A program made the translations under genes and the position numbers. A DNA stretch of 64,000 bases from positions 1 to 64,000 of the forward strand of contig DXKH01000054.1 in assembly GCA_019415335.1 (NCBI GenBank), given 5' to 3'. Within the stretch, counting starts at the first letter, position 1; each line of letters begins with the position of its first letter. The notes beneath the pieces are model-generated. The model was not told where the DNA came from. It saw only the letters and a program-made list of their open reading frames with translations, and searched no databases. This document shows positions 1 to 64,000 of this stretch, piece by piece. The DNA is from Citrobacter sp. GTDB lineage: Bacteria; Pseudomonadota; Gammaproteobacteria; Enterobacterales; Enterobacteriaceae.

Positions 1-2
1 AC

Positions 3-131
3 CCCCTTTTGATTTCTTGTTTGACTCTTGCAGTTGCCAGACCGCAAGGTGTTTTAACAAATCAAAAGGGGTTTTAATAACTGGCCTAAAGCTGAAAGCT
101 TTCCGGAACCCCCAGCCTAGCTGGGGGTTTT
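3..131 (+). ncRNA. Candidate structured RNA (unidentified)
   Basis: No convincing ORF is visible, yet the stretch is packed with inverted repeats. A perfect 13-bp stem pairs positions 3-15 with 59-71. A nested stem pairs CTTGC at 27-31 with GCAAG at 44-48. AAAGCT at 88-93 pairs with AGCTTT at 97-102. The stretch ends in a strong hairpin followed by TTTT at 109-131. This order of stems plus terminator is what a small regulatory RNA or a structured 3' UTR looks like. In K-12 the gene on this side of ldtB is ybiR, read towards it, so the stretch could also be the ybiR 3' UTR. It may extend beyond the window edge. I do not recognise it as a named sRNA. Confidence 0.35.
109..131 (+). terminator. 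Rho-independent terminator
   Basis: CCCCCAGC (109-116), a CTA loop, then GCTGGGGG (120-127), followed by TTTT. The perfect 8-bp GC-rich stem and U-tract terminate rightward transcription entering from outside the window. Confidence 0.8.
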
Positions 132-142
132 CTGTGCACAAT

Positions 143-168
143 AAAAAAGGGCTCAGTGAATGAGCCCT
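143..168 (-). terminator. Terminator of ldtB
   Basis: On the minus strand AGGGCTCA and TGAGCCCT (148-155 and 161-168) form a hairpin followed by a run of six T (143-148). It lies about 25 bases downstream of the ldtB stop codon and fits its 3' end. Confidence 0.85.
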
Positions 169-191
169 CTCTCTTAACGAATGCAGAATAA

Positions 192-1112
192 TTAATTCAG
201 ACGAACAGGCATCCCTGAACGGTTCTGAACCGCTTGCTCTACGATGTTCTGGTCAACATCGGCCTGATTGGTGATGTTCTGAATGCTCTTCGACAGGGTA
301 ATCGGTACGATTTCGCCGCCTTCAAACTGTGCTTCGGTCGTCGACAGCGGGTTGTGCACCTCGATATAGCGGCTACCATCCGGCTCAGTGGTCGCTTTTA
401 CCGGCTCATCGATAAACTGTACGCGCGTGCCGACAGGCACATTCTGGAACAGGAATTTGATGTCTTCGTTACGCAGACGCACGCAGCCGTGGCTCACGCG
501 CAGGCCGATACCGAAGTTTGCGTTGGTACCGTGAATGGCGTACAGACGGCCAATGTAGAGGGCATACAGACCCATCGGGTTATCCGGACCGGCAGGAACA
601 ACGGCAGGTAGCGGTTCACCCGCGGCACGATATTCAGCGTGCATTTTCGCGGTTGGCGTCCAGGTCGGGCCGGCTTTTTTGCGTTCTACTTTGGTGGTCC
701 AGTTGATAGGCGTGTCTTTACCTAGCTGACCGATACCGATTGGCAGGACGATCACCGTATTGGTGCCTTTCGGGTAGTAGTACAGACGCATTTCCGCACT
801 GTTGATCACAATGCCTTCGTGCACGGTGTCCGGCAGAATCAACTGCTGCGGAATGTTCAGCACGGTACCGCCTTTCGGCAGGAAGGTATCCACGCCCGGG
901 TTGGCTTCCAGCATGTTAGAGAGCCCCATCTGATATTCCGCAGCAAAATATTCCAGCGGCTGCGTGTTACCTTCCGGGATGGTGATGACCTGATTCTGAC
1001 CAATGACACGACTACCATCCGTTGGCAGAGGATAGGTGACAGCGGATGCGGTACTGCAAAAGCCGACTACCGCGAGTGCTGCCGCGAAAAACGTTGTTAA
1101 TTTCATATTCAT
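192..1112 (-). CDS. ldtB: L,D-transpeptidase LdtB
   Basis: Periplasmic L,D-transpeptidase (YbiS/LdtB). In E. coli this family attaches Braun lipoprotein to meso-diaminopimelate in peptidoglycan. The 306-residue length equals the E. coli protein. A signal peptide ends near residue 24 (STASA). A LysM-like region covers about residues 40-90. The YkuD catalytic domain follows, with His194 and the SHGC motif (His208, catalytic Cys210). The gene is monocistronic and has its own terminator. A TATAAT-like -10 lies at 1175-1180 on the minus strand. The ATG at 1106 is an alternative start; the first ATG matches the E. coli form. Confidence 0.96.
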
Positions 1113-1330
1113 GTTATGCGAGATTCATTGCCTGGCAGGCTGTTGGGTTGAGAATTCTGTAGTGTTGGGAGCGCATTATATGTGCATTCCTGTTCACAGG
1201 GAATTCAGATGTGTACGAAATCACATTTTTTTCCTGTCACCCCCAGTGTAGTCGTTTGCTATGAGGCGCGATCTTATTTAAGACTTGTGGCATAATGCGC
1301 GGTTTGTCACATATTCTTTAGGATACGTCC

Positions 1331-2926
1331 GTGTTAGTTTCCAGCAACGTCACCATGCAGTTCGGCAGTAAGCCGCTGTTCGAAAACATTTCCGTCAAAT
1401 TTGGCGGCGGCAACCGTTACGGCCTGATTGGCGCTAACGGTAGCGGTAAATCCACCTTTATGAAAATTCTCGGCGGCGACCTTGAGCCGACGCTGGGTAA
1501 CGTTTCTCTCGATCCCAACGAGCGTATCGGTAAGTTGCGCCAGGATCAGTTCGCTTTTGAAGAGTTCACGGTGCTTGATACGGTCATCATGGGCCACGGT
1601 GAATTGTGGGAAGTGAAGCAGGAGCGCGATCGCATCTACGCCTTGCCGGAGATGAGCGAAGAAGACGGCTACAAGGTGGCCGATCTGGAAGTGAAATACG
1701 GCGAGATGGACGGTTACTCTGCTGAAGCGCGTGCCGGTGAACTGTTGCTTGGCGTCGGTATTCCGGTGGAACAACACTACGGCCCGATGAGCGAAGTCGC
1801 GCCTGGCTGGAAGCTGCGTGTACTGCTGGCGCAGGCGCTGTTTTCCAATCCGGATATTCTGCTGCTTGACGAACCGACCAACAACCTGGACATCGATACC
1901 ATCCGTTGGCTGGAGCAGGTGCTGAACGAACGTGACAGCACCATGATCATCATTTCGCACGACCGTCACTTCCTGAACATGGTGTGTACGCACATGGCGG
2001 ATCTCGACTACGGCGAACTGCGTATTTATCCGGGCAACTACGACGAATACATGACTGCCGCAACGCAGGCGCGCGAACGTCTGCTGGCGGATAACGCCAA
2101 GAAAAAAGCACAGATTGCCGACCTGCAATCCTTCGTCAGCCGTTTTAGCGCCAACGCCTCTAAATCTCGTCAGGCGACGTCTCGTGCCCGTCAGATTGAT
2201 AAAATCAAACTCGACGAAGTGAAGGCATCCAGCCGTCAGAACCCGTTCATCCGCTTTGAGCAGGACAAGAAACTGTTCCGTAACGCGCTGGAAGTGGAAG
2301 CGATCAGCAAAGGCTTTGATAACGGCCCGCTGTTTAAAGGCGTGAATCTGCTGTTGGAAGTGGGTGAGAAGCTGGCGGTACTGGGGACCAACGGCGTGGG
2401 TAAATCGACGCTGCTGAAAACGCTGGTGGGCGATCTGGACGCCGACAGCGGCACCGTGAAATGGTCTGAGAATGCGCGCATTGGTTACTATGCACAGGAT
2501 CACGAATATGAATTCGACAACGATCTGACAGTCTTCGACTGGATGAGCCAGTGGAAGCAGGAAGGCGATGACGAACAGGCGGTGCGCAGCATCCTCGGTC
2601 GTCTGCTGTTCAGCCAGGACGACATCAAAAAGCCGGCGAAGGTACTGTCGGGTGGTGAAAAGGGTCGTATGCTGTTCGGTAAATTGATGATGCAGAAGCC
2701 AAACATTCTGGTCATGGACGAACCGACTAACCACCTCGATATGGAATCCATTGAATCGCTGAACATGGCGCTGGAGATGTATCAGGGAACCCTGATCTTC
2801 GTTTCTCACGACCGTGAGTTTGTGAGTTCACTGGCGACTCGCGTGCTGGAAATCACCCCAGAGCGCGTGGTGGACTTCAGCGGTAACTACGAAGATTATC
2901 TGCGTAGCAAAGGCATCGACGGCTAA
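1331..2926 (+). CDS. ybiT: ABC-F family ATPase YbiT
   Basis: Cytosolic ABC-F protein with two ABC domains and no membrane part. The family acts on ribosomes as translation factors; the exact role of YbiT is not settled. Walker A motifs are GANGSGKST (34-42) and GTNGVGKST in the second domain. Walker B motifs are [11 protein letters not shown] and [10 protein letters not shown]. The second domain has a normal LSGGEKGR signature, while the first has the divergent VAPGWKLR, as in E. coli YbiT. The linker between the domains is basic and helical. The start is GTG. Length is 531 aa against 530 in E. coli. Confidence 0.95.
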
Positions 2927-2928
2927 TT

Positions 2929-3055
2929 TCCCGTCGTCTTTCACGCTGCAGATGCGTTGGCTTCACCTGTTCACCCCGGTCACTTACTTATGTAAGCTCC
3001 CGGGGATTCACAGGTTTGCCGCCTTCCTGCAGCGCGAAATACTTAGGGAAAGGGG
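2929..3055. repeat. ERIC (IRU) intergenic repeat
   Basis: The core GGTCACTTACTTATGTAAGC followed by a CTCCCGGGGATTCAC arm matches the reverse complement of the ERIC consensus, including both classical ERIC-PCR primer regions. The flanks (ATGCGTTGGC at one side, CTGCAGCGCGAAATACTTA at the other) match the rest of the roughly 127-bp element. It fills the gap between the stops of ybiT and the convergent GH31 gene. Boundaries are approximate. Confidence 0.88.
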
Positions 3056-3106
3056 ATTGATCCTGTTCCTCACCTCATGGGAGAGGGTTAGGGTATCAGG
3101 CCCGCA

Positions 3107-5485
3107 CTACAACACCCACTCACTCCCTTCGACACCATTCACCAACAGCGTGCGTCTTTCTCCTGCCGGTAACGACACCTTCAGCGTTTTCCACGCCGGG
3201 CGATAATCCCCTCGCGCGTTCACCTTCAGGTTAATGGTTGAGCCATCGCACTGCATCTCCCACTCCACCCATAGCGCATTGCCGTGTTGATATCCCCATG
3301 ACTCGCCGTCATCTTCAAACAGCAGACCAGAGGTCGTTCCAACACCTTTCACCGGGTATAGCTGCAGTTCACGGGTATCGTCTTTTTCGGCACTCACATG
3401 CGTAATACGTTCGCTGAGCGGCAGACCCGCCCCGGCACGTACCAGCAGCGGTAATTTTTCCAGCGGCGCATCGCGGGTGATCCACTGACCGCCATAGAAC
3501 CACTCGTTAGTGTAAAAATCGTACCAGCCGGTTTCGTTATCTGGCAGCCAGACGCGGCGCTCGCGCTGACCCGCCTCTACCACGCTTGCTACCAGCATGT
3601 CACGGCCCAACAGGAAGTCATCGCATTCTTCAAAGGTCTGCGCGTCATGCTCATGATCGAGGAACGTCGGGCGTAACATCGGTTCGTCATCGGCATGGGC
3701 TTGCCAGAGCAGGGTGTAGAGATAGGGCAGCAGCCGGTAGCGCAGCTCGATCGCGCTGCGGATGGCTGGCGTCACGCCCGGATACATCCAGGGTTCGTTC
3801 ACCGTATGGTCGTCATTCCACGAGTGAATGGTAAAGCGCGGATGCATCACGCCATTCTGTACCCAACGTACGAACAGTTCAGCGTCCGGTTTATCGCCTG
3901 AGAAGCCGCCGACATCGTGACCAACGTTGAACAGCCCGGAAAGACTCATTCCCAGCCCCATGCGGGTGTTATAACGCAGAGTATCCCAACAGGTTCGGTT
4001 ATCTCCGCTCCAGGTCTGAACATAACGCTGCATCCCCGCGCAGCCGGAGCGGGAAATCAGATACGGACGCTTTTCCGGTGCAAAACGCTGCTGCGCTTCC
4101 AGCGAGGCGCGCATCATCAGCAACGGCATCACCGGGCGAATGTGTTTGATGGCAATTTCCTTGCCAAAGCCGTAACAGCGCGCTTCACCATCCCACACTT
4201 CGAACTCGTTGTTATCGTTCCAGGTGGAATCTATCCCCATCTCCAGCAGTTGCGTCGTCACACCGTTCTGCCACCACTGAATGGTCTGCGGGTTGGTAAA
4301 GTCGAGGTTCGATCCTTCGTCATCCCAGAAGCTGGAGCGTTCCGGTGCATCGCTTTCGGAATCGCGAATGAATAATCCTTTTTCCGCGACTTCGTTATAG
4401 CGAGGGTGATCCTGCAACAGGCAGGGCTTGATGTTGGCCGCAAGCTTCAGTCCGGCATCGTGGAATGCCTGACTCATCACTTTGGGTTGCGGCACTTTGT
4501 CATAGTTCCAGTTGAAGACATAGCGCTTACCGTTAATCGAGGTGTATCCCGACGAGAGCTGGAAAGAGTCGCACGGAATCGCGTGTTCTTCGCACAGGCG
4601 AATAAAATTCATGAGCTGGTTTTGCGCATCCGGCGCGTCGGTATAGTGCATCGTGGAGCCGCTGTAGCCGAGGCTCCATTTTGGCCCGAACAGGGTCTTC
4701 CCGGTCAGGCGTACGAAGGCTTTGGTGACGTCCAGTACCCGTTTACCGGTAAACATGTAGTAATCAATATCGCCAGCTTCCGCCTGCCAGCGGCGATAAG
4801 CGGTGTGGTAGTTGTCGATTTCGTTACCCAGATCCAGCCAACAACTGCTGAGGTTGTCATAAAAAAGACCATAACTGACGTCATCGCGGCGGGCGAGAGT
4901 GAAGGGAATATGTTTGTACAGCGGATCGGTGCTGACGGCGTTATAGCCCATTGCGTCGAGGTTACGCATCTCATAGCGCTTACCGTTACGCTGCAGATCG
5001 CCTGCTTTCTCACCCAGTCCGTAGAAACGTTCGTCCTTACGGCGGCTCAGGTAATGTGCGACACCATCGCCGTGGGCGTTGATCAGATAGGCGCTGGTGG
5101 CGCGATCGTTCACCAGCGACTGCCAAACACCTGCGTCGTTGCGATATTCCCACTCCAGCCACAGTGGCTGATGGACAGTGACGCGCAGTTGGCTGGTAGA
5201 CACCGTCACGCCATCGTCCTGTTGTGAAAGCGTCCAGGCCGGACAGCTAAAACCGCTAATATCGTCGCGATGCCGACCTTCCCACGGCACGTCTTTTTCA
5301 GGCGCAATGCTCCAGGTTCGGTCCAGCGCCAGTTCACCTTTCCGTTTGATCAACACGCGGAAGAGATTTTCTTCCAGCACATAAAGACACAGACGGTGTT
5401 GTTTATCCACCACCAGTTCAAGGTGAGTGGCCGATTGTTTATCAAGGGTCCAGTTTTTCAGGGTTTTCATATGCAATACATCCAC
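3107..5485 (-). CDS. GH31 family alpha-glucosidase-like hydrolase
   Basis: Glycoside hydrolase family 31, a retaining alpha-glycosidase; the sugar substrate cannot be read from sequence. The probable nucleophile is Asp424 in WNDNNE and the acid/base is Asp495 in WSGDN, the two GH31 signature positions. An N-terminal beta-sandwich (about 1-240), the TIM barrel (about 260-600) and C-terminal beta domains fit the 792-aa length. There is no signal peptide, so it acts in the cytosol on imported sugar. The start lies 2 bases after the transporter stop, so the two genes form an operon; the ATG at 5470 is an alternative start. K-12 lacks this gene here. Confidence 0.88.
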   Translation of the reverse strand: MDVLHMKTLKNWTLDKQSATHLELVVDKQHRLCLYVLEENLFRVLIKRKGELALDRTWSIAPEKDVPWEGRHRDDISGFSCPAWTLSQQDDGVTVSTSQLRVTVHQPLWLEWEYRNDAGVWQSLVNDRATSAYLINAHGDGVAHYLSRRKDERFYGLGEKAGDLQRNGKRYEMRNLDAMGYNAVSTDPLYKHIPFTLARRDDVSYGLFYDNLSSCWLDLGNEIDNYHTAYRRWQAEAGDIDYYMFTGKRVLDVTKAFVRLTGKTLFGPKWSLGYSGSTMHYTDAPDAQNQLMNFIRLCEEHAIPCDSFQLSSGYTSINGKRYVFNWNYDKVPQPKVMSQAFHDAGLKLAANIKPCLLQDHPRYNEVAEKGLFIRDSESDAPERSSFWDDEGSNLDFTNPQTIQWWQNGVTTQLLEMGIDSTWNDNNEFEVWDGEARCYGFGKEIAIKHIRPVMPLLMMRASLEAQQRFAPEKRPYLISRSGCAGMQRYVQTWSGDNRTCWDTLRYNTRMGLGMSLSGLFNVGHDVGGFSGDKPDAELFVRWVQNGVMHPRFTIHSWNDDHTVNEPWMYPGVTPAIRSAIELRYRLLPYLYTLLWQAHADDEPMLRPTFLDHEHDAQTFEECDDFLLGRDMLVASVVEAGQRERRVWLPDNETGWYDFYTNEWFYGGQWITRDAPLEKLPLLVRAGAGLPLSERITHVSAEKDDTRELQLYPVKGVGTTSGLLFEDDGESWGYQHGNALWVEWEMQCDGSTINLKVNARGDYRPAWKTLKVSLPAGERRTLLVNGVEGSEWVL

Positions 5486-5487
5486 TA

Positions 5488-6789
5488 TCAGGCGCGCTTG
5501 GCGCGACGTTCAGCAATAAATGCCACCAGGAAAACAGCGCCAATCAGGTCAAAGAAACCCATGGCAATGAAGAGTGGGTTAAAGCCGATTTTGTCAGCCG
5601 TAACACCAATCAAAAGGGAGAAAAGGAAGCTGGCGATCCACGCCGCCGAACCACGCATGCCGTTGACGGTGGCCATCTGGCCTTTATCAAACGACTCGAC
5701 AACGAGCGCACTCAGCATGCAGGAGATGATCTGATGCCCGAAGCCGCCGATGGAGATCAGCACAATGGTGATATAGGGATCGCGGGTAATGGCGACGATC
5801 CCCAATGAGATCATCAAAAATGCGCCGGTCACCGAGCTTGCCACCACCGAGTTGACGCGGGAGCAGCCGAACAGGCGGGTGTATAAACGCGTCAGATAGC
5901 CGCTTGCCACGCTGCCGAGATCGGCGGCCAGGAACGGTAGCCAGGCAAACATCGCGATCTGCTTCAGATCCATACCGTGTTCTTTAGCGAGATACAGCGG
6001 TACCCAGAAGCTCAGGACGGCCCAGGCCGGTTCCGCCATAAAAGCCGGGATGGCGATACCATAAAATCGCTTGTTTTTTGAGACGGTTTTTAACGCGGTC
6101 AGGAAAGGCAGTCTGACTGCTGGCGGTTCGTTATCCTGCTTAATAAAGGCCAGTTCATCTTTACTCAGATTCGGGTGTTGTTCCGGGTTGTGATAGAACG
6201 CCCACCACAGGATCACCCACAGCAACGCCAGCACGCCGGTAAACATAAACGCGCCCTGCCAGCCAAACGAGGCGTGTGCGAAGTAGATGATAGGCGGTGC
6301 GAGCATCGCGCCAATCGAGAAGCCTACGCCAGCCCAACCGGCAGCCACGGGACGTTCTGATTTTGGGAACCATTCGCCGATCGTTTTGGCGTTGGCCGGG
6401 GTTGCGGCGGCTTCCGAGGCACCCATAAAAAAGCGCAGAATCGCAAGGTGTACCCAGCTTCCGGCACCGGCATGAAAAATACACATCAGCGCCCAGATAC
6501 CGGCGCAAACCATAAAGCCAATTTTCAAACCAATCACATCGATCAGCCATCCGCATAACGGCTGGAAAATGGTGTAGGCGATCTGAAATGCGCCGACAAT
6601 CCACGAATATTGCTCGGTAGTGATACCCAGGCTCTCTTTCAGTTCCGGTGCCAGAATGCCTAATGAATTTCGGGTGATGTAGTTAACGGTGACGCCGAGT
6701 AAAAAAAGCACCAGCACGTACCAGCGCAGATTTTTTATGACGCGACGGGGTTTGCTTGCCGCAACGGTGTTGTTGATGTCCTGACTCAT
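5488..6789 (-). CDS. MFS transporter, ACS (anion:cation symporter) type
   Basis: Inner-membrane permease with about 12 hydrophobic segments. It resembles the ACS family (hexuronate, galactarate and related uptake): an early NYITRNSLGILAPEL segment, the RFFMGASEAAATPANAKTI motif, and GEWFP followed by ERP. The ATG at 6789 (protein begins MSQDINN) is chosen because GGAGA lies 8 bases upstream; the longer reading uses TTG. It is the first gene of an operon with the GH31 gene and probably imports its glycoside substrate. Substrate identity is inferred only from the neighbour. Confidence 0.87.
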   Translation of the reverse strand: MSQDINNTVAASKPRRVIKNLRWYVLVLFLLGVTVNYITRNSLGILAPELKESLGITTEQYSWIVGAFQIAYTIFQPLCGWLIDVIGLKIGFMVCAGIWALMCIFHAGAGSWVHLAILRFFMGASEAAATPANAKTIGEWFPKSERPVAAGWAGVGFSIGAMLAPPIIYFAHASFGWQGAFMFTGVLALLWVILWWAFYHNPEQHPNLSKDELAFIKQDNEPPAVRLPFLTALKTVSKNKRFYGIAIPAFMAEPAWAVLSFWVPLYLAKEHGMDLKQIAMFAWLPFLAADLGSVASGYLTRLYTRLFGCSRVNSVVASSVTGAFLMISLGIVAITRDPYITIVLISIGGFGHQIISCMLSALVVESFDKGQMATVNGMRGSAAWIASFLFSLLIGVTADKIGFNPLFIAMGFFDLIGAVFLVAFIAERRAKRA

Positions 6790-6886
6790 TTTCTGTCTCC
6801 ACAAGACGGACGGTAGGGGATGAATGTTTTGAATGTCACGCGTTTTTATCGCTTTGGTTTTTATTGCGTTAAGCGATTAAGTTGCT

Positions 6887-6910
6887 ATACAACTAGTATG
6901 GAAGTTGTAT
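6887..6910. promoter_or_regulatory. Inverted repeat in divergent promoter region
   Basis: ATACAACT (6887-6894) and AGTTGTAT (6903-6910) form a perfect 8-bp inverted repeat with an 8-base spacer, midway between the divergent transporter operon and the LacI-type gene. A second weaker pair, ATCGCTT (6848-6854) and AAGCGAT (6871-6877), lies nearer the transporter. Either could be an operator. No binding protein can be assigned from sequence alone. Confidence 0.45.
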
Positions 6911-6998
6911 GACAGATTTACCTTAAGGGAGAAAATGGGCCGTCAGTAGCGGAATTTGTGCAAGCTTTCTCATACAGAAAGTCTGTCTTCTGACAATA

Positions 6999-7008
6999 TT
7001 CATTCGAA
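6999..7008. promoter_or_regulatory. TTCATTCGAA box upstream of LacI-type gene
   Basis: An exact copy of the 10-bp core shared with the boxes in front of ybiU, ybiV and ybiY. It lies about 68 bases before the chosen start of the LacI-type regulator. Flanks differ from the other three copies (AATA before, GCC after), so this is the weakest member. Confidence 0.5.
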
Positions 7009-7075
7009 GCCTGTCATCGCTTCGATTTTTAGTCGTGAAAATTTTTTCATCGGGCAAATGGAGCCAGATCACAGA

Positions 7076-8149
7076 ATGGATAAAAGATTAAAAATCGCAG
7101 AAATTGCCGCCCGGACGCAGCTCTCGATCAGCACCGTTTCGCGTGTGCTGGCGGGTAAGGCCAACACCAGTGATAACGCACGACGCATTGTGCTGGAATG
7201 CGCGCGGGAACTGGGGGTGATGGAGGGGATGGCGGCGGGACGTCTGCTACTCAATAGCCTGATGGTCTTTGCCCCCCAGCGGGCATTTGATGAGCGGTCC
7301 GACATCTTTTACTACCGTGTGATCCAGAGTGTGAGCAAAGGGCTGGCCTCGCACGAAGTCCGACTGCGCTACTGCGCCCTCGAGGAAAATGACAGTGATG
7401 CGCAAGTGTTTCTGGCTCGAATGAATGAACCGGACACGCATGCCGCTATTTTGCTGGGGATCGACGATCCGCATATCCATGATTTAGCGGTTGATGTAGG
7501 AAAACCGTGCCTGTTGATTAACTGTCGCGACCGGCTTATGCGTCTTCCCGTGGTGGCACCCGATCATCGCGCGATTGGTGAGCGGGCGGCGGGCTATCTG
7601 TTTGAAATGGGGCATCGGGAGGTGATGAACGTTCTCTGCCTGCGCCGATACACAATGGAGCTGCGGTTAGCAGGGATCCGCGATGCGTGGCGGTCGAATA
7701 ACCTGAAGTTCAGTGACAAACGCGATCTGCTGGTGGCATCCAGCTTCAGTGCCAGAGAGACAGAGCATCTGGTCAGTGAATGGATCAATCAGAGAAAGGG
7801 GGAGGATTTACCCACTGCGTTTTTAGTCGGGGGGGATTTCATGGCGGCGGGGGTCATCAGCGCACTGCAAAAACAGGCGCTACGTGTACCGCAGGATGTT
7901 TCGGTGATGAGTATTGATGGCTTCAATCTGGCGTCGATTCAGGATGTTCCCTTAACGGCGGTACATGTTCCCCGGGATGAGTTGGGGACAGAGGCGGTGT
8001 ATATGCTCCAGCAGCGTCTGGTGCGCCCGGATGCGCCAGTCAGTACGTTGTTACTCAATGGTACGCTTGCGGTACGGGAGTCGGTCCGGCGGATACGTCA
8101 GGGGAAACGACGCACCGCCGTCGAACAGGAAGGTCTGTATGACAGTTAG
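7076..8149 (+). CDS. LacI family transcriptional regulator
   Basis: N-terminal LacI-type helix-turn-helix (KIAEIAARTQLSISTVSRVL, near residues 5-24) followed by a periplasmic-binding-protein-like effector domain with the usual DVSVMSIDG and FLVGGDFMAAGV segments. ATG 7076 gives 357 aa, close to the family norm. An ATG at 7058 and a longer frame from 6956 also exist. GGAG at 7060-7063 is the nearest ribosome site. Divergent from the transporter/GH31 operon, so it most likely controls that operon. Its stop overlaps the last bases of convergent ybiU. Not present at this place in K-12. Confidence 0.87.
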   Translation: MDKRLKIAEIAARTQLSISTVSRVLAGKANTSDNARRIVLECARELGVMEGMAAGRLLLNSLMVFAPQRAFDERSDIFYYRVIQSVSKGLASHEVRLRYCALEENDSDAQVFLARMNEPDTHAAILLGIDDPHIHDLAVDVGKPCLLINCRDRLMRLPVVAPDHRAIGERAAGYLFEMGHREVMNVLCLRRYTMELRLAGIRDAWRSNNLKFSDKRDLLVASSFSARETEHLVSEWINQRKGEDLPTAFLVGGDFMAAGVISALQKQALRVPQDVSVMSIDGFNLASIQDVPLTAVHVPRDELGTEAVYMLQQRLVRPDAPVSTLLLNGTLAVRESVRRIRQGKRRTAVEQEGLYDS

Positions 8150-9408
8150 CTCATCCCCAGCGCGCGCTTGCCGTGGATATTCAGATCCGCCAGCGTGAAG
8201 CGATCCTCCCAGTTTGTTTCGTAATCCTCACGCGGGAAATCGCCCGGTGATGCGCCTTTCTCCAGCGCGGCCTTCACGCGGTGCGCATAGGCCAGATTCT
8301 TCTCACACAGGGGCGCGGCGGGAATGTACATCACATTTCCCCAGCCCTGCTGATTGTCGACAGGCGCGACGGAGTGAATCACATCGCAATGCCACCAGAC
8401 GGAATCGCCTGCTTCCAGTGGTGGAATGCTGGTGAGTGCTTCAATCAGCAGGGGATGCCACTGTTCGGATATCGGCAGTACCCGGCCAGGTGCGACACCG
8501 CACAGTTCATCTTCCGGGACATCATCCAGCAGAGGACGTAACAGCACATACGCCATGGCTTCCGGAATGGGCACGACATGCAGCAGACCCTGACCGGGCA
8601 GCATATCAGACAGCGCGGTCCAGCCCTGGAAGGTGCGGAACACTGAACATTTGGTGGTGTTGTCCACCGTATACTCTTCCACTTCAGTACGATGGGCGGC
8701 ATGCCACGGATCGTATTCCGCCAGCTTGCCGTTAAACACATTCGCGAAGACACGCTGATAGGCCGGCAGCAACCAGCGTTCCAGCGCGCCGGAATCGGTG
8801 TGGGCGCCGAGCCCTTTTGACGTGGTGCCCGGCGGGCGGCGGCGGATCCTGTCCGGGTAGATCACGCTGACATCCGGGTTAAACCACTGCTTGCCCTCGC
8901 TTTCAAAAGTCCACAGACGGTTGAGGAACGACTGCACGTTCGCCATCTCTTCACTCTGTCGGGCCTGCATTTGCGCCTGCGACCAGTAGATCGGATAGAT
9001 CTCCGGACGCGAAGCCGTGAGGGTGCCAAAAAAGTTATCGCCTGGCCCTTTATACACCTCGTCAAAGTGGTTTTTATCCAGATAGTCCAGCATCGACTGA
9101 TCCCACGCCAGCGCCTGTTCACGCGGGAAGTGACCCTTGATGACCGCACAGCCGCGATGTTTGATCTGTTCACGCTGCTGCGCCGTGATGGTGCCAGCGC
9201 TGATATCAGCATACGACAGCTCAGGCCACACCGGGGCACCCTGGGCTTTAAGCGCATTAATTTCCGCCACGCGGGTGGCAATGGTATCGCTAATCTGGCT
9301 GAAGATCTGCTGGACGTCGCCGAGTTGCGCCCGCAGTTCCTGCTTCATCTGACGGATCGCCGCTTTGTGATCGACCGGTAATGTGTCGCTTGTGAAGGTA
9401 AAAGCCAT
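8146..9408 (-). CDS. ybiU: YbiU, DUF1479 family protein
   Basis: YbiU family protein of unknown function; 420 aa, with E. coli YbiU of about the same size. The fold is related to 2-oxoglutarate/Fe(II) oxygenases. A candidate metal site is seen in AHTDSGALERWL (His-x-Asp) with a distal His in WWHCDVIHSV. ATG 9408 follows an AGGTGG ribosome site; the longer reading begins at GTG 9414. The TTCATTCGAA box lies just upstream of the ribosome site, where a bound repressor would block transcription. Its 3' end overlaps the end of the LacI-type gene. Confidence 0.9.
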   Translation of the reverse strand: MAFTFTSDTLPVDHKAAIRQMKQELRAQLGDVQQIFSQISDTIATRVAEINALKAQGAPVWPELSYADISAGTITAQQREQIKHRGCAVIKGHFPREQALAWDQSMLDYLDKNHFDEVYKGPGDNFFGTLTASRPEIYPIYWSQAQMQARQSEEMANVQSFLNRLWTFESEGKQWFNPDVSVIYPDRIRRRPPGTTSKGLGAHTDSGALERWLLPAYQRVFANVFNGKLAEYDPWHAAHRTEVEEYTVDNTTKCSVFRTFQGWTALSDMLPGQGLLHVVPIPEAMAYVLLRPLLDDVPEDELCGVAPGRVLPISEQWHPLLIEALTSIPPLEAGDSVWWHCDVIHSVAPVDNQQGWGNVMYIPAAPLCEKNLAYAHRVKAALEKGASPGDFPREDYETNWEDRFTLADLNIHGKRALGMS

Positions 9409-9419
9409 AACCACCTCGC

Positions 9420-9436
9420 ATAACTTTCATTCGAAA
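9420..9436. promoter_or_regulatory. CTTTCATTCGAAA box, ybiU
   Basis: ATAACTTTCATTCGAAA, a 17-base string identical to the one in front of ybiY (minus strand there). It lies between a plausible minus-strand promoter (TTGCAT, 18 bases, TATTAT) and the ybiU start codon, a position typical of a repressor operator. Confidence 0.6.
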
Positions 9437-9556
9437 CTAATTTAACTTACAGTTGATAATATAAGTTATAAAAAAGTTAATGCAAGTTTAAATTTTGAGG
9501 TGATGAACAGGAGGGAAAGAAAATGAAACCGGAACAGGGTGCTCCGGTTATTGCCG

Positions 9557-10372
9557 TCACACGTTGAAGGGAGCGGTGTTATCCAGCACAGCCTGAATTA
9601 CGTTCAGTGCGCCCTGATGATTGTTGTCATCTGTCTGATAGCGGGAGAGTGCCTTGATACTGTCGGTGGCATTCGCCATGGCGAAAGAGTAGTGCGCCAT
9701 TTTCAACATTTCCGCATCATTGCCGCTGTCGCCAATGGCGACCACTTCTTTCGGTGAAAGGTTCCAGCGTTTCAGCAACCGGCTAATGCCATTGGCTTTG
9801 TGGAGTCCGGGAATGATCAGATCGATAAAGCCGAAACCGCTGGTCACGGGTTTCATAATGCCGTCCAGCGCCGTATGCAGGTGATCGATAACCAGCGGGA
9901 TCTGCTGGTCCGGTAGATTCAGCGAAAACTTAAACAGCACGTCGTCGATGTCGTGATAGTCCTTCACCGGCTTCAGGCGGTGGTAGTGCTTTGACATGAG
10001 TGCAACAAAGGACTCCGGCGCGTCTTCACTGACGTAAGCGCTTTGCAAACCGCACGCCACAAAGTTGAGCTGTTTATCTTTGAGCAATTCGCCGATCACG
10101 CTCCGTGATTCATGGCGGGTGAGTTCGCCATGAAAAAGCTGTTTGCCATGCTCAAACACCAGCGCGCCGTTTTCGGCAACGAAAGAGATCTCGTCTTTGA
10201 GTTCGGGGAAGAAAGAGATGAGCTGAAAATACTGATTGCCGCTGGCGACGACAAACTCAATGTTGCGTTTCTTTAGCTCGTGGTACTGCGCCATAAAACG
10301 TGCGTGATCGTACTTTTTGGCGTCATTGAGAAAAGTTCCGTCCATATCGGTGACGATAACTTTAACGGTCAT
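9557..10372 (-). CDS. ybiV: Sugar phosphatase YbiV (SupH), HAD superfamily
   Basis: Cof-type HAD phosphatase; the E. coli protein hydrolyses sugar phosphates such as fructose 1-phosphate. The catalytic motif DMDGTFL lies at the N-terminus (nucleophile Asp9, acid/base Asp11), and [10 protein letters not shown] is the C-terminal Mg-binding motif. ATG 10372 is chosen because AGGAGC sits just upstream and it gives 271 aa, the E. coli length. A paralogue, ybjI, lies at 33.2 kb. The CTTTCATTCGAAA box is about 70 bases upstream. Confidence 0.93.
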
Positions 10373-10441
10373 ATAAAGCTCCTGGCTCAAAACTGCGACC
10401 AGAAACATTTTAATAACAATGTGACCTAAAGCACAAATTTA

Positions 10442-10454
10442 TTTCGAATGAAAG
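10442..10454. promoter_or_regulatory. CTTTCATTCGAAA box, ybiV
   Basis: TTTCGAATGAAAG on the plus strand, the exact reverse complement of the 13-base box at ybiU and ybiY. It lies upstream of ybiV and before the BIME that separates ybiV from ybiW. Confidence 0.58.
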
Positions 10455-10471
10455 CGGTGGTAGGGGATGTG

Positions 10472-10558
10472 AAGGCCGGATAAGGCGTTCACGCCGTCAT
10501 CCGGCAGGAACGCTGCATCATTGCCGGATGGCGACACATCAGCGTCTCATCCGGCCTG
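10472..10558. repeat. REP/BIME element
   Basis: Two palindromic units: GGCCGGATAAGGCG paired with CGCCGTCATCCGGC, then TTGCCGGATGGCGAC paired with a TCATCCGGCCT arm. This is the usual enterobacterial BIME layout, between the 3' end of ybiW and the ybiV promoter. Confidence 0.85.
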
Positions 10559-10567
10559 AGGGGCAAA

Positions 10568-13000
10568 TTACAACATATGTTCAGTACGGGCGATAATATC
10601 GTCCTGCGCGTCTGGTGAAAGCGCGGTGAAGAAGGCGGAATAACCGGCCACACGGACCACCAGATCACGATACTGATCCGGGTGCTTTTTCGCCTCCAGC
10701 AGGGTTTCGCGCGACACGATGTTGTACTGAATGTGCCAGCCTTTGTGCTCTTCAAAGAAGGTCCGCAGCAGAATCATCAGTTTCTGTTTGTCAGACTCAT
10801 TCTCCAGCGTTGCCGGGTTCAGCTTCTGGTTCAATAGCACGCCGCCCAGAATCGAACCGGTAGGCAGTTTGCCGACGGAACCAATCACTGCGGTTGGACC
10901 CAGATGGTCAGTACCGGATGCCGGGCTTGCCCCTTCAGCCAGCGGGGTATGCGCTTTACGACCATCCGGTGTCGCCATGGTTGCCGCGCCAAACGGCACG
11001 TTTGCCGAGATAGACGAGGTGCCCGCGTAGTAATTACCGCCGACCGGGCCGCGTCCGTAACGCGGGTTATGGTACTGCTTCAGTTCATCGATATAGGTCT
11101 GATAAGCACGAGCCAGCAGGGTGTCGACGGTGTCATCATCGTTGCCATACTTCGGCGCGCCGTTGATTAAACGCTGGCGCAACTGCTCGTGGGTCAGACC
11201 GTCAAAATCATCGGCCAGTGCCGCCGCCAGCTGTTGCTGACCGATGGCTCCCTGTTCAAAGACCAGTTTTTTCACCGCGGCCAGGCTGTTGCCGAGATTG
11301 GCGATACCGACCTGCAAGCCGGATACCCAGTCATACTTCGCCCCACCTTGCTTAATGCTCTTCGCCCGCTCAATGCAGTCGTCCACCAGCGCGGAGCAGA
11401 GAATATCGTGTACGTTCTCTTCCAGCATGGTGTCGACCACATATTCAATCTCAATCGATTTGCGCGTGTAGTAGCGGATCTGGGTATCCCACGCCGCCAT
11501 CACCTCATCGAAATTGTCGAAGTTACCGGCGGAAAGCGCTTTTTCCTGCGGCAGGAAGACTTTTCCGCTGGTAGCGTCACGACCGCCTTCCAGCGCGGCC
11601 AGCATTACGCGGGCAAAGTTGATAAAGCTCATGCCGGTGCAGCGGTAGCCCCACTTGCCGCCCACGGCGGTTTCGATGCAGCCAATCGCCGCGTAATCGT
11701 AGGCGTCCTGCGGCTCAATACCGAGTTTGATGAATTCCGGGATCACAATTTCGTCGTTGTTAAAGGCCGGCATGCCAAAGCCACAACGGATCACCTGTAC
11801 ACAGGCATCTAGGAAGTCATTGCTCATCCCGGCGTGATAACGCACGCTGAGGTTAGGCTGGGTGGAACGCAGACGACCGCAGGATTCAAGGATCGCGTAA
11901 GAAAGCGGATTGACCGCATCCAGCGGCTGACCGTTGACCAGGTTTTGTCCGCCAATGGTGACGTTCTGATACAACGGGCTGCCTGCGGAAGCCTTAGAGT
12001 GCGAGCCGGAGCGGATTTTGTTCACTTCCAGCAGCTTCAGCCAGCAACTGTGCAGGAGTTCAATCGCGTGTTCGCGGTCCAGCGACGGGTTCAACTCCAC
12101 GTCACGGCGATAGTACGGATAAAGATACTGGTCCATGCGCCCGAACGACACCGAGTGACCGTTGGACTCAATTTGCAGAATCAACTGGATGAAGTAGCAC
12201 AGTTGCAGCGCCTGCCAGAACGTCTGCGGCGGCTGGTGGGCAATCAGATCGCAGTTTTCCGCCATCGCCAGCAGTTCGTTACGACGGCTGATGCGAGTCT
12301 CTTCGCTCGCCATTTTACGCGCCAGTTCGGCGAAGCGGGCAATGTGGTCGCTGACGGCAACCAGCACAATATCAATGGCTTTCAGAAACTGTTCGCCATG
12401 CAGATCGTCGAGAACGGTCAGGTTAATGCGTGAACGGCGCTCCGCGACTTTTTCCCGCAGGCCGTCGATGCCTTTTTCCAGCAGCAGCGGGAAGTTCACC
12501 GCCAGGTGCGCGTCGCCAGAGGTCATGTTGCCTTCGGCTTTGATAATACCGGTTTCCAGTAACCCTTTTTGCTCATCGGTAAACATGCCGTAGCAGCGGT
12601 CCTGAACGGTCTGGCCGCGCCACCACGGGCAGACCGCATGCAACACGCGCTTATTCTCTTCACTGACCGCAAAACCGGCCCCCGGTCTGTCCGCCAGATC
12701 GTCGATCTCTTTTTCAATCCACGAGACGGTGTATTCCGGGAAAATCGGCGCAGCGCGCACTTCGCTTGCCTGGTTGCCGATGATCAGTTCGTCGTGTTTG
12801 ATCCAGATGGTTCGTTGTGCCAGATGATGCGCCAGTGCCAGTGCGCGGCGGACCGGAATCGGCTTGTCCAGATGCTGCTGATACATTTCGGTGTAATGCT
12901 GCGCACGTTCGGTACAGACTGGCGGTTTCACGATGTGCACCAGCGCGGTTTTGTGCGCTTTGATGCGGTCGCTGAGCGTATCCAGTTTCAGTTGGGTCAT
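10568..13000 (-). CDS. ybiW: Glycyl-radical enzyme YbiW/PflF (PFL-like)
   Basis: Oxygen-sensitive glycyl-radical enzyme, 810 aa. The radical glycine is Gly786 in VRVAGYSAFF. The active-site Cys is single, Cys441 in GCIETAVGG, with Glu443. Pyruvate formate-lyase has two adjacent Cys, so this looks more like the glycerol/diol dehydratase-type eliminases than true PFL. The substrate of E. coli YbiW is not firmly known. It follows its activase gene ybiY on the same transcript with a 4-base gap, so the pair is made together. Confidence 0.92.
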   Translation of the reverse strand: MTQLKLDTLSDRIKAHKTALVHIVKPPVCTERAQHYTEMYQQHLDKPIPVRRALALAHHLAQRTIWIKHDELIIGNQASEVRAAPIFPEYTVSWIEKEIDDLADRPGAGFAVSEENKRVLHAVCPWWRGQTVQDRCYGMFTDEQKGLLETGIIKAEGNMTSGDAHLAVNFPLLLEKGIDGLREKVAERRSRINLTVLDDLHGEQFLKAIDIVLVAVSDHIARFAELARKMASEETRISRRNELLAMAENCDLIAHQPPQTFWQALQLCYFIQLILQIESNGHSVSFGRMDQYLYPYYRRDVELNPSLDREHAIELLHSCWLKLLEVNKIRSGSHSKASAGSPLYQNVTIGGQNLVNGQPLDAVNPLSYAILESCGRLRSTQPNLSVRYHAGMSNDFLDACVQVIRCGFGMPAFNNDEIVIPEFIKLGIEPQDAYDYAAIGCIETAVGGKWGYRCTGMSFINFARVMLAALEGGRDATSGKVFLPQEKALSAGNFDNFDEVMAAWDTQIRYYTRKSIEIEYVVDTMLEENVHDILCSALVDDCIERAKSIKQGGAKYDWVSGLQVGIANLGNSLAAVKKLVFEQGAIGQQQLAAALADDFDGLTHEQLRQRLINGAPKYGNDDDTVDTLLARAYQTYIDELKQYHNPRYGRGPVGGNYYAGTSSISANVPFGAATMATPDGRKAHTPLAEGASPASGTDHLGPTAVIGSVGKLPTGSILGGVLLNQKLNPATLENESDKQKLMILLRTFFEEHKGWHIQYNIVSRETLLEAKKHPDQYRDLVVRVAGYSAFFTALSPDAQDDIIARTEHML

Positions 13001-13004
13001 GGGA

Positions 13005-13904
13005 TTATCCTCGTAAAGTCGCGGTCAAACCTTTCGTGCAGGCGTACTGCTGCGCAAAGGCGAGCAGATCGGGTGCATCCAGCGGCTTATCCGGCGCGTT
13101 GTAGGGTTGGCTGAGTAAGTGGTATTTGTTGATGCCCAACGTGTGGTAGGGCAGAAAGTGAATCTCGCCAACATGCAGTTCATCGGCGGCAAAATCGGTA
13201 ATTGCTTTAATGGCCTCTTCATCAGCGTTAAACCCCTGAACCAGCGGAACGCGGATGATGATTTTTTTCCCGGCAGCGGCGAGCGTTTTCAGGTTTTCCA
13301 GCACGCGTGATGCGCTGCCATCCGTCCATTGCTTAAACGGCGCGTCGGCAACGTGTTTCAAATCCGCAAGGAACAGATCGATCCAGGGCAATGAAGGTTC
13401 AATGTATTTCCACGGTACATGCAGACAGGTTTCAACCGCGGTATGAATGCCCGCCTCGTGGCTGGCTTTAAACAGTGATGCGGCCAGCTCCGGCTGCATA
13501 AACGGTTCGCCGCCCGACAGCGTAATGCCACCGCCGCTGCGGTCATAAAACGGTTTATCGCGCAGGACGGCGGCCATTATCTCATCCACGCTTTTGATTT
13601 CGCCGCAGACGGTAAGCGCCTGAGTGGGACAACAGTCGGTCAGGCTGGCGAGATGCGCGTCAGTGAGTTTTTCACGATGGATAAGGAGGCCATTCAGCGC
13701 ACGCTCGATAACGCCTGGTGCCGCCTGGACGCAAAGCTCGCAGCCTTCGAGGCACAGGCGTGCGTCAAACAGCAGATCCTGCGTGCGTGCCCGGCTTTCC
13801 GGATTCTGACACCAGCGACAGCCCAGAGAGCATCCTTTAAGGAACACCACGGTACGGATACCGGGGCCATCGTGTGTAGAATAGCGCTGAATATTGAAAA
13901 TCAT
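13005..13904 (-). CDS. ybiY: Glycyl-radical enzyme activase YbiY (radical SAM)
   Basis: Radical SAM enzyme that would install the glycyl radical on YbiW. It has CxxxCxxC in [12 protein letters not shown] for the SAM cluster, then an extra Cys-rich stretch (CLEGCELC and [12 protein letters not shown]) for ferredoxin-like clusters, as in glycerol dehydratase activases. [11 protein letters not shown] is the SAM-binding GGE-type motif. ATG 13904 (begins MIFNIQRYS) is preceded by GAGG and gives 299 aa; the frame opens further upstream at 13973, but that part is not conserved in my memory of E. coli YbiY. First gene of the ybiY-ybiW operon. Confidence 0.92.
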
Positions 13905-13936
13905 AAACGGCCTCTTTTGTTTCGTATAAAGATTAA

Positions 13937-13958
13937 ATAACTTTCGAATGAAAGTTAT
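13937..13958. promoter_or_regulatory. Palindromic operator-like box, ybiY-ybiW
   Basis: ATAACTTTC (13937-13945), a GAAT spacer, then GAAAGTTAT (13950-13958): a perfect 9-bp inverted repeat containing the shared 13-base box. It overlaps a plausible minus-strand promoter (TTTCAT, 17 bases, TTTATA at 13925-13930), so a bound protein would block ybiY-ybiW. This is the most symmetrical of the four copies. Confidence 0.62.
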
Positions 13959-13959
13959 G

Positions 13960-13973
13960 TTGACGTGCATCAA
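13960..13973. promoter_or_regulatory. FNR-like site
   Basis: TTGAC-GTGC-ATCAA matches the FNR consensus TTGAT-N4-ATCAA with one mismatch. It sits between ybiY and fsaA, roughly 48 bases upstream of the predicted ybiY start of transcription. Anaerobic activation would suit an oxygen-sensitive glycyl-radical enzyme. Confidence 0.5.
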
Positions 13974-14035
13974 CTAACAGAAAGGTTTTGCCGTGGTATC
14001 TTTCATTTATGCTAACGAGTCATTGAGGAATGATT

Positions 14036-14698
14036 ATGGAACTCTATCTGGATACGTCCGACGTTGACGCGGTGAAAGCGCTGGCGCGAATTTTCCCGCT
14101 GGCGGGCGTGACCACTAACCCGAGTATTGTTGCGGCGGGTAAAAAGCCGCTGGACGTCTTACTGCCACAATTGCATGAAGCGATGGGAGGACAGGGGCGT
14201 CTGTTTGCCCAGGTAATGGCGACAACGGCGGAAGGGATGGTGAGCGATGCACGCAAACTTCGTGGGATCATGCCTGATATCGTGGTGAAAGTGCCGGTCA
14301 CGGCAGAAGGTCTTGCGGCGATCAAACGGCTAAAAGAGGAAGGTATCCCGACGCTGGGAACGGCGGTGTACGGTGCGGCGCAAGGCCTGCTGTCGGCGCT
14401 GGCGGGGGCAGAGTATGTTGCGCCTTACGTCAACCGCGTGGATGCGCAGGGCGGCGACGGTATTCAGACCGTCACCGATTTGCAGAATTTACTGAAGATG
14501 CATGCGCCGCATGCCAAAGTGCTGGCCGCCAGTTTCAAGACTCCGCGTCAGGCGCTGGATTGCCTGCTGGTGGGCTGTGAATCCATCACCTTACCGCTGG
14601 ACGTTGCCCAACAGTTGATTAGCTCTCCGGCTGTCGATGCGGCGGTGGCGAAGTTTGAACACGACTGGCAGAGTGCCTTTGGGCGAACCTCTATCTGA
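14036..14698 (+). CDS. fsaA: Fructose-6-phosphate aldolase FsaA
   Basis: Class I aldolase of the transaldolase family that cleaves fructose 6-phosphate to dihydroxyacetone and glyceraldehyde 3-phosphate. The Schiff-base lysine is Lys85 in [10 protein letters not shown] 14036 gives 220 aa, the E. coli length; the in-frame ATG at 14030 is too near the GAGGA ribosome site. Divergent from ybiY. The half-site CTTTCATT at 14000-14007 lies upstream, but without the CGAA half. Confidence 0.96.
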
Positions 14699-14705
14699 TC
14701 GGTTC

Positions 14706-14785
14706 CAGGCCGGATAAGCGCAGTGCCAACAGGCAACGGCGGTGCAGATTGCCGGATGGCGGCATTGCCTTATCCGGTCTGGAAA
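14706..14785. repeat. REP/BIME element
   Basis: AGGCCGGATAAGCGC, then a middle arm, then TTGCCGGATGGCGG and CCTTATCCGGTCT. This is a paired REP arrangement between the convergent fsaA and moeB genes. Confidence 0.85.
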
Positions 14786-14790
14786 CCTGG

Positions 14791-15549
14791 TTAAGCTGAT
14801 GCTGTTCCACACACCTCGCAGCCCGGATTACGCATCAGCTTCATTTCGCGGAACTGGCAGGTCATGGCATCGTACATGACGATTTTCCCTGAGGCAGGCT
14901 GACCATAATGCGCCAGCAGCTTTATCGCTTCCATCGCCTGGAGCGATCCTATCACCCCAATCAGCGGTGCCATCACCCCCGCTTCCACGCAGGTTAACGC
15001 ATTCTCACCAAACAGACGGCTCAGGCAGCGATAACAGGGCTCACCTTCTTTATAAGTAAAGACAGTGACCTGACCTTCCATGCGGATCGCCGCGCCAGAA
15101 ATCAGCGGGATTTTTGCCGCGAAACAACCGGCATTGAGCTGATTGCGAATCGCGACGTTATCGGTACAGTCCAGCACCAGATCATGCCCGGCGATGAGTG
15201 CCCGAAGGGCGGTCTCATCCAGCAGCGCATTAACCGGAGTGATAGTGACATGCGGATTAATGCGGCTCAGTGCCGCCTGCGCCGACACCACTTTCGGCTG
15301 GTCGAGAGTCGCATCGCTGTGCAGCGTCTGGCGCTGTAGATTCGACAGCGATACGGTGTCGAAATCGAGCAGCGTCAGGTGGCCGACGCCGGCGCTTGCC
15401 AGATACTGCGAGGAGGCGCAGCCCAGCCCACCGAGGCCGACAACCAGTACCCTGGCTTCCTTCAGCGCTTCCTGCCCGTCGAAGTCAAAGCCGCGCAGAA
15501 TGATCTGTCGGTTGTAGCGCAGCATCTCCTGATCGCTGAGTTCTGCCAT
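14791..15549 (-). CDS. moeB: Molybdopterin-synthase adenylyltransferase MoeB
   Basis: E1-like ThiF-family enzyme that adenylates the C-terminal glycine of MoaD in molybdopterin synthesis. The nucleotide-binding motif VVGLGGLG lies near residue 40. Zn-binding CxxC pairs occur in CYRC and near the C-terminus in CEVC. ATG 15549 is chosen because it overlaps the moeA stop by one base (TGATG), indicating translational coupling, and matches the E. coli start [10 protein letters not shown]. The longer frame to 15594 lies inside moeA. Confidence 0.96.
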   Translation of the reverse strand: MAELSDQEMLRYNRQIILRGFDFDGQEALKEARVLVVGLGGLGCASSQYLASAGVGHLTLLDFDTVSLSNLQRQTLHSDATLDQPKVVSAQAALSRINPHVTITPVNALLDETALRALIAGHDLVLDCTDNVAIRNQLNAGCFAAKIPLISGAAIRMEGQVTVFTYKEGEPCYRCLSRLFGENALTCVEAGVMAPLIGVIGSLQAMEAIKLLAHYGQPASGKIVMYDAMTCQFREMKLMRNPGCEVCGTASA

Positions 15550-16784
15550 CACAGGCCTCCGAACAGTGCGTTGAAGGGCTCGACTTCCACCCATTCACCA
15601 GCGTCGACGTTACCGCGATCGCGCTCCAGCACAATGAAGCAGTTGCCCTGACTGAAGGAACTGAAAATATGTGAACCCTGATGGCCCGTGGTGCTCACTT
15701 CCAGTTCGCCGTTGGCGGTTCGCTGTAGCATACCGCGCTGGAAATCAAGGCGTCCCGGCGTTTTCTTCAGCCGTGAGGCGGTACGTACTCGCTGGCGCGC
15801 AGGCAATCCGCTGGCCGTATTGCCGCTCAGTTTCGCCAGCAGTGGCTGAACCAACTGGTAGAAGGTGAGCGCCGCTGACACCGGATTACCCGGCAGCCCG
15901 CAGAACCAGCTGTTGCTCAGTTTGCCGAAGGCGAACGGTTTGCCCGGTTTGATTGCCAGTTTCCAGAAGGCGATTTCGCCCAGCTCTTCAAGAATGGTTT
16001 TGGTGTAATCCGCTTCACCGACGGACACGCCGCCGGAGCTAATCACCACATCCGCCTGACTGTCAGCTTCGATAAACGCCGTGCGCAGGGCGTGCGGGTC
16101 ATCGCGGATGATGCCTAAATTAATCACGTCGCAACCCAACTGTTGCAGCATCAGGTGCACGGTCAGGCGGTTGGTATCATAAATCTGACCTTCGCCGAGC
16201 GGTTGACCGGGCAGTTGCAGCTCATCACCGGTCGAGAACAGCGCGACGCGAACTTTACGCACCACCTGGACGTCGGCAATGCCGAGCGATGCCAGTACCG
16301 GCAGTTCGCCAGTCGTCAGACGCGTACCGGCTGGGAAAACCACCGCATTTTGCCTGATGTCTTCGCCGCGATGACGGATGTTTTGCCCGGCGCGGACGTC
16401 GGCGGTAAAACGCACGCCTTCGTCACTCTGTTCCGTCTGCTCCTGCATCACGACAGCGTCACATCCCGCCGGTACCGGCGCACCGGTCATAATGCGAATA
16501 CAACTCCCCGCAGGCCATTCGCCCTGGAACGGCTGACCGGCGAACGCTTTACCGGCGACCGGTAGCGGGTGCCCGCTGGTGAGATCGGCCAGTCGTACCG
16601 CGTAGCCGTCCATCGCCGAGTTATCGAAACCCGGCACGTCCAGCGGCGAAACCACGTCGGTTGCCAGAATACGCCCAAAACACTGCACCAGCGGTAGCGT
16701 CTCGACGGCGGTGAGCGGGGTAACACGCGATAACATTTCGGTAAGCGCCGTTTCCAGCGGCATCAGTCCGGCGGTAAATTCCAT
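15549..16784 (-). CDS. moeA: Molybdopterin molybdenumtransferase MoeA
   Basis: Inserts molybdate into adenylated molybdopterin, the last common step of molybdenum cofactor synthesis. The 411-aa length equals E. coli. It has the MoaB/Mog-like central domain (FSTGDEL, DTNRLTV, and [12 protein letters not shown]) and a C-terminal beta domain. First gene of moeA-moeB, with GGAG upstream of the ATG. Confidence 0.96.
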
Positions 16785-16969
16785 GAAAACACTCCTGCGG
16801 GGGCAAAATCGAATCCGCCTATTATGTCAGAAAATACGTGGGGACTGTATGCCACCTCGGACTTAGAAAGGGTGTGAATGCTTTACATGCTAATCGCATC
16901 TTTCTATAGTCAAAAATCGAATCAATAAGTCTACAAAATTCTGATATTTGTAGAAGACGGACGACAAAC

Positions 16970-17935
16970 ATGGGCAAAGCAGTTATTGCAATCCACGGCG
17001 GCGCAGGGGCGATTACCCGTGCGCAGATGAGCCAGGAGCAGGAGTTACGCTATATCCAGGCGCTTTCCGACATTGTCGACGCCGGGCAAAAGATGCTGGA
17101 AGCGGGAGAAAGCGCGCTGGACGTGGTCACTGAAGCCGTGCGACTGCTTGAAGAGTGCCCGCTGTTTAATGCCGGGATCGGCGCGGTGTATACGCGCGAC
17201 GAGACCCATGAACTGGATGCCTGCGTCATGGATGGCAATACCCTGGAAGCCGGGGCAGTGGCAGGCGTCAGCCATTTGCGTAACCCGATTCTCGCCGCCC
17301 GACTGGTGATGGAGCGCAGCCCGCATGTCATGTTGATTGGCGCGGGGGCAGAAAAATTTGCGGCTGGTCAGGGTATGGAGTTGGTATCTGCGGATCTCTT
17401 TTCAACGCCTGAACGTTATGAACAACTGCTGGCCGCGCGCTCAAGCGGGGAAACCGTGCTGGATCACAGCGGCGCGCCGCTTGATGAAGGCAAGAAGATG
17501 GGCACCGTGGGCGCGGTCGCGCTGGATGTGCACGGCAATCTGGCGGCGGCGACGTCGACCGGAGGCATGACCAACAAATTACCAGGCCGCGTCGGTGATA
17601 GTCCGCTCGTCGGGGCGGGCTGTTATGCCAATAATGCCAGCGTAGCCGTCTCCTGCACCGGTACCGGCGAAGTGTTTATTCGCGCGCTGGCGGCCTACGA
17701 CATTGCCGCGTTGATGGACTACGGTGGCCTGAGCTTATCGGAGGCCTGCGAGCGGGTGGTAATGGAGAAATTACCGGCGCTGGGCGGGAGTGGCGGGCTG
17801 ATCGCCATCGATCACGAGGGGAATGTGGCCTTACCGTTTAACTGCGAAGGAATGTATCGCGCCTGGGGTTATGCCGGGGATACACCAACAACCGGGATCT
17901 ACCGGGAAAAAGGGGACACCGTTGCCACACAGTGA
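16970..17935 (+). CDS. iaaA: Isoaspartyl peptidase / L-asparaginase IaaA
   Basis: Ntn-hydrolase that self-cleaves before Thr179 (KKMGTV) to give alpha and beta subunits. It removes isoaspartyl residues from dipeptides. The 321-aa length equals E. coli. First gene of the iaaA-gsiABCD operon: its last 14 bases overlap gsiA, so peptide import and breakdown are co-expressed. Confidence 0.95.
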
Positions 17936-19793
17936 TGCGCTTGACGTCAGCGACGTGCTGGCGGTCAGCAATCTGAATATTACCTTTCAACAGGACCAGC
18001 AGCGCACTGAGGCGGTGCGAAACCTGTCGTTTCGTCTCAAGCGCGGCGAGACGCTGGCGATTGTCGGTGAATCCGGTTCAGGAAAATCGGTCACCGCGCT
18101 GTCGCTGATGCGACTGATTGAACAGTCGGGTGGCGAGGTTCAGTGCGAGCAGATGTTGCTGCGTCGTCGGAACCGCGAGGTGATTGAGCTAGGCGAACAG
18201 AGCACCTCGCAGCTTCAGCGAGTGCGGGGTGCCGATATCGCCATGATCTTCCAGGAACCGATGACGTCGCTCAATCCGGTGTTTACCGTGGGTGAGCAGA
18301 TCGCCGAGTCCATTCGCCTGCATCAAGGGGCGGGACGTGAAGAGGCGATGGAGGAGGCCAGGCGGATGCTCGATCAGGTCCGCATCCCGGAGGCGAAAGC
18401 GATCCTATCACGTTATCCCCATCAGCTTTCCGGCGGTATGCGCCAGCGAGTGATGATTGCGATGGCGCTCTCGTGTCGCCCGGCGGTGCTGATTGCCGAT
18501 GAACCGACGACCGCGCTGGACGTCACGATTCAGGCGCAGATCCTGCAACTGATCAAAGTCCTGCAACAAGAGATGTCGATGGGGGTGATTTTCATCACTC
18601 ATGACATGGGCGTGGTGGCGGATGTCGCCGATCGTGTGCTGGTGATGTATCAGGGCGAAGGGGTGGAGACCGGCACTGTGGAACAGGTTTTCCGCTCGCC
18701 GCAGCATCCTTACACGCAGTCGTTATTAGCGGCGGTACCGCAACTCGGGGCGATGAAAGGCCTCCCTTATCCGCGCCGCTTCCCGTTGATCTCTCTGAAC
18801 GCACCGGAAAAGCATGAGCGACCGATCGATCAAAATACGGTGGTCGAGGGTGAGCCCATTTTGCAGGTACGCAACCTGGTGACGCGTTTTCCTTTACGTA
18901 GCGGCATTCTGAATCGGGTAACCCGCGAAGTGCACGCGGTGGAACATGTCAGCTTTGATCTCTGGCCCGGCGAGACGCTGTCGCTGGTTGGCGAGTCGGG
19001 CTGCGGCAAATCCACGACCGGACGTGCGCTACTGCGACTGGTGGAATCGCAGTCCGGGGAGATTATTTTTGACGGTCAGCGAATCGATACGCTGTCCGAC
19101 AGTCAATTGCAGCCTTTGCGCCGCAATATTCAGTTTATTTTTCAGGATCCGTACGCCTCGCTCGACCCACGGCAGACCGTGGGGTATTCCATCATGGAGC
19201 CGCTGCGCGTCCACGGGTTGTTGCAGGGTAAAGCGGCGGCCAATCGCGTGGCGTGGCTGCTGGAGCGTGTCGGATTGAAACCTGAACATGCGTGGCGTTA
19301 CCCGCATGAGTTTTCCGGCGGACAGCGCCAGCGGATCTGTATTGCCCGCGCGCTGGCGCTCAATCCCAAAGTGATTATTGCCGATGAGTCGGTCTCGGCG
19401 CTGGATGTGTCGATTCGTGGACAAATTATCAACCTGCTGCTCGATTTGCAGCGGGAACTGGGGATCGCCTGGCTGTTCATCTCGCATGATATGGCCGTCG
19501 TTGAGCGAATCAGCCACCGCGTTGCGGTGATGCACATGGGGCAGATCGTGGAGATCGGCCCGCGCGCCGCGCTGTTTGAGGATCCTCAGCATCCGTATAC
19601 CCGTAAGCTTATGGCGGCGGTTCCGGTTGCCGACCCCGGACATCCACGGCCGCAGCGGGTGCTGCTGTCGGACGATCTCCCGAGCAACATATACCGGCGC
19701 GGTGAAGCGCCAGCACCGGTTTCATTGCAGTTAGTCGGGCCCGGACATTATGTCGCGCGTCCACCACGAGAAAATGCGCTATCGCGTTTATAA
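17922..19793 (+). CDS. gsiA: Glutathione ABC transporter ATPase GsiA
   Basis: Fused double ATPase of the dipeptide-type importer that takes up glutathione. Two Walker A motifs are present, GESGSGKS in the first half and GESGCGKST in the second, with signatures LSGGMRQR and FSGGQRQR. The start is TTG at 17922: AGGGG lies just upstream and it gives 623 aa, exactly the E. coli length and N-terminus (PHSD). The frame stays open back to 17823 inside iaaA, but that part is not the real protein. Confidence 0.94.
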
Positions 19794-19821
19794 CATTCAG
19801 GCAGGGTTCAGGAGAAAAAAG

Positions 19822-21360
19822 ATGACAAAATTGCTCGCCCGACATTGGCTGTTGGCATTAGGCGCGACGACCGCGCTGGCAGCGTCCCCGGCGTTTGCCG
19901 CGAAAGATGTGGTGGTGGCGGTGGGGTCTAACTTCACCACGCTCGATCCGTATGATGCGAATGACACCTTATCACAACAGGTGGCAAAGTCGTTTTATCA
20001 GGGGCTGTTTGGCCTTGATAAAGAGATGAAGCTGAAGAACGTGCTGGCAGAGAGCTATACCGTCTCTGATGACGGTCTGGTGTATACCCTCAAACTGCGT
20101 CAGGGGGTGAAATTCCAGGACGGCACCGACTTTAACGCGGAGGCGGTGAAAATTAACCTCGATCGCGCCAGCGATCCCGCTAATAGCCTCAAGCGTTATA
20201 ACCTGTATAAAAACATCGCCAAAACTGAGGCTATCGATCCCGCGACGGTAAAAATCACCCTGAAGCAGCCGTTCTCAGCGTTTATTAATATCCTGGCGCA
20301 CCCGGCGACGGCGATGATCTCACCGGCCGCGCTGGCGAAATACGGTAAAGAGATTGGCTTCCACCCGGTCGGTACCGGTCCATACACGCTGGAGACCTGG
20401 AACCAAACCGATTTTGTGAAGGTGAAGAAATTTGCGGGTTACTGGCAGCCGGGATTGCCGAAGCTGGATAGCATCACCTGGCGTCCGGTCACCGATAACA
20501 ACACCCGGGCGGCGATGCTGCAAACCGGGGAAGCACAGTTTGCTTTCCCGATCCCCTACGAGCAGGCGGCGTTGTTAGAGAAAAATAAAAATCTGCAACT
20601 GGTCGCCAGTCCGTCGATCATGCAGCGTTACATCAGCATGAACGTGACGCAAAAACCGTTCGACAATCCGAAGGTGCGTGAGGCGTTAAATTACGCCATC
20701 AACCGTCAGGCGCTGGTGAAAGTGGCGTTTGCTGGCTACGCGACTCCGGCGACCGGCGTGGTACCGCCGTCGATTGCGTATGCGCAAAGCTACACGGCCT
20801 GGCCTTACGATCCGGCAAAAGCCCGTGAACTGCTAAAAGAAGCGGGATACCCGAACGGTTTTAGCACTACGCTATGGTCATCGCACAACCATAGTACCGC
20901 CCAGAAAGTGTTGCAGTTTACCCAGCAACAGCTGGCGCAAGTGGGGGTTAAAGTGCAGGTGACGGCGATGGATGCCGGTCAACGCGCGTCGGAAGTTGAG
21001 GGCAAAGGGCAGAAAGAGAGCAGTGTCAGGATGTTCTACACCGGCTGGTCGGCCTCGACCGGTGAAGCGGACTGGGCATTGTCGCCGCTGTTTGCCTCGC
21101 AAAACTGGCCGCCAACGTTGTTTAATACCGCATTCTACAGTAATCCGCAGGTGGATACTGACCTTGCAGAGGCGTTGAAAACAACCGATCCGCAAGAGAA
21201 AGCGCGGCTGTACAAAGAAGCGCAGGATATCGTCTGGAAGGAGTCGCCGTGGATCCCGCTGGTGGTGGAAAAACTGGTCTCGGCGCACAGTAACAAACTG
21301 ACCGGTTTCTGGATCATGCCAGATACGGGGTTCAGCTTTGATGATGCAGATTTGAAATAA
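19822..21360 (+). CDS. gsiB: Glutathione-binding periplasmic protein GsiB
   Basis: Substrate-binding protein of the Gsi importer (family 5 solute-binding fold). The signal peptide is [20 protein letters not shown] and continues to a cleavage site near AFA-AKD. ATG 19822 follows AGGAG and gives 512 aa, the E. coli length. The upstream frame from 19750 overlaps gsiA and is not expected to be translated. Confidence 0.95.
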
Positions 21361-21377
21361 GCCACAGCGGAAACCTG

Positions 21378-22298
21378 ATGCTTAACTATATTCTCAAGCG
21401 CCTGTTGGGGTTGATTCCGACCCTGTTCATTGTTGCGGTGCTGGTGTTTTTATTTGTTCACCTGTTACCCGGTGACCCGGCGCGGCTGATTGCCGGGCCG
21501 GAAGCTGATTCGCAGGTGATTGAACTGGTTCGTCAGCAACTCGGTCTCGACCGACCGCTGCACGTCCAGTTTTGGCATTACATGACTAACGTGTTGCAAG
21601 GCGATTTTGGACTTTCGATGGTTTCCCGTCGACCGGTCTCGGAGGAGATCGCCAGCCGGTTTATGCCGACGCTGTGGTTGACGTTGACCAGTATGATCTG
21701 GGCCGTTCTGTTCGGCATGGCGGCGGGGATTGTTGCGGCGGTATGGCGCAACCGCTGGCCGGATCGCCTTAGCATGACGCTGGCCGTGACCGGGATCTCC
21801 TTTCCGGCGTTCGCACTGGGGATGCTGTTAATGCAGGTATTCTCCGTGGAGTTAGGCTGGTTGCCGACCGTCGGGGCCGATAGCTGGCAGCACTATATTC
21901 TGCCGTCTGTCACTCTCGGCGCGGCGGTGGCTTCAGTGATGGCGCGCTTTACCCGCGCCTCGTTTGTCGATGTGCTCAGTGAAGATTATATGCGCACCGC
22001 CCGGGCGAAAGGGGTCAGTGAAACGTGGGTGGTGCTCAAGCACGGACTGCGCAACGCGATGATCCCTGTCGTTACCATGATGGGATTACAGTTCGGCTTT
22101 TTGCTCGGTGGTTCAATCGTGGTCGAAAAGGTCTTCAACTGGCCCGGCCTTGGTCGTCTGTTGGTGGACTCCGTAGAGATGCGTGATTATCCGGTGATTC
22201 AGGCGGAAGTCCTGCTGTTCTCACTGGAATTTATTCTTATCAACTTAGTGGTGGATGTGCTGTATGCCGCCATTAACCCGGCTATCAGGTACAAGTAA
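21378..22298 (+). CDS. gsiC: Glutathione ABC transporter permease GsiC
   Basis: Inner-membrane permease of the DppB type, 306 aa, with about six membrane segments. The cytoplasmic EAA loop is seen in [20 protein letters not shown], which docks on GsiA. It follows gsiB by 17 bases and precedes gsiD by 2 bases. Confidence 0.95.
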
Positions 22299-22300
22299 GG

Positions 22301-23212
22301 ATGCGATTACTTAACTGGCGCCGTCAGGCGATTTTAAATGCCATGCCAATAGTGAAGCCCGAGCGGGTGCGCACGCCGTGGCACGAGTTCTGGCGACGTT
22401 TTCGTCGTCAGCATGTGGCGCTGATTGCTGGCCTGTTTGTGCTGCTGCTGATCCTGGTGGCGATCTTCGCCCGCTGGCTGACACCGTTCGATGCGGAAAA
22501 CTATTTCGATTACGACAGGCTGAATGATGGACCGTCGATGATGCACTGGTTCGGCGTGGATTCGCTGGGCAGAGACATCTTCAGCCGCGTGTTGGTTGGC
22601 GCGCAAATCTCGCTGGCGGCAGGGGTCTTTGCGGTATTAATTGGCGCGGCTATTGGCACTGTACTGGGGCTGCTGGCCGGCTACTATGAAGGCTGGTGGG
22701 ATCGATTAATCATGCGCATCTGCGACGTGCTGTTTGCGTTTCCGGGGATCCTGCTGGCGATTGCCGTGGTGGCGGTGTTGGGCAGCGGCATTGCAAACGT
22801 CATTATCGCGGTGGCGATCTTTTCCATCCCGGCATTTGCCCGTCTGGTACGCGGCAATACGTTGGTGCTGAAACAGCAGACGTTTATCGAATCGGCGCGT
22901 AGCATTGGCGCCAGCGATGCGACCATTATTTTCAGCCATATCCTGCCCGGGACCGTCTCGTCGATTGTGGTCTTTTTCACCATGCGCATTGGCACGTCGA
23001 TCATCTCTGCGGCAAGCTTGTCGTTTCTGGGGCTGGGCGCACAGCCGCCGACGCCAGAGTGGGGGGCGATGCTGAATGAAGCGCGGGCAGATATGGTGAT
23101 AGCGCCGCATGTGGCGCTGTTCCCGGCAGTGGCGATTTTCCTGACGGTACTGGCGTTTAATCTGTTAGGTGATGGCCTGCGCGACGCGCTGGATCCGAAG
23201 ATAAAAGGGTGA
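22301..23212 (+). CDS. gsiD: Glutathione ABC transporter permease GsiD
   Basis: Second permease of the Gsi importer, DppC type, 303 aa as in E. coli. It has a long cytoplasmic N-terminus, then about six membrane segments, with the EAA loop near [20 protein letters not shown]. Last gene of the operon. K-12 carries yliE and yliF after it; here a BIME and then rimO follow directly. Confidence 0.95.
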
Positions 23213-23215
23213 GCC

Positions 23216-23287
23216 GTAAGCCTGATAAGACGCGTTAGCGTCGCCATCAGGCATTGCCGGATAGAGCAAATGCCTTATCCGGCCTAC
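23216..23287. repeat. REP/BIME element
   Basis: Two REP-like palindromes: GCCTGATAAGACGCG paired with CGCCATCAGGC, then GCCGGAT paired with CCTTATCCGGC. They lie between the convergent gsiD and rimO ends. Confidence 0.82.
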
Positions 23288-23294
23288 GTTAGCA

Positions 23295-24629
23295 TTAAAC
23301 GCGGGTGCCCCACAGATCGTACTCGTCGGCGTTTTCCACCTTCACGCGGATTACGTCGCCCGGCTTCACGTTGGTTTCACCGTTCAGATAGACCGCGCCG
23401 TCGATTTCCGGGGCATCGGCCATGCTGCGACCAATCGCGCCTTCTTCGTCAACTTCGTCGACGATCACCAGAATTTCGCGACCCACTTTCTCCTGCAAAC
23501 GTTCAGCGGAGATCTGCTGTTGCAGTTGCATAAAGCGGTTCCAGCGCGCTTCCTTCACGTCTTCCGGTACCTGATCCGGCAGCTCATTGGCGCCTGCGCC
23601 TTCTACCGGGCTGTATTTGAAGCAGCCTACGCGGTCAAGTCGCGCTTCTTTCAGGAAGTCGAGCAGCATCTGGAAATCCTCTTCCGTTTCACCCGGGAAG
23701 CCCACAATAAACGTCGAGCGCAGGGTCAGTTCCGGACAGATTTCACGCCACTGCTTGATGCGTGCCAGTTGACGGTCAACGGAGCCAGGGCGCTTCATCA
23801 GCTTCAGAATGCGTGGACTGGCGTGCTGAAGCGGGATATCGAGGTACGGCAGAATTTTGCCTTCCGCCATCAGCGGGATAACGTCGTCAACATGCGGATA
23901 CGGGTAGACATAGTGCAGACGCGTCCAGATGCCCAGCTTAGACAGCTGTTCACACAGGCTGACCATACTGGTTTTCACCGGTTCACCGTTATAGAACCCG
24001 GTACGGTGCTTCACATCCACGCCGTAGGCGGAAGTGTCCTGAGAAATCACGAGGATCTCTTTGACGCCCGCATCGACCAGACGCTTTGCTTCGCTCAGCA
24101 CATCGCCAATTGGACGGCTAACCAGATCGCCACGCATCGACGGAATGATGCAGAAGGTGCAGCAGTGGTTGCAGCCTTCAGAAATTTTCAGGTAGGCGTA
24201 ATGACGCGGGGTCAGCTTCACGCCCTGTTCCGGCACCAGGCTCAGGAACGGATTGTGCTTCGGTTTCGGCACGTAGTGATGAACGTGTTCCAGAACCTGT
24301 TCATAGCTATGCGGTCCGGTGATTTCCAGCACTTTCGGATGGACTTCACGGATCTGATCTTCTTTCGCGCCCAGACAGCCGGTCACGATCACCTTACCGT
24401 TTTCGTTCAGCGCCTCGCCAATGGCTTCCAGTGATTCCTGCACTGCGCTGTCGATAAAACCGCAGGTATTGACGATCACCATATCGGCGTCGTCGTAACT
24501 CGGGACGACATCGTAGCCTTCGGTACGCAGTTCAGTCAGGATACGTTCCGAATCGACGAGGTTTTTAGGACAGCCGAGGGAAACGAAGCCGATTTTCGGC
24601 TGGTTTGTTGGAGTTCTGGTTTGTGACAT
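23295..24629 (-). CDS. rimO: Ribosomal protein S12 methylthiotransferase RimO
   Basis: Radical SAM methylthiotransferase acting on Asp89 of ribosomal protein S12. It has an N-terminal UPF0004 domain ([15 protein letters not shown] with cluster Cys, then NTCGFID and TGCLGA), the radical SAM CxxxCxxC in [12 protein letters not shown], and a C-terminal TRAM domain. 444 aa, close to the 441 of E. coli. Confidence 0.96.
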
Positions 24630-25103
24630 GCGGATTTTTACTCACGTTGCATCTATGGCGCGGGATTTTAATGGCATAGAGGCGAAAATTATACAGTAAT
24701 GTTGGCTGCAGAGCAGATAAGTCGTACGGAGTATAGAGGGTGGATAAAAAACAGTCAAAAGTGGCCTGTTCGCGTCTGGTTTCCCGTAACCGATACCGAT
24801 CGTTAACCGGTGACCCAGCTTGCAACACATCAGAATGACATGAGTTTTATTGGATAGTCATAACGCGTGACTGTCCGTTCTTTAAACAAAATAGTCACGA
24901 AGAGAAAAAAGAATATTGCACTGAACGGATATTTATTGAACGGATGTCAGTTATAAAATTAAATACTATCAATCTGTTATATTTTTTCTGTGAACGTCAT
25001 TGGGGTCTTTAGCGATGCTAATTCCGCATATAAGCCCTCCTTCTTGGATAAGAAATAGCGATATTATAGTTTTACCTCGTCGAGCGTTATCTATGAGGTA
25101 AAT
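24630..25103. other. Intergenic region, AT-rich towards its right end
   Basis: No gene seen. The left part is the rimO 5' region. The right part is clearly more AT-rich than the flanking genes. An imperfect inverted repeat, GGATAGTCA and TGACTGTCC around TAACGCG, lies at 24852-24876, and a further ATAGTCAC half lies near 24891. These could bind the product of the 56-aa ORF or the LysR protein; that is a guess. Confidence 0.4.
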
Positions 25104-25274
25104 ATGAAAGATGTTGTGCTGCAATCAAAACTGGAAATGGCGAGAACGCTCTATGCGAATGGGGTGAGTATCTATTTTATTTTGCTGGCGACCGGATTGA
25201 CCTGGCGTGAATTAATGGCAGGACTCAATGATATTACGCGCCACCAGGTGATTGTGGAAAAAGGTCAGCGTTAG
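25104..25274 (+). CDS. Small hypothetical protein, possible HTH
   Basis: 56-aa ORF starting ATG after GAGGTAAAT, a good ribosome site. The segment LYANGVSIYFILLATGLTWR has the spacing and small residues of a homeodomain-like or resolvase-type helix-turn-helix. I do not recognise the protein. Its stop overlaps the last codon of the convergent LysR gene by four bases. It lies in the AT-rich patch absent from K-12 between rimO and bssR. Confidence 0.5.
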   Translation: MKDVVLQSKLEMARTLYANGVSIYFILLATGLTWRELMAGLNDITRHQVIVEKGQR

Positions 25275-26215
25275 GCCATCTCACCCTTTGACGCGCCAGG
25301 CGGATGGAATAATCCATTCAGGAGGGTGAAAAGCGCGTTGTCTTTGCGGCTCTCTTTACGACAGGACAGGAAGATACTGAATTGTGGCAGCAAAAATGGC
25401 GTCTCAACCTTTTTCAGCTGATAGCGTTGTGCATGGGCGTGAAATATTTTTTCCGGTATAACGCCTAAACACTGCGTGTCCGAAACCATCGTCAGTACGG
25501 TCGTAAAAGAGGTGGTTAACAGGCAGCGTTCTCCGGTTCTGAACTTTTTATCAACGATGCTACGGTGATAAATTATCTTCTCATTCCGCGTATTATACCC
25601 AACCAGATGGGCGTCTCTGAACTGTTGCTCATTAACGGTATCGCCATAACAGGTGTTCGTTTGTGAAGCAATGAGCACCAGTTTCATTTCACAGATTTTC
25701 TGGCAGAAAAGATTTCCGTGCTCCACGGAGAAGGTCGAAAAAATAATATCGGCCTGACGCAGATTTAACAGTTCAATGATGCTCTGTTCATTAAGGTCCG
25801 CTGACTGATGCAGCAGGCTCATACCGGACTGACTTTCAATAATCTGTTTCGTCAGGTCAGGAATCACCAGCGTAGAAATAAACGATTCGGTATACAGTAT
25901 GATCCTCTTTTTTTTCACCAAAGAGGCGTGCGGTAACAAATGGGCGAATTTTTCAATCATTAAGACTGCATTGTCATACAGTTCATCGGCATACACCGTG
26001 GGCAGGAGCGAATTCCCACTGCGGACAAATAAGTTATCGCCCAGCAAATTACGCAGTTTCCTTAACGACTGACTCACCGCGGAAGGGGAAATGTCGAGGA
26101 GATCGGCCGCTTTCGTGATGCTGCCCGCACTGTAGATCAGACAAAACAGGGTCAGTAGATTCAAATCAACCTTTGCCATCGCGCAAATTTTTTCCGAAAC
26201 GGGGATTCGGCTCAT
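25271..26215 (-). CDS. LysR family transcriptional regulator
   Basis: 314 aa with an N-terminal LysR helix-turn-helix (VDLNLLTLFCLIYSAGSITK, then ADLLDISPSAVSQSLRKLR) and a C-terminal effector domain. The opening VDLNLL and overall length resemble the LeuO/YbeF branch. ATG 26179 (begins MAKVDLN) is an alternative start. No metabolic gene is adjacent, so the target is unknown; bssR is divergent and a possible one. Confidence 0.85.
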   Translation of the reverse strand: MSRIPVSEKICAMAKVDLNLLTLFCLIYSAGSITKAADLLDISPSAVSQSLRKLRNLLGDNLFVRSGNSLLPTVYADELYDNAVLMIEKFAHLLPHASLVKKKRIILYTESFISTLVIPDLTKQIIESQSGMSLLHQSADLNEQSIIELLNLRQADIIFSTFSVEHGNLFCQKICEMKLVLIASQTNTCYGDTVNEQQFRDAHLVGYNTRNEKIIYHRSIVDKKFRTGERCLLTTSFTTVLTMVSDTQCLGVIPEKIFHAHAQRYQLKKVETPFLLPQFSIFLSCRKESRKDNALFTLLNGLFHPPGASKGEMA

Positions 26216-26432
26216 TGTCCACGACCTGTTTCTGTCAGCTGACTATCATTCACAACGTAGCATACAACGGCGAGAGCCGCTTTCCCCCGGCAGTGCATTT
26301 ACCACGCATAGAAAAGTATTAGCTGTGTAAATTATGTTAATACCGAGTGAATTATTGATCTCAGGCATCACGTTGTACAAAAAATAGCCATACTATTAAG
26401 TTGCACCATGGCTGGAAGAGGAGGAACGAAGT

Positions 26433-26816
26433 ATGTTCGTTGACAGACTGAGAACTGATCTGCTGAATAAGCTCATCAACGCCAGGATCGACCTCGCTGC
26501 GTATCTGCAGCTAAGGATGGCGAAAGGATACATGTCAGTCAGCGAGAATGATCATCTACGTGAGAACTTTTTCGAACTGAACCGCGAGCTGCACGATAAA
26601 TCGTTGCGCTTGAATCTGCATCTCGATCAGGAAGAGTGGGATGCGTTGCATCATGCCGAAGGTGCACTCGCCGCTGCGGCGGTGTGCCTGATGAGCGGAC
26701 ATCACGACTGTCCGACTTTTATTGCCGTCAATGCAGAGAAACTCAATACCTGCCTGACAACCTTAACGCTGAGCATTCAGAGTCTGCAGGCTCATTCAAC
26801 GTTTGAAGATGCCTGA
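26433..26816 (+). CDS. bssR: Biofilm formation regulator BssR
   Basis: 127-aa cytosolic protein matching E. coli BssR (YliH), which affects biofilm formation and signal-dependent gene control; its biochemical mechanism is not known. GGAGGAACGA precedes the ATG. A strong terminator follows. Divergent from the LysR gene. Confidence 0.92.
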   Translation: MFVDRLRTDLLNKLINARIDLAAYLQLRMAKGYMSVSENDHLRENFFELNRELHDKSLRLNLHLDQEEWDALHHAEGALAAAAVCLMSGHHDCPTFIAVNAEKLNTCLTTLTLSIQSLQAHSTFEDA

Positions 26817-26821
26817 TTTTC

Positions 26822-26845
26822 GGGGGGAGGCGACTCCCCCCTTCA
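26822..26845 (+). terminator. Terminator of bssR
   Basis: GGGGGGAG, a GCGA loop and CTCCCCCC form a perfect 8-bp GC stem just after the bssR stop. The T-tract is short (TTCAT), so it may need help or act as an RNA-stabilising end. Confidence 0.65.
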
Positions 26846-26922
26846 TCGTTAAGTTTATGTAAAAATGCTCCCCTGATGTTCCTCGCTGACTACGCTTTAA
26901 CCAGAGTCAACCAGGAGGCGTT

Positions 26923-28038
26923 ATGCATCGTTCGCTTATCCCCTTAATACCCTTGCTCATTTTTCCCTGGTTTGCCCAGGCCGAAACGCCTGCGGTGAAT
27001 GTTGAGGTGCTGCAAACCAAACTTGACCATCCGTGGGCGCTGGCCTTTCTGCCGGGCGACAATGGCATGCTGATCACCCTGAGGGGCGGGCAGTTGCGTC
27101 ACTGGCAGGCAGATAAAGGGCTTTCTGATCCACTCCCTGGCGTGCCGAAGGTGTGGGCGAACGGGCAGGGCGGTCTGCTGGACGTGGCACTGGCACCCGA
27201 CTTTAACCAGTCGCGGCGCGTCTGGCTCAGTTTTGCGCAAGCCGATGCGGAGGGTAACGCAGGAACTGCAGTGGGCTACGGTCGACTCAGCGACGATCTT
27301 TCGCGGCTGGAAAACTTCCAGACCGTCTTCCGCCAGATGCCAAAACTGTCAACCGGTAATCATTTTGGCGGACGACTGGTGTTTGACGGCAAGGGGTATC
27401 TGTTCATTGGGCTGGGTGAAAATAACCAACGATCGACTGCGCAGGACCTCGACAAATTGCAGGGCAAAGTGGTGCGTCTGACCGAACAGGGGAAAATTCC
27501 GGCGGACAATCCGTTTGTTAATCAGCCGGGTGCGCGCCCGGAGATCTGGTCTTACGGGATCCGCAATCCGCAGGGGATGGCGATGAACCCGTGGAGCGAT
27601 GTGCTGTGGCTGAATGAACACGGACCGCGCGGCGGCGATGAGATCAATATCCCCGAGAAAGGGAAAAACTATGGTTGGCCGCTGGCGACCTGGGGCATCA
27701 ACTACAGCGGATTTAAAATCCCGGAAGCGCAAGGGGAAAAGGTGGCAGGTACCGAACAGCCCATTTTCTACTGGCAGAAATCACCCGCCGTCAGCGGGAT
27801 GGCATTTTATAACCACGATACTTTCCCTCAATGGCGACAGAAACTGTTTATTGGCGCGCTGAAAGATCAGGATCTGATTGTGATGGGCGTAAACGGTAAC
27901 AAAGTGACTGAAGAGGGGCGCATTCTGGGCGAGCGAAAGCAACGGATCCGCGATGTGCGCGTCGGGCCCGACGGTTATCTGTATGTCTTAACCGACGAGT
28001 CCGATGGCGAGCTGCTTAAAGTCAGCCCGCGCGCCTGA
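26923..28038 (+). CDS. yliI: Soluble aldose sugar dehydrogenase YliI
   Basis: Periplasmic PQQ-dependent soluble aldose dehydrogenase (Asd), 371 aa as in E. coli. A signal peptide ends at WFAQA near residue 20. The rest is a six-bladed beta propeller of the GDH-B type, with conserved NHFGGRLVFDGKGYLF and HGPRGGDEIN segments near the cofactor and calcium sites. Enterobacteria often lack PQQ synthesis, so activity may need external cofactor. Confidence 0.93.
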   Translation: MHRSLIPLIPLLIFPWFAQAETPAVNVEVLQTKLDHPWALAFLPGDNGMLITLRGGQLRHWQADKGLSDPLPGVPKVWANGQGGLLDVALAPDFNQSRRVWLSFAQADAEGNAGTAVGYGRLSDDLSRLENFQTVFRQMPKLSTGNHFGGRLVFDGKGYLFIGLGENNQRSTAQDLDKLQGKVVRLTEQGKIPADNPFVNQPGARPEIWSYGIRNPQGMAMNPWSDVLWLNEHGPRGGDEINIPEKGKNYGWPLATWGINYSGFKIPEAQGEKVAGTEQPIFYWQKSPAVSGMAFYNHDTFPQWRQKLFIGALKDQDLIVMGVNGNKVTEEGRILGERKQRIRDVRVGPDGYLYVLTDESDGELLKVSPRA

Positions 28039-28043
28039 ATGGC

Positions 28044-28670
28044 TTAGCTGACCGGGATCATGACCGTTTTACGAAACGCCGGGCGTTCGCTCAGCTGCTG
28101 ATACCAGCGCTCAAGGTGCGGACGCGGTGTCCACGTCAGTCCGACATTGAACAGGTTGTAGACAAACGGCGCGATAGCGATATCAGCGGTGCCGAACGCG
28201 TTGCCCGAGAACCAGGGCTGGTCGGCCAGCGCCGCATCGAGGATCGCAAACAGCTCGTCGCAGCGTTTCGCCCCCGCATCAATGGCGGCGTGATCGCGTT
28301 CTTCCGGCGGCGTTCTCACTAAACCAAAAAGCACCACACGGTGTGCCGGGCTCAAGGTCTGATTCGCCCAGTCCATCCATTTTTCGCCTTCTGCCCGGCG
28401 CGCAGGGGACTCAACCCACAGACGTTTTTGTCCGTACTGCGCGGCCAGGTAACGCACGATGGCGTTGGATTCCCACAGCAGCAGGTCGCATTCATCATCA
28501 CGCAGCAAAGGCACCAGACCGTTCGGGTTCATCGCCAGATAATCCGCGTCATGGTTCAGGCCAAACTGTCCTCCCGCGAGGATATGGTTAAACGGCAATT
28601 CCAGTTCTTCGAGCGTCCATAACACTTTTTTGACGTTGGTTGAGTTATTCCGGCCCCACAGCGTAATCAT
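28044..28670 (-). CDS. gstB: Glutathione S-transferase GstB
   Basis: Cytosolic GST, 208 aa as in E. coli YliJ/GstB, which acts on halogenated or electrophilic compounds. The N-terminal thioredoxin fold includes NPNGLVPLL and [10 protein letters not shown] (glutathione-binding segment), followed by an all-helical domain. GAGGGG precedes the ATG. Convergent with yliI, 5 bases apart. Confidence 0.93.
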
Positions 28671-28917
28671 AATTACCCCTCAAAAAATGGACAGCCTCAG
28701 GGCTGCGTTCACTCCACATGGTGAGATAAACCCAACATTTACGCAACAGCCAACAAAAAAATCCTCTCCGTTGCGGCATAGCGGGGGGTTATTGCATAAA
28801 CTTTAAAAACTTTACCAACTTACGGTTCCCTTACGCTTCTTAGTGCGTTATTACTCACCGCACTTATTATACGGTGGTATGACGTATATTTTTTGAATGG
28901 ATACTCGGGTGGCATTT

Positions 28918-30120
28918 ATGACGCAATACGTTTCTTCCCTTCGTAATTTTGCAGCGGGTTCAGCACTTCTCTTTCTCTTTGCGCCAACGGTGATGGCGGC
29001 GGAACAGACCATTGACGCGCCGAGCGTCGATGCACGCGCGTGGATTTTAATGGATTACGCCAGTGGTAAGGTGCTGGCGGAAGGCAATGCCGATGAGAAA
29101 CTGGACCCCGCCAGTCTGACGAAAATCATGACCAGCTATGTGGTGGGGCAGGCGCTCAAAGCGGGAAAAATTAAACTGACCGACATGGTGACGATAGGCA
29201 AAGACGCCTGGGCAACGGGTAACCCGGCGCTGCGCGGCTCCTCGGTCATGTTCCTGAAGCCCGGCGATCAGGTGGCGGTTTCCGATCTCAATAAAGGGGT
29301 GATTATTCAGTCCGGCAACGATGCCTGTATCGCGCTTGCAGACTACGTCGCGGGAAGTCAGGAGTCGTTTATCGGTTTGATGAACGGCTATGCGAAAAAG
29401 CTTGGGCTGACGAACACCACTTTCCAGACGGTACACGGTCTGGATGCGCCAGGTCAGTTCAGCACCGCGCGCGATATGGCGCTGCTGGGTAAAGCGCTGA
29501 TCCACGATGTGCCGGAAGAGTATGCGATCCATAAAGAGAAAGAGTTCACTTTTAACAAGATTCGCCAGCCCAACCGTAACCGTCTGCTCTGGAGCTCCAG
29601 CCTGAACGTTGACGGCATGAAAACAGGCACCACGGCGGGAGCCGGATACAATCTGGTCGCGTCGGCCACCCAGGGCGATATGCGGCTGATTTCGGTGGTA
29701 TTAGGCACCAAAACTGACCGTATCCGTTTTAATGAATCAGAAAAACTGTTGACCTGGGGCTTCCGCTTCTTTGAGACCGTCACGCCAATCAAACCGGATG
29801 CCACCTTTGTGACTCAGCGTGTCTGGTTTGGTGACAAGAGTGAAGTGAATCTGGGCGCGGGTGAAGCCGGTTCCGTGACCATTCCGCGTGGTCAGCTGAA
29901 AAACCTGAAAGCCAGCTTTACGCTGACCGAACCGCAGCTCACCGCGCCGCTGAAAAAAGGCCAGGTGGTCGGGACCATTGACTTCCAGTTGAACGGCAAG
30001 TCGATTGAGCAGCGTCCGCTGATCGTGATGGAAGCGGTAGAAGAGGGCGGGTTCTTTGGCCGGATGTGGGATTTCGTGCTGATGAAATTCCATCAGTGGT
30101 TCGGTAGCTGGTTCTCGTAA
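28918..30120 (+). CDS. dacC: D-alanyl-D-alanine carboxypeptidase DacC (PBP6)
   Basis: Low-molecular-weight penicillin-binding protein that trims the terminal D-Ala of peptidoglycan pentapeptides. A signal peptide ends near residue 27. The catalytic triad motifs are SLTK (Ser66, Lys69), SGN and KTGT. The C-terminus ([17 protein letters not shown]) is the amphipathic membrane anchor. ATG 28918 gives 400 aa, the E. coli length; an upstream ATG at 28897 is rejected. Confidence 0.96.
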
Positions 30121-30127
30121 GCGGTTG

Positions 30128-30165
30128 TGGATTGCCGGATAACGCTGACGCCTGTCCGGCAAACT
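30128..30165. repeat. Single REP-like element
   Basis: TTGCCGGATAACGCTGACGC paired with a CTGTCCGGCAA arm forms one palindromic unit between the convergent dacC and deoR ends. Confidence 0.75.
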
Positions 30166-30169
30166 GCGA

Positions 30170-30928
30170 TTAGTACATCAGTTTAATCCGCTGCGCTTTG
30201 GCGAAGCTGACAAATTCATCGTCAGGGCAGCGGTCACTTACCACGGCGTCAAAATGCTTTAAATCCCCCATCCGCGCCGGACGAACCTTGCCAAATTTAC
30301 TGTGATCAACCACCAGCACGTGGTACTGGGCCATCGACATCGCCCAGTGTTTCACCGGCAGCTCTTCCAGATTAAAACAGGTCGCCCCTTTGCCAATGTG
30401 AATGCCCGCCGCCGAGTAGAAGGCGATATCCGGACAGATTGTGTTCAGCGTTTCCCGGGTATCAAGCGGTTTAAAAATCGCATTGCTGGCGTGGAATTCG
30501 CCGCCGGAGAGGATCGCCCGGCACAGCGGTTTTTCCTGCAACGCCAGAAACGTATTCAAGGAATAACAGACGGCAGTAAACGGGATGTCATTATCGATCG
30601 CTTCAATGATCCATGGCGTGGTGGTGCCGCAGTCAAAAAACAGCGTCTGATGCGGCTGCACCAGGCTTGCCGCCAGTTGCGATGCACGACGTTTTTCTTC
30701 CACCAGACGGGATTTTTGATCGCTAAGCAGATAGTGACTGGCGCTGCGGGGTTCCAGCACAATATAGCCACCGAGCAGCACCACCGGTGCGCTGTTGTTA
30801 TTCAGGTCGCGGCGAATGGTCATTTCAGAGACACCCAGCAGGGTCGCGGCTTCCTTAAGATGCAGTTTATCGCTGCGTTTCAATGCCTGCAGCAATTGAC
30901 CAATACGCTCTTCGCGACGTGTTTCCAT
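30170..30928 (-). CDS. deoR: Deoxyribose operon repressor DeoR
   Basis: Represses the deo nucleoside catabolism genes and responds to deoxyribose 5-phosphate. The 252-aa length equals E. coli. It has an N-terminal DeoR-type helix-turn-helix (HLKEAATLLGVSEMTIRRDL) and a C-terminal sugar-phosphate-binding domain (FFDCGTTT). Monocistronic. Confidence 0.96.
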   Translation of the reverse strand: METRREERIGQLLQALKRSDKLHLKEAATLLGVSEMTIRRDLNNNSAPVVLLGGYIVLEPRSASHYLLSDQKSRLVEEKRRASQLAASLVQPHQTLFFDCGTTTPWIIEAIDNDIPFTAVCYSLNTFLALQEKPLCRAILSGGEFHASNAIFKPLDTRETLNTICPDIAFYSAAGIHIGKGATCFNLEELPVKHWAMSMAQYHVLVVDHSKFGKVRPARMGDLKHFDAVVSDRCPDDEFVSFAKAQRIKLMY

Positions 30929-30999
30929 AATTCCCCTGGATGAATAATTAAGCGCTCTGTCCGCTACAGAGTGCCTAATATTACTCTTTTTTCCTTCGT

Positions 31000-31608
31000 C
31001 TAGTCACGTACCCAGCCTTTACGAATCGGCAGGGCGAAGCAGATGCGATAACAATGTTGCAGGCCACGGTAGAGGGCCGGACCGAATTTTTGCCAGATCA
31101 TCTGCGCGCTCAGGCAGCCGATCATTCCTGCCAGCAGTCCGCCGAGCATGTCGAGCGGCCAGTGCACGCCGAGATAGACCCGGGACCAGGCGATGGTCAC
31201 AGCCAACACCATCAACAGAACGCCGGACCAGAGACGATGCCAGAGCAAAAACGCCAGCGCGAAGGTGAATATCACCGTGCCGTGATCGCTGGGGAACGAG
31301 TCATCTGCCGCATGCTGGAGATAATTGTAGCCAATGTGATCGGCAAACGGACGATCGTGCGGGAACAGGTGCCCCATGATCCAGGACACCAGCAGGCTAA
31401 CGACCAGCGCCATCGCCATTTTGACGATCATCTGCCGCTGTGCGCAAACCTGTTCACGCGGTCCCCACAGCCAGAGAACAACGGCTAACAGCGGGACGAT
31501 GTTGATCAAATCTCTGGCGATAAAAATGGCGAGGGAAATCATCCACGATGCCGTGTCCGGCGTGGCGTTGATGAAGTAGAACAGCGAATAGTTAATATTT
31601 TCCAGCAT
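31000..31608 (-). CDS. ybjG: Undecaprenyl-diphosphatase YbjG
   Basis: Membrane PAP2-type phosphatase that recycles undecaprenyl diphosphate at the periplasmic face. 202 aa with about five membrane segments. PAP2 motifs are seen: the FPHDRPF region, PSDHGT and SRVYLGVHWPLDMLGG. Family members confer bacitracin resistance when overproduced. Confidence 0.94.
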   Translation of the reverse strand: MLENINYSLFYFINATPDTASWMISLAIFIARDLINIVPLLAVVLWLWGPREQVCAQRQMIVKMAMALVVSLLVSWIMGHLFPHDRPFADHIGYNYLQHAADDSFPSDHGTVIFTFALAFLLWHRLWSGVLLMVLAVTIAWSRVYLGVHWPLDMLGGLLAGMIGCLSAQMIWQKFGPALYRGLQHCYRICFALPIRKGWVRD

Positions 31609-31794
31609 AGCAGTCAGACTCAGTTCGTTTAATGAAAATCCAGGCAGGCCGAGAATAAAAGTGTCCGTCCACGGGGTAAAGAGGGATTGTCTTATTTACC
31701 TGTAAATCAAAGGAGTTTCAGACATCGCTCGTGATTTTTCACTCAGCATAACCGCGTCAACTTAGATTAACCTTAAACCCAGGGGAGGATTTTC

Positions 31795-31806
31795 ATGAGC
31801 GGGTAA
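31795..31806 (+). promoter_or_regulatory. Minimal ORF (3 codons) in mdfA leader
   Basis: ATG-AGC-GGG-TAA preceded by AGGGGAGGA, an almost ideal Shine-Dalgarno sequence at 31781-31789, about 100 bases before mdfA. A start-stop like this can load ribosomes on a leader. No function is shown by the sequence. Confidence 0.3.
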
Positions 31807-31903
31807 AAATGTGCGCATTTTGCGTTTACCACGCATAATTCACTATCTCAGGTGAGGCACTTTCATTACACTTTGCGCGATTTTTTATTGTCGAAGAGAT
31901 TGC

Positions 31904-33136
31904 ATGCAAAACCGTTTACAACAAGGTGCCCGTCTTGGACGTCAGGCGCTGCTTTTCCCTCTCTGTCTGGTGCTCTACGAATTCTCCACCTACATTGGCA
32001 ACGATATGATCCAACCCGGCATGCTGGCGGTGGTGGAACAATATCAGGCGGGGATCGACTGGGTGCCGACTTCTATGACTGCCTATCTGGCCGGCGGCAT
32101 GTTTTTGCAATGGCTGTTAGGGCCGCTGTCGGATCGCATTGGTCGTCGTCCGGTGATGTTAGCGGGCGTGGTGTGGTTTATTGTCACCTGCCTGGCGACG
32201 CTGCTGGCGCAAAGCATTGAACAATTCACGCTGCTGCGTTTTTTGCAGGGCATCAGCCTGTGCTTTATTGGTGCGGTGGGCTATGCGGCGATCCAGGAGT
32301 CCTTTGAAGAGGCGGTGTGTATTAAAATCACCGCGCTGATGGCGAACGTTGCGCTGATAGCACCACTGCTGGGGCCGCTGGTGGGGGCAGCCTGGGTGCA
32401 TGTCCTGCCGTGGGAAGGCATGTTTGTGCTGTTCGCTGCACTGGCAGCGATTGCGTTCTTTGGTTTGCAGCGGGCGATGCCGGAGACCGCCACGCGGATC
32501 GGCGAGCCGCTATCCCTGAAGGCGCTGGGTAGTGATTACAGGCTGGTGCTGAAAAATGGGCGTTTTGTCGCTGGTGCGCTGGCGCTGGGGTTTGTCAGCC
32601 TGCCGCTGCTGGCGTGGATTGCCCAGTCACCGATTATTATCATCAGCGGTGAACAGCTCAGTAGCTACGAGTATGGTCTGCTACAGGTGCCGATCTTTGG
32701 CGCGCTGATTGCCGGGAACCTGGTGCTGGCGCGCCTGACGGCACGACGTACGGTGCGTTCGCTGATCATCATGGGTGGCTGGCCGATAGTGCTGGGGCTG
32801 ATGATCGCCGCAGTGGCAACGGTAGTCGCATCCCACGCGTATCTTTGGATGACGGTGGGATTGAGCGTTTACGCCTTCGGTATTGGTGTGGCAAACGCAG
32901 GACTGGTGCGCCTTACGCTGTTCGCCAGCGACATGAGTAAAGGCACGGTCTCTGCGGCGATGGGGATGCTGCAAATGCTGATCTTTACCGTCGGGATTGA
33001 ACTGAGCAAATACGCCTATTTAGGCGGAGGGAATGGCCTGTTCAGCCTGTTTAACCTGGCAAACGGTATTCTGTGGCTGTTGCTGATGGTCGTTTTTCTG
33101 AAGGATAAGCAGGTCGGGAATACGCGGGAAGGGTAA
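31904..33136 (+). CDS. mdfA: Multidrug efflux transporter MdfA
   Basis: MFS proton/drug antiporter (Cmr) exporting cationic and neutral drugs, including chloramphenicol. 410 aa, with 12 membrane segments expected. The charged membrane residue region [15 protein letters not shown] (Glu26, Asp34 in the E. coli protein) is intact, as is the MFS loop [14 protein letters not shown]. The roughly 295-base upstream leader holds the minimal ORF described separately. Confidence 0.96.
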
Positions 33137-33149
33137 CGGTACCATTGTT

Positions 33150-33222
33150 GGCCCGCTAAGCGCACCGCCATCAGGCAATAAAGCCGGATGGCGGTGTAAA
33201 CACCTTATCCGGCCTACTGAAT
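33150..33222. repeat. REP/BIME element
   Basis: GCGCACCGCCATCAGGC, then GCCGGATGGCGGTG paired with CACCTTATCCGGC, between the convergent mdfA and ybjI ends. Confidence 0.82.
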
Positions 33223-33247
33223 GACGCTATTGTAGACTTAGCAGGCG

Positions 33248-34060
33248 TTAATTAAACGGGGCGTCGTTCTTCAGGACGCGATCAATGATGTCGAGGACGC
33301 CTTCTTTGTTGTTTGAGCCTGCACGATATTTCGCCGCCTTAGCAATCGCATCCGCCGCATTCTCCATTGCAAAACTGAAGCCCGCCTGGCGCAGCATTTC
33401 AACATCGTTGCCGCCATCGCCAAACACCACCACGTCGTTATCATCAATCCCCCAGCGCTGCTGGAGCAAGCGCAGACCGTTCGCTTTGTGTACGCCGGGG
33501 ATAATGAGATCGATGCTGCCATAGCCGGTGTGAACGGGCACCATGATATCGCCAATGGCGTCGTGCAGCGCTTGCTGAACTTCCGGGATCCGGTCGTCAG
33601 AGATGTTGAGGCCAAATTTGAAAAACACGTCATTGATGTTGTCGAAGTCATCCACGAACTCGAGGCGATGGTAGTACATACCGGCGGTGGCTTTCATCTC
33701 GTCGTTGTACTCTTTGAGGGTATACGCGCTGCTCTTACCGCAGGCGATGATTTCCACATCGGTGCGGGTTAACAGATGATCGACTATGGCGGTAAAGTCA
33801 GACTTTGCCAGATCGCCGTTAAAGATATCCTGGCCTTCGCTCACCACCCAACCACCGTTTTCGGCGACAAAGGAGATCTCATGGGCAATCTCAGGAAAGA
33901 AAGAGATGAGCTGGTAATATTGGTTGCCGCTGGCGACCGCAAAACGAATGCCCCGCGTTTTCATCTGCTGATACTGCGCCAGAAAACGTTCGCGGTTATA
34001 GGTCTTTTGATCGCTCAGAAAGGTGCCATCCATATCGACTGCAATTAACTTAATACCCAT
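33248..34060 (-). CDS. ybjI: FMN phosphatase YbjI, HAD superfamily
   Basis: Cof-type HAD phosphatase, active on FMN and related phosphates in E. coli. DMDGTFLSD at the N-terminus carries the nucleophile, and GDGGNDVEMLRQ is the C-terminal motif. 270 aa. It begins directly after the ybjJ stop (no gap), so the two are cotranscribed. Clearly a paralogue of ybiV in this window: both have SGNQY(F/Y)QLISFFPE and the same [16 protein letters not shown] region. Confidence 0.93.
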   Translation of the reverse strand: MGIKLIAVDMDGTFLSDQKTYNRERFLAQYQQMKTRGIRFAVASGNQYYQLISFFPEIAHEISFVAENGGWVVSEGQDIFNGDLAKSDFTAIVDHLLTRTDVEIIACGKSSAYTLKEYNDEMKATAGMYYHRLEFVDDFDNINDVFFKFGLNISDDRIPEVQQALHDAIGDIMVPVHTGYGSIDLIIPGVHKANGLRLLQQRWGIDDNDVVVFGDGGNDVEMLRQAGFSFAMENAADAIAKAAKYRAGSNNKEGVLDIIDRVLKNDAPFN

Positions 34061-35269
34061 TTATCCCTTCTCCATCGCAGTTTGCGTAGTTGAATTTGGT
34101 TTGGCGACGGCTCTGGCGACAACGGCGGCCAGCAGCACCAGTGCCAGCACCACCAGCATGGCGCTGCGTAAACCGTAGTGCTCACCGAGGTAGCCCAGCA
34201 GCGGAGGGCCAACGAGAAACGCCAGATAGCCGGTGGTTGCCACGACGCTGACGCGCGTTGGCGCGTCTGGCCCCGTGTCGCTGGCCGCTGAAATGGTTAA
34301 CGGGAAGCCGAGCGATGCGCCCAGGCCCCACAGTATCACGGAGACGCCAGCCACCCAGGCGCTGTCGACGAAAATAATCAGACCAATACCGAGCGCGCCC
34401 ATCAGGGCGCTGGCGCGAACCACCGCCACACGACTGTAGCGGTCGATAAACCAGCCGCCGGTAAAGCGACCCACGGTCATGCCGAGCGTGAAGCCTGCGT
34501 AAATCAGCGAGCCGGATGTCGGGCTAAACCCATGACCGTCCACCATCAGCAGCGGTAGCCAGTCGTTGGCAGACCCTTCAGCAAAGGCCATCGCCAGCAC
34601 CACAACGCCAATCAGCAGCAACTGAATATCGCGCCAGAAGGGGACGCCTTTTTCCTGATGATGAGAACCGTCGCTGGCGTTTTTACCCGTCCCATCGGGA
34701 ATGGCTTTGATGGCAATAAAAATCGGTGCAATCGCCACCAGCGAGGCCAGTACAATGTGCGTGGTTGCCGCGACGCCAAAGGCCGTCAGCACCATCCCGA
34801 CCCCAGCCCCCGCCAGCGTGCCGAAGCTGTAAAAGCCGTGCATCATCGGCAGCACGGTTTTGTTCATTTCACGTTCGACGGCTGCCCCTTCAATATTGAT
34901 TGCCACTTCTGCGGAGCCAAAACTGGCACCGAACACGCCTAAGCCCAGCGCAAACAGCAATGGCGAAGTCAACCATAGCGCCAGACTCAACACCAGCATC
35001 CCCACAATCGCGCAGGACATGGTGGTGCGAATCACTTTTCGCGTGCCAAATCGTTTCACCAGCCAGGCCGAACAAAGGATGCCGCTCATCGAACCAATAG
35101 AGAGGCCAAACAGCACTGCGCCCATTTCCGCCGTCGAGACTGAGAGCGTGTCACGAATAGCCGGTGTACGTGTGGCCCAGGAGGCCATCAGAAGGCCGGG
35201 CAAAAAGAAGAACATAAAAAGCGCCCAGGTACGGCGTTGCAGGGCTTTGCGGGAGGAAGTCAATGTCAT
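34061..35269 (-). CDS. ybjJ: MFS family inner membrane protein YbjJ
   Basis: Putative MFS transporter, 402 aa as in E. coli, about 12 membrane segments; the substrate is not known. ATG 35269 is preferred over the TTG at 35272. Divergent from rcdA, which in E. coli lies in the same arrangement. First gene of ybjJ-ybjI. Confidence 0.92.
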
Positions 35270-35350
35270 CAAGGAAGCACCAGAAGTACAACAATAGCGA
35301 CAACACTAGCAAGTTTGTGTACATTTGTACATAAATCAGAAGGGGAATTA

Positions 35351-35890
35351 ATGAGCAGACGACCAAACGATCCGCAGCGTCGGGAAAGGATACTTCAGGC
35401 AACTCTGGAGACGATTGCTGAGCATGGGATCAGTGCTGTAACGCATCGTAAAATCGCCAGCTGTGCAGGGGTTCCGCTGGGATCCATGACGTATTACTTC
35501 GAGGGTATAGACTCGCTGATTGAAGAGGCGTTCACGCGTTTTACGCGCGATATGGCGCAGCAGTATCGTGATTATTTTGCCGGGGTGACCGGGCAGGAAA
35601 TGGCCTGCGAATCGATCACCACCCTCATTTACAGTTCAGAAGTGACGACGCCGCGTAATATGGAGCTGATGTATCAGCTGTACGCGATGATGAACCGTAA
35701 GCCGGCGTTACGAAGTGTGATGCAGGACTGGATGCAAACCAGTCAGACAACCCTTGAGCAGTGGTTTGATCCTATTACTGCACGTGCGCTGGACGCCTTT
35801 ATTGAAGGGATGACGCTGCATTTTGTAACCGATCGGACGCCCATGACGCGCGAAGAGATCCTGCAGATGGTTAAACGCATCGCCGAGTGA
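35351..35890 (+). CDS. rcdA: TetR family regulator RcdA (YbjK)
   Basis: TetR-type regulator; the E. coli protein activates csgD and other biofilm or stress genes. N-terminal helix-turn-helix is in [20 protein letters not shown], then a ligand domain. ATG 35351 follows AGGGGAATTA and gives 179 aa, near the 178 of E. coli. The frame extends upstream to 35237, but that part is not conserved. Divergent from ybjJ. Confidence 0.92.
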
Positions 35891-35897
35891 AGCGCGA

Positions 35898-36695
35898 TTA
35901 TCCTGTCGTGGCGCCTGCGGTTACATTCACGATGGTCGCCGTCATGGCATTGGCGCTATCTGAGGCCAGAAAGGTCATGAGCGCGGCGACATCTGCAAGC
36001 GTTGGCAGGCGTTTGAGCATTGTGCTTTGCGCCGCACCCTGCAGCCATTCTTCCGTTGTTAATCCCATTTCTTGCGCCTTAGCGGCAAAGATCTCCCCGG
36101 TATAAGAACCGGCCTGAACAGCATCGATGATCGCGTGGGAGCGAATCCCGATGACGCGGATATTTTTGGGGGCGAGTTCGACCGCCAGCGCTTTAACGAA
36201 CGCTTCTGTCCCTGCGCAACCGACAACGTGGCCTGAGTGACCCGCGATCGCCATCGCCCCTGCCGGTGCCACGACGCTGAGAATCACCCCCGCGCGTTCA
36301 CCCCCCATATGTGGTGCTGCGGCTTTTGCGATGGTGAATTGCGCGGTGAGGAAGGGACGGATGCCCTGCATAAATTCGTCCAGGGTGAGTTCCGTGACAT
36401 GCTTGCCCTGGTCGTGCATAAAACCGGTGGCATTGACGACAATATCGAAACCTCCGCGCCTGCCCGCCAGTTCTGCTATCTGCATCATCATTGATGGCTC
36501 GTCGAGAACATCGATGAGGACGGTATCGGCGGTCCCCCCTGCGGCACGAATCTCGTGTGCTACGCGGTCCAGTTTTTCCTGACCGCGTGCGACCAGGCAC
36601 ACCTCCGCCCCCTCGTGCGCCATATTGCGCGCTACTGCACTGCCAATAGCGCCGCTTCCGCCGAAAATCACGACGACCTTGTTTTTAAGCAACAT
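35898..36695 (-). CDS. Atypical SDR family protein
   Basis: Rossmann-fold short-chain dehydrogenase/reductase, 265 aa. The cofactor motif GGSGAIG lies at 12-18 and NATG replaces NNAG near 88-91. Ser140 fits the catalytic serine. Aligning on the AVELAPKNIRV segment, the catalytic Tyr and Lys are replaced by His156 and Cys160 (HVVGC in place of YxxxK). It may bind NAD(P) without normal oxidoreductase activity. K-12 has no gene between rcdA and rybB, so this is an insertion. Function unknown. Confidence 0.8.
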   Translation of the reverse strand: MLLKNKVVVIFGGSGAIGSAVARNMAHEGAEVCLVARGQEKLDRVAHEIRAAGGTADTVLIDVLDEPSMMMQIAELAGRRGGFDIVVNATGFMHDQGKHVTELTLDEFMQGIRPFLTAQFTIAKAAAPHMGGERAGVILSVVAPAGAMAIAGHSGHVVGCAGTEAFVKALAVELAPKNIRVIGIRSHAIIDAVQAGSYTGEIFAAKAQEMGLTTEEWLQGAAQSTMLKRLPTLADVAALMTFLASDSANAMTATIVNVTAGATTG

Positions 36696-36779
36696 GAGGC
36701 ATTCACCTTCACAGACCGATAATCAGGAAGTATGGGTGATGAATGGCGGGCTGCAAGGATCGAAGGGCGTATTTCAGGC

Positions 36780-36861
36780 AACAAAAAACCCATCAACCTT
36801 GAACCAAAACGGCGGGGTTGATGGGCTCCACAAATTGGGGACATCAAAGAAAAGCAGTGGC
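36780..36861 (-). ncRNA. rybB: Small RNA RybB
   Basis: The minus strand begins GCCACTGCTTTTCTTTGATG, the conserved RybB 5' seed that pairs with outer-membrane-protein mRNAs with the help of Hfq. CCCATCAACC and GGTTGATGGG (36816-36825 and 36789-36798) form the terminator stem, followed by TTTTTT. The position upstream of ybjL and after rcdA is as in E. coli. A few loop bases between the terminator arms differ from the K-12 sequence as I remember it. The RNA is sigma-E induced and represses omp genes. Confidence 0.95.
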
Positions 36862-36866
36862 AATAG

Positions 36867-36894
36867 TTATGACTGACGCCTTGAGGAAAAGTTC
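36867..36894 (-). promoter_or_regulatory. Sigma-E promoter of rybB
   Basis: On the minus strand GAACTT (36889-36894) is separated by 16 bases from TCATAA (36867-36872), 5 bases before the RybB first base. This fits the RpoE consensus (GAACTT, about 16 bases, TCNNA). Confidence 0.8.
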
Positions 36895-36937
36895 TACGTA
36901 TCTGCAAAAAATTTTCACTTAAGGGCTAACTTCAGTT

Positions 36938-38623
36938 TTATCCTAAACCAGGCCAGATGATGATGATGAGTGTCCCCGCCAGCGTCAGCAGCACGTTGGC
37001 TATCGCGTAGGTGCCTGCGTAACCGAGTGCCGGAATGTTGCTGCGCGCAGTATCGCTGATGATTTCCATCGCGGGGGCACAGGTCCGCGCGCCCATCATG
37101 GCACCAAAAAGGAGCGCCCGGTTCATGCGCAGGACATAGGCACCGAACAGGAAGCAAATGATCACCGGCACCAGGCTGACGACCAGACCGGCAATCAGCA
37201 TTTGGCCGCCGATCGCCCCCAACCCCTGACCGATGCCGCTGCCTGCGCTTAAGCCAACGCCGGCCATAAAGACCATCAGGCCGAATTCTTTCACCATATT
37301 CAGCGCGCCCTGCGGGATGTAACCAAACGTCGGATGGTTAGCTCGCAGGAATCCCAGCATGATCCCGGCGAACAGCAACCCAGCGGCATTACCAATGCCG
37401 AAACTGAAGTTGCTGAACTGGAAGGTGATCATGCCGATCATCAGACCAATAATGAAGAACGCACAGAAGGCCAGCAGATCGGTCACCTGGCTGTGAATCG
37501 AGATAAAGCCGATACGGTCCGCGATGGTTTTCACCCGACGCGCGTCACCGCTGACCTGCAATACATCGCCTTTGTTGAGCACCACGTTGTCATCAATCGG
37601 CATTTCAATCTGCGAACGAATCACACGGTTCAGGAAGCAGCCGTGATCGGTGAGCTTCAATTGAGCAAGACGGCGTCCCACGGCATTGTGGTTTTTCACC
37701 ACGATCTCTTCTGTGACGATCCGCATGTCGAGCAGGTCGCGGTCGAAAACCTCTTTGCCGTTACGAAAGCTAGGGTCGAGACGGGCATGGGCATCCGGAT
37801 AGCCGACCAGCGCAATCTCATCGCCCATCTGCAGCACCGCGTCACCGTCCGGGTTTGCCAGAATACCGTTACGACGGATGCGTTCAATGTAGCAGCCGGT
37901 CGCGCGGTAAATGCCGAGCTCACGCAGGTTTTTCCCGTCGGTCCAGGCCACTAATTCAGGGCCAACACGGTAAGCACGAATCACCGGCAGGTACACCTTC
38001 CGGTTGGTGTCGGTATCCAGGCCGCGCTCACGTGCGATTTGCTGGGCGCTGGTTTGCAGATCCTGATGCTGTAATTTGGGCAGGTAGCGTGCGCCGACGA
38101 TCAGACTGACCAGACCGATCAGGTAAGTCAGCGCGTAGCCCAGGCTCAGGTTATCGAGCGCCCGGGAAAGCTGTGCGCCCTCCATCCCGAAATGACGTAG
38201 TGTGTCGCCAGCACCGACCAGAACCGGGGTGGACGTCATTGAGCCCGCCAGCATACCGGCCGTCAGGCCGATGTCCCAGCCAAATAGCTTACCCAGACCC
38301 AGGGCGATCAGCAGCGCACTGCCGACCATCACCAGAGCCAGCATCAGGTAATTTTTCCCGTCCCGGAAAAAAATGGAAAAAAAGTTAGGACCCGCTTCGA
38401 CGCCGACACAAAAAATAAACAGCATGAAGCCCAGATTCAGTGCGTCAGTGTTAATACTGAAATGCTGTTGCCCTAATAAGAGAGAGACGACTAAAACGCC
38501 AATGGAATTACCCAGTTGGACGGAACCCAGTCGCAATTTACCGAGACACAGGCCAAGAGCCAGTACAACAAATAATAACAGGATGTAATTCCCATTTAAC
38601 AAATCGGCGACGTTTATATTCAC
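36938..38623 (-). CDS. ybjL: Putative transporter YbjL (AAE family)
   Basis: Aspartate:alanine exchanger-type membrane protein, 561 aa as in E. coli. Two blocks of about five membrane segments flank two TrkA-C (RCK_C) domains in the middle (about 200-370, with GYPDAHARL and [10 protein letters not shown]). The substrate is unproven. The start is GTG. It lies just upstream of rybB on the same strand, so its transcript ends before the sRNA promoter. Confidence 0.94.
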
Positions 38624-38890
38624 GGAGACTAACTTCTTGTTTACGAGTAAGCTGTTGAAAGAAATAGTAATTTAGGCTACTGTTTTTGACATCAATTAAG
38701 GGGATTGTGACATATTCACACCCCGAATATAAGCAGCACAACAATATATTTGGCTAGTTTAATCTCATTACGTATCAACGGCTATAAGAATCGTGTTGGC
38801 GTATTTTGGCACGGAATGCTGAACGGCTTTATCTGACTGGACGCCATTGGCGAAAAGTATGCTTGATAGAGACAGTGTCAGGAGAAATGA

Positions 38891-39253
38891 TTGAAATATA
38901 AACATGGTTGGGCAAGCGCGGTCTGCTGCTTTGTGCTCTTTGTGGTTGTCTGTCTTTTTCTGACGATGAACATGAAAGGGGCATTTCGGGCGGCCGGGCA
39001 TCCTGAAATTGGGCTACTGTTTTTTACGCTGCCAGGTGCGGTTGCCAGTTTTTGCTCTCATCGCCGGGAGGTTATCAAACCGCTCCTCGGTGCGATGCTT
39101 GCAGCACCTTGTTGTTTACTGCTCACTCGTCTTTTCTTTACACCCACTCGCTCGCTGTGGCAGGAGATGGCGTGGTTATTCAGCGCGGTGTTCTGGTGTG
39201 CGTTGGGGGCTTTATGCTTCTTGTTCATCAGCAGTCTGTTCAGACCACGGTAG
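38891..39253 (+). CDS. ybjM: Inner membrane protein YbjM
   Basis: 120-aa hydrophobic protein with four likely membrane segments, homologous to E. coli YbjM; function unknown. The start is TTG, supported by AGGAG at 38880-38884, 6 bases upstream. A terminator follows. Confidence 0.82.
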   Translation: MKYKHGWASAVCCFVLFVVVCLFLTMNMKGAFRAAGHPEIGLLFFTLPGAVASFCSHRREVIKPLLGAMLAAPCCLLLTRLFFTPTRSLWQEMAWLFSAVFWCALGALCFLFISSLFRPR

Positions 39254-39267
39254 CGTTAAGATCACGA

Positions 39268-39291
39268 ACGCCCTCCTGAGAGGGCGTTTTT
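39268..39291 (+). terminator. Terminator of ybjM
   Basis: ACGCCCTC, loop CTGA, GAGGGCGT, then TTTTT: a perfect 8-bp hairpin and U-tract at the end of ybjM, before the convergent grxA stop. Confidence 0.9.
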
Positions 39292-39307
39292 ATCTCTGTC
39301 GCTGCGA

Positions 39308-39571
39308 TTAAGCAAACAGATTCAGATTCTCTTTCGCCCAGGCTTCAAAATCGGTGCAACCGCCGATGTGTTTCTGATCAACAAAAATCTGCGGCACGGT
39401 CTCGACCGGTTTGCCTACGGTCTTTTCCAGATCCGCTTTGGTGATGCCTTCCGCGTGGATGTCGATGTAGCGATAGTTGAAATCATCACGCTCGTTGCTC
39501 AGTTTTTCTGCCAGTTCTTTTGCGCGTACACAGTAAGGGCAACCCGGGCGACCAAAAATAACGGTGAACAT
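39308..39571 (-). CDS. grxA: Glutaredoxin 1
   Basis: Small thiol-disulfide oxidoreductase that reduces ribonucleotide reductase and OxyR with glutathione. Active site CPYC at Cys11 and Cys14; the cis-Pro segment is TVPQIFV. ATG 39571 gives 87 aa, close to the 85 of E. coli; the frame continues upstream to 39595 but is not conserved. In E. coli it is induced by OxyR; I could not confirm an OxyR site here. Confidence 0.95.
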   Translation of the reverse strand: MFTVIFGRPGCPYCVRAKELAEKLSNERDDFNYRYIDIHAEGITKADLEKTVGKPVETVPQIFVDQKHIGGCTDFEAWAKENLNLFA

Positions 39572-39743
39572 TGTAGTCTCTCTCCTCGAACTCAAAGCCT
39601 GACGGCGAATGACTGCTATGATGACGCTAATCGTCAGCCTTGAACAGTAGGTTGCACCTTTTACTTCGATACATTTAGTCTATATCTGTTAAACACATTC
39701 ACGCTGAACGCCTTACACTATGTCTCACAAAAGAGGGCTTCCT

Positions 39744-40031
39744 GTGCGTACGACTGGCGCGTTACCGAAAAGTGTATTGATTCTGGAAATGGTGGGGATG
39801 GTGCTTCTGGCACTGGCTTTGCTGTCGCTGAACCACTACCTGACGCTTCCCGAACCGTTTAACTCCTCGTTAGCGGTCATCGTCATGCTTTTTTTGGGCG
39901 TACTGTTGATGATCCCCGCCGCGCTGGCGTTCGTCTGGCAAGTCGCGCAGCGGCTGGCACCACAGTTGATGAAGCCCCCATCCGATTCATCCCGTTCAGA
40001 CAGAGATAAAGAGAATGACTCCAACCATTAA
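39744..40031 (+). CDS. ybjC: Inner membrane protein YbjC
   Basis: 95-aa protein with two membrane segments, homologous to E. coli YbjC, function unknown. GTG 39744 gives exactly the E. coli length and an MRTTG-type N-terminus; an upstream ATG at 39720 is in frame. First gene of ybjC-nfsA-rimK-ybjN, whose members are induced by SoxS/MarA in E. coli. A partial sox-box-like string begins GTTGCAC at 39651, too degenerate to rely on. Confidence 0.85.
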   Translation: MRTTGALPKSVLILEMVGMVLLALALLSLNHYLTLPEPFNSSLAVIVMLFLGVLLMIPAALAFVWQVAQRLAPQLMKPPSDSSRSDRDKENDSNH

Positions 40032-40737
40032 TCTTCTGCGTCGTCACCGTTCGATTCGCCATTTCACCGATCAACCAATTACACCTGAACAGCGAGAGGC
40101 GATTCTGGCGTCTGCTCAGGCGACGTCCAGCTCCAGCTTTTTGCAGTGCACGTCCATTATTCGGATTACGGATCCGGTGCTACGTGACGCGCTGGTGCCA
40201 TTAACCGGAGGCCAGCAACACGTCGCGCAGGCCGCTGAATTTTGGGTCTTCTGCGCGGATTTCAATCGTCATCTGCAGATTTGTCCTGAGGCGCAGTTAG
40301 GTCTTGCTGAGCAGTTGCTGCTGGGCGTGGTGGACACGGCGATGATGGCGCAAAACGCGCTGACGGCGGCGGAATCGTTGGGGCTGGGCGGCGTTTATAT
40401 CGGCGGTTTACGTAATAACATTGAATCGGTCACCGAATTGCTGGCGCTGCCAAAACACGTACTGCCACTGTTTGGGCTGTGCCTCGGCTGGCCTGCTGAT
40501 AACCCGGATCTGAAGCCGCGCCTGCCTGCGGCGATAGTGATGCACGAAAACCGCTATCAGCCGCTCGACAGGGACGCGCTGGCTGGCTATGACGAACAGC
40601 TTGCACAGTATTATCTCAGCCGAGGCAGCAATACCCGCCGTGACACCTGGAGCGATCATATTCGCCGCACGCTGATTAAGGAAAATCGTCCCTTTATCCT
40701 GGAATATTTGCATAAACAGGGTTGGGCCACGCGCTAA
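40015..40737 (+). CDS. nfsA: Oxygen-insensitive NADPH nitroreductase NfsA
   Basis: FMN flavoprotein that reduces nitroaromatics and activates nitrofurans. 240 aa as in E. coli. FMN-binding segments HRSIRHFT and ATSSSSFLQC are near the N-terminus, and GLGGVYIGGLRN is in the middle. It overlaps ybjC by 17 bases, implying translational coupling. Loss of this gene in relatives gives nitrofurantoin resistance; here it looks intact. Confidence 0.96.
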   Translation: MTPTINLLRRHRSIRHFTDQPITPEQREAILASAQATSSSSFLQCTSIIRITDPVLRDALVPLTGGQQHVAQAAEFWVFCADFNRHLQICPEAQLGLAEQLLLGVVDTAMMAQNALTAAESLGLGGVYIGGLRNNIESVTELLALPKHVLPLFGLCLGWPADNPDLKPRLPAAIVMHENRYQPLDRDALAGYDEQLAQYYLSRGSNTRRDTWSDHIRRTLIKENRPFILEYLHKQGWATR

Positions 40738-40797
40738 AAATGCTGCCGCTGTGTATGATATGCGGGATAGTGATCGAGTGATGCAGAGAGGTGCAGG

Positions 40798-41700
40798 GTG
40801 AAAATTGCCATATTGTCCCGGGATGGAACGCTCTACTCATGTAAGCGCCTGCGTGAAGCGGCGATGACGCGCGGCCATCTGGTCGAAATACTCGATCCAC
40901 TTTCCTGCTATATGAACATCAATCCGGCGGCGTCCTCGATTCATTATAAAGGGCGCAAGCTGCCTCATTTTGATGCCGTCATTCCGCGTATCGGTTCGGC
41001 GATCACCTTTTACGGTACAGCAGCGTTGCGTCAGTTTGAGATGCTGGGTAGCTATCCACTGAATGAATCCGTGGCAATTACCCGCGCCCGCGATAAGCTG
41101 CGCTCGCTGCAGTTGCTGGCGCGTCAGGGCATCGATCTCCCGATTACCGGCATTGCGCACTCGCCGGATGACACCAGCGATCTTATTGACATGGTCGGTG
41201 GCGCGCCGCTGGTGGTGAAACTGGTGGAAGGAACACAGGGGATTGGCGTGGTGCTGGCTGAAACTCGACAGGCCGCCGAGAGCGTCGTGGATGCTTTCCG
41301 GGGGCTTAACGCCCACATTCTGGTTCAGGAATATATTAAAGAGGCTAAAGGTCGCGATATTCGCTGTCTGGTGGTGGGCGACGAGGTGGTCGCCGCCATC
41401 GAACGACGGGCGAAAGACGGCGATTTCCGTTCTAATCTGCATCGCGGCGGCGTGGCCTGCGTTGCCAACATTACTCCCCGTGAGCGCAAGATTGCGATTA
41501 AAGCCGCGCAGACGATGGGGCTTGACGTTGCCGGGGTCGATATTTTACGCGCCGAGCGCGGCCCACTGGTGATGGAAGTGAACGCCTCTCCGGGTCTGGA
41601 AGGGATCGAAAAAACCACGGGCATCGATATCGCCGGGCGGATGATTCAGTGGATCGAACGCCACGCGACGGCCGAATTTTGTCTCAAAACGGGCGGCTAG
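40798..41700 (+). CDS. rimK: Ribosomal protein S6 glutamate ligase RimK
   Basis: ATP-grasp ligase adding glutamate residues to the C-terminus of ribosomal protein S6. 300 aa as in E. coli. ATP-grasp features include [14 protein letters not shown] and the metal-binding [12 protein letters not shown]. The GTG start at 40798 follows the GAGAGGTGCAGG ribosome site. Third gene of the ybjC operon. Confidence 0.96.
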
Positions 41701-41789
41701 TCTTAATATCGCCGATGATCGTGGAATGATGAACACTTTTTGCGTAAGCTGTGCCGGTATTTTTTCATCGTAAGAGGTAGCACATTATT

Positions 41790-42266
41790 ATGACAGAATT
41801 GGTCGTTCCCACTCTGGATACGTTGCGGCAATGGCTCGACGACCTGGGCATGAGTTTTTTTGAATGTGATACCTGTCAGGCACTGCATTTACCTCACATG
41901 CAAAATTTTGACGGCATCTACGATGCAAAATTAGATCTCGTCGACAATACGCTGCTGTTTTCCGCGATGGCGGAAGTGAGGCCTTCTGCGTTACTGCCAC
42001 TGGCGGCGGACCTGTCTGCCATCAATGCCAGCTCCCTCACCGTAAAAGCGTTTCTGGATATGCAGGATGATAATCTGCCAAAACTGGTGGTTTGCCAGTC
42101 TTTATCCGTTATGCAGGGGGTGACTTACGCGCAGTTCGAATGGTTTGTGCGCCAGAGCGAAGAGCAGATATCCATGGTCATTCTGGAAGCAGGCGCGCAT
42201 CAGATGCTGTTTACCGCTGAAGAAGACGCGCAAAAAAGCAGCGCTGAGAACCATTTTCTTCATTGA
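41790..42266 (+). CDS. ybjN: YbjN, sensory-transduction-like protein
   Basis: 158-aa protein with a type III chaperone-like fold (YbjN domain). In E. coli its level affects motility, biofilm and stress survival; the mechanism is not known. AGAGGTAGC precedes the ATG. Last gene of the ybjC-nfsA-rimK-ybjN group. Confidence 0.93.
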   Translation: MTELVVPTLDTLRQWLDDLGMSFFECDTCQALHLPHMQNFDGIYDAKLDLVDNTLLFSAMAEVRPSALLPLAADLSAINASSLTVKAFLDMQDDNLPKLVVCQSLSVMQGVTYAQFEWFVRQSEEQISMVILEAGAHQMLFTAEEDAQKSSAENHFLH

Positions 42267-42293
42267 TTTAAACGTGAAGTAAGACGCGTATAG

Positions 42294-42318
42294 CGCAGTC
42301 GCTGCCAGAGCGGCTGCG
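42294..42318 (+). terminator. Probable terminator after ybjN
   Basis: CGCAGTCGCT, loop GCCAG, AGCGGCTGCG: a 10-bp stem with one wobble pair. The following tract (GTTTACGTTCTTTTATT) is T-rich but broken, so termination may be partial. Confidence 0.55.
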
Positions 42319-42630
42319 GTTTACGTTCTTTTATTCTGCATTTAACCTTTCTTTAAAGAATTATTCACCTCCTTTCCCGCCGTTTCGCTTTATCACATAG
42401 ACATAAATTGCATAAAAAATTGATAAAAGGCGTTTTTTAATCTGGGCTATAGCCTGAAACCCTGGCTAAAGTTATTCTTGCGAAGCTAAATCACAGCGAG
42501 CAATAACGGTCGGGGGAGCGTCCACTCTTCCTGGTTTTTGCCGAATGACAAACTATGCACGTTTCTTGCATAGCATTGAGTGCAACTTTTTTGGTTCGTT
42601 TGTTAACGAACTTTGATAAGGAAAGAGATT
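42319..42630. promoter_or_regulatory. potF upstream region
   Basis: About 310 bases without a gene. It is AT-rich, with an inverted pair TTTATCA and TTGATAAA around 42390-42428. It should hold the potFGHI promoter, but I could not pick one confidently. The ribosome site is AAGGAAAGAG just before potF. Confidence 0.35.
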
Positions 42631-43743
42631 ATGACCGCCTTAAATAAAAAATGGCTATCGGGTCTGGTTGCGGGTGCTCTGATGGCCGTCTCTGCCGGCA
42701 CGCTCGCTGCGGAACAAAAAACACTCCATATCTATAACTGGTCTGATTACATTGCACCGGATACGGTCGCTAATTTTGAAAAAGAGACCGGCATCAAAGT
42801 GGTCTATGACGTTTTTGACTCCAACGAAGTTCTTGAAGGCAAACTGATGGCCGGCAGCACCGGTTTTGACCTGGTTGTGCCTTCTGCGAGCTTCCTTGAA
42901 CGCCAGTTGACGGCAGGCGTTTTCCAGCCGCTGGATAAGAGCAAACTGCCGGGCTGGAAAAATCTCGATCCGGAACTGCTGAAACTGGTCGCCAAACACG
43001 ATCCGGACAATAAATTCGCCATGCCGTATATGTGGGCGACCACCGGTATTGGCTATAACGTCGATAAAGTGAAAGCGGTGCTCGGCGCTGATGCCCCGGT
43101 TAATAGCTGGGATCTGGTGCTGAAGCCGGAAAACCTCGAAAAGCTGAAGAGTTGCGGCGTCTCTTTCCTCGATGCGCCGGAAGAAGTGTTTGCAACGGTA
43201 CTGAACTATCTGGGTAAAGATCCTAACAGTACCAAAGCTGACGATTATACGGGGCCAGCCACCGATCTGCTGCTCAAGCTGCGGCCAAATATCCGCTACT
43301 TCCACTCCTCGCAGTACATCAACGACCTGGCTAACGGCGATACCTGCGTAGCAATTGGCTGGGCAGGGGATGTCTGGCAGGCTGCCAACCGGGCGAAAGA
43401 GGCGAAGAATGGCGTCAATATCTCCTTCTCGATTCCGAAGGAAGGGGCGATGGCCTTCTTTGATGTCTTCGCGATGCCAGCAGATGCCAAAAATAAAGAC
43501 GAGGCCTATCAGTTCCTCAACTATCTGCTGCGCCCGGACGTAATTGCCCATATCTCTGACCACGTGTTCTACGCCAATGCCAACAAAGAGGCGACGGCGC
43601 TGGTGAGCCCGGAAGTGCGTGATAATCCAGGCATTTATCCGCCAGCAGACGTACGCGCGAAAATGTTCACCCTGAAGGTTCAGGATCCGAAGATTGACCG
43701 TGTCCGTACGCGTGCCTGGACTAAGGTGAAGAGCGGTAAATAA
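42631..43743 (+). CDS. potF: Putrescine-binding periplasmic protein PotF
   Basis: Substrate-binding protein of the PotFGHI putrescine importer. The signal peptide ends near residue 26 (AGTLA-AEQ). ATG 42631 gives 370 aa, the E. coli length. The mature start LHIYNWSDYIAPD is the family hallmark. First gene of the operon. Confidence 0.96.
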   Translation: MTALNKKWLSGLVAGALMAVSAGTLAAEQKTLHIYNWSDYIAPDTVANFEKETGIKVVYDVFDSNEVLEGKLMAGSTGFDLVVPSASFLERQLTAGVFQPLDKSKLPGWKNLDPELLKLVAKHDPDNKFAMPYMWATTGIGYNVDKVKAVLGADAPVNSWDLVLKPENLEKLKSCGVSFLDAPEEVFATVLNYLGKDPNSTKADDYTGPATDLLLKLRPNIRYFHSSQYINDLANGDTCVAIGWAGDVWQAANRAKEAKNGVNISFSIPKEGAMAFFDVFAMPADAKNKDEAYQFLNYLLRPDVIAHISDHVFYANANKEATALVSPEVRDNPGIYPPADVRAKMFTLKVQDPKIDRVRTRAWTKVKSGK

Positions 43744-43755
43744 TCCGCCGTTGAA

Positions 43756-43790
43756 GTAGGCCGGGCAAGCGAAGTGCCCCCGGCAACAGG
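43756..43790 (+). repeat. REP-like hairpin between potF and potG
   Basis: GTAGGCCGGGCAAGCG with a GTGCCCCCGGCAACA arm forms one REP-type palindrome. Within an operon such hairpins often stabilise the upstream mRNA, here the binding-protein part. Confidence 0.65.
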
Positions 43791-43843
43791 TGCACCGTTC
43801 TGGTGCGCCTGCACCATGATTTGTTTCTGCCGGAGAGCACCCC

Positions 43844-44977
43844 GTGAATGATGCCACCCCACGCCCGCAGGCGAAAACCCGTAAAGCGCTGACGCCGCTC
43901 CTCGAAATCCGCAACCTGACCAAATCTTTCGATGGTCAGCACGCTGTTGATGACGTAAGTCTGACTATCTATAAAGGCGAAATCTTTGCCCTGCTGGGCG
44001 CATCAGGCTGTGGGAAATCCACGCTGCTGCGCATGCTGGCGGGGTTTGAACAACCCACCACCGGACAAATCATGCTGGATGGCGTCGACCTGTCCCAGGT
44101 GCCGCCTTATTTACGCCCCATCAATATGATGTTTCAGTCCTATGCGCTGTTTCCCCATATGACGGTGGAACAGAATATCGCTTTTGGCCTGAAGCAGGAC
44201 AAACTACCGAAAGCGGAAATTGCCAACCGGGTCGACGAGATGCTGGGTCTGGTGCATATGCAGGAGTTCGCCAAACGCAAACCGCATCAGCTTTCCGGCG
44301 GTCAGCGTCAGCGTGTGGCGCTGGCGCGGAGCCTGGCGAAACGGCCTAAACTTCTGTTACTCGACGAGCCGATGGGCGCGCTGGATAAAAAGCTGCGTGA
44401 CCGTATGCAGCTCGAAGTGGTCGATATCCTTGAGCGCGTTGGGGCGACCTGCGTAATGGTGACGCACGACCAGGAAGAGGCGATGACCATGGCCGGGCGT
44501 ATTGCCATCATGAACCGTGGCAAGTTCGTGCAAATCGGTGAACCGGAAGAGATTTATGAACACCCGACCACCCGCTACAGCGCGGAGTTTATCGGCTCGG
44601 TCAACGTGTTTGAGGGCGTGCTTAAAGAACGCCAGGAAGATGGCCTGGTGCTCTATTCTCCAGGACTGGTGCATCCGCTGAAGGTCGATCCGGATGCGTC
44701 GGTGGTGGATAACGTGCCGGTGCACGTGGCGCTGCGCCCGGAAAAAATCATGCTGTGTGAAGAGCCACCCGCCGACGGATTTAACTTCGCCGTCGGGGAA
44801 GTGGTGCACATTGCCTATCTTGGCGATCTCTCCATTTACCACGTCCGCCTGAAAAGCGGACAGATGATCAGCGCCCAGCTACAAAACGCTCATCGTTATC
44901 GCAAAGGTCTGCCGACCTGGGGCGATGAGGTGCGTTTGTGCTGGGATGCGGACAGTTGTGTGGTGTTGACGGTTTAA
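43844..44977 (+). CDS. potG: Putrescine ABC transporter ATPase PotG
   Basis: ATPase of the PotFGHI importer, 377 aa as in E. coli. Walker A is GASGCGKST, the signature is LSGGQRQR and Walker B is LLLDEPMGALD. A C-terminal TOBE domain is present. The start is GTG with GGAGAG upstream. Confidence 0.95.
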   Translation: MNDATPRPQAKTRKALTPLLEIRNLTKSFDGQHAVDDVSLTIYKGEIFALLGASGCGKSTLLRMLAGFEQPTTGQIMLDGVDLSQVPPYLRPINMMFQSYALFPHMTVEQNIAFGLKQDKLPKAEIANRVDEMLGLVHMQEFAKRKPHQLSGGQRQRVALARSLAKRPKLLLLDEPMGALDKKLRDRMQLEVVDILERVGATCVMVTHDQEEAMTMAGRIAIMNRGKFVQIGEPEEIYEHPTTRYSAEFIGSVNVFEGVLKERQEDGLVLYSPGLVHPLKVDPDASVVDNVPVHVALRPEKIMLCEEPPADGFNFAVGEVVHIAYLGDLSIYHVRLKSGQMISAQLQNAHRYRKGLPTWGDEVRLCWDADSCVVLTV

Positions 44978-44986
44978 GGAGCGAAT

Positions 44987-45940
44987 ATGAGTACACTTGA
45001 ACCTCCGGCACGCGTGGAAAAACCGGGCGGCTTTACGTTCTGGCTGGCGCGCATGCAGATGAAACACGGGCGCAAACTGGTGATTGCGCTGCCTTACGTC
45101 TGGCTGATCCTGCTGTTTCTGCTCCCTTTCCTGATCGTCTTTAAAATCAGTCTGGCGGAGATGGCGCGGGCGATCCCGCCGTATACGGAGCTGATGGCGT
45201 GGGCCGATGGGCAGCTGTCGATTACTCTTAACCTCGGTAACTTCCTGCAACTGACGGACGATCCGCTCTACTTTGACGCCTATCTGCAGTCGCTACAGGT
45301 GGCGGGGATCTCGACGCTCTGCTGTCTGCTGCTGGGCTATCCGCTGGCATGGGCGGTGGCGCACAGCAAGCCATCAACGCGTAATATTCTGCTGCTGTTG
45401 GTGATCCTGCCATCGTGGACCTCGTTTCTGATCCGCGTGTATGCCTGGATGGGGATCCTGAAAAATAATGGCGTGCTGAATAACTTTCTGCTCTGGCTGG
45501 GAGTGATCGATCAACCGTTGACTATTCTGCACACCAATCTGGCGGTGTATATCGGCATTGTGTACGCCTATCTGCCGTTCATGGTGCTGCCGATTTATAC
45601 TGCGCTGACGCGGATTGACTATTCGCTGGTGGAAGCGTCGTTGGATCTGGGCGCGCGCCCGCTGAAAACGTTCTTTAGCGTAATCGTCCCGCTGACCAAA
45701 GGCGGCATTATTGCCGGTTCTATGCTGGTGTTTATTCCGGCGGTGGGGGAGTTTGTGATCCCGGAACTGCTCGGCGGGCCTGACAGCATCATGATTGGTC
45801 GCGTACTGTGGCAAGAGTTCTTTAACAACCGCGACTGGCCGGTGGCGTCTGCGGTTGCGATTGTCATGCTACTGCTGCTGATCGTCCCGATTATGTGGTT
45901 CCACAAACATCAGCAAAAAAGCGGAGGGGTCCACGGATGA
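44987..45940 (+). CDS. potH: Putrescine transporter permease PotH
   Basis: Inner-membrane permease, 317 aa as in E. coli, about six membrane segments. The EAA-type loop is VEASLDLGARPLKTFFSVIVP. It overlaps potI by 4 bases (ATGA). Confidence 0.95.
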   Translation: MSTLEPPARVEKPGGFTFWLARMQMKHGRKLVIALPYVWLILLFLLPFLIVFKISLAEMARAIPPYTELMAWADGQLSITLNLGNFLQLTDDPLYFDAYLQSLQVAGISTLCCLLLGYPLAWAVAHSKPSTRNILLLLVILPSWTSFLIRVYAWMGILKNNGVLNNFLLWLGVIDQPLTILHTNLAVYIGIVYAYLPFMVLPIYTALTRIDYSLVEASLDLGARPLKTFFSVIVPLTKGGIIAGSMLVFIPAVGEFVIPELLGGPDSIMIGRVLWQEFFNNRDWPVASAVAIVMLLLLIVPIMWFHKHQQKSGGVHG

Positions 45941-46782
45941 ACAACTTACCGGTAATTCGTTCACCCTGGCGCATCGTGATTCTGGTGCTCGGGTTTACAT
46001 TCCTCTATGCGCCGATGTTGATGCTGGTCATCTACTCGTTTAACAGTTCCAAACTGGTCACGGTGTGGGCGGGATGGTCAACACGTTGGTACGGTGAACT
46101 GTTTCGTGACAGCGCGATGATGAGTGCGGTGGGGCTAAGCCTGACCATCGCCGCCTGTGCGGCGACTATGGCCGCGATACTCGGCACGATTGCTGCGGTG
46201 GTAATGGTGCGTTTTGGTCGTTTTCGCGGGTCGAACGGCTTTGCCTTTATGATCACCGCGCCGCTGGTGATGCCGGATGTGATCACCGGGCTCTCCCTGT
46301 TGCTGTTGTTTGTCGCGCTGGGGCATGCGATTGGCTGGCCGTCGGATCGTGGCATGTTGACCATCTGGTTGGCGCACGTCACGTTCTGTACGGCGTATGT
46401 GGCGGTGGTGATTTCATCGCGCCTGCGCGAACTGGATCGCTCCATTGAGGAAGCGGCGATGGATCTGGGGGCGACGCCGCTGAAGGTGTTCTTTGTGATC
46501 ACGCTGCCGATGATTATGCCGGCGGTGGTCTCCGGCTGGCTGCTGGCGTTCACGTTGTCGCTGGATGACCTGGTCATTGCCAGCTTTGTCTCCGGGCCGG
46601 GTGCGACCACGTTACCCATGCTGGTCTTCTCCAGCGTGCGAATGGGCGTGAACCCGGAAATCAACGCCCTGGCGACGCTGATCCTCGGCGTGGTCGGAAT
46701 TGTCGGTTTTATCGCCTGGTATCTGATGGCCCGCACGGAAAAACAGCGGATCCGCGATATCCAGCGTGCAAGACGTGACTGA
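45937..46782 (+). CDS. potI: Putrescine transporter permease PotI
   Basis: Second permease of the importer, 281 aa as in E. coli. The EAA loop is IEEAAMDLGATPLKVFFVITL. ATG 45937 overlaps the potH stop, indicating coupled translation; the frame open from 45895 lies inside potH. Last gene of potFGHI. Confidence 0.95.
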   Translation: MNNLPVIRSPWRIVILVLGFTFLYAPMLMLVIYSFNSSKLVTVWAGWSTRWYGELFRDSAMMSAVGLSLTIAACAATMAAILGTIAAVVMVRFGRFRGSNGFAFMITAPLVMPDVITGLSLLLLFVALGHAIGWPSDRGMLTIWLAHVTFCTAYVAVVISSRLRELDRSIEEAAMDLGATPLKVFFVITLPMIMPAVVSGWLLAFTLSLDDLVIASFVSGPGATTLPMLVFSSVRMGVNPEINALATLILGVVGIVGFIAWYLMARTEKQRIRDIQRARRD

Positions 46783-46813
46783 AGACACTAAAATCTGCCA
46801 ACCTGGCTACATA

Positions 46814-46840
46814 ATGCCGCGCTCGTCGCGGCATTGTTTT
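46814..46840 (+). terminator. Hairpin between potI and ybjO
   Basis: ATGCCGCG, loop CTCGT, CGCGGCAT, then TGTTTTC. The 8-bp stem and T-rich tail should end the pot transcript, but the tail reaches within two bases of the ybjO start codon. Confidence 0.7.
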
Positions 46841-46841
46841 C

Positions 46842-47330
46842 ATGGAAGACGATTCGTTGGGATTTTTTAATAAAACATCCTCATCACATGCCCGCCTGAA
46901 TGTGCCCACGCTGGTGCAGGTGGCGGCGCTCGCCATTATTATGATCCGTGGACTCGATCTGCTGATGATCTTCAATACCCTTGGCATTCGCGGACTGGGC
47001 GAGTTTATTCATCGCAGCGTGCAGACATGGAATTTAACGCTGGTTTTTCTCGGCAGCCTGATGCTGGTATTTATTGAAATCTGGTGTGCGTTTTCACTGG
47101 TGAAAGGGCGTAACTGGGCGCGGTGGGTGTATCTCCTCACGCAGGTGATTGCCGCAGGCTATTTGTGGGCGGCTTCGCTGGGCTACGGCTATCCCGAGTT
47201 GTTCAGCATTGCCGGTGAGTCAAAGCGGGAGATTCTGCGCACGCTGGTGATGCAAAAATTACCCGATATGCTGGTGTTGTTATTACTGTTTGTGCCTGCG
47301 GCCAGTCGTCGCTTCTTCCGCTTACAATAA
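46842..47330 (+). CDS. ybjO: Inner membrane protein YbjO
   Basis: 162-aa protein with about four membrane segments, matching E. coli YbjO; function unknown. No Shine-Dalgarno sequence is visible before the ATG because a hairpin sits directly upstream, so translation may be weak or depend on an unfolded transcript. Confidence 0.88.
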
Positions 47331-47340
47331 TGTGTATAAT
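47331..47340 (+). promoter_or_regulatory. Extended -10 promoter of rlmC
   Basis: TGTGTATAAT: a perfect TATAAT (47335-47340) with an upstream TG, immediately after the ybjO stop and 30 bases before rlmC. Confidence 0.65.
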
Positions 47341-47370
47341 CCTCGCCCCTGTTTAGATAAAGGTTTCCGT

Positions 47371-48498
47371 ATGCAGTGCGCACTCTATGACGCCGGTCGC
47401 TGTCGTTCCTGTCAATGGATTACGCGACCCATTGGCGAACAGCTCGTTGCCAAAACCACCGATCTGAAAAATCTGCTTGCCGGTTTTCCGGTCGGGGAGT
47501 GGTGCGCGCCGGTCAGCGGCCCGGAACAGGCGTTTCGCAATAAAGCGAAAATGGTGGTCAGCGGCAGCGTGGAAAAACCGTTGCTGGGCATGTTGCATCG
47601 CGATGGTACGCCAGAAGATTTGTGCGACTGCCCGCTCTATCCCGCTTCATTTGCGCCGGTGTTTGCCGCGCTGAAGCCGTTTATTGCTCGCGCCGGATTA
47701 ACTCCCTATAACGTGGCGCGCAAGCGTGGAGAACTGAAGTACCTCCTGCTGACGGAGAGTCAGTCTGATGGCGGGATGATGCTGCGCTTTGTCCTGCGTT
47801 CTGAAAGCAAACTGGGGCAGTTGCGTGCTGCGCTGCCGTGGTTACAGGCGCAACTGCCGCAGCTGAAGGTCATTAGCGTTAATCTCCAGCCTGTGCATAT
47901 GGCGATTATGGAAGGGGAGACGGAAATCTTCCTGACCGAACAGCAGGCGCTGGCGGAGCGGTTTAACGACGTGCCGCTGTGGATCCGCCCGCACAGTTTC
48001 TTCCAGACTAACCCGGCGGTGGCAAGCCAACTGTATGCTACGGCGCGTGACTGGGTACGACAGTTGCCGGTGAATCACATGTGGGATCTGTTCTGTGGCG
48101 TCGGCGGTTTTGGCCTGCACTGTGCGACACCGCAGATGCAGTTGACCGGAATTGAAATCGCGGCGGAAGCCATTGCCTGCGCCAGGCAGTCTGCGGCGGA
48201 ACTGGGCTTAACCCATCTTCATTTTCAGGCGCTGGATTCGACGCAGTTTGCTACAGAGCAGGGGGCTGTGCCGGAACTGGTGCTGGTGAATCCGCCGCGT
48301 CGGGGTATCGGCAAATCGCTCTGCGATTACCTGACGCAGATGGCACCGCCGTTCATTATCTATTCCAGCTGTAATGCGCAGACGATGGCAAAAGACATTG
48401 CTACGTTGCCGGGCTACCGTATTGAACGGGTACAACTGTTCGATATGTTCCCACATACCGCGCATTATGAAGTGCTGACCTTGTTGTTGAAGGATTAG
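47371..48498 (+). CDS. rlmC: 23S rRNA (uracil-747-C5)-methyltransferase RlmC
   Basis: SAM-dependent methyltransferase (RumB) acting on U747 of 23S rRNA. Iron-sulfur cluster cysteines are in [12 protein letters not shown] and DLCDCPLY. The SAM site is [13 protein letters not shown], and the catalytic Cys is in [12 protein letters not shown] 47371 gives 375 aa, the E. coli length; the longer frame from 47290 overlaps ybjO. Confidence 0.96.
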
Positions 48499-48502
48499 TC
48501 AC

Positions 48503-48597
48503 GGTTTGCCGAATGGCGACGCTGGCCCCTTATCCGACCTGCGTGTGATGTGTGTTTTGCAGGCCTGATAAGCGTAGCGTTATCAGGCCTTCTACCG
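48503..48597. repeat. REP/BIME element
   Basis: TTGCCGAATGGCGACGC with CCTTATCCGACCTGC, then AGGCCTGATAAGCG paired with GCGTTATCAGGCCT, between the convergent rlmC and artJ ends. Confidence 0.8.
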
Positions 48598-48610
48598 CCA
48601 GCGATTCGAC

Positions 48611-49342
48611 TTACTGCGGGAACCACTGGTCGTTGATTTTTTGATAGGTACCATCGGCCTTGATCGCCGCCAGCGCAGCGTTCAGTTTATCCAGCAGCAC
48701 GTTATTGTCCGGGCGAACCGCGATGCCGAGGCCGGTACCGAAGTACTGCGGATCGGTGACTTTCTCGGTTGCCACACCCAACTGCGGGTTGGTTTTCAGC
48801 CACTCATTTACCACGGCGGTATCGCCGAACACGCCATCAATACGGCCATTTTTCAGGTCGATAAACGCATTCTGATAGCTGTCATAGGCCACCGTTTTCA
48901 CTTCCGGGTGCTTGTCCTGCAAGTACTTCTGGTGAGTGGTGCCGTTCTCCATCCCGATACGTTTACCTTTCAGATCGGCAAAGGTTTTGTAGGTATCTTT
49001 CTTCGAAATCACCAGCGCCGAGTTGGCATAGTAGGGAGTCGTAAACGCCACCTGCTTGCTCCGCTCAGGGGTGATATCCATACCGGAAATCACGGCGTCA
49101 TATTTCTTGAACTTGAGTGCCGGGATCAGGCTGTCAAACGCATGGTTGGTGAAAGTACATTCTGCCTGCATCTGTTTGCACAAGGCTTTTGCCAGATCGA
49201 GGTCGAAGCCGACGATTTGGTTATTCGCATCCATAGATTCGAACGGCGGATAGGTTGCAGAGACGCCGAAACTGATTTTTTCAGCGGCAGAGGCGCCGAC
49301 GGCAAAAGAGGCAAGTAATGCGGCCAGAACTAACTTTTTCAT
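48611..49342 (-). CDS. artJ: Arginine-binding periplasmic protein ArtJ
   Basis: Periplasmic L-arginine-binding protein that works with the ArtPQM transporter. Signal peptide MKKLVLAALLASFAVGASA. 243 aa as in E. coli. Highly similar to ArtI encoded at 50.9 kb, so the two are paralogues. It has its own promoter with ARG boxes, so it should be repressed by ArgR with arginine. Confidence 0.95.
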   Translation of the reverse strand: MKKLVLAALLASFAVGASAAEKISFGVSATYPPFESMDANNQIVGFDLDLAKALCKQMQAECTFTNHAFDSLIPALKFKKYDAVISGMDITPERSKQVAFTTPYYANSALVISKKDTYKTFADLKGKRIGMENGTTHQKYLQDKHPEVKTVAYDSYQNAFIDLKNGRIDGVFGDTAVVNEWLKTNPQLGVATEKVTDPQYFGTGLGIAVRPDNNVLLDKLNAALAAIKADGTYQKINDQWFPQ

Positions 49343-49401
49343 GGTTGGACTCCCGTTATGATGAGGCGCCGTTTCTGCGGCATGGATTTACAATGCCAGT
49401 A

Positions 49402-49430
49402 ATTGAATTTATATGCAATAAAAATGATTA
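49402..49430 (-). promoter_or_regulatory. ARG boxes and promoter of artJ
   Basis: On the minus strand AATCATTTTTATTGCA and TGCATATAAATTCAAT are two adjacent ARG-box-like palindromes (consensus TNTGAATWWWWATTCANW). TTGCAT, a 17-base gap and CATTGT form a promoter whose -35 lies inside the boxes, so ArgR binding would block it. Confidence 0.72.
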
Positions 49431-49446
49431 ACTATTTTTTATGAGA

Positions 49447-49479
49447 TAAAAAAAACGGACAAGTTAGAAGCTTGTCCGT
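49447..49479 (-). terminator. Terminator of artPIQM
   Basis: On the minus strand ACGGACAAG, loop CTTCTAA, CTTGTCCGT (49455-49479) are followed by eight T. The stem is perfect and lies downstream of artM. Confidence 0.92.
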
Positions 49480-49510
49480 CCTGATTATTCTGTTTTATGC
49501 AATTAAGTGC

Positions 49511-50179
49511 TTAATTACGACGTTCGAAGGCCAGCGCTTTGCGCTCGATTAAGCGCATCATCAACGTCAACAGGCCGTTGACGATCAGGTAGATGACACC
49601 CGCTGCGCCGAACACCATCACATCGTAAGTGCGACCGTACAGCAACTGACCGTAGCCCATCACTTCCATCAGCGTGATGGTATACGCCAGAGAGGTACTC
49701 TTGAATACCAGCACCACTTCGTTGGAATACGAGGAGAGGGCGCGTTTAAAGGCATACGGCAACAGGATTGCCAGCGTGTCTTTCTTGCTCATCCCCAGCG
49801 CGCCGCAGGACTGCCACTGGCCTTCCGGAATCGCGCGAATCGCCCCGTAGAACAGCTGTGTGGTGTAGGCCGCGCTGTTCAGCGACAGTGCAATCAGTGC
49901 GCACAGCCACGGCTCCGACAGCAGATGCCACAGAACCGGATACTCCTGCAGAGACGGAAATTGTCCCGGCCCGTAGTAGATCAGAAAGATCTGCACCAGC
50001 AGCGGGGTACCGGTAAACAGCGTGATATAGCCACGCACCAGCCAGACCACGACCGGGGTTTTCAGCGTCAGAACAATCGTGAAAATCAGCGCCAGAATCA
50101 GCGCGACAACAATGGACGCCACCGTCAGCGTCAGGCTGGTATGCAGCCCTTTCAGCAGTTCAGGTAAATACTCAAACAT
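49511..50179 (-). CDS. artM: Arginine transporter permease ArtM
   Basis: Inner-membrane permease, 222 aa as in E. coli, about five membrane segments. The His/Glu/Gln-type EAA loop is AIRAIPEGQWQSCGALGMSK. It overlaps artQ by one base (TGATG). Last gene of artPIQM. Confidence 0.95.
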   Translation of the reverse strand: MFEYLPELLKGLHTSLTLTVASIVVALILALIFTIVLTLKTPVVVWLVRGYITLFTGTPLLVQIFLIYYGPGQFPSLQEYPVLWHLLSEPWLCALIALSLNSAAYTTQLFYGAIRAIPEGQWQSCGALGMSKKDTLAILLPYAFKRALSSYSNEVVLVFKSTSLAYTITLMEVMGYGQLLYGRTYDVMVFGAAGVIYLIVNGLLTLMMRLIERKALAFERRN

Positions 50180-50895
50180 CAGCCCGGTCTCCGCTCAAAA
50201 CGTGTCGCGCGCAGGTCAATGCGTTTGAGAATGTACTGACTCACCAGCGTAATTACCAGGTAGATCGCCGCCGCGATGATATACCAGTTAAACGGCTCCT
50301 GGGTTCGCGTGGCAATGCTCTTGGTTTGTAGCATCAGGTCGTTGACGCTGATAAGGCTCACCAGCGCAGTATCTTTCAGCAATACCAGCCACTGGTTGCC
50401 CAGCCCTGGCAGCGCGTGACGCCACATCTGCGGCATCACCAGCCGGAAGAAAATGGCGGTCTTCGACAGTCCCAGCGCCTGGCCGGACTCCCACTGACCC
50501 AGCGGTACCGCTTTCAGCGCACCGCGCAGCGTTTGTGACGCATAGGCCGCGTAGAGCAGAGAGAGGGCAATCACCCCGCACAGAAAGGGGCTGACATCGA
50601 AGTTTTCGATCTCCATTCGTACCGGAATCTGCACCACGCCCAGATTGATCGTAAAGCCATCAGAGAGCATCAGCAGCAGTTGAGAGGAGCCGAAATAGAT
50701 AAACAGCACCACCAGAATTTCCGGCAGGCCGCGTAAAATGGTGACCAGCGCGGAACCCGTCCACGCCACAGGACGCCATTTCACTGACTCCCAGACGGCG
50801 AAAAGCATTGCCAGCGCCAGGCCGAGGATCAGTGCACAAACGGCAAGGCCGACGGTCATCCCGGCGGCACTTGCAAGTGGGAAAAATTCGTTCAT
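50179..50895 (-). CDS. artQ: Arginine transporter permease ArtQ
   Basis: Partner permease of ArtM, 238 aa as in E. coli. The EAA loop is [23 protein letters not shown] 50895 is preferred to the TTG at 50898. It lies 6 bases after the artI stop. Confidence 0.95.
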
Positions 50896-50901
50896 CAAGG
50901 C

Positions 50902-51633
50902 TTACTTCTGGAACCATTTGTTATAGATGGTCTCGTAAGTCCCATCTTTCTTCACTTTTTCCAGCGCAGTGTTGAATTTCTGCTGCAGTTCCGCGTTGCC
51001 CTGGCGTACGGCGATGCCAAGACCGGTGCCGAAGTAATCTTTATCCGTCACTTTGTCGCCAACCGGCGCCAGCTTCGGATTGTCTTTCAGCCACTCTGTG
51101 ACCACCGCGGTATCACCGAACACACTGTCAATACGACCGTTTTGCAGATCCAGTTTTGCGTTCTGGTAGCTGTCATACGGAACGGTAGTGATTTCCGGGT
51201 GTTTATCCATGATGAATTTCTGGTGAGTGGTGCCGTTCTGCACGCCGACTTTCTTGCCTTTCAGCTGATCAACGCCGGTGAATTTACCCTGCTGACCAAT
51301 GAACAGCGCGGAGTTGTCATAGTAAGGGGTGGTGAACAGCACCTGTTTTTCACGCTCAGGCGTGATATCCATCCCGGCCATTACTGCGTCGAAACGGCGG
51401 AATTTCAGGCTCGGGATCAGGCTGTCGAACGCCTGGTTGGTAAAGGTACAGGTTGCGTCGATCTCTTTACACAGCGCATTGGCCAGATCGACATCAAAGC
51501 CGACAATCTTGTTATTAGCGTCCATGGATTCAAACGGAGGATAGGACGCTTCGGTCGCAAAACGAATGGTCTGGGCTGCTGTAGCGGAAAGGCTAAAGCC
51601 TGCGATAAGCGCGGCAATCAGAACTTTTTTCAT
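50902..51633 (-). CDS. artI: Arginine-family binding protein ArtI
   Basis: Periplasmic binding protein of the Art system; in E. coli its ligand is less certain than that of ArtJ. Signal peptide MKKVLIAALIAGFSLSATAA. ATG 51633 gives 243 aa, the E. coli length; the upstream frame to 51708 overlaps artP. It shares most of its sequence with ArtJ (for example SYPPFESMDANN). Confidence 0.95.
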   Translation of the reverse strand: MKKVLIAALIAGFSLSATAAQTIRFATEASYPPFESMDANNKIVGFDVDLANALCKEIDATCTFTNQAFDSLIPSLKFRRFDAVMAGMDITPEREKQVLFTTPYYDNSALFIGQQGKFTGVDQLKGKKVGVQNGTTHQKFIMDKHPEITTVPYDSYQNAKLDLQNGRIDSVFGDTAVVTEWLKDNPKLAPVGDKVTDKDYFGTGLGIAVRQGNAELQQKFNTALEKVKKDGTYETIYNKWFQK

Positions 51634-51649
51634 TGTGTTGTCCCGAATC

Positions 51650-52378
51650 TTAGTGAGAGAGATAGTTTTTAAATGCTTCGGTCTGCGGGTCGGCAAAGCA
51701 ACTCGCATTACCCTGCTCGACGATATGACCGTTTTCCATATACACGACGCGGCTGGCGGTTTTACGCGCCACTTCCACTTCGTGCGTCACGATCACTTGT
51801 GTAATGTTCGTTTCCGCCAGTTCACGAATGATGCTGACGATCTGCGCGGTAATTTCCGGGTCCAGCGCGGCGGTAGGCTCATCAAACAGCAACACCTGCG
51901 GTTCCATCATCAGCGCGCGGGCAATAGCCACACGCTGTTGCTGACCACCGGAAAGATGCAGCGGATAACGATCGCTATAAGGCTTCAGACGCAGGCGATC
52001 CAGCAGTTTTTCTGCACGGGCTAACGCCTGATCTTTCGACAGGCCCAGCACACGGCAGGGGGCTTCAATCAGGTTCTGTTGCACGGTGAGATGCGGCCAC
52101 AGATTGTATTGCTGAAAGACCATTCCGACGTTCTGGCGCAGCTCGCGAATCGCTTTATCTGACGGCGTTTTGCGGAAATCGAAGTGATTTCCCGCAATGC
52201 TGAGCGTACCGGAACGCGGCATCTCAAGCAGATTGAGTACCCGCAGCAGTGAGCTTTTACCGGCCCCACTTGGGCCCAGTAACACCAGTGTTTCACCCTG
52301 CGGGCAATCCAGCGTGATATCGAACAGCGCCTGATGCGCGCCGTAGAAGCAGTTAATGCCGTTTAATTGAATACTCAT
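51650..52378 (-). CDS. artP: Arginine transporter ATPase ArtP
   Basis: ATPase of the ArtPQM importer, 242 aa as in E. coli. Walker A is GPSGAGKSS, the signature is LSGGQQQR, and Walker B is [17 protein letters not shown] 52378 begins the conserved [13 protein letters not shown]; the frame is open to 52450 through the promoter but is not coding there. First gene of artPIQM. Confidence 0.95.
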
Positions 52379-52434
52379 TGATACTCGTATACTGGCCGTC
52401 TGATAGCTATTGAAGCCGCAGATAGTACCTTTGA

Positions 52435-52463
52435 CAGAATAGTTATGCAATATTTATGCGTTA
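52435..52463 (-). promoter_or_regulatory. ARG boxes and promoter of artPIQM
   Basis: On the minus strand AACGCATAAATATTGCAT overlaps TTGCATAACTATTCTG, forming two ARG-box-like sites. TTGCAT, 17 bases, TACTAT gives a promoter with its -35 in the boxes. The layout is the same as at artJ, so ArgR should control both. Confidence 0.7.
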
Positions 52464-52535
52464 AAAGTTAAATATAGCGCGCATTTCCTCTTAAACATAG
52501 CACAAAATAGCGAGGGCGAAGGCCGGTAAGAACAA

Positions 52536-52570
52536 TTGTCGGCATTCCATGTAGAATGCCGGACAATTTA
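52536..52570 (-). terminator. Hairpin downstream of ybjP
   Basis: AATTGTCGGCATTC and GAATGCCGGACAATT pair over about 14 bp with one bulge around CATGTA. It lies below the ybjP stop on the minus strand. There is no strong T-tract, so it may be a processed end rather than a full terminator. Confidence 0.5.
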
Positions 52571-52607
52571 CGGGGGGTACGTTTTTTATCGCGCTAAAGT
52601 GGAGGGA

Positions 52608-53123
52608 TTAACGGTTTTCTACCGACTGGCGAAGCGTACCAGCCGGGGCATGCACGCTGCCGCCGAGATAACGTACGTCATCAATGACCCAGCACTGGCC
52701 TTCACGGATCATCAGCACTTCATCCTGCCAGTTCTGATCGCCCTGTTTCAGCGCAACACGCAGCGGAATGTTGCGTGCATCACTATTCGGAATGGTCGAG
52801 GCGCTGGTGACGCTGGCACTGTCCGGTGGCGTTGCGCGACTGGAGAACGGATCGCTGCTCATCAGTTGACGATGCGCACTGTCACGACCGGCATCCGACA
52901 GCAGTTTCGCCAGGTTGTCGCTCAGGTAAGGGCGCAGGGCGGTGATATCATTACTGCGGTGCTGGATACGATAGTCATAGAATTGTTGAGCCACACTGTC
53001 CGGGCCGCCATCCACACAGGCTCCCGTCCGCGACCCGTTGTCTTTATAGGCTGGCGTGACGGTGGTGCAGGCGCTGAGTAGCAGCGCACAAGGGACAAGC
53101 AGGGAGAGTTTCGAATAGCGCAT
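52608..53123 (-). CDS. ybjP: Lipoprotein YbjP
   Basis: Predicted outer-membrane lipoprotein, 171 aa as in E. coli. The signal ends in the lipobox LLLSAC, so Cys19 would be acylated. Function unknown. ATG 53123 begins MRYSKL, the E. coli start; the longer frame to 53174 is rejected. Confidence 0.92.
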   Translation of the reverse strand: MRYSKLSLLVPCALLLSACTTVTPAYKDNGSRTGACVDGGPDSVAQQFYDYRIQHRSNDITALRPYLSDNLAKLLSDAGRDSAHRQLMSSDPFSSRATPPDSASVTSASTIPNSDARNIPLRVALKQGDQNWQDEVLMIREGQCWVIDDVRYLGGSVHAPAGTLRQSVENR

Positions 53124-53251
53124 AGTGATTTCCTTATAAGCGTTCTGCCATGAGTCTTCTAAGATAACAGTCATCTACGATAATCAATTATATCCTTTCA
53201 ATGATAGTGTATGGCGCTGATAATGTGCTGAATGTAACCAGGAGAGACATC

Positions 53252-53575
53252 ATGCAATTTTCGACAACCCCCACGCTGGAAGGACAAAGCATCGTGGAAT
53301 ACTGCGGTGTGGTCACAGGCGAAGCCATTCTGGGTGCGAACATCTTCCGGGACTTTTTTGCCGGTATTCGCGATATCGTCGGTGGTCGCTCAGGCGCTTA
53401 TGAAAAAGAGTTACGTAAAGCGCGTGAAATTGCCTTTGCGGAACTGGGTGAGCAGGCGAAAGCGCTGGGCGCTGACGCGGTGGTCGGTATTGATATCGAT
53501 TATGAAACGGTTGGCAAGGACAGCAGCATGCTGATGGTCAGCGTCAGCGGGACAGCGGTGAAAACTCGCCGATGA
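53252..53575 (+). CDS. ybjQ: YbjQ, UPF0145 family protein
   Basis: 107-aa heavy-metal-binding-like (DUF74) protein, same length as E. coli YbjQ; members form pentamers and their role is not known. ATG 53252 follows AGGAGAGAC. Overlaps amiD by 4 bases (ATGA), so the two are cotranscribed. Confidence 0.93.
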
Positions 53576-54402
53576 AGACAGGGCTGTGGCTGGTGGCCCT
53601 GGTGTTGTTGTTAACGGGGTGCGCAGGCGAGAAAGGGATCGTTGACAAAGCAGGCTATCAGCTTGATACCCGCCGTCAGGCGCAGGCGGCCTACCCCCGC
53701 ATCAAAGTGTTGGTGATCCACTATACGGCGGATGATTTCGATGGCTCGCTGGCAACGCTGACGGATAAAAATGTCAGCTCGCATTATCTGATCCCGGCGG
53801 TGCCGCCATTACATCGCGGTAAACCGCGTATCTGGCAACTGGTGGCGGAACAGGATCTGGCGTGGCATGCCGGTATCAGCTTCTGGCGCGGCGCGACGCG
53901 CATTAACGACACTTCGATTGGCATTGAGCTGGAAAATCGCGGCTGGCAAAAATCGACAGGTGAAAAATATTTTGCCCCGTTTGAGCCCGCGCAGATTCAG
54001 GCGCTGATACCGCTGGCCAAAGACATTATCGCCCGTTATGACATCAAGCCGCAGAACGTGGTCGCGCATGCGGATATCGCCCCGCAGCGAAAAGACGATC
54101 CCGGTCCGCTGTTTCCCTGGCGGGCACTGGCAGAGCAGGGCATTGGCGCCTGGCCTGATGCGCAACGGGTAAACTTCTACCTCGCCGGACGCGCGCCGCA
54201 TGCGCCAGTTGAGATGGCGTCACTGCTGGATCTGTTGTCGCGTTATGGTTATGAAGTGAAGCCTGAAATGACCGCGCGTGAGCAGCAGCGCGTCGTGATG
54301 GCGTTTCAGATGCACTTCCGCCCGACGCTATGGAACGGCATTGCTGATGCCGAAACGCAGGCGATTGCTGAGGCACTGCTGGAGAAATACGGGCAGGGGT
54401 AA
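53572..54402 (+). CDS. amiD: N-acetylmuramoyl-L-alanine amidase AmiD
   Basis: Zinc amidase anchored in the outer membrane, cleaving muramic acid from stem peptides. Lipobox LLLTGC (Cys17). Amidase_2 domain with zinc ligands in VIHYTADD and [17 protein letters not shown], followed by a PG_binding_1-like C-terminal domain. 276 aa as in E. coli. Last gene of the E. coli-like block; in K-12 ybjS follows, whereas here an accessory secretion block starts. Confidence 0.95.
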
Positions 54403-54519
54403 TCCTGCCCCGTTGTTCCTGGAGCAAGCCCGCAATAGTCTTTATTTGGACTCAGTAAAACTGCAGCATCCCTTCATCTGGCTTATAGTTAGCTCATCTT
54501 AAATTACTCGCATGAATGG

Positions 54520-54548
54520 TTGACATCAGGAATGCGACGTAATGATAA
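54520..54548 (+). promoter_or_regulatory. Promoter of the IprA-like gene
   Basis: TTGACA (54520-54525), 17 bases, TGATAA (54543-54548): a near-consensus sigma-70 promoter about 130 bases before the start codon. Confidence 0.68.
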
Positions 54549-54676
54549 AATCAAACAGACAATTTGAGACTCGTTCTCACCGTAAAGTAATTTCTTATTT
54601 AAAAAGGACTGCCGGTAACGCGATATGGCGGAAATTACATGTCTTTATTAATTAATTATCTTAAGCGGGTATCACA

Positions 54677-55300
54677 ATGTTAAGTACTTATGGTAAAAAG
54701 CAGCGTCCTCAACAAGAAAAAGAAGCCATTATTTCCATGACGGAAGGTTACGAAGAAAAAACCTTAAAGAAATGGCAGAAATTATCAACGGCTGATTCTA
54801 AATATATTCATATTATTGTCAGCGGTGAAGTCGAGTTCCGCCGTGAATCAGATGAACTTTGTGTGTTCTCTGTCGAGGGGCCATGTATCTACGGTCTCTC
54901 CTCAATGTTTGGTCATTCTTCCCATATGTACGGTCTCGTCCGTTCAAACACCGTGGTGCGTTCCATTCCCAAAGATGAGTTTACGCGACTGATCTCGGAA
55001 AATAACTTATGGGAAGACCTCACCAGACTGCTTTCCTGGTATATTCTCCTCATGAGCAAGCGTGATGATATTCTGGTCGCCCGTAGTGCCTATTCGGTAG
55101 TCCGTGAATTTTTATATGAAATTAATGAGCTGAAAGTTAACCATCAGCGCGATATTAATATTTATGACTATATTCAGGAGTACACTAACCTGGCACGCAG
55201 CACCATTATTAAAATTCTATCCGACCTGAAAAAAGGGCAATATATCGTGGTGGAAAAGGGTCGACTCCTTAACCTGACTTACTTGCCGGAAAAATATTGA
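54677..55300 (+). CDS. IprA/YaiV-like winged-helix regulator
   Basis: 207-aa protein with a cyclic-nucleotide-binding-like N-terminal fold (IHIIVSGEVEFRRESDEL, then CIYGLSSM) and a C-terminal helix-turn-helix (NLARSTIIKILSDLKKGQYI). The overall plan, length and C-terminal pattern (KKGQYIVVEKGRL, ending LPEKY) resemble E. coli IprA/YaiV, where the end reads LPSEY. It ends with no gap against the convergent gspB, so it may control the secretion or chitinase genes; that is inference from position. More AT-rich than its neighbours. Confidence 0.75.
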   Translation: MLSTYGKKQRPQQEKEAIISMTEGYEEKTLKKWQKLSTADSKYIHIIVSGEVEFRRESDELCVFSVEGPCIYGLSSMFGHSSHMYGLVRSNTVVRSIPKDEFTRLISENNLWEDLTRLLSWYILLMSKRDDILVARSAYSVVREFLYEINELKVNHQRDINIYDYIQEYTNLARSTIIKILSDLKKGQYIVVEKGRLLNLTYLPEKY

Positions 55301-55939
55301 TTACTCCAGCCGGTCTCCTTTCTTCTGAAGAGGAGACGGCGTCATATCATGTTGTGTCAGTTTTGCCTGCGGATTATCCTGCGTTTCGTCAACCGGCGGC
55401 GCGGGAATTTTCCCTTGCGCATAATCCTGTTGCTGCTCTTTTAATGCCTGCTTAAATAACTCCGTTAACGACGTATTATCACGACCTTCGCTGGCGTTTG
55501 CGCGCGCAGGGGGATCATCGTGCACCTCGGTTCCTGGCAATGTATCGCGTGAGGTATCCTGAGAGATATTTCCGTCCGGCGCTTGCTGCCAGTCACTCTC
55601 ATCGCTATTGATCGGGATATCCGCCATTGCGGGAATATCGTCATGTCTGGGCGCAGGTTCAGAATGCGGATGTGGGAACGGTTTACTCACGTACACATAA
55701 TGCATATCTGAAAGCTGGGCCTCCGGTTTGACGACGCTTGCGTTAACCGGTTCCGGCGTCGGGTGACGCAGATTCCAGTAAACATGCGCGTAAATCCCGG
55801 CAGCCAACATCATGAAGAGTCCCAGCATCCATACGACGCTGTGGCTGATTATTTTTTTCATACCAGGGAAGCGATATGAAAACCAGACCGCCTCCCCGGT
55901 TGCGTAACTCCTTTGAGCCGCAAGACATATCGTCGACAT
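55301..55939 (-). CDS. gspB: Type II secretion protein GspB-like
   Basis: Inner-membrane GspB-like protein, thought to work with GspA in placing the GspD secretin through the cell wall. One membrane segment (VVWMLGLFMMLAAGIYAHVYW) is followed by a Pro/Asp-rich periplasmic tail. ATG 55939 overlaps the gspA stop (TGATG), suggesting coupling; ATG 55861 (MKKIISHSVV) is an attractive shorter start. The call leans on its place after gspA. K-12 GspB is smaller. Confidence 0.68.
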   Translation of the reverse strand: MSTICLAAQRSYATGEAVWFSYRFPGMKKIISHSVVWMLGLFMMLAAGIYAHVYWNLRHPTPEPVNASVVKPEAQLSDMHYVYVSKPFPHPHSEPAPRHDDIPAMADIPINSDESDWQQAPDGNISQDTSRDTLPGTEVHDDPPARANASEGRDNTSLTELFKQALKEQQQDYAQGKIPAPPVDETQDNPQAKLTQHDMTPSPLQKKGDRLE

Positions 55940-57516
55940 CAGGAATGTTTCTCCTGGGTTGGGGTATCAGTGGTTGTGTGAGACGTCTGGAGCAGTACGC
56001 TTGGCGTGCTGTTGGTCTCACGCATCAGTTGCATCAGCGTATCTTCGCCAGGGATGCCGTCGACATGCAGATTCATTCTCTGCTGGAATTCACGAGTACG
56101 TTTCATCATTTCTGCCGTCCAGTTCTGCGCGTGCGTTTCGGGCTCGGCGAGCGCGATACTCAGTTGCTGATCGAGCCAGGCCAGATCTTTACTGTTGCTG
56201 GTTGCGCTGATGGCGTCTTTGCCTTGCGGAGTCAGACGATGCAACTGCGTGTAATGCCCGGTCGCATGTTGGTTAAACCAACGGCGACTCACCTGCCAGG
56301 TGCGGTTATTCATCAACAGATCCAGCGACTCATTGCTGGCACGTGCAACAACGGCATAGTTAAGATGATCGCCGGTTTTGATTTCGCTGACCCACGGGTA
56401 ACCATCCTTCGCGAGTTCTTCCAGCGGCGCTGTGCCCTGTTTGCACGTCAGATTCACCTTTGCAGCATTCTGACATAAGGCATCTTCCGCCGAAGCGTCA
56501 TAACCCCACATGACATACAGTTGGTGCATCGCGTCCGGCTGGTTCACCATTTCGTTATCGATAACAGGTACAACCGGCGCTTGTGTTTTCGGCGTCTGTT
56601 GTTGCCAGCTCACCGGAACCGGTAGGTGAATCGGGAGTCTGGCGTTGATTGAGGCTGTCAGATACCAGCCGCAGGCCGCGAAAATGGCCGACGCCAATAC
56701 ACCGACGGTAGCCAGGCGCTTACCGTGGTTTCGGGCGGGCAAGATCTCACCAGCGGCCAGATGTAAATGACGAGGTCCCACGCAAGCGGCACGTTCTGTC
56801 CAGGCCGCCAGCATCGATAAATGCGCCAGTTCATTAAATTTGCTGAGATGACCTTGGGTCAGCTCATGCATTTTGCGTACGCGAGCGGGCGCTAACGGTG
56901 AGGTTTCGCAGCCCTGTTCTTCGCACTGAGCCTGCACATAGTCCAGCATTTCACGGCGGGTCAGGGAACGAATCACATGATGAGTATGGACATACTCCTG
57001 AAGACCGGACTTTTTCATCAGAACCGTTTCCTGATCCACCGATCCCATCAGCACAATCGATAACGGAAACGCCAGCGTTTGTGCCTGGGCTAACAACATT
57101 CCCAGCACCTCGCGGCAGTTATCTTTCATGGCTTCTACGTGCGAAATCACCAGTACTTTGCTGTTCGCCTTGCGGGAAGCGGGGGCTTCCTGCCACTGGC
57201 GCAGCACGGTATCCACCGCCTGAAGACGGGTTTTACTCTCTTTGCTTCCAGGATTGAGCTTGTACAGCAGGCTACTGGCACTCAATTTGGGGAAAGCATT
57301 AATAGAAAGGATATCGTGACCGGCGCTTTTCAGCGCATCGCTGTACTGGAAAAGCAGCGCGGCGTCGTTGCAAAAGAGCCCGGTAATCCCCGCCTGCCGG
57401 GTTTTCTCTTTCAGCAGGTTGGAAATATCCTGATGATAAGGCACAAAAAAGTCGCCCGAGGCACGGGTGGCTTTCCTGAATGGCGGATTTTTAAAATTAA
57501 AATGACTCTGATACAT
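55939..57516 (-). CDS. gspA: Type II secretion protein GspA (ExeA-like)
   Basis: 525 aa. N-terminal ExeA-like AAA region (begins MYQSHFNFKNPPF), one membrane segment near residues 267-287 (VGVLASAIFAACGWYLTA), a periplasmic part and a C-terminal PG_binding_1 domain (MNLHVDGIPGEDTLMQLM). The Walker A position reads GLFCNDAALLF, with no GxxGKT, and the Walker B region reads VLVISHVEA in place of an IDEAQ-type motif. It probably does not hydrolyse ATP. Divergent from gspC. Confidence 0.8.
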   Translation of the reverse strand: MYQSHFNFKNPPFRKATRASGDFFVPYHQDISNLLKEKTRQAGITGLFCNDAALLFQYSDALKSAGHDILSINAFPKLSASSLLYKLNPGSKESKTRLQAVDTVLRQWQEAPASRKANSKVLVISHVEAMKDNCREVLGMLLAQAQTLAFPLSIVLMGSVDQETVLMKKSGLQEYVHTHHVIRSLTRREMLDYVQAQCEEQGCETSPLAPARVRKMHELTQGHLSKFNELAHLSMLAAWTERAACVGPRHLHLAAGEILPARNHGKRLATVGVLASAIFAACGWYLTASINARLPIHLPVPVSWQQQTPKTQAPVVPVIDNEMVNQPDAMHQLYVMWGYDASAEDALCQNAAKVNLTCKQGTAPLEELAKDGYPWVSEIKTGDHLNYAVVARASNESLDLLMNNRTWQVSRRWFNQHATGHYTQLHRLTPQGKDAISATSNSKDLAWLDQQLSIALAEPETHAQNWTAEMMKRTREFQQRMNLHVDGIPGEDTLMQLMRETNSTPSVLLQTSHTTTDTPTQEKHS

Positions 57517-57774
57517 AACGACTTACCGTCTCTTTACATGAATAGCACTGAGACGAAAAGTAAAGGAAAGCGGGTGTCTGATCCATTTTAAAAGAGAGTA
57601 AAAATATCCTCCTGCGCATCCCTAACATCCGGATTCCAACCGGTCAATATTTTTCTTCGCTAAAGTTAATGATAAAGCCGATGGTCGGTTATAGGCCAGT
57701 TAATTATTATTTGCCGCATGTATTGGTGCAGCGCGATGCTGCTTATTTTCGTTTTGCAAAAGGTCAGATGAATA

Positions 57775-58548
57775 ATGAGTTTCTCATTTCTCTCCCGCTG
57801 GAGAACGCCTTTTATCATGTTTATGTTGCTTATTTTTTGCGGCCAGCAAGGGTATGTGATCATTAAAGATTATCAAAAGGTGACTAAAAAGCTGGCGAAC
57901 GTGGATGCAAAACCAGTGAAACAACGCAAAGAAGAAAAAAAGTTTGCGCTTTTCACTGCGGCGGTGCGCCCACAAAACGTGCCCGCAGCGGTCAAAACTC
58001 CGCTATCTGCTGAAATTGAGGGTATTGTCAGGAGTGACGATGCCTGGCTTTCCTTTGCCGTGATTAAGACCCAGAGCGGGCAACAGAGCTACCGCGAGGG
58101 GGAGAAACTGACTGGGGTCGACGACGTCTATATTGAGTCAATTAATAAAGACAATGTCGTGGTGAATTATCAAGGAACGCCTCAGGTTCTGGCATTAAAA
58201 AAACCTGATTATTTTAAGGGCGGCGTTGACAGCGGCCCGGTAACGAAATCGACAAAAGATGCAGGCGCCGACCATTTGCATCTGGATGATTATCTGGTGT
58301 TAAAACCGTTAATCGAAAAGGGCCAACTGGAAGGCTATAACATTAACCCAAGGGATGCTTCACCGTTTTACAGCCATTCAGGACTGGAAAAAGGTGATGT
58401 GGCGGTTGAAGTTAATTCTGTCGATATGACGAAAGAAGCACAGGCGAAAAATATCCTCGCTAACTGGTCGAAAATGAAAGAAGCGGAAGTCGTCGTCAGA
58501 CGCCACGCTCACCTTGAAAATATTCGGGTTAATGTTCTAAACAATTAA
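57775..58548 (+). CDS. gspC: Type II secretion protein GspC
   Basis: Bitopic inner-membrane protein, 257 aa, linking the inner platform to the GspD secretin. N-terminal membrane segment (FIMFMLLIFCGQQGYVI), a periplasmic homology-region domain (LSAEIEGIVRSDDAWLSFAVI) and a C-terminal PDZ domain (LEGYNINPRDASPFYSHSGL). First gene of the truncated gsp operon, 13 bases before gspD. Confidence 0.9.
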   Translation: MSFSFLSRWRTPFIMFMLLIFCGQQGYVIIKDYQKVTKKLANVDAKPVKQRKEEKKFALFTAAVRPQNVPAAVKTPLSAEIEGIVRSDDAWLSFAVIKTQSGQQSYREGEKLTGVDDVYIESINKDNVVVNYQGTPQVLALKKPDYFKGGVDSGPVTKSTKDAGADHLHLDDYLVLKPLIEKGQLEGYNINPRDASPFYSHSGLEKGDVAVEVNSVDMTKEAQAKNILANWSKMKEAEVVVRRHAHLENIRVNVLNN

Positions 58549-58561
58549 CAAGTGTACAGAC

Positions 58562-60169
58562 ATGAAGAAATTTCCCTGGGCGTGCGTGGCGCTGACCGCA
58601 TTGTCGTTGTATTCAAGTTCGCTGTTTGCAGCTAACTTTAGCGCGAGTTTTAAAAATACCGATATCCGCGAATTTATCGATACGGTGGGGCGCAATTTAA
58701 ATAAAACCATCCTGGTGGATCCGTCCGTGCAGGGAGCGGTTTCAGTCAGAACCTACAACGTGCTGACGGAAGATGAGTATTACCAGTTCTTTTTAAGCGT
58801 GCTGGACCTGTACGGTTTATCGGTGATCCCGATGGATAACGGCATGGTCAAAGTGGTGCGCTCAAGCGTAGCGCGTATGGCGGGCGCTCCGGTCGTTGAC
58901 AGCAAGAATCCCGGCAAAGGGGATGAGATCATTACCCGTGTCGTGCGCATGGAAAACGTCCCGGTGCGCGAACTGGCACCCTTGCTCCGTCAGCTCAACG
59001 ACGCTTCAGGCATCGGCAACGTAGTGCATTTCGAACCGTCAAACGTGCTGCTGTTAACCGGTAAAGCCTCGGTGGTCAACCGGCTGGTGGATCTGGTGCA
59101 GCGCGTCGATAAAGACGGCGTGCAGCGCCGTGAGATCGTCCCGCTGCGCTTTGCCTCCGCGAAAGAACTGTCGGATATGTTGAATAACCTCAACAACGAA
59201 GAGCAGAAAGGACAAAACGCGCCGCAACTGGCCACCAAAGTGGTGGCTGATGATGAAACCAATAGTCTGGTGATCAGCGGCTCGGAAGAGGCGCGAGCGC
59301 GCACCCGTACGCTGATTGGTCAACTGGATCGTGAGCAGAATAACGAAGGGAATACCCGCGTGTTCTATCTCAAATACGCCAACGCCAGCAAAGTGGTCCC
59401 GGTGCTGACCGGAATTGGCGAACAGTTGAAAGACAAACCCGGCGCGGCGAAGAGCAAAACGGCGATGGCCTCGTCTGACATGAATATTACCGCCGACGAA
59501 TCGACTAACTCACTGGTGATCACCGCGCAGCCTAACGTGATGAACTCTCTCGAGAAGGTGATTGATAAGCTGGATATTCGTCGCCCGCAGGTGCTGGTGG
59601 AAGCGATTATTGCTGAAGTGCAGGATGGCAACGGTCTGGATCTCGGCGTGCAATGGACCGGCAAACACGGTGGCGTACAGTTTGGTTCGACCGGGATGCC
59701 GATAAGCCAGGTTGATAAATCGAAAATCATCGGCAGCTTTACAGGTCTGGCGACAGGCTTCTTTAACGGCGACTTCGGCGGGCTGATGACGGCGCTGTCA
59801 ACCAATGGCAAAAACGACATCCTCTCCACGCCAAGTGTGGTCACACTGGATAACAAAGAGGCGTCGTTTAACGTCGGGCAGGATGTGCCGGTGCTTTCCG
59901 GGTCACAGACCACCAGCGGCGATAACGTCTTTAACTCGGTTGAACGTAAAACCGTGGGGACCAAGCTGAAAATCGTGCCGCAAATTAATGATGGCGACAT
60001 GATCCACCTTAAGATCGAGCAGGAAGTGTCCAGTGTAGACAACAGCGCGACGGAAGATGCCAGCCTTGGCCCCACCTTCAATACGCGCACCATCAATAAC
60101 GAAGTGATGGTACACAGTGGTCAAACCGTGGTGCTACCGGCAATACCGATGATCTCACGCTGCGCGTGA
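58562..60169 (+). pseudogene. gspD: GspD secretin, 3'-truncated by deletion
   Basis: Outer-membrane secretin of type II secretion. Signal peptide to about residue 23, then N0-N3 domains and the start of the secretin barrel (STPSVVTLDNKEASFNVGQDVPVL, read as two shorter blocks). Homology stops at SGQTVVL near base 60136, followed by eight unrelated codons and a stop. Normal GspD has roughly 110-120 more residues, with the last barrel strands and the pilotin-binding S domain. 535 aa against about 650 or more in intact relatives. A working pore is unlikely. Confidence 0.88.
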
Positions 60170-60243
60170 TCGGTCAGCTTCAGGTCAATCAGGAAGCTGG
60201 CGAGATTATCACGTGGCAGCGTCGTTACCGAATGATTGAATAA
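60139..60243 (+). pseudogene. 3' fragment, probably of gspK
   Basis: In the frame shifted from gspD, GNTDDLTLRVIGQL and onward to WQRRYRMIE then TAA gives 34 codons that look like the C-terminus of a pseudopilin, probably GspK because gspL follows 3 bases later. It has no start of its own. It marks the right edge of a deletion that removed gspE, F, G, H, I, J and most of gspK. The gspK identity is inferred from order, not from a strong motif. Confidence 0.6.
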
Positions 60244-60246
60244 CAC

Positions 60247-61392
60247 ATGTTGAATCCTATGAAACAGGTACTTTTTATTCGTCCCGACAGCGGCGAGGAC
60301 GGGAAATTATGGTGGTGTGAATCTGGAAGTCAGCAGGTTGAAACGCTGGAAAATCTGCAAGCGCTTACGGACCATCCTCTGGCGGCACGCGTCTGTCTGT
60401 TATTGCCGGCCAGTGAGATGATTTTCCGTCACTTCACATTGCCGAAAAAGATCGCCTCGCAGGCGACCGCATTCTCGTGGATGGCGGAGGAGACGCTGAT
60501 CGGCGAAGTGGATAACCTCCACTGGACGGTACTCAGCAAAAAAGGTCGGGAAGTGGATGCGGTGGCTATTGACGCGCAGCGATTGCGCGACTGGCTGAAC
60601 CGTTTTCACGAGGCGGGGTTAACGGTAGTCCAGGTACTACCGGATGCCTGGCTGTTGCCGGTGTCACAAGGGGGAAGCACGATTGTCTCTCTTGATGAAA
60701 GCTATTGGTTACGCTGTTCTCCGGATGTCGCCAGCCAGGTGGATGGGGCACTGCTGCCGTTGTTACTGCAAAAAACCGGAGAAGGTGAGGTGTGTTGCTA
60801 CGGGGAGATCCCCGATGGCGTGGACGTTGATGAACAACAACCGTGGCAGCATCCTCTGGTGTTGATTCAACCCCAATGGCAGGCCTGTCGGATTAATTTG
60901 CTGCACGGTGAATTTAGCGCCCGTACGGTATCCGGCGGGGCGGTAAAAGGGATTAAGGCCGCGATGGTGGCGGCTGGCATTTTGTCGTTGAGTTTGCTGT
61001 TAGGTCCGAGAATGGCGATGGCCTGGGTGTTGGTACAGCAAGAGAATCAGGTTCAGCAGGAGATTGTGCAGGTCTACCAGCATTACTTCCCGAGCCTGCG
61101 TCAGATGACCAATATTCGCTATCACTTTGGTCAGAACATGAAGAAACAGCGTAAAGGGATCTTCCTGCAACTGGATGAACTGGAAACGGCCAAACAGGCG
61201 GTTCCCGCACTGGAAATTGACCAGGTTGATTACGACGGGCTTCAGGGAACATTGACACTGAGCGTAAGTGCGCAGAACCCACAGGCGTTGCAGGAATTTG
61301 TTCATCAGACAAATGAGCATTTCGATTTTACGCTGCAACCTGTCTCGAAAGAGGCGCCATATACCGCCATGATCACCGGGAAATATAAATGA
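60247..61392 (+). CDS. gspL: Type II secretion protein GspL
   Basis: 381-aa inner-membrane protein that normally recruits the GspE ATPase. A cytoplasmic actin-like domain covers about 1-235, one membrane segment lies near 240-262 (AAMVAAGILSLSLLLGP), and a ferredoxin-like periplasmic domain follows. ATG 60259 is an alternative start. It overlaps gspM by 4 bases (ATGA). Its partner gspE is missing here. Confidence 0.85.
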   Translation: MLNPMKQVLFIRPDSGEDGKLWWCESGSQQVETLENLQALTDHPLAARVCLLLPASEMIFRHFTLPKKIASQATAFSWMAEETLIGEVDNLHWTVLSKKGREVDAVAIDAQRLRDWLNRFHEAGLTVVQVLPDAWLLPVSQGGSTIVSLDESYWLRCSPDVASQVDGALLPLLLQKTGEGEVCCYGEIPDGVDVDEQQPWQHPLVLIQPQWQACRINLLHGEFSARTVSGGAVKGIKAAMVAAGILSLSLLLGPRMAMAWVLVQQENQVQQEIVQVYQHYFPSLRQMTNIRYHFGQNMKKQRKGIFLQLDELETAKQAVPALEIDQVDYDGLQGTLTLSVSAQNPQALQEFVHQTNEHFDFTLQPVSKEAPYTAMITGKYK

Positions 61393-61871
61393 AAGAGCGA
61401 ATCGCGCAATTAAAAACGCGCTATCAAAATTACAGCAGTCGAGAAAAAAACAGTCTGAAAATATGCGCGGTAGCCATTTGCTGTGCCGCAATTTATTACG
61501 CGGGTGTTCTCCCGCTGGATAATAGTATTCAAAGCAGCAAATCGACGCTGGTAAAACAAAAAGAGATGCAGAACTGGATGCGAGCGGAAATTGATAAAAA
61601 CCACCTGCAAATGCAACAGATTAAAACGGATAACCCACGCGGTGTTATAGAACGCAGTGCGCACGATATTCATTTATCGCTGACCGATATCCGCCAGGAG
61701 GGGCAGACATTGTCGTTTGTTATAGGGCAGGTCAATATCAATGAATTAAAAAACTGGCTGCGGGAGGTGAATATGTCATCCGGCGTTCGTCTGGAGAAAA
61801 TGAGCCTGACGCCAGTGGATCATCTCAATGACGTTAAAGCGGTAATTCAGTTAACCTGGAAAAAGGCGTGA
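61389..61871 (+). CDS. gspM: Type II secretion protein GspM
   Basis: 160-aa bitopic inner-membrane protein that stabilises GspL. Membrane segment near residues 22-40 (ICAVAICCAAIYYAGVL), followed by a helix and a periplasmic ferredoxin-like domain. Start and stop overlap gspL and gspO, so L-M-O are translated as a coupled set. Confidence 0.85.
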   Translation: MKERIAQLKTRYQNYSSREKNSLKICAVAICCAAIYYAGVLPLDNSIQSSKSTLVKQKEMQNWMRAEIDKNHLQMQQIKTDNPRGVIERSAHDIHLSLTDIRQEGQTLSFVIGQVNINELKNWLREVNMSSGVRLEKMSLTPVDHLNDVKAVIQLTWKKA

Positions 61872-62668
61872 TGAACATTTTCACACTGTTCCGGGAGAGT
61901 GATCCGCTGCTGTTTACCGGGATGAGTACGGTGTTAGGGGCAATCATCGGCAGTTTTCTCGGCGTGGTCGCGGAACGCGTGCCGGGGATGATCATGGACG
62001 AAGACGCACGGGGAAATTTGCTGTTCCCTGCGTCGCATTGTCCGGAATGTCAGCATTCACTTCGGGCGTGGGAGAACATCCCTATTGTCAGTTGGCTGGC
62101 ACTTCGCGGTCGCTGTAGCCACTGTCAGACCGCGATTCCGCTGCGGTTATTTTTAGTGGAACTGGTCACCGCGCTTTTCTTTGGCGCAACGGCCTGGTGG
62201 GTATCCGATGTTCAGGCGCTGCTCTCGCTCTGGTTATTAGCGGCATTTTTATTACCCTTAGCCATGATTGACGGACAGCATCAGCTGTTGCCGGATTGCC
62301 TGACGCAACCGCTGCTGTGGGCTGGATTGCTGATACACAGCGTCGACCATGCGTTACCGCTGCATGATGCACTTTTCGGTGCGGCGGCGGGTTACCTGTC
62401 GCTTTGGCTGCTCTACTGGGCGTTTCGTCTGGTCACCGGGCGCGAAGGTCTGGGGTATGGCGATTTTAAGTTACTGGCGGCACTGGGCGCCTGGTGTGGC
62501 TGGCAGGCACTACCAGCCATCGTACTGCTGGCGGCTGTATGTGGGATTGCCGGATATTGTGTTCTCACGTATTTAAATAAAAATAACCAAACTATCCCTT
62601 TTGGTCCCTCACTGGCTTTTGCTGGCATGATGGTATTTGCTCACCAGACACTCGTAATCACACTCTGA
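61871..62668 (+). CDS. gspO: Prepilin peptidase GspO
   Basis: Membrane aspartic protease that cleaves and N-methylates type II pseudopilins. The zinc-type cytoplasmic loop has two CxxC pairs (CPECQH and CSHCQ). Catalytic Asp are in AMIDGQH and in the GYGDFK motif. 265 aa from ATG 61871, which overlaps the gspM stop as TGATG. It looks intact although its substrate genes (gspG-K) are gone. Confidence 0.92.
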   Translation: MNIFTLFRESDPLLFTGMSTVLGAIIGSFLGVVAERVPGMIMDEDARGNLLFPASHCPECQHSLRAWENIPIVSWLALRGRCSHCQTAIPLRLFLVELVTALFFGATAWWVSDVQALLSLWLLAAFLLPLAMIDGQHQLLPDCLTQPLLWAGLLIHSVDHALPLHDALFGAAAGYLSLWLLYWAFRLVTGREGLGYGDFKLLAALGAWCGWQALPAIVLLAAVCGIAGYCVLTYLNKNNQTIPFGPSLAFAGMMVFAHQTLVITL

Positions 62669-62889
62669 ATATTGTGGTCAAGTTTTTTTAAAAGTTTTTT
62701 TCAACGGAGAATAGAAGGACATATTTTTTCTCCCTCAGTATAGTGTAGAAAGAACGGAAGCTATATGGATTTGAGGCTTGTCTCTTTTTTGTGGAGGAGT
62801 ACAACGCACACAAATAATGTTCGGATGAAGATATTTTTTTTTGCTTTAAATAAAGTCTGTAAAAGATATTCCATGTTTTAAAGGAAGAC

Positions 62890-62913
62890 ATGGTCCCTAA
62901 TGTTTATGAATAA
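62890..62913 (+). promoter_or_regulatory. Short leader ORF before the chitinase
   Basis: ATG to TAA, seven codons (MVPNVYE), preceded by AAAGGAAG, in the 263-base AT-rich gap between gspO and the chitinase. It may be a leader peptide or chance. No other gene is seen in this gap. Confidence 0.25.

Positions 62914-64000
<1,087 letters not shown>

Follow-up and report, generated by a model that had tools for sequence, protein, structure and literature searches.

The closest described system is the YciT regulon of Escherichia coli K-12. YciT is a DeoR-family regulator with ChIP-exo peaks upstream of ybiUVWY and fsaA, and deletion of yciT changes the expression of ybiV, ybiY and fsaA; the passages on YciT file it under osmolarity and count 49 sites, 23 of them within regulatory regions (PMC8464067). 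DNA chromatography, described in a preprint in its section on the ybiYW promoter, shows YciT enriched near position -5 of the predicted start, together with an activator near -20 whose identity is not given there, and ybiYW are expressed in the absence of oxygen (PMC12132413). YciT is also listed at phnA (PMC7567609). Of its targets, the glycyl radical enzyme YbiW is stated to cleave, strictly in the absence of oxygen, the 1,5-anhydroglucitol-6-phosphate formed by a phosphotransferase system, and 1,5-anhydroglucitol is present in most foods and is broken down anaerobically by gut bacteria (PMC12441222, citing Ma et al. for the cleavage). Proteomes of gut-grown bacteria contain more YbiW (PMC3136414), and in a second such study FsaA and GldA are up 163-fold and 3.5-fold, respectively, with no regulator listed for fsaA in the relevant part (PMC3686733).

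The locus described here, within a window comprising the whole 64-kb stretch of DNA analysed, shares with the E. coli regulon the targets ybiV, ybiY and fsaA, the predicted DeoR-family regulator and a palindromic motif (PMC8464067), this motif comparison resting on palindromy and target genes and not on motif letters. The passages on YciT in that study differ in giving an osmolarity role, and hold no operator letters, FNR partner, neighbourhood in other genera or inducer. The link between YciT and these targets is already known in E. coli, and the core of the present finding is that known regulon seen in a relative; new beyond the cited passages are a family-wide operator map, the pairing with a putative FNR site, a yciT-bearing gene cluster and a predicted box at bsmA. 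A literature search with the letters of the box found nothing relevant among the papers listed.

The 10-mer TTCATTCGAA has exactly four copies in the 64 kb, at 6999–7008 (+), 9426–9435 (+), 10443–10452 (-) and 13943–13952 (-) (Table 1). The mean chance expectation is 0.15 copies (about 0.1 in the preliminary description), and none of 100 shuffles reached four. An exact search bears out that description in the positions of the copies and the lack of others in the window, as well as in the 13 bases common to the ybiU, ybiV and ybiY copies (CTTTCATTCGAAA) and the perfect 9-bp inverted repeat with a 4-base spacer at ybiY (13937–13958). The stretch common to ybiU and ybiY is indeed longer than 13 bases, although it reads by eye as 18 and not the reported 17. 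TTTC-N4-GAAA has three sites in the window, at ybiU, ybiV and ybiY, and CTTTC-N4-GAAAG has one. Only a half-site had been attributed to fsaA; the CTTTCATT half-site does exist, although as a separate element upstream of fsaA in just one of 67 loci, and because the ybiY box sits within the divergent ybiY–fsaA intergenic region, 95 bp upstream of fsaA, that gene shares the full box.

Table 1. Positions of genes and of predicted regulatory elements in the window.
Feature	Coordinates	Strand	Remarks
10-mer before LacI gene, probably a chance copy	6999..7008	+	judged outside the regulon; in 1/48 LacI promoters
ybiU, DUF1479 protein (Pfam Gig2-like)	8146..9408	-	
Predicted YciT-type operator before ybiU, CTTTCATTCGAAAC	9424..9437		kept in 69/70 loci
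ybiV, HAD-type sugar phosphatase	9557..10372	-	
Candidate CRP-like site beside ybiV operator	10420..10435		at most 2 mismatches in 71/72 loci
Predicted YciT-type operator before ybiV, core TTTCGAATGAAA	10441..10454		kept in 71/72 loci
ybiW, glycyl radical enzyme	10568..13000	-	
ybiY, radical-SAM activating enzyme	13005..13904	-	
Candidate -10 element TTTAAT, ybiY promoter	13932..13937	-	read from the sequence; absent from promoter scan
Predicted YciT-type operator, divergent ybiY–fsaA region, perfect palindromic arms CTTTC-N4-GAAAG	13941..13954		kept in 82/82 loci
Candidate FNR-like site TTGACGTGCATCAA	13960..13973		centre 19 bp from operator centre
fsaA, fructose-6-phosphate aldolase family	14036..14698	+	

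The boxes were compared across 82 loci, consisting of the window, E. coli MG1655 and 80 loci kept of 343 encoding a YbiY relative, the closest being mostly Citrobacter. Allowing up to three mismatches to the 14-mer and counting only loci that hold the gene, the box is kept at ybiU in 69/70, at ybiV in 71/72 and at ybiY in 82/82 of these loci, which are relatives and not independent cases; the exceptions are L023 (no ybiU box) and L025 (no ybiV box). In MG1655 all three lie at the same genes as in the window. The TTTC and GAAA arms are near-invariant and the spacer varies (at ybiV: ATTC in 38, GAAT in 27 and others in 6), which in these alignments looks as expected for a symmetric site. The proposal that one regulator serves ybiU, ybiV and ybiY-ybiW is plausible in light of these counts, with fsaA added. 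The upstream region of ybiU (9440–9500) also has a TTGCATTAACT...TTAACTTA-like stretch that looks similar in each of the five loci compared, and could be a promoter or the site of another regulator.

The regulator of the three boxes is almost certainly YciT. The MG1655 protein has a DeoR helix-turn-helix and a sensor domain. A search of 50 genomes, taken from the 80 loci, found a single yciT match in every one. YciT is presumably also present in the organism of the window and would bind there. Among 247 genomes drawn across the order, YciT was matched in 42 (cut-off 1e-60) and YbiY in 23 (1e-90), and all 23 with YbiY also have YciT. The two genes lie within 5 kb of each other in 17 of the 23 and further apart in six. 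Counts of boxes and gene layout cover the 17 close loci (G238, G216, G130 and G258, with yciT more than 5 kb away, lie outside the box scan): fsaA is divergent from ybiY-ybiW-yciT in 15/17, the exceptions being L194, without a visible fsaA, and L191, in which it stands apart, and CTTTC-N4-GAAAG with at most one mismatch is found within 160 bp upstream of ybiY in 13/17 and upstream of yciT in 5/17. In 11 of the 19 genomes with yciT and no ybiY, a perfect CTTTC-N4-GAAAG lies immediately upstream of yciT, although flanks are alike in the eight loci compared and the 11 boxes amount to little more than a single case; yciT is next to ybiU in four of these 19, and in one of the four a perfect box precedes ybiU. 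From these arrangements the box appears to accompany yciT and not the LacI gene.

Several loci have other configurations. In L191 two YciT homologues (5691–6443 and 10413–11171) flank ybiY-ybiW, an arrangement seen in one genome, and in L220 (3194–5000) yciT is next to fragments of ybiW and to an fsa gene, which has the look of a decaying cluster. Seven loci (L197–L203) have CTTTC-N4-GAAAG over the last codons of an fsaA homologue, with no obvious promoter beside it, perhaps reflecting a coding constraint or a distant operator.

The preliminary description linked the boxes to the LacI-type gene nearby. On this rival reading the LacI-type protein would bind all four and tie its own transporter-glycosidase operon to ybiU, ybiV and ybiYW. 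There are four exact copies with one before the LacI gene, and this gene adjoins ybiU in 52/82 loci. However, where it is present the boxes are kept in 51/52 (ybiU), 51/52 (ybiV) and 52/52 (ybiY), and where it is absent in 18/18, 20/20 and 30/30; some of these 30 loci end early, and the 18 with ybiU extend 2.0–6.7 kb past it. The MG1655 locus has no LacI, MFS or GH31 gene and nonetheless has three boxes. When 25 whole genomes, 22 of them chosen because their locus lacks the gene, were searched for the LacI protein, 13 gave no match, five only matches of 42–49% identity, one a match of 56% and six matches of 71–90%, and all 13 without a match have the ybiY box. Of 48 intergenic regions between the MFS and LacI genes, one (that of the window) contains the 10-mer and none contains TTTC-N4-GAAA. 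The LacI-side copy has only the 10-mer in common with the others (its best 14-base match has four mismatches), scores -49.9 with a matrix whose training sites score at least 13.4, a matrix trained on related sites and used for ranking only, and looks like a chance occurrence. The LacI link therefore fails: the boxes are kept with or without the gene, the copy beside it is in 1/48 promoters, and a different regulator, YciT, is reported bound. As a general regulator of the boxes the LacI-type protein is already refuted, and any such role is very improbable, which removes a false link between its operon and the anhydro-sugar pathway. The MFS–LacI regions have elements of their own, ACAACTAGTATGGAAGTTGT, well conserved when 19 of the 48 regions are aligned, and TGAAAATTNTTTCA, in 31/48 (6889–6908 and 7036–7049 in the window), which by sequence are better candidate operators for the LacI-type protein than the TTCATTCGAA copy. 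The idea that the nearby GH31 enzyme, with alpha-glucosidases as its best solved relatives, might supply anhydro-sugars found no support.

That the repeat is a functionless chance cluster is hardly credible. The LacI-side copy does look random; for the other three boxes the idea is refuted by their conservation, and the shuffles and published YciT binding (PMC8464067, PMC12132413) also stand against it. There is a slightly greater, still small, chance that the boxes mainly serve another regulator, of the DeoR type or not, and that YciT binds them only secondarily, as the same core also lies before bsmA, near the gene of another DeoR-type regulator, ulaR. Against this, YciT has been located at ybiY by two published methods (PMC8464067, PMC12132413), and yciT adjoins ybiYW or ybiU in distant genomes. 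The three boxes are very probably YciT operators at ybiU, ybiV and ybiYW/fsaA, with a proposed FNR–YciT promoter at ybiY and a probable sugar-phosphate inducer.

The candidate partner site resembles TTGATN4ATCAA and is present before ybiY with zero to two mismatches in 82/82 loci. Some shuffled ybiY upstream regions also hold such a site (38/410), and it is thus the fixed spacing that carries the argument for FNR: the centre-to-centre distance to the YciT box is 19 bp in 81/82 loci and 21 bp in the other, and in the 17 distant loci it is 19 bp in 14 and 18 bp in one, with no pair in L190 and L194. A pair at 18–20 bp occurs in 3 of 4,950 shuffled regions. Only with a ybiY start near 13925, which the candidate -10 element would predict, would the centre of the FNR-like site lie about 41.5 bp upstream and fit a class II arrangement; the list from the promoter scan omits this promoter. 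The ybiYW promoter in the relevant section of PMC12132413 is alike in having YciT at the promoter, an activator ~15 bp upstream and expression without oxygen, and the order and rough distance fit the window. It differs in that FNR is unnamed in its main text, FNR being proposed here from the conserved site as a candidate for the unnamed activator. On the other side, ybiY, ybiW and fsaA all go unmentioned in the main text of a study of FNR binding (PMC3688515), fsaA has no regulator listed in PMC3686733, and the passages found in a literature search contain no statement that FNR controls these genes. At ybiV, the operator is accompanied by a CRP-like site with no more than two mismatches in nearly all loci (Table 1; shuffles 27/360).

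The three boxes mark a gene group for anaerobic sugar breakdown. YbiW of the window aligns along its entire length with solved chains that bear the name YbiW; FsaA and GldA presumably carry out later steps of anaerobic 1,5-anhydroglucitol breakdown. Since cleavage of 1,5-anhydroglucitol-6-phosphate is reported for YbiW, YciT is probably the repressor of that pathway. The source of this report involves the same enzyme and differs in that its passage is silent on regulation (PMC12441222). The abundance of YbiW, FsaA and GldA in gut-grown bacteria fits anaerobic induction. Sensor domains of DeoR-type regulators commonly bind sugar phosphates, and a pathway intermediate is therefore a likely inducer.

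In the circuit that we propose, YciT would control the ybiU, ybiV and divergent ybiYW/fsaA promoters through a symmetric dimer site with the core TTTC-N4-GAAA. The ybiY operator most likely occupies the promoter spacer, with the putative FNR site on one side and the -10 element on the other. FNR would turn the promoter on in the absence of oxygen and YciT would block it until released by a sugar phosphate, the probable inducer being a 1,5-anhydro-sugar in phosphorylated form or what is made from it. The present data show conservation, spacing and gene neighbourhood; that YciT represses, that FNR activates, what the inducer is, and the presence and binding of YciT in the organism of the window are what we infer. 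We lean, if only slightly, towards a broader reading in which YciT is by origin the local repressor dedicated to breaking down anhydro-sugars without oxygen. On this reading yciT, which distant members of the order have within an fsaA/ybiY-ybiW-yciT cluster, became separated from that cluster in the E. coli family, and the protein acts with FNR at a fixed composite promoter, answers to a 1,5-anhydro-sugar phosphate or a derived deoxyfructose phosphate, and has recruited bsmA as well. The list of YciT targets becomes a directly testable circuit, in which this orphan regulator has an exact operator together with candidates for its anaerobic activator and for the class of its inducer.

Exact boxes are few, since TTTCATTCGAAA is present at 3–6 copies per genome in eight genomes (0–1 for the reversed pattern) and CTTTCN4GAAAG is not enriched in them (4–9 per genome and 3–9 reversed); a wide regulon was therefore rejected. 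Additional sites in L082, L084, L088, L094, L123 and L125 have no context in common and were taken as chance. Three other named YciT targets were checked in MG1655: for cusF and ompX the eight top-ranked matrix matches include nothing comparable, and ybiO has CTTTC-N4-GAAAG upstream, inside a hairpin-like repeat. A longer form of the box, ATTTTCATTCGAAA, is found in 38/50 genomes (reversed pattern, 1/50). The gene bsmA is unnamed in the main text of PMC8464067, and the literature search found no paper naming both bsmA and YciT. At 18 of the 20 places inspected (L225–L233, L235–L243) ATTTTCATTCGAAA lies 64–65 bp before bsmA, a site much like it is present at this position in MG1655 (L223, near 7835), and bsmA is predicted from these sites to be a further YciT target.
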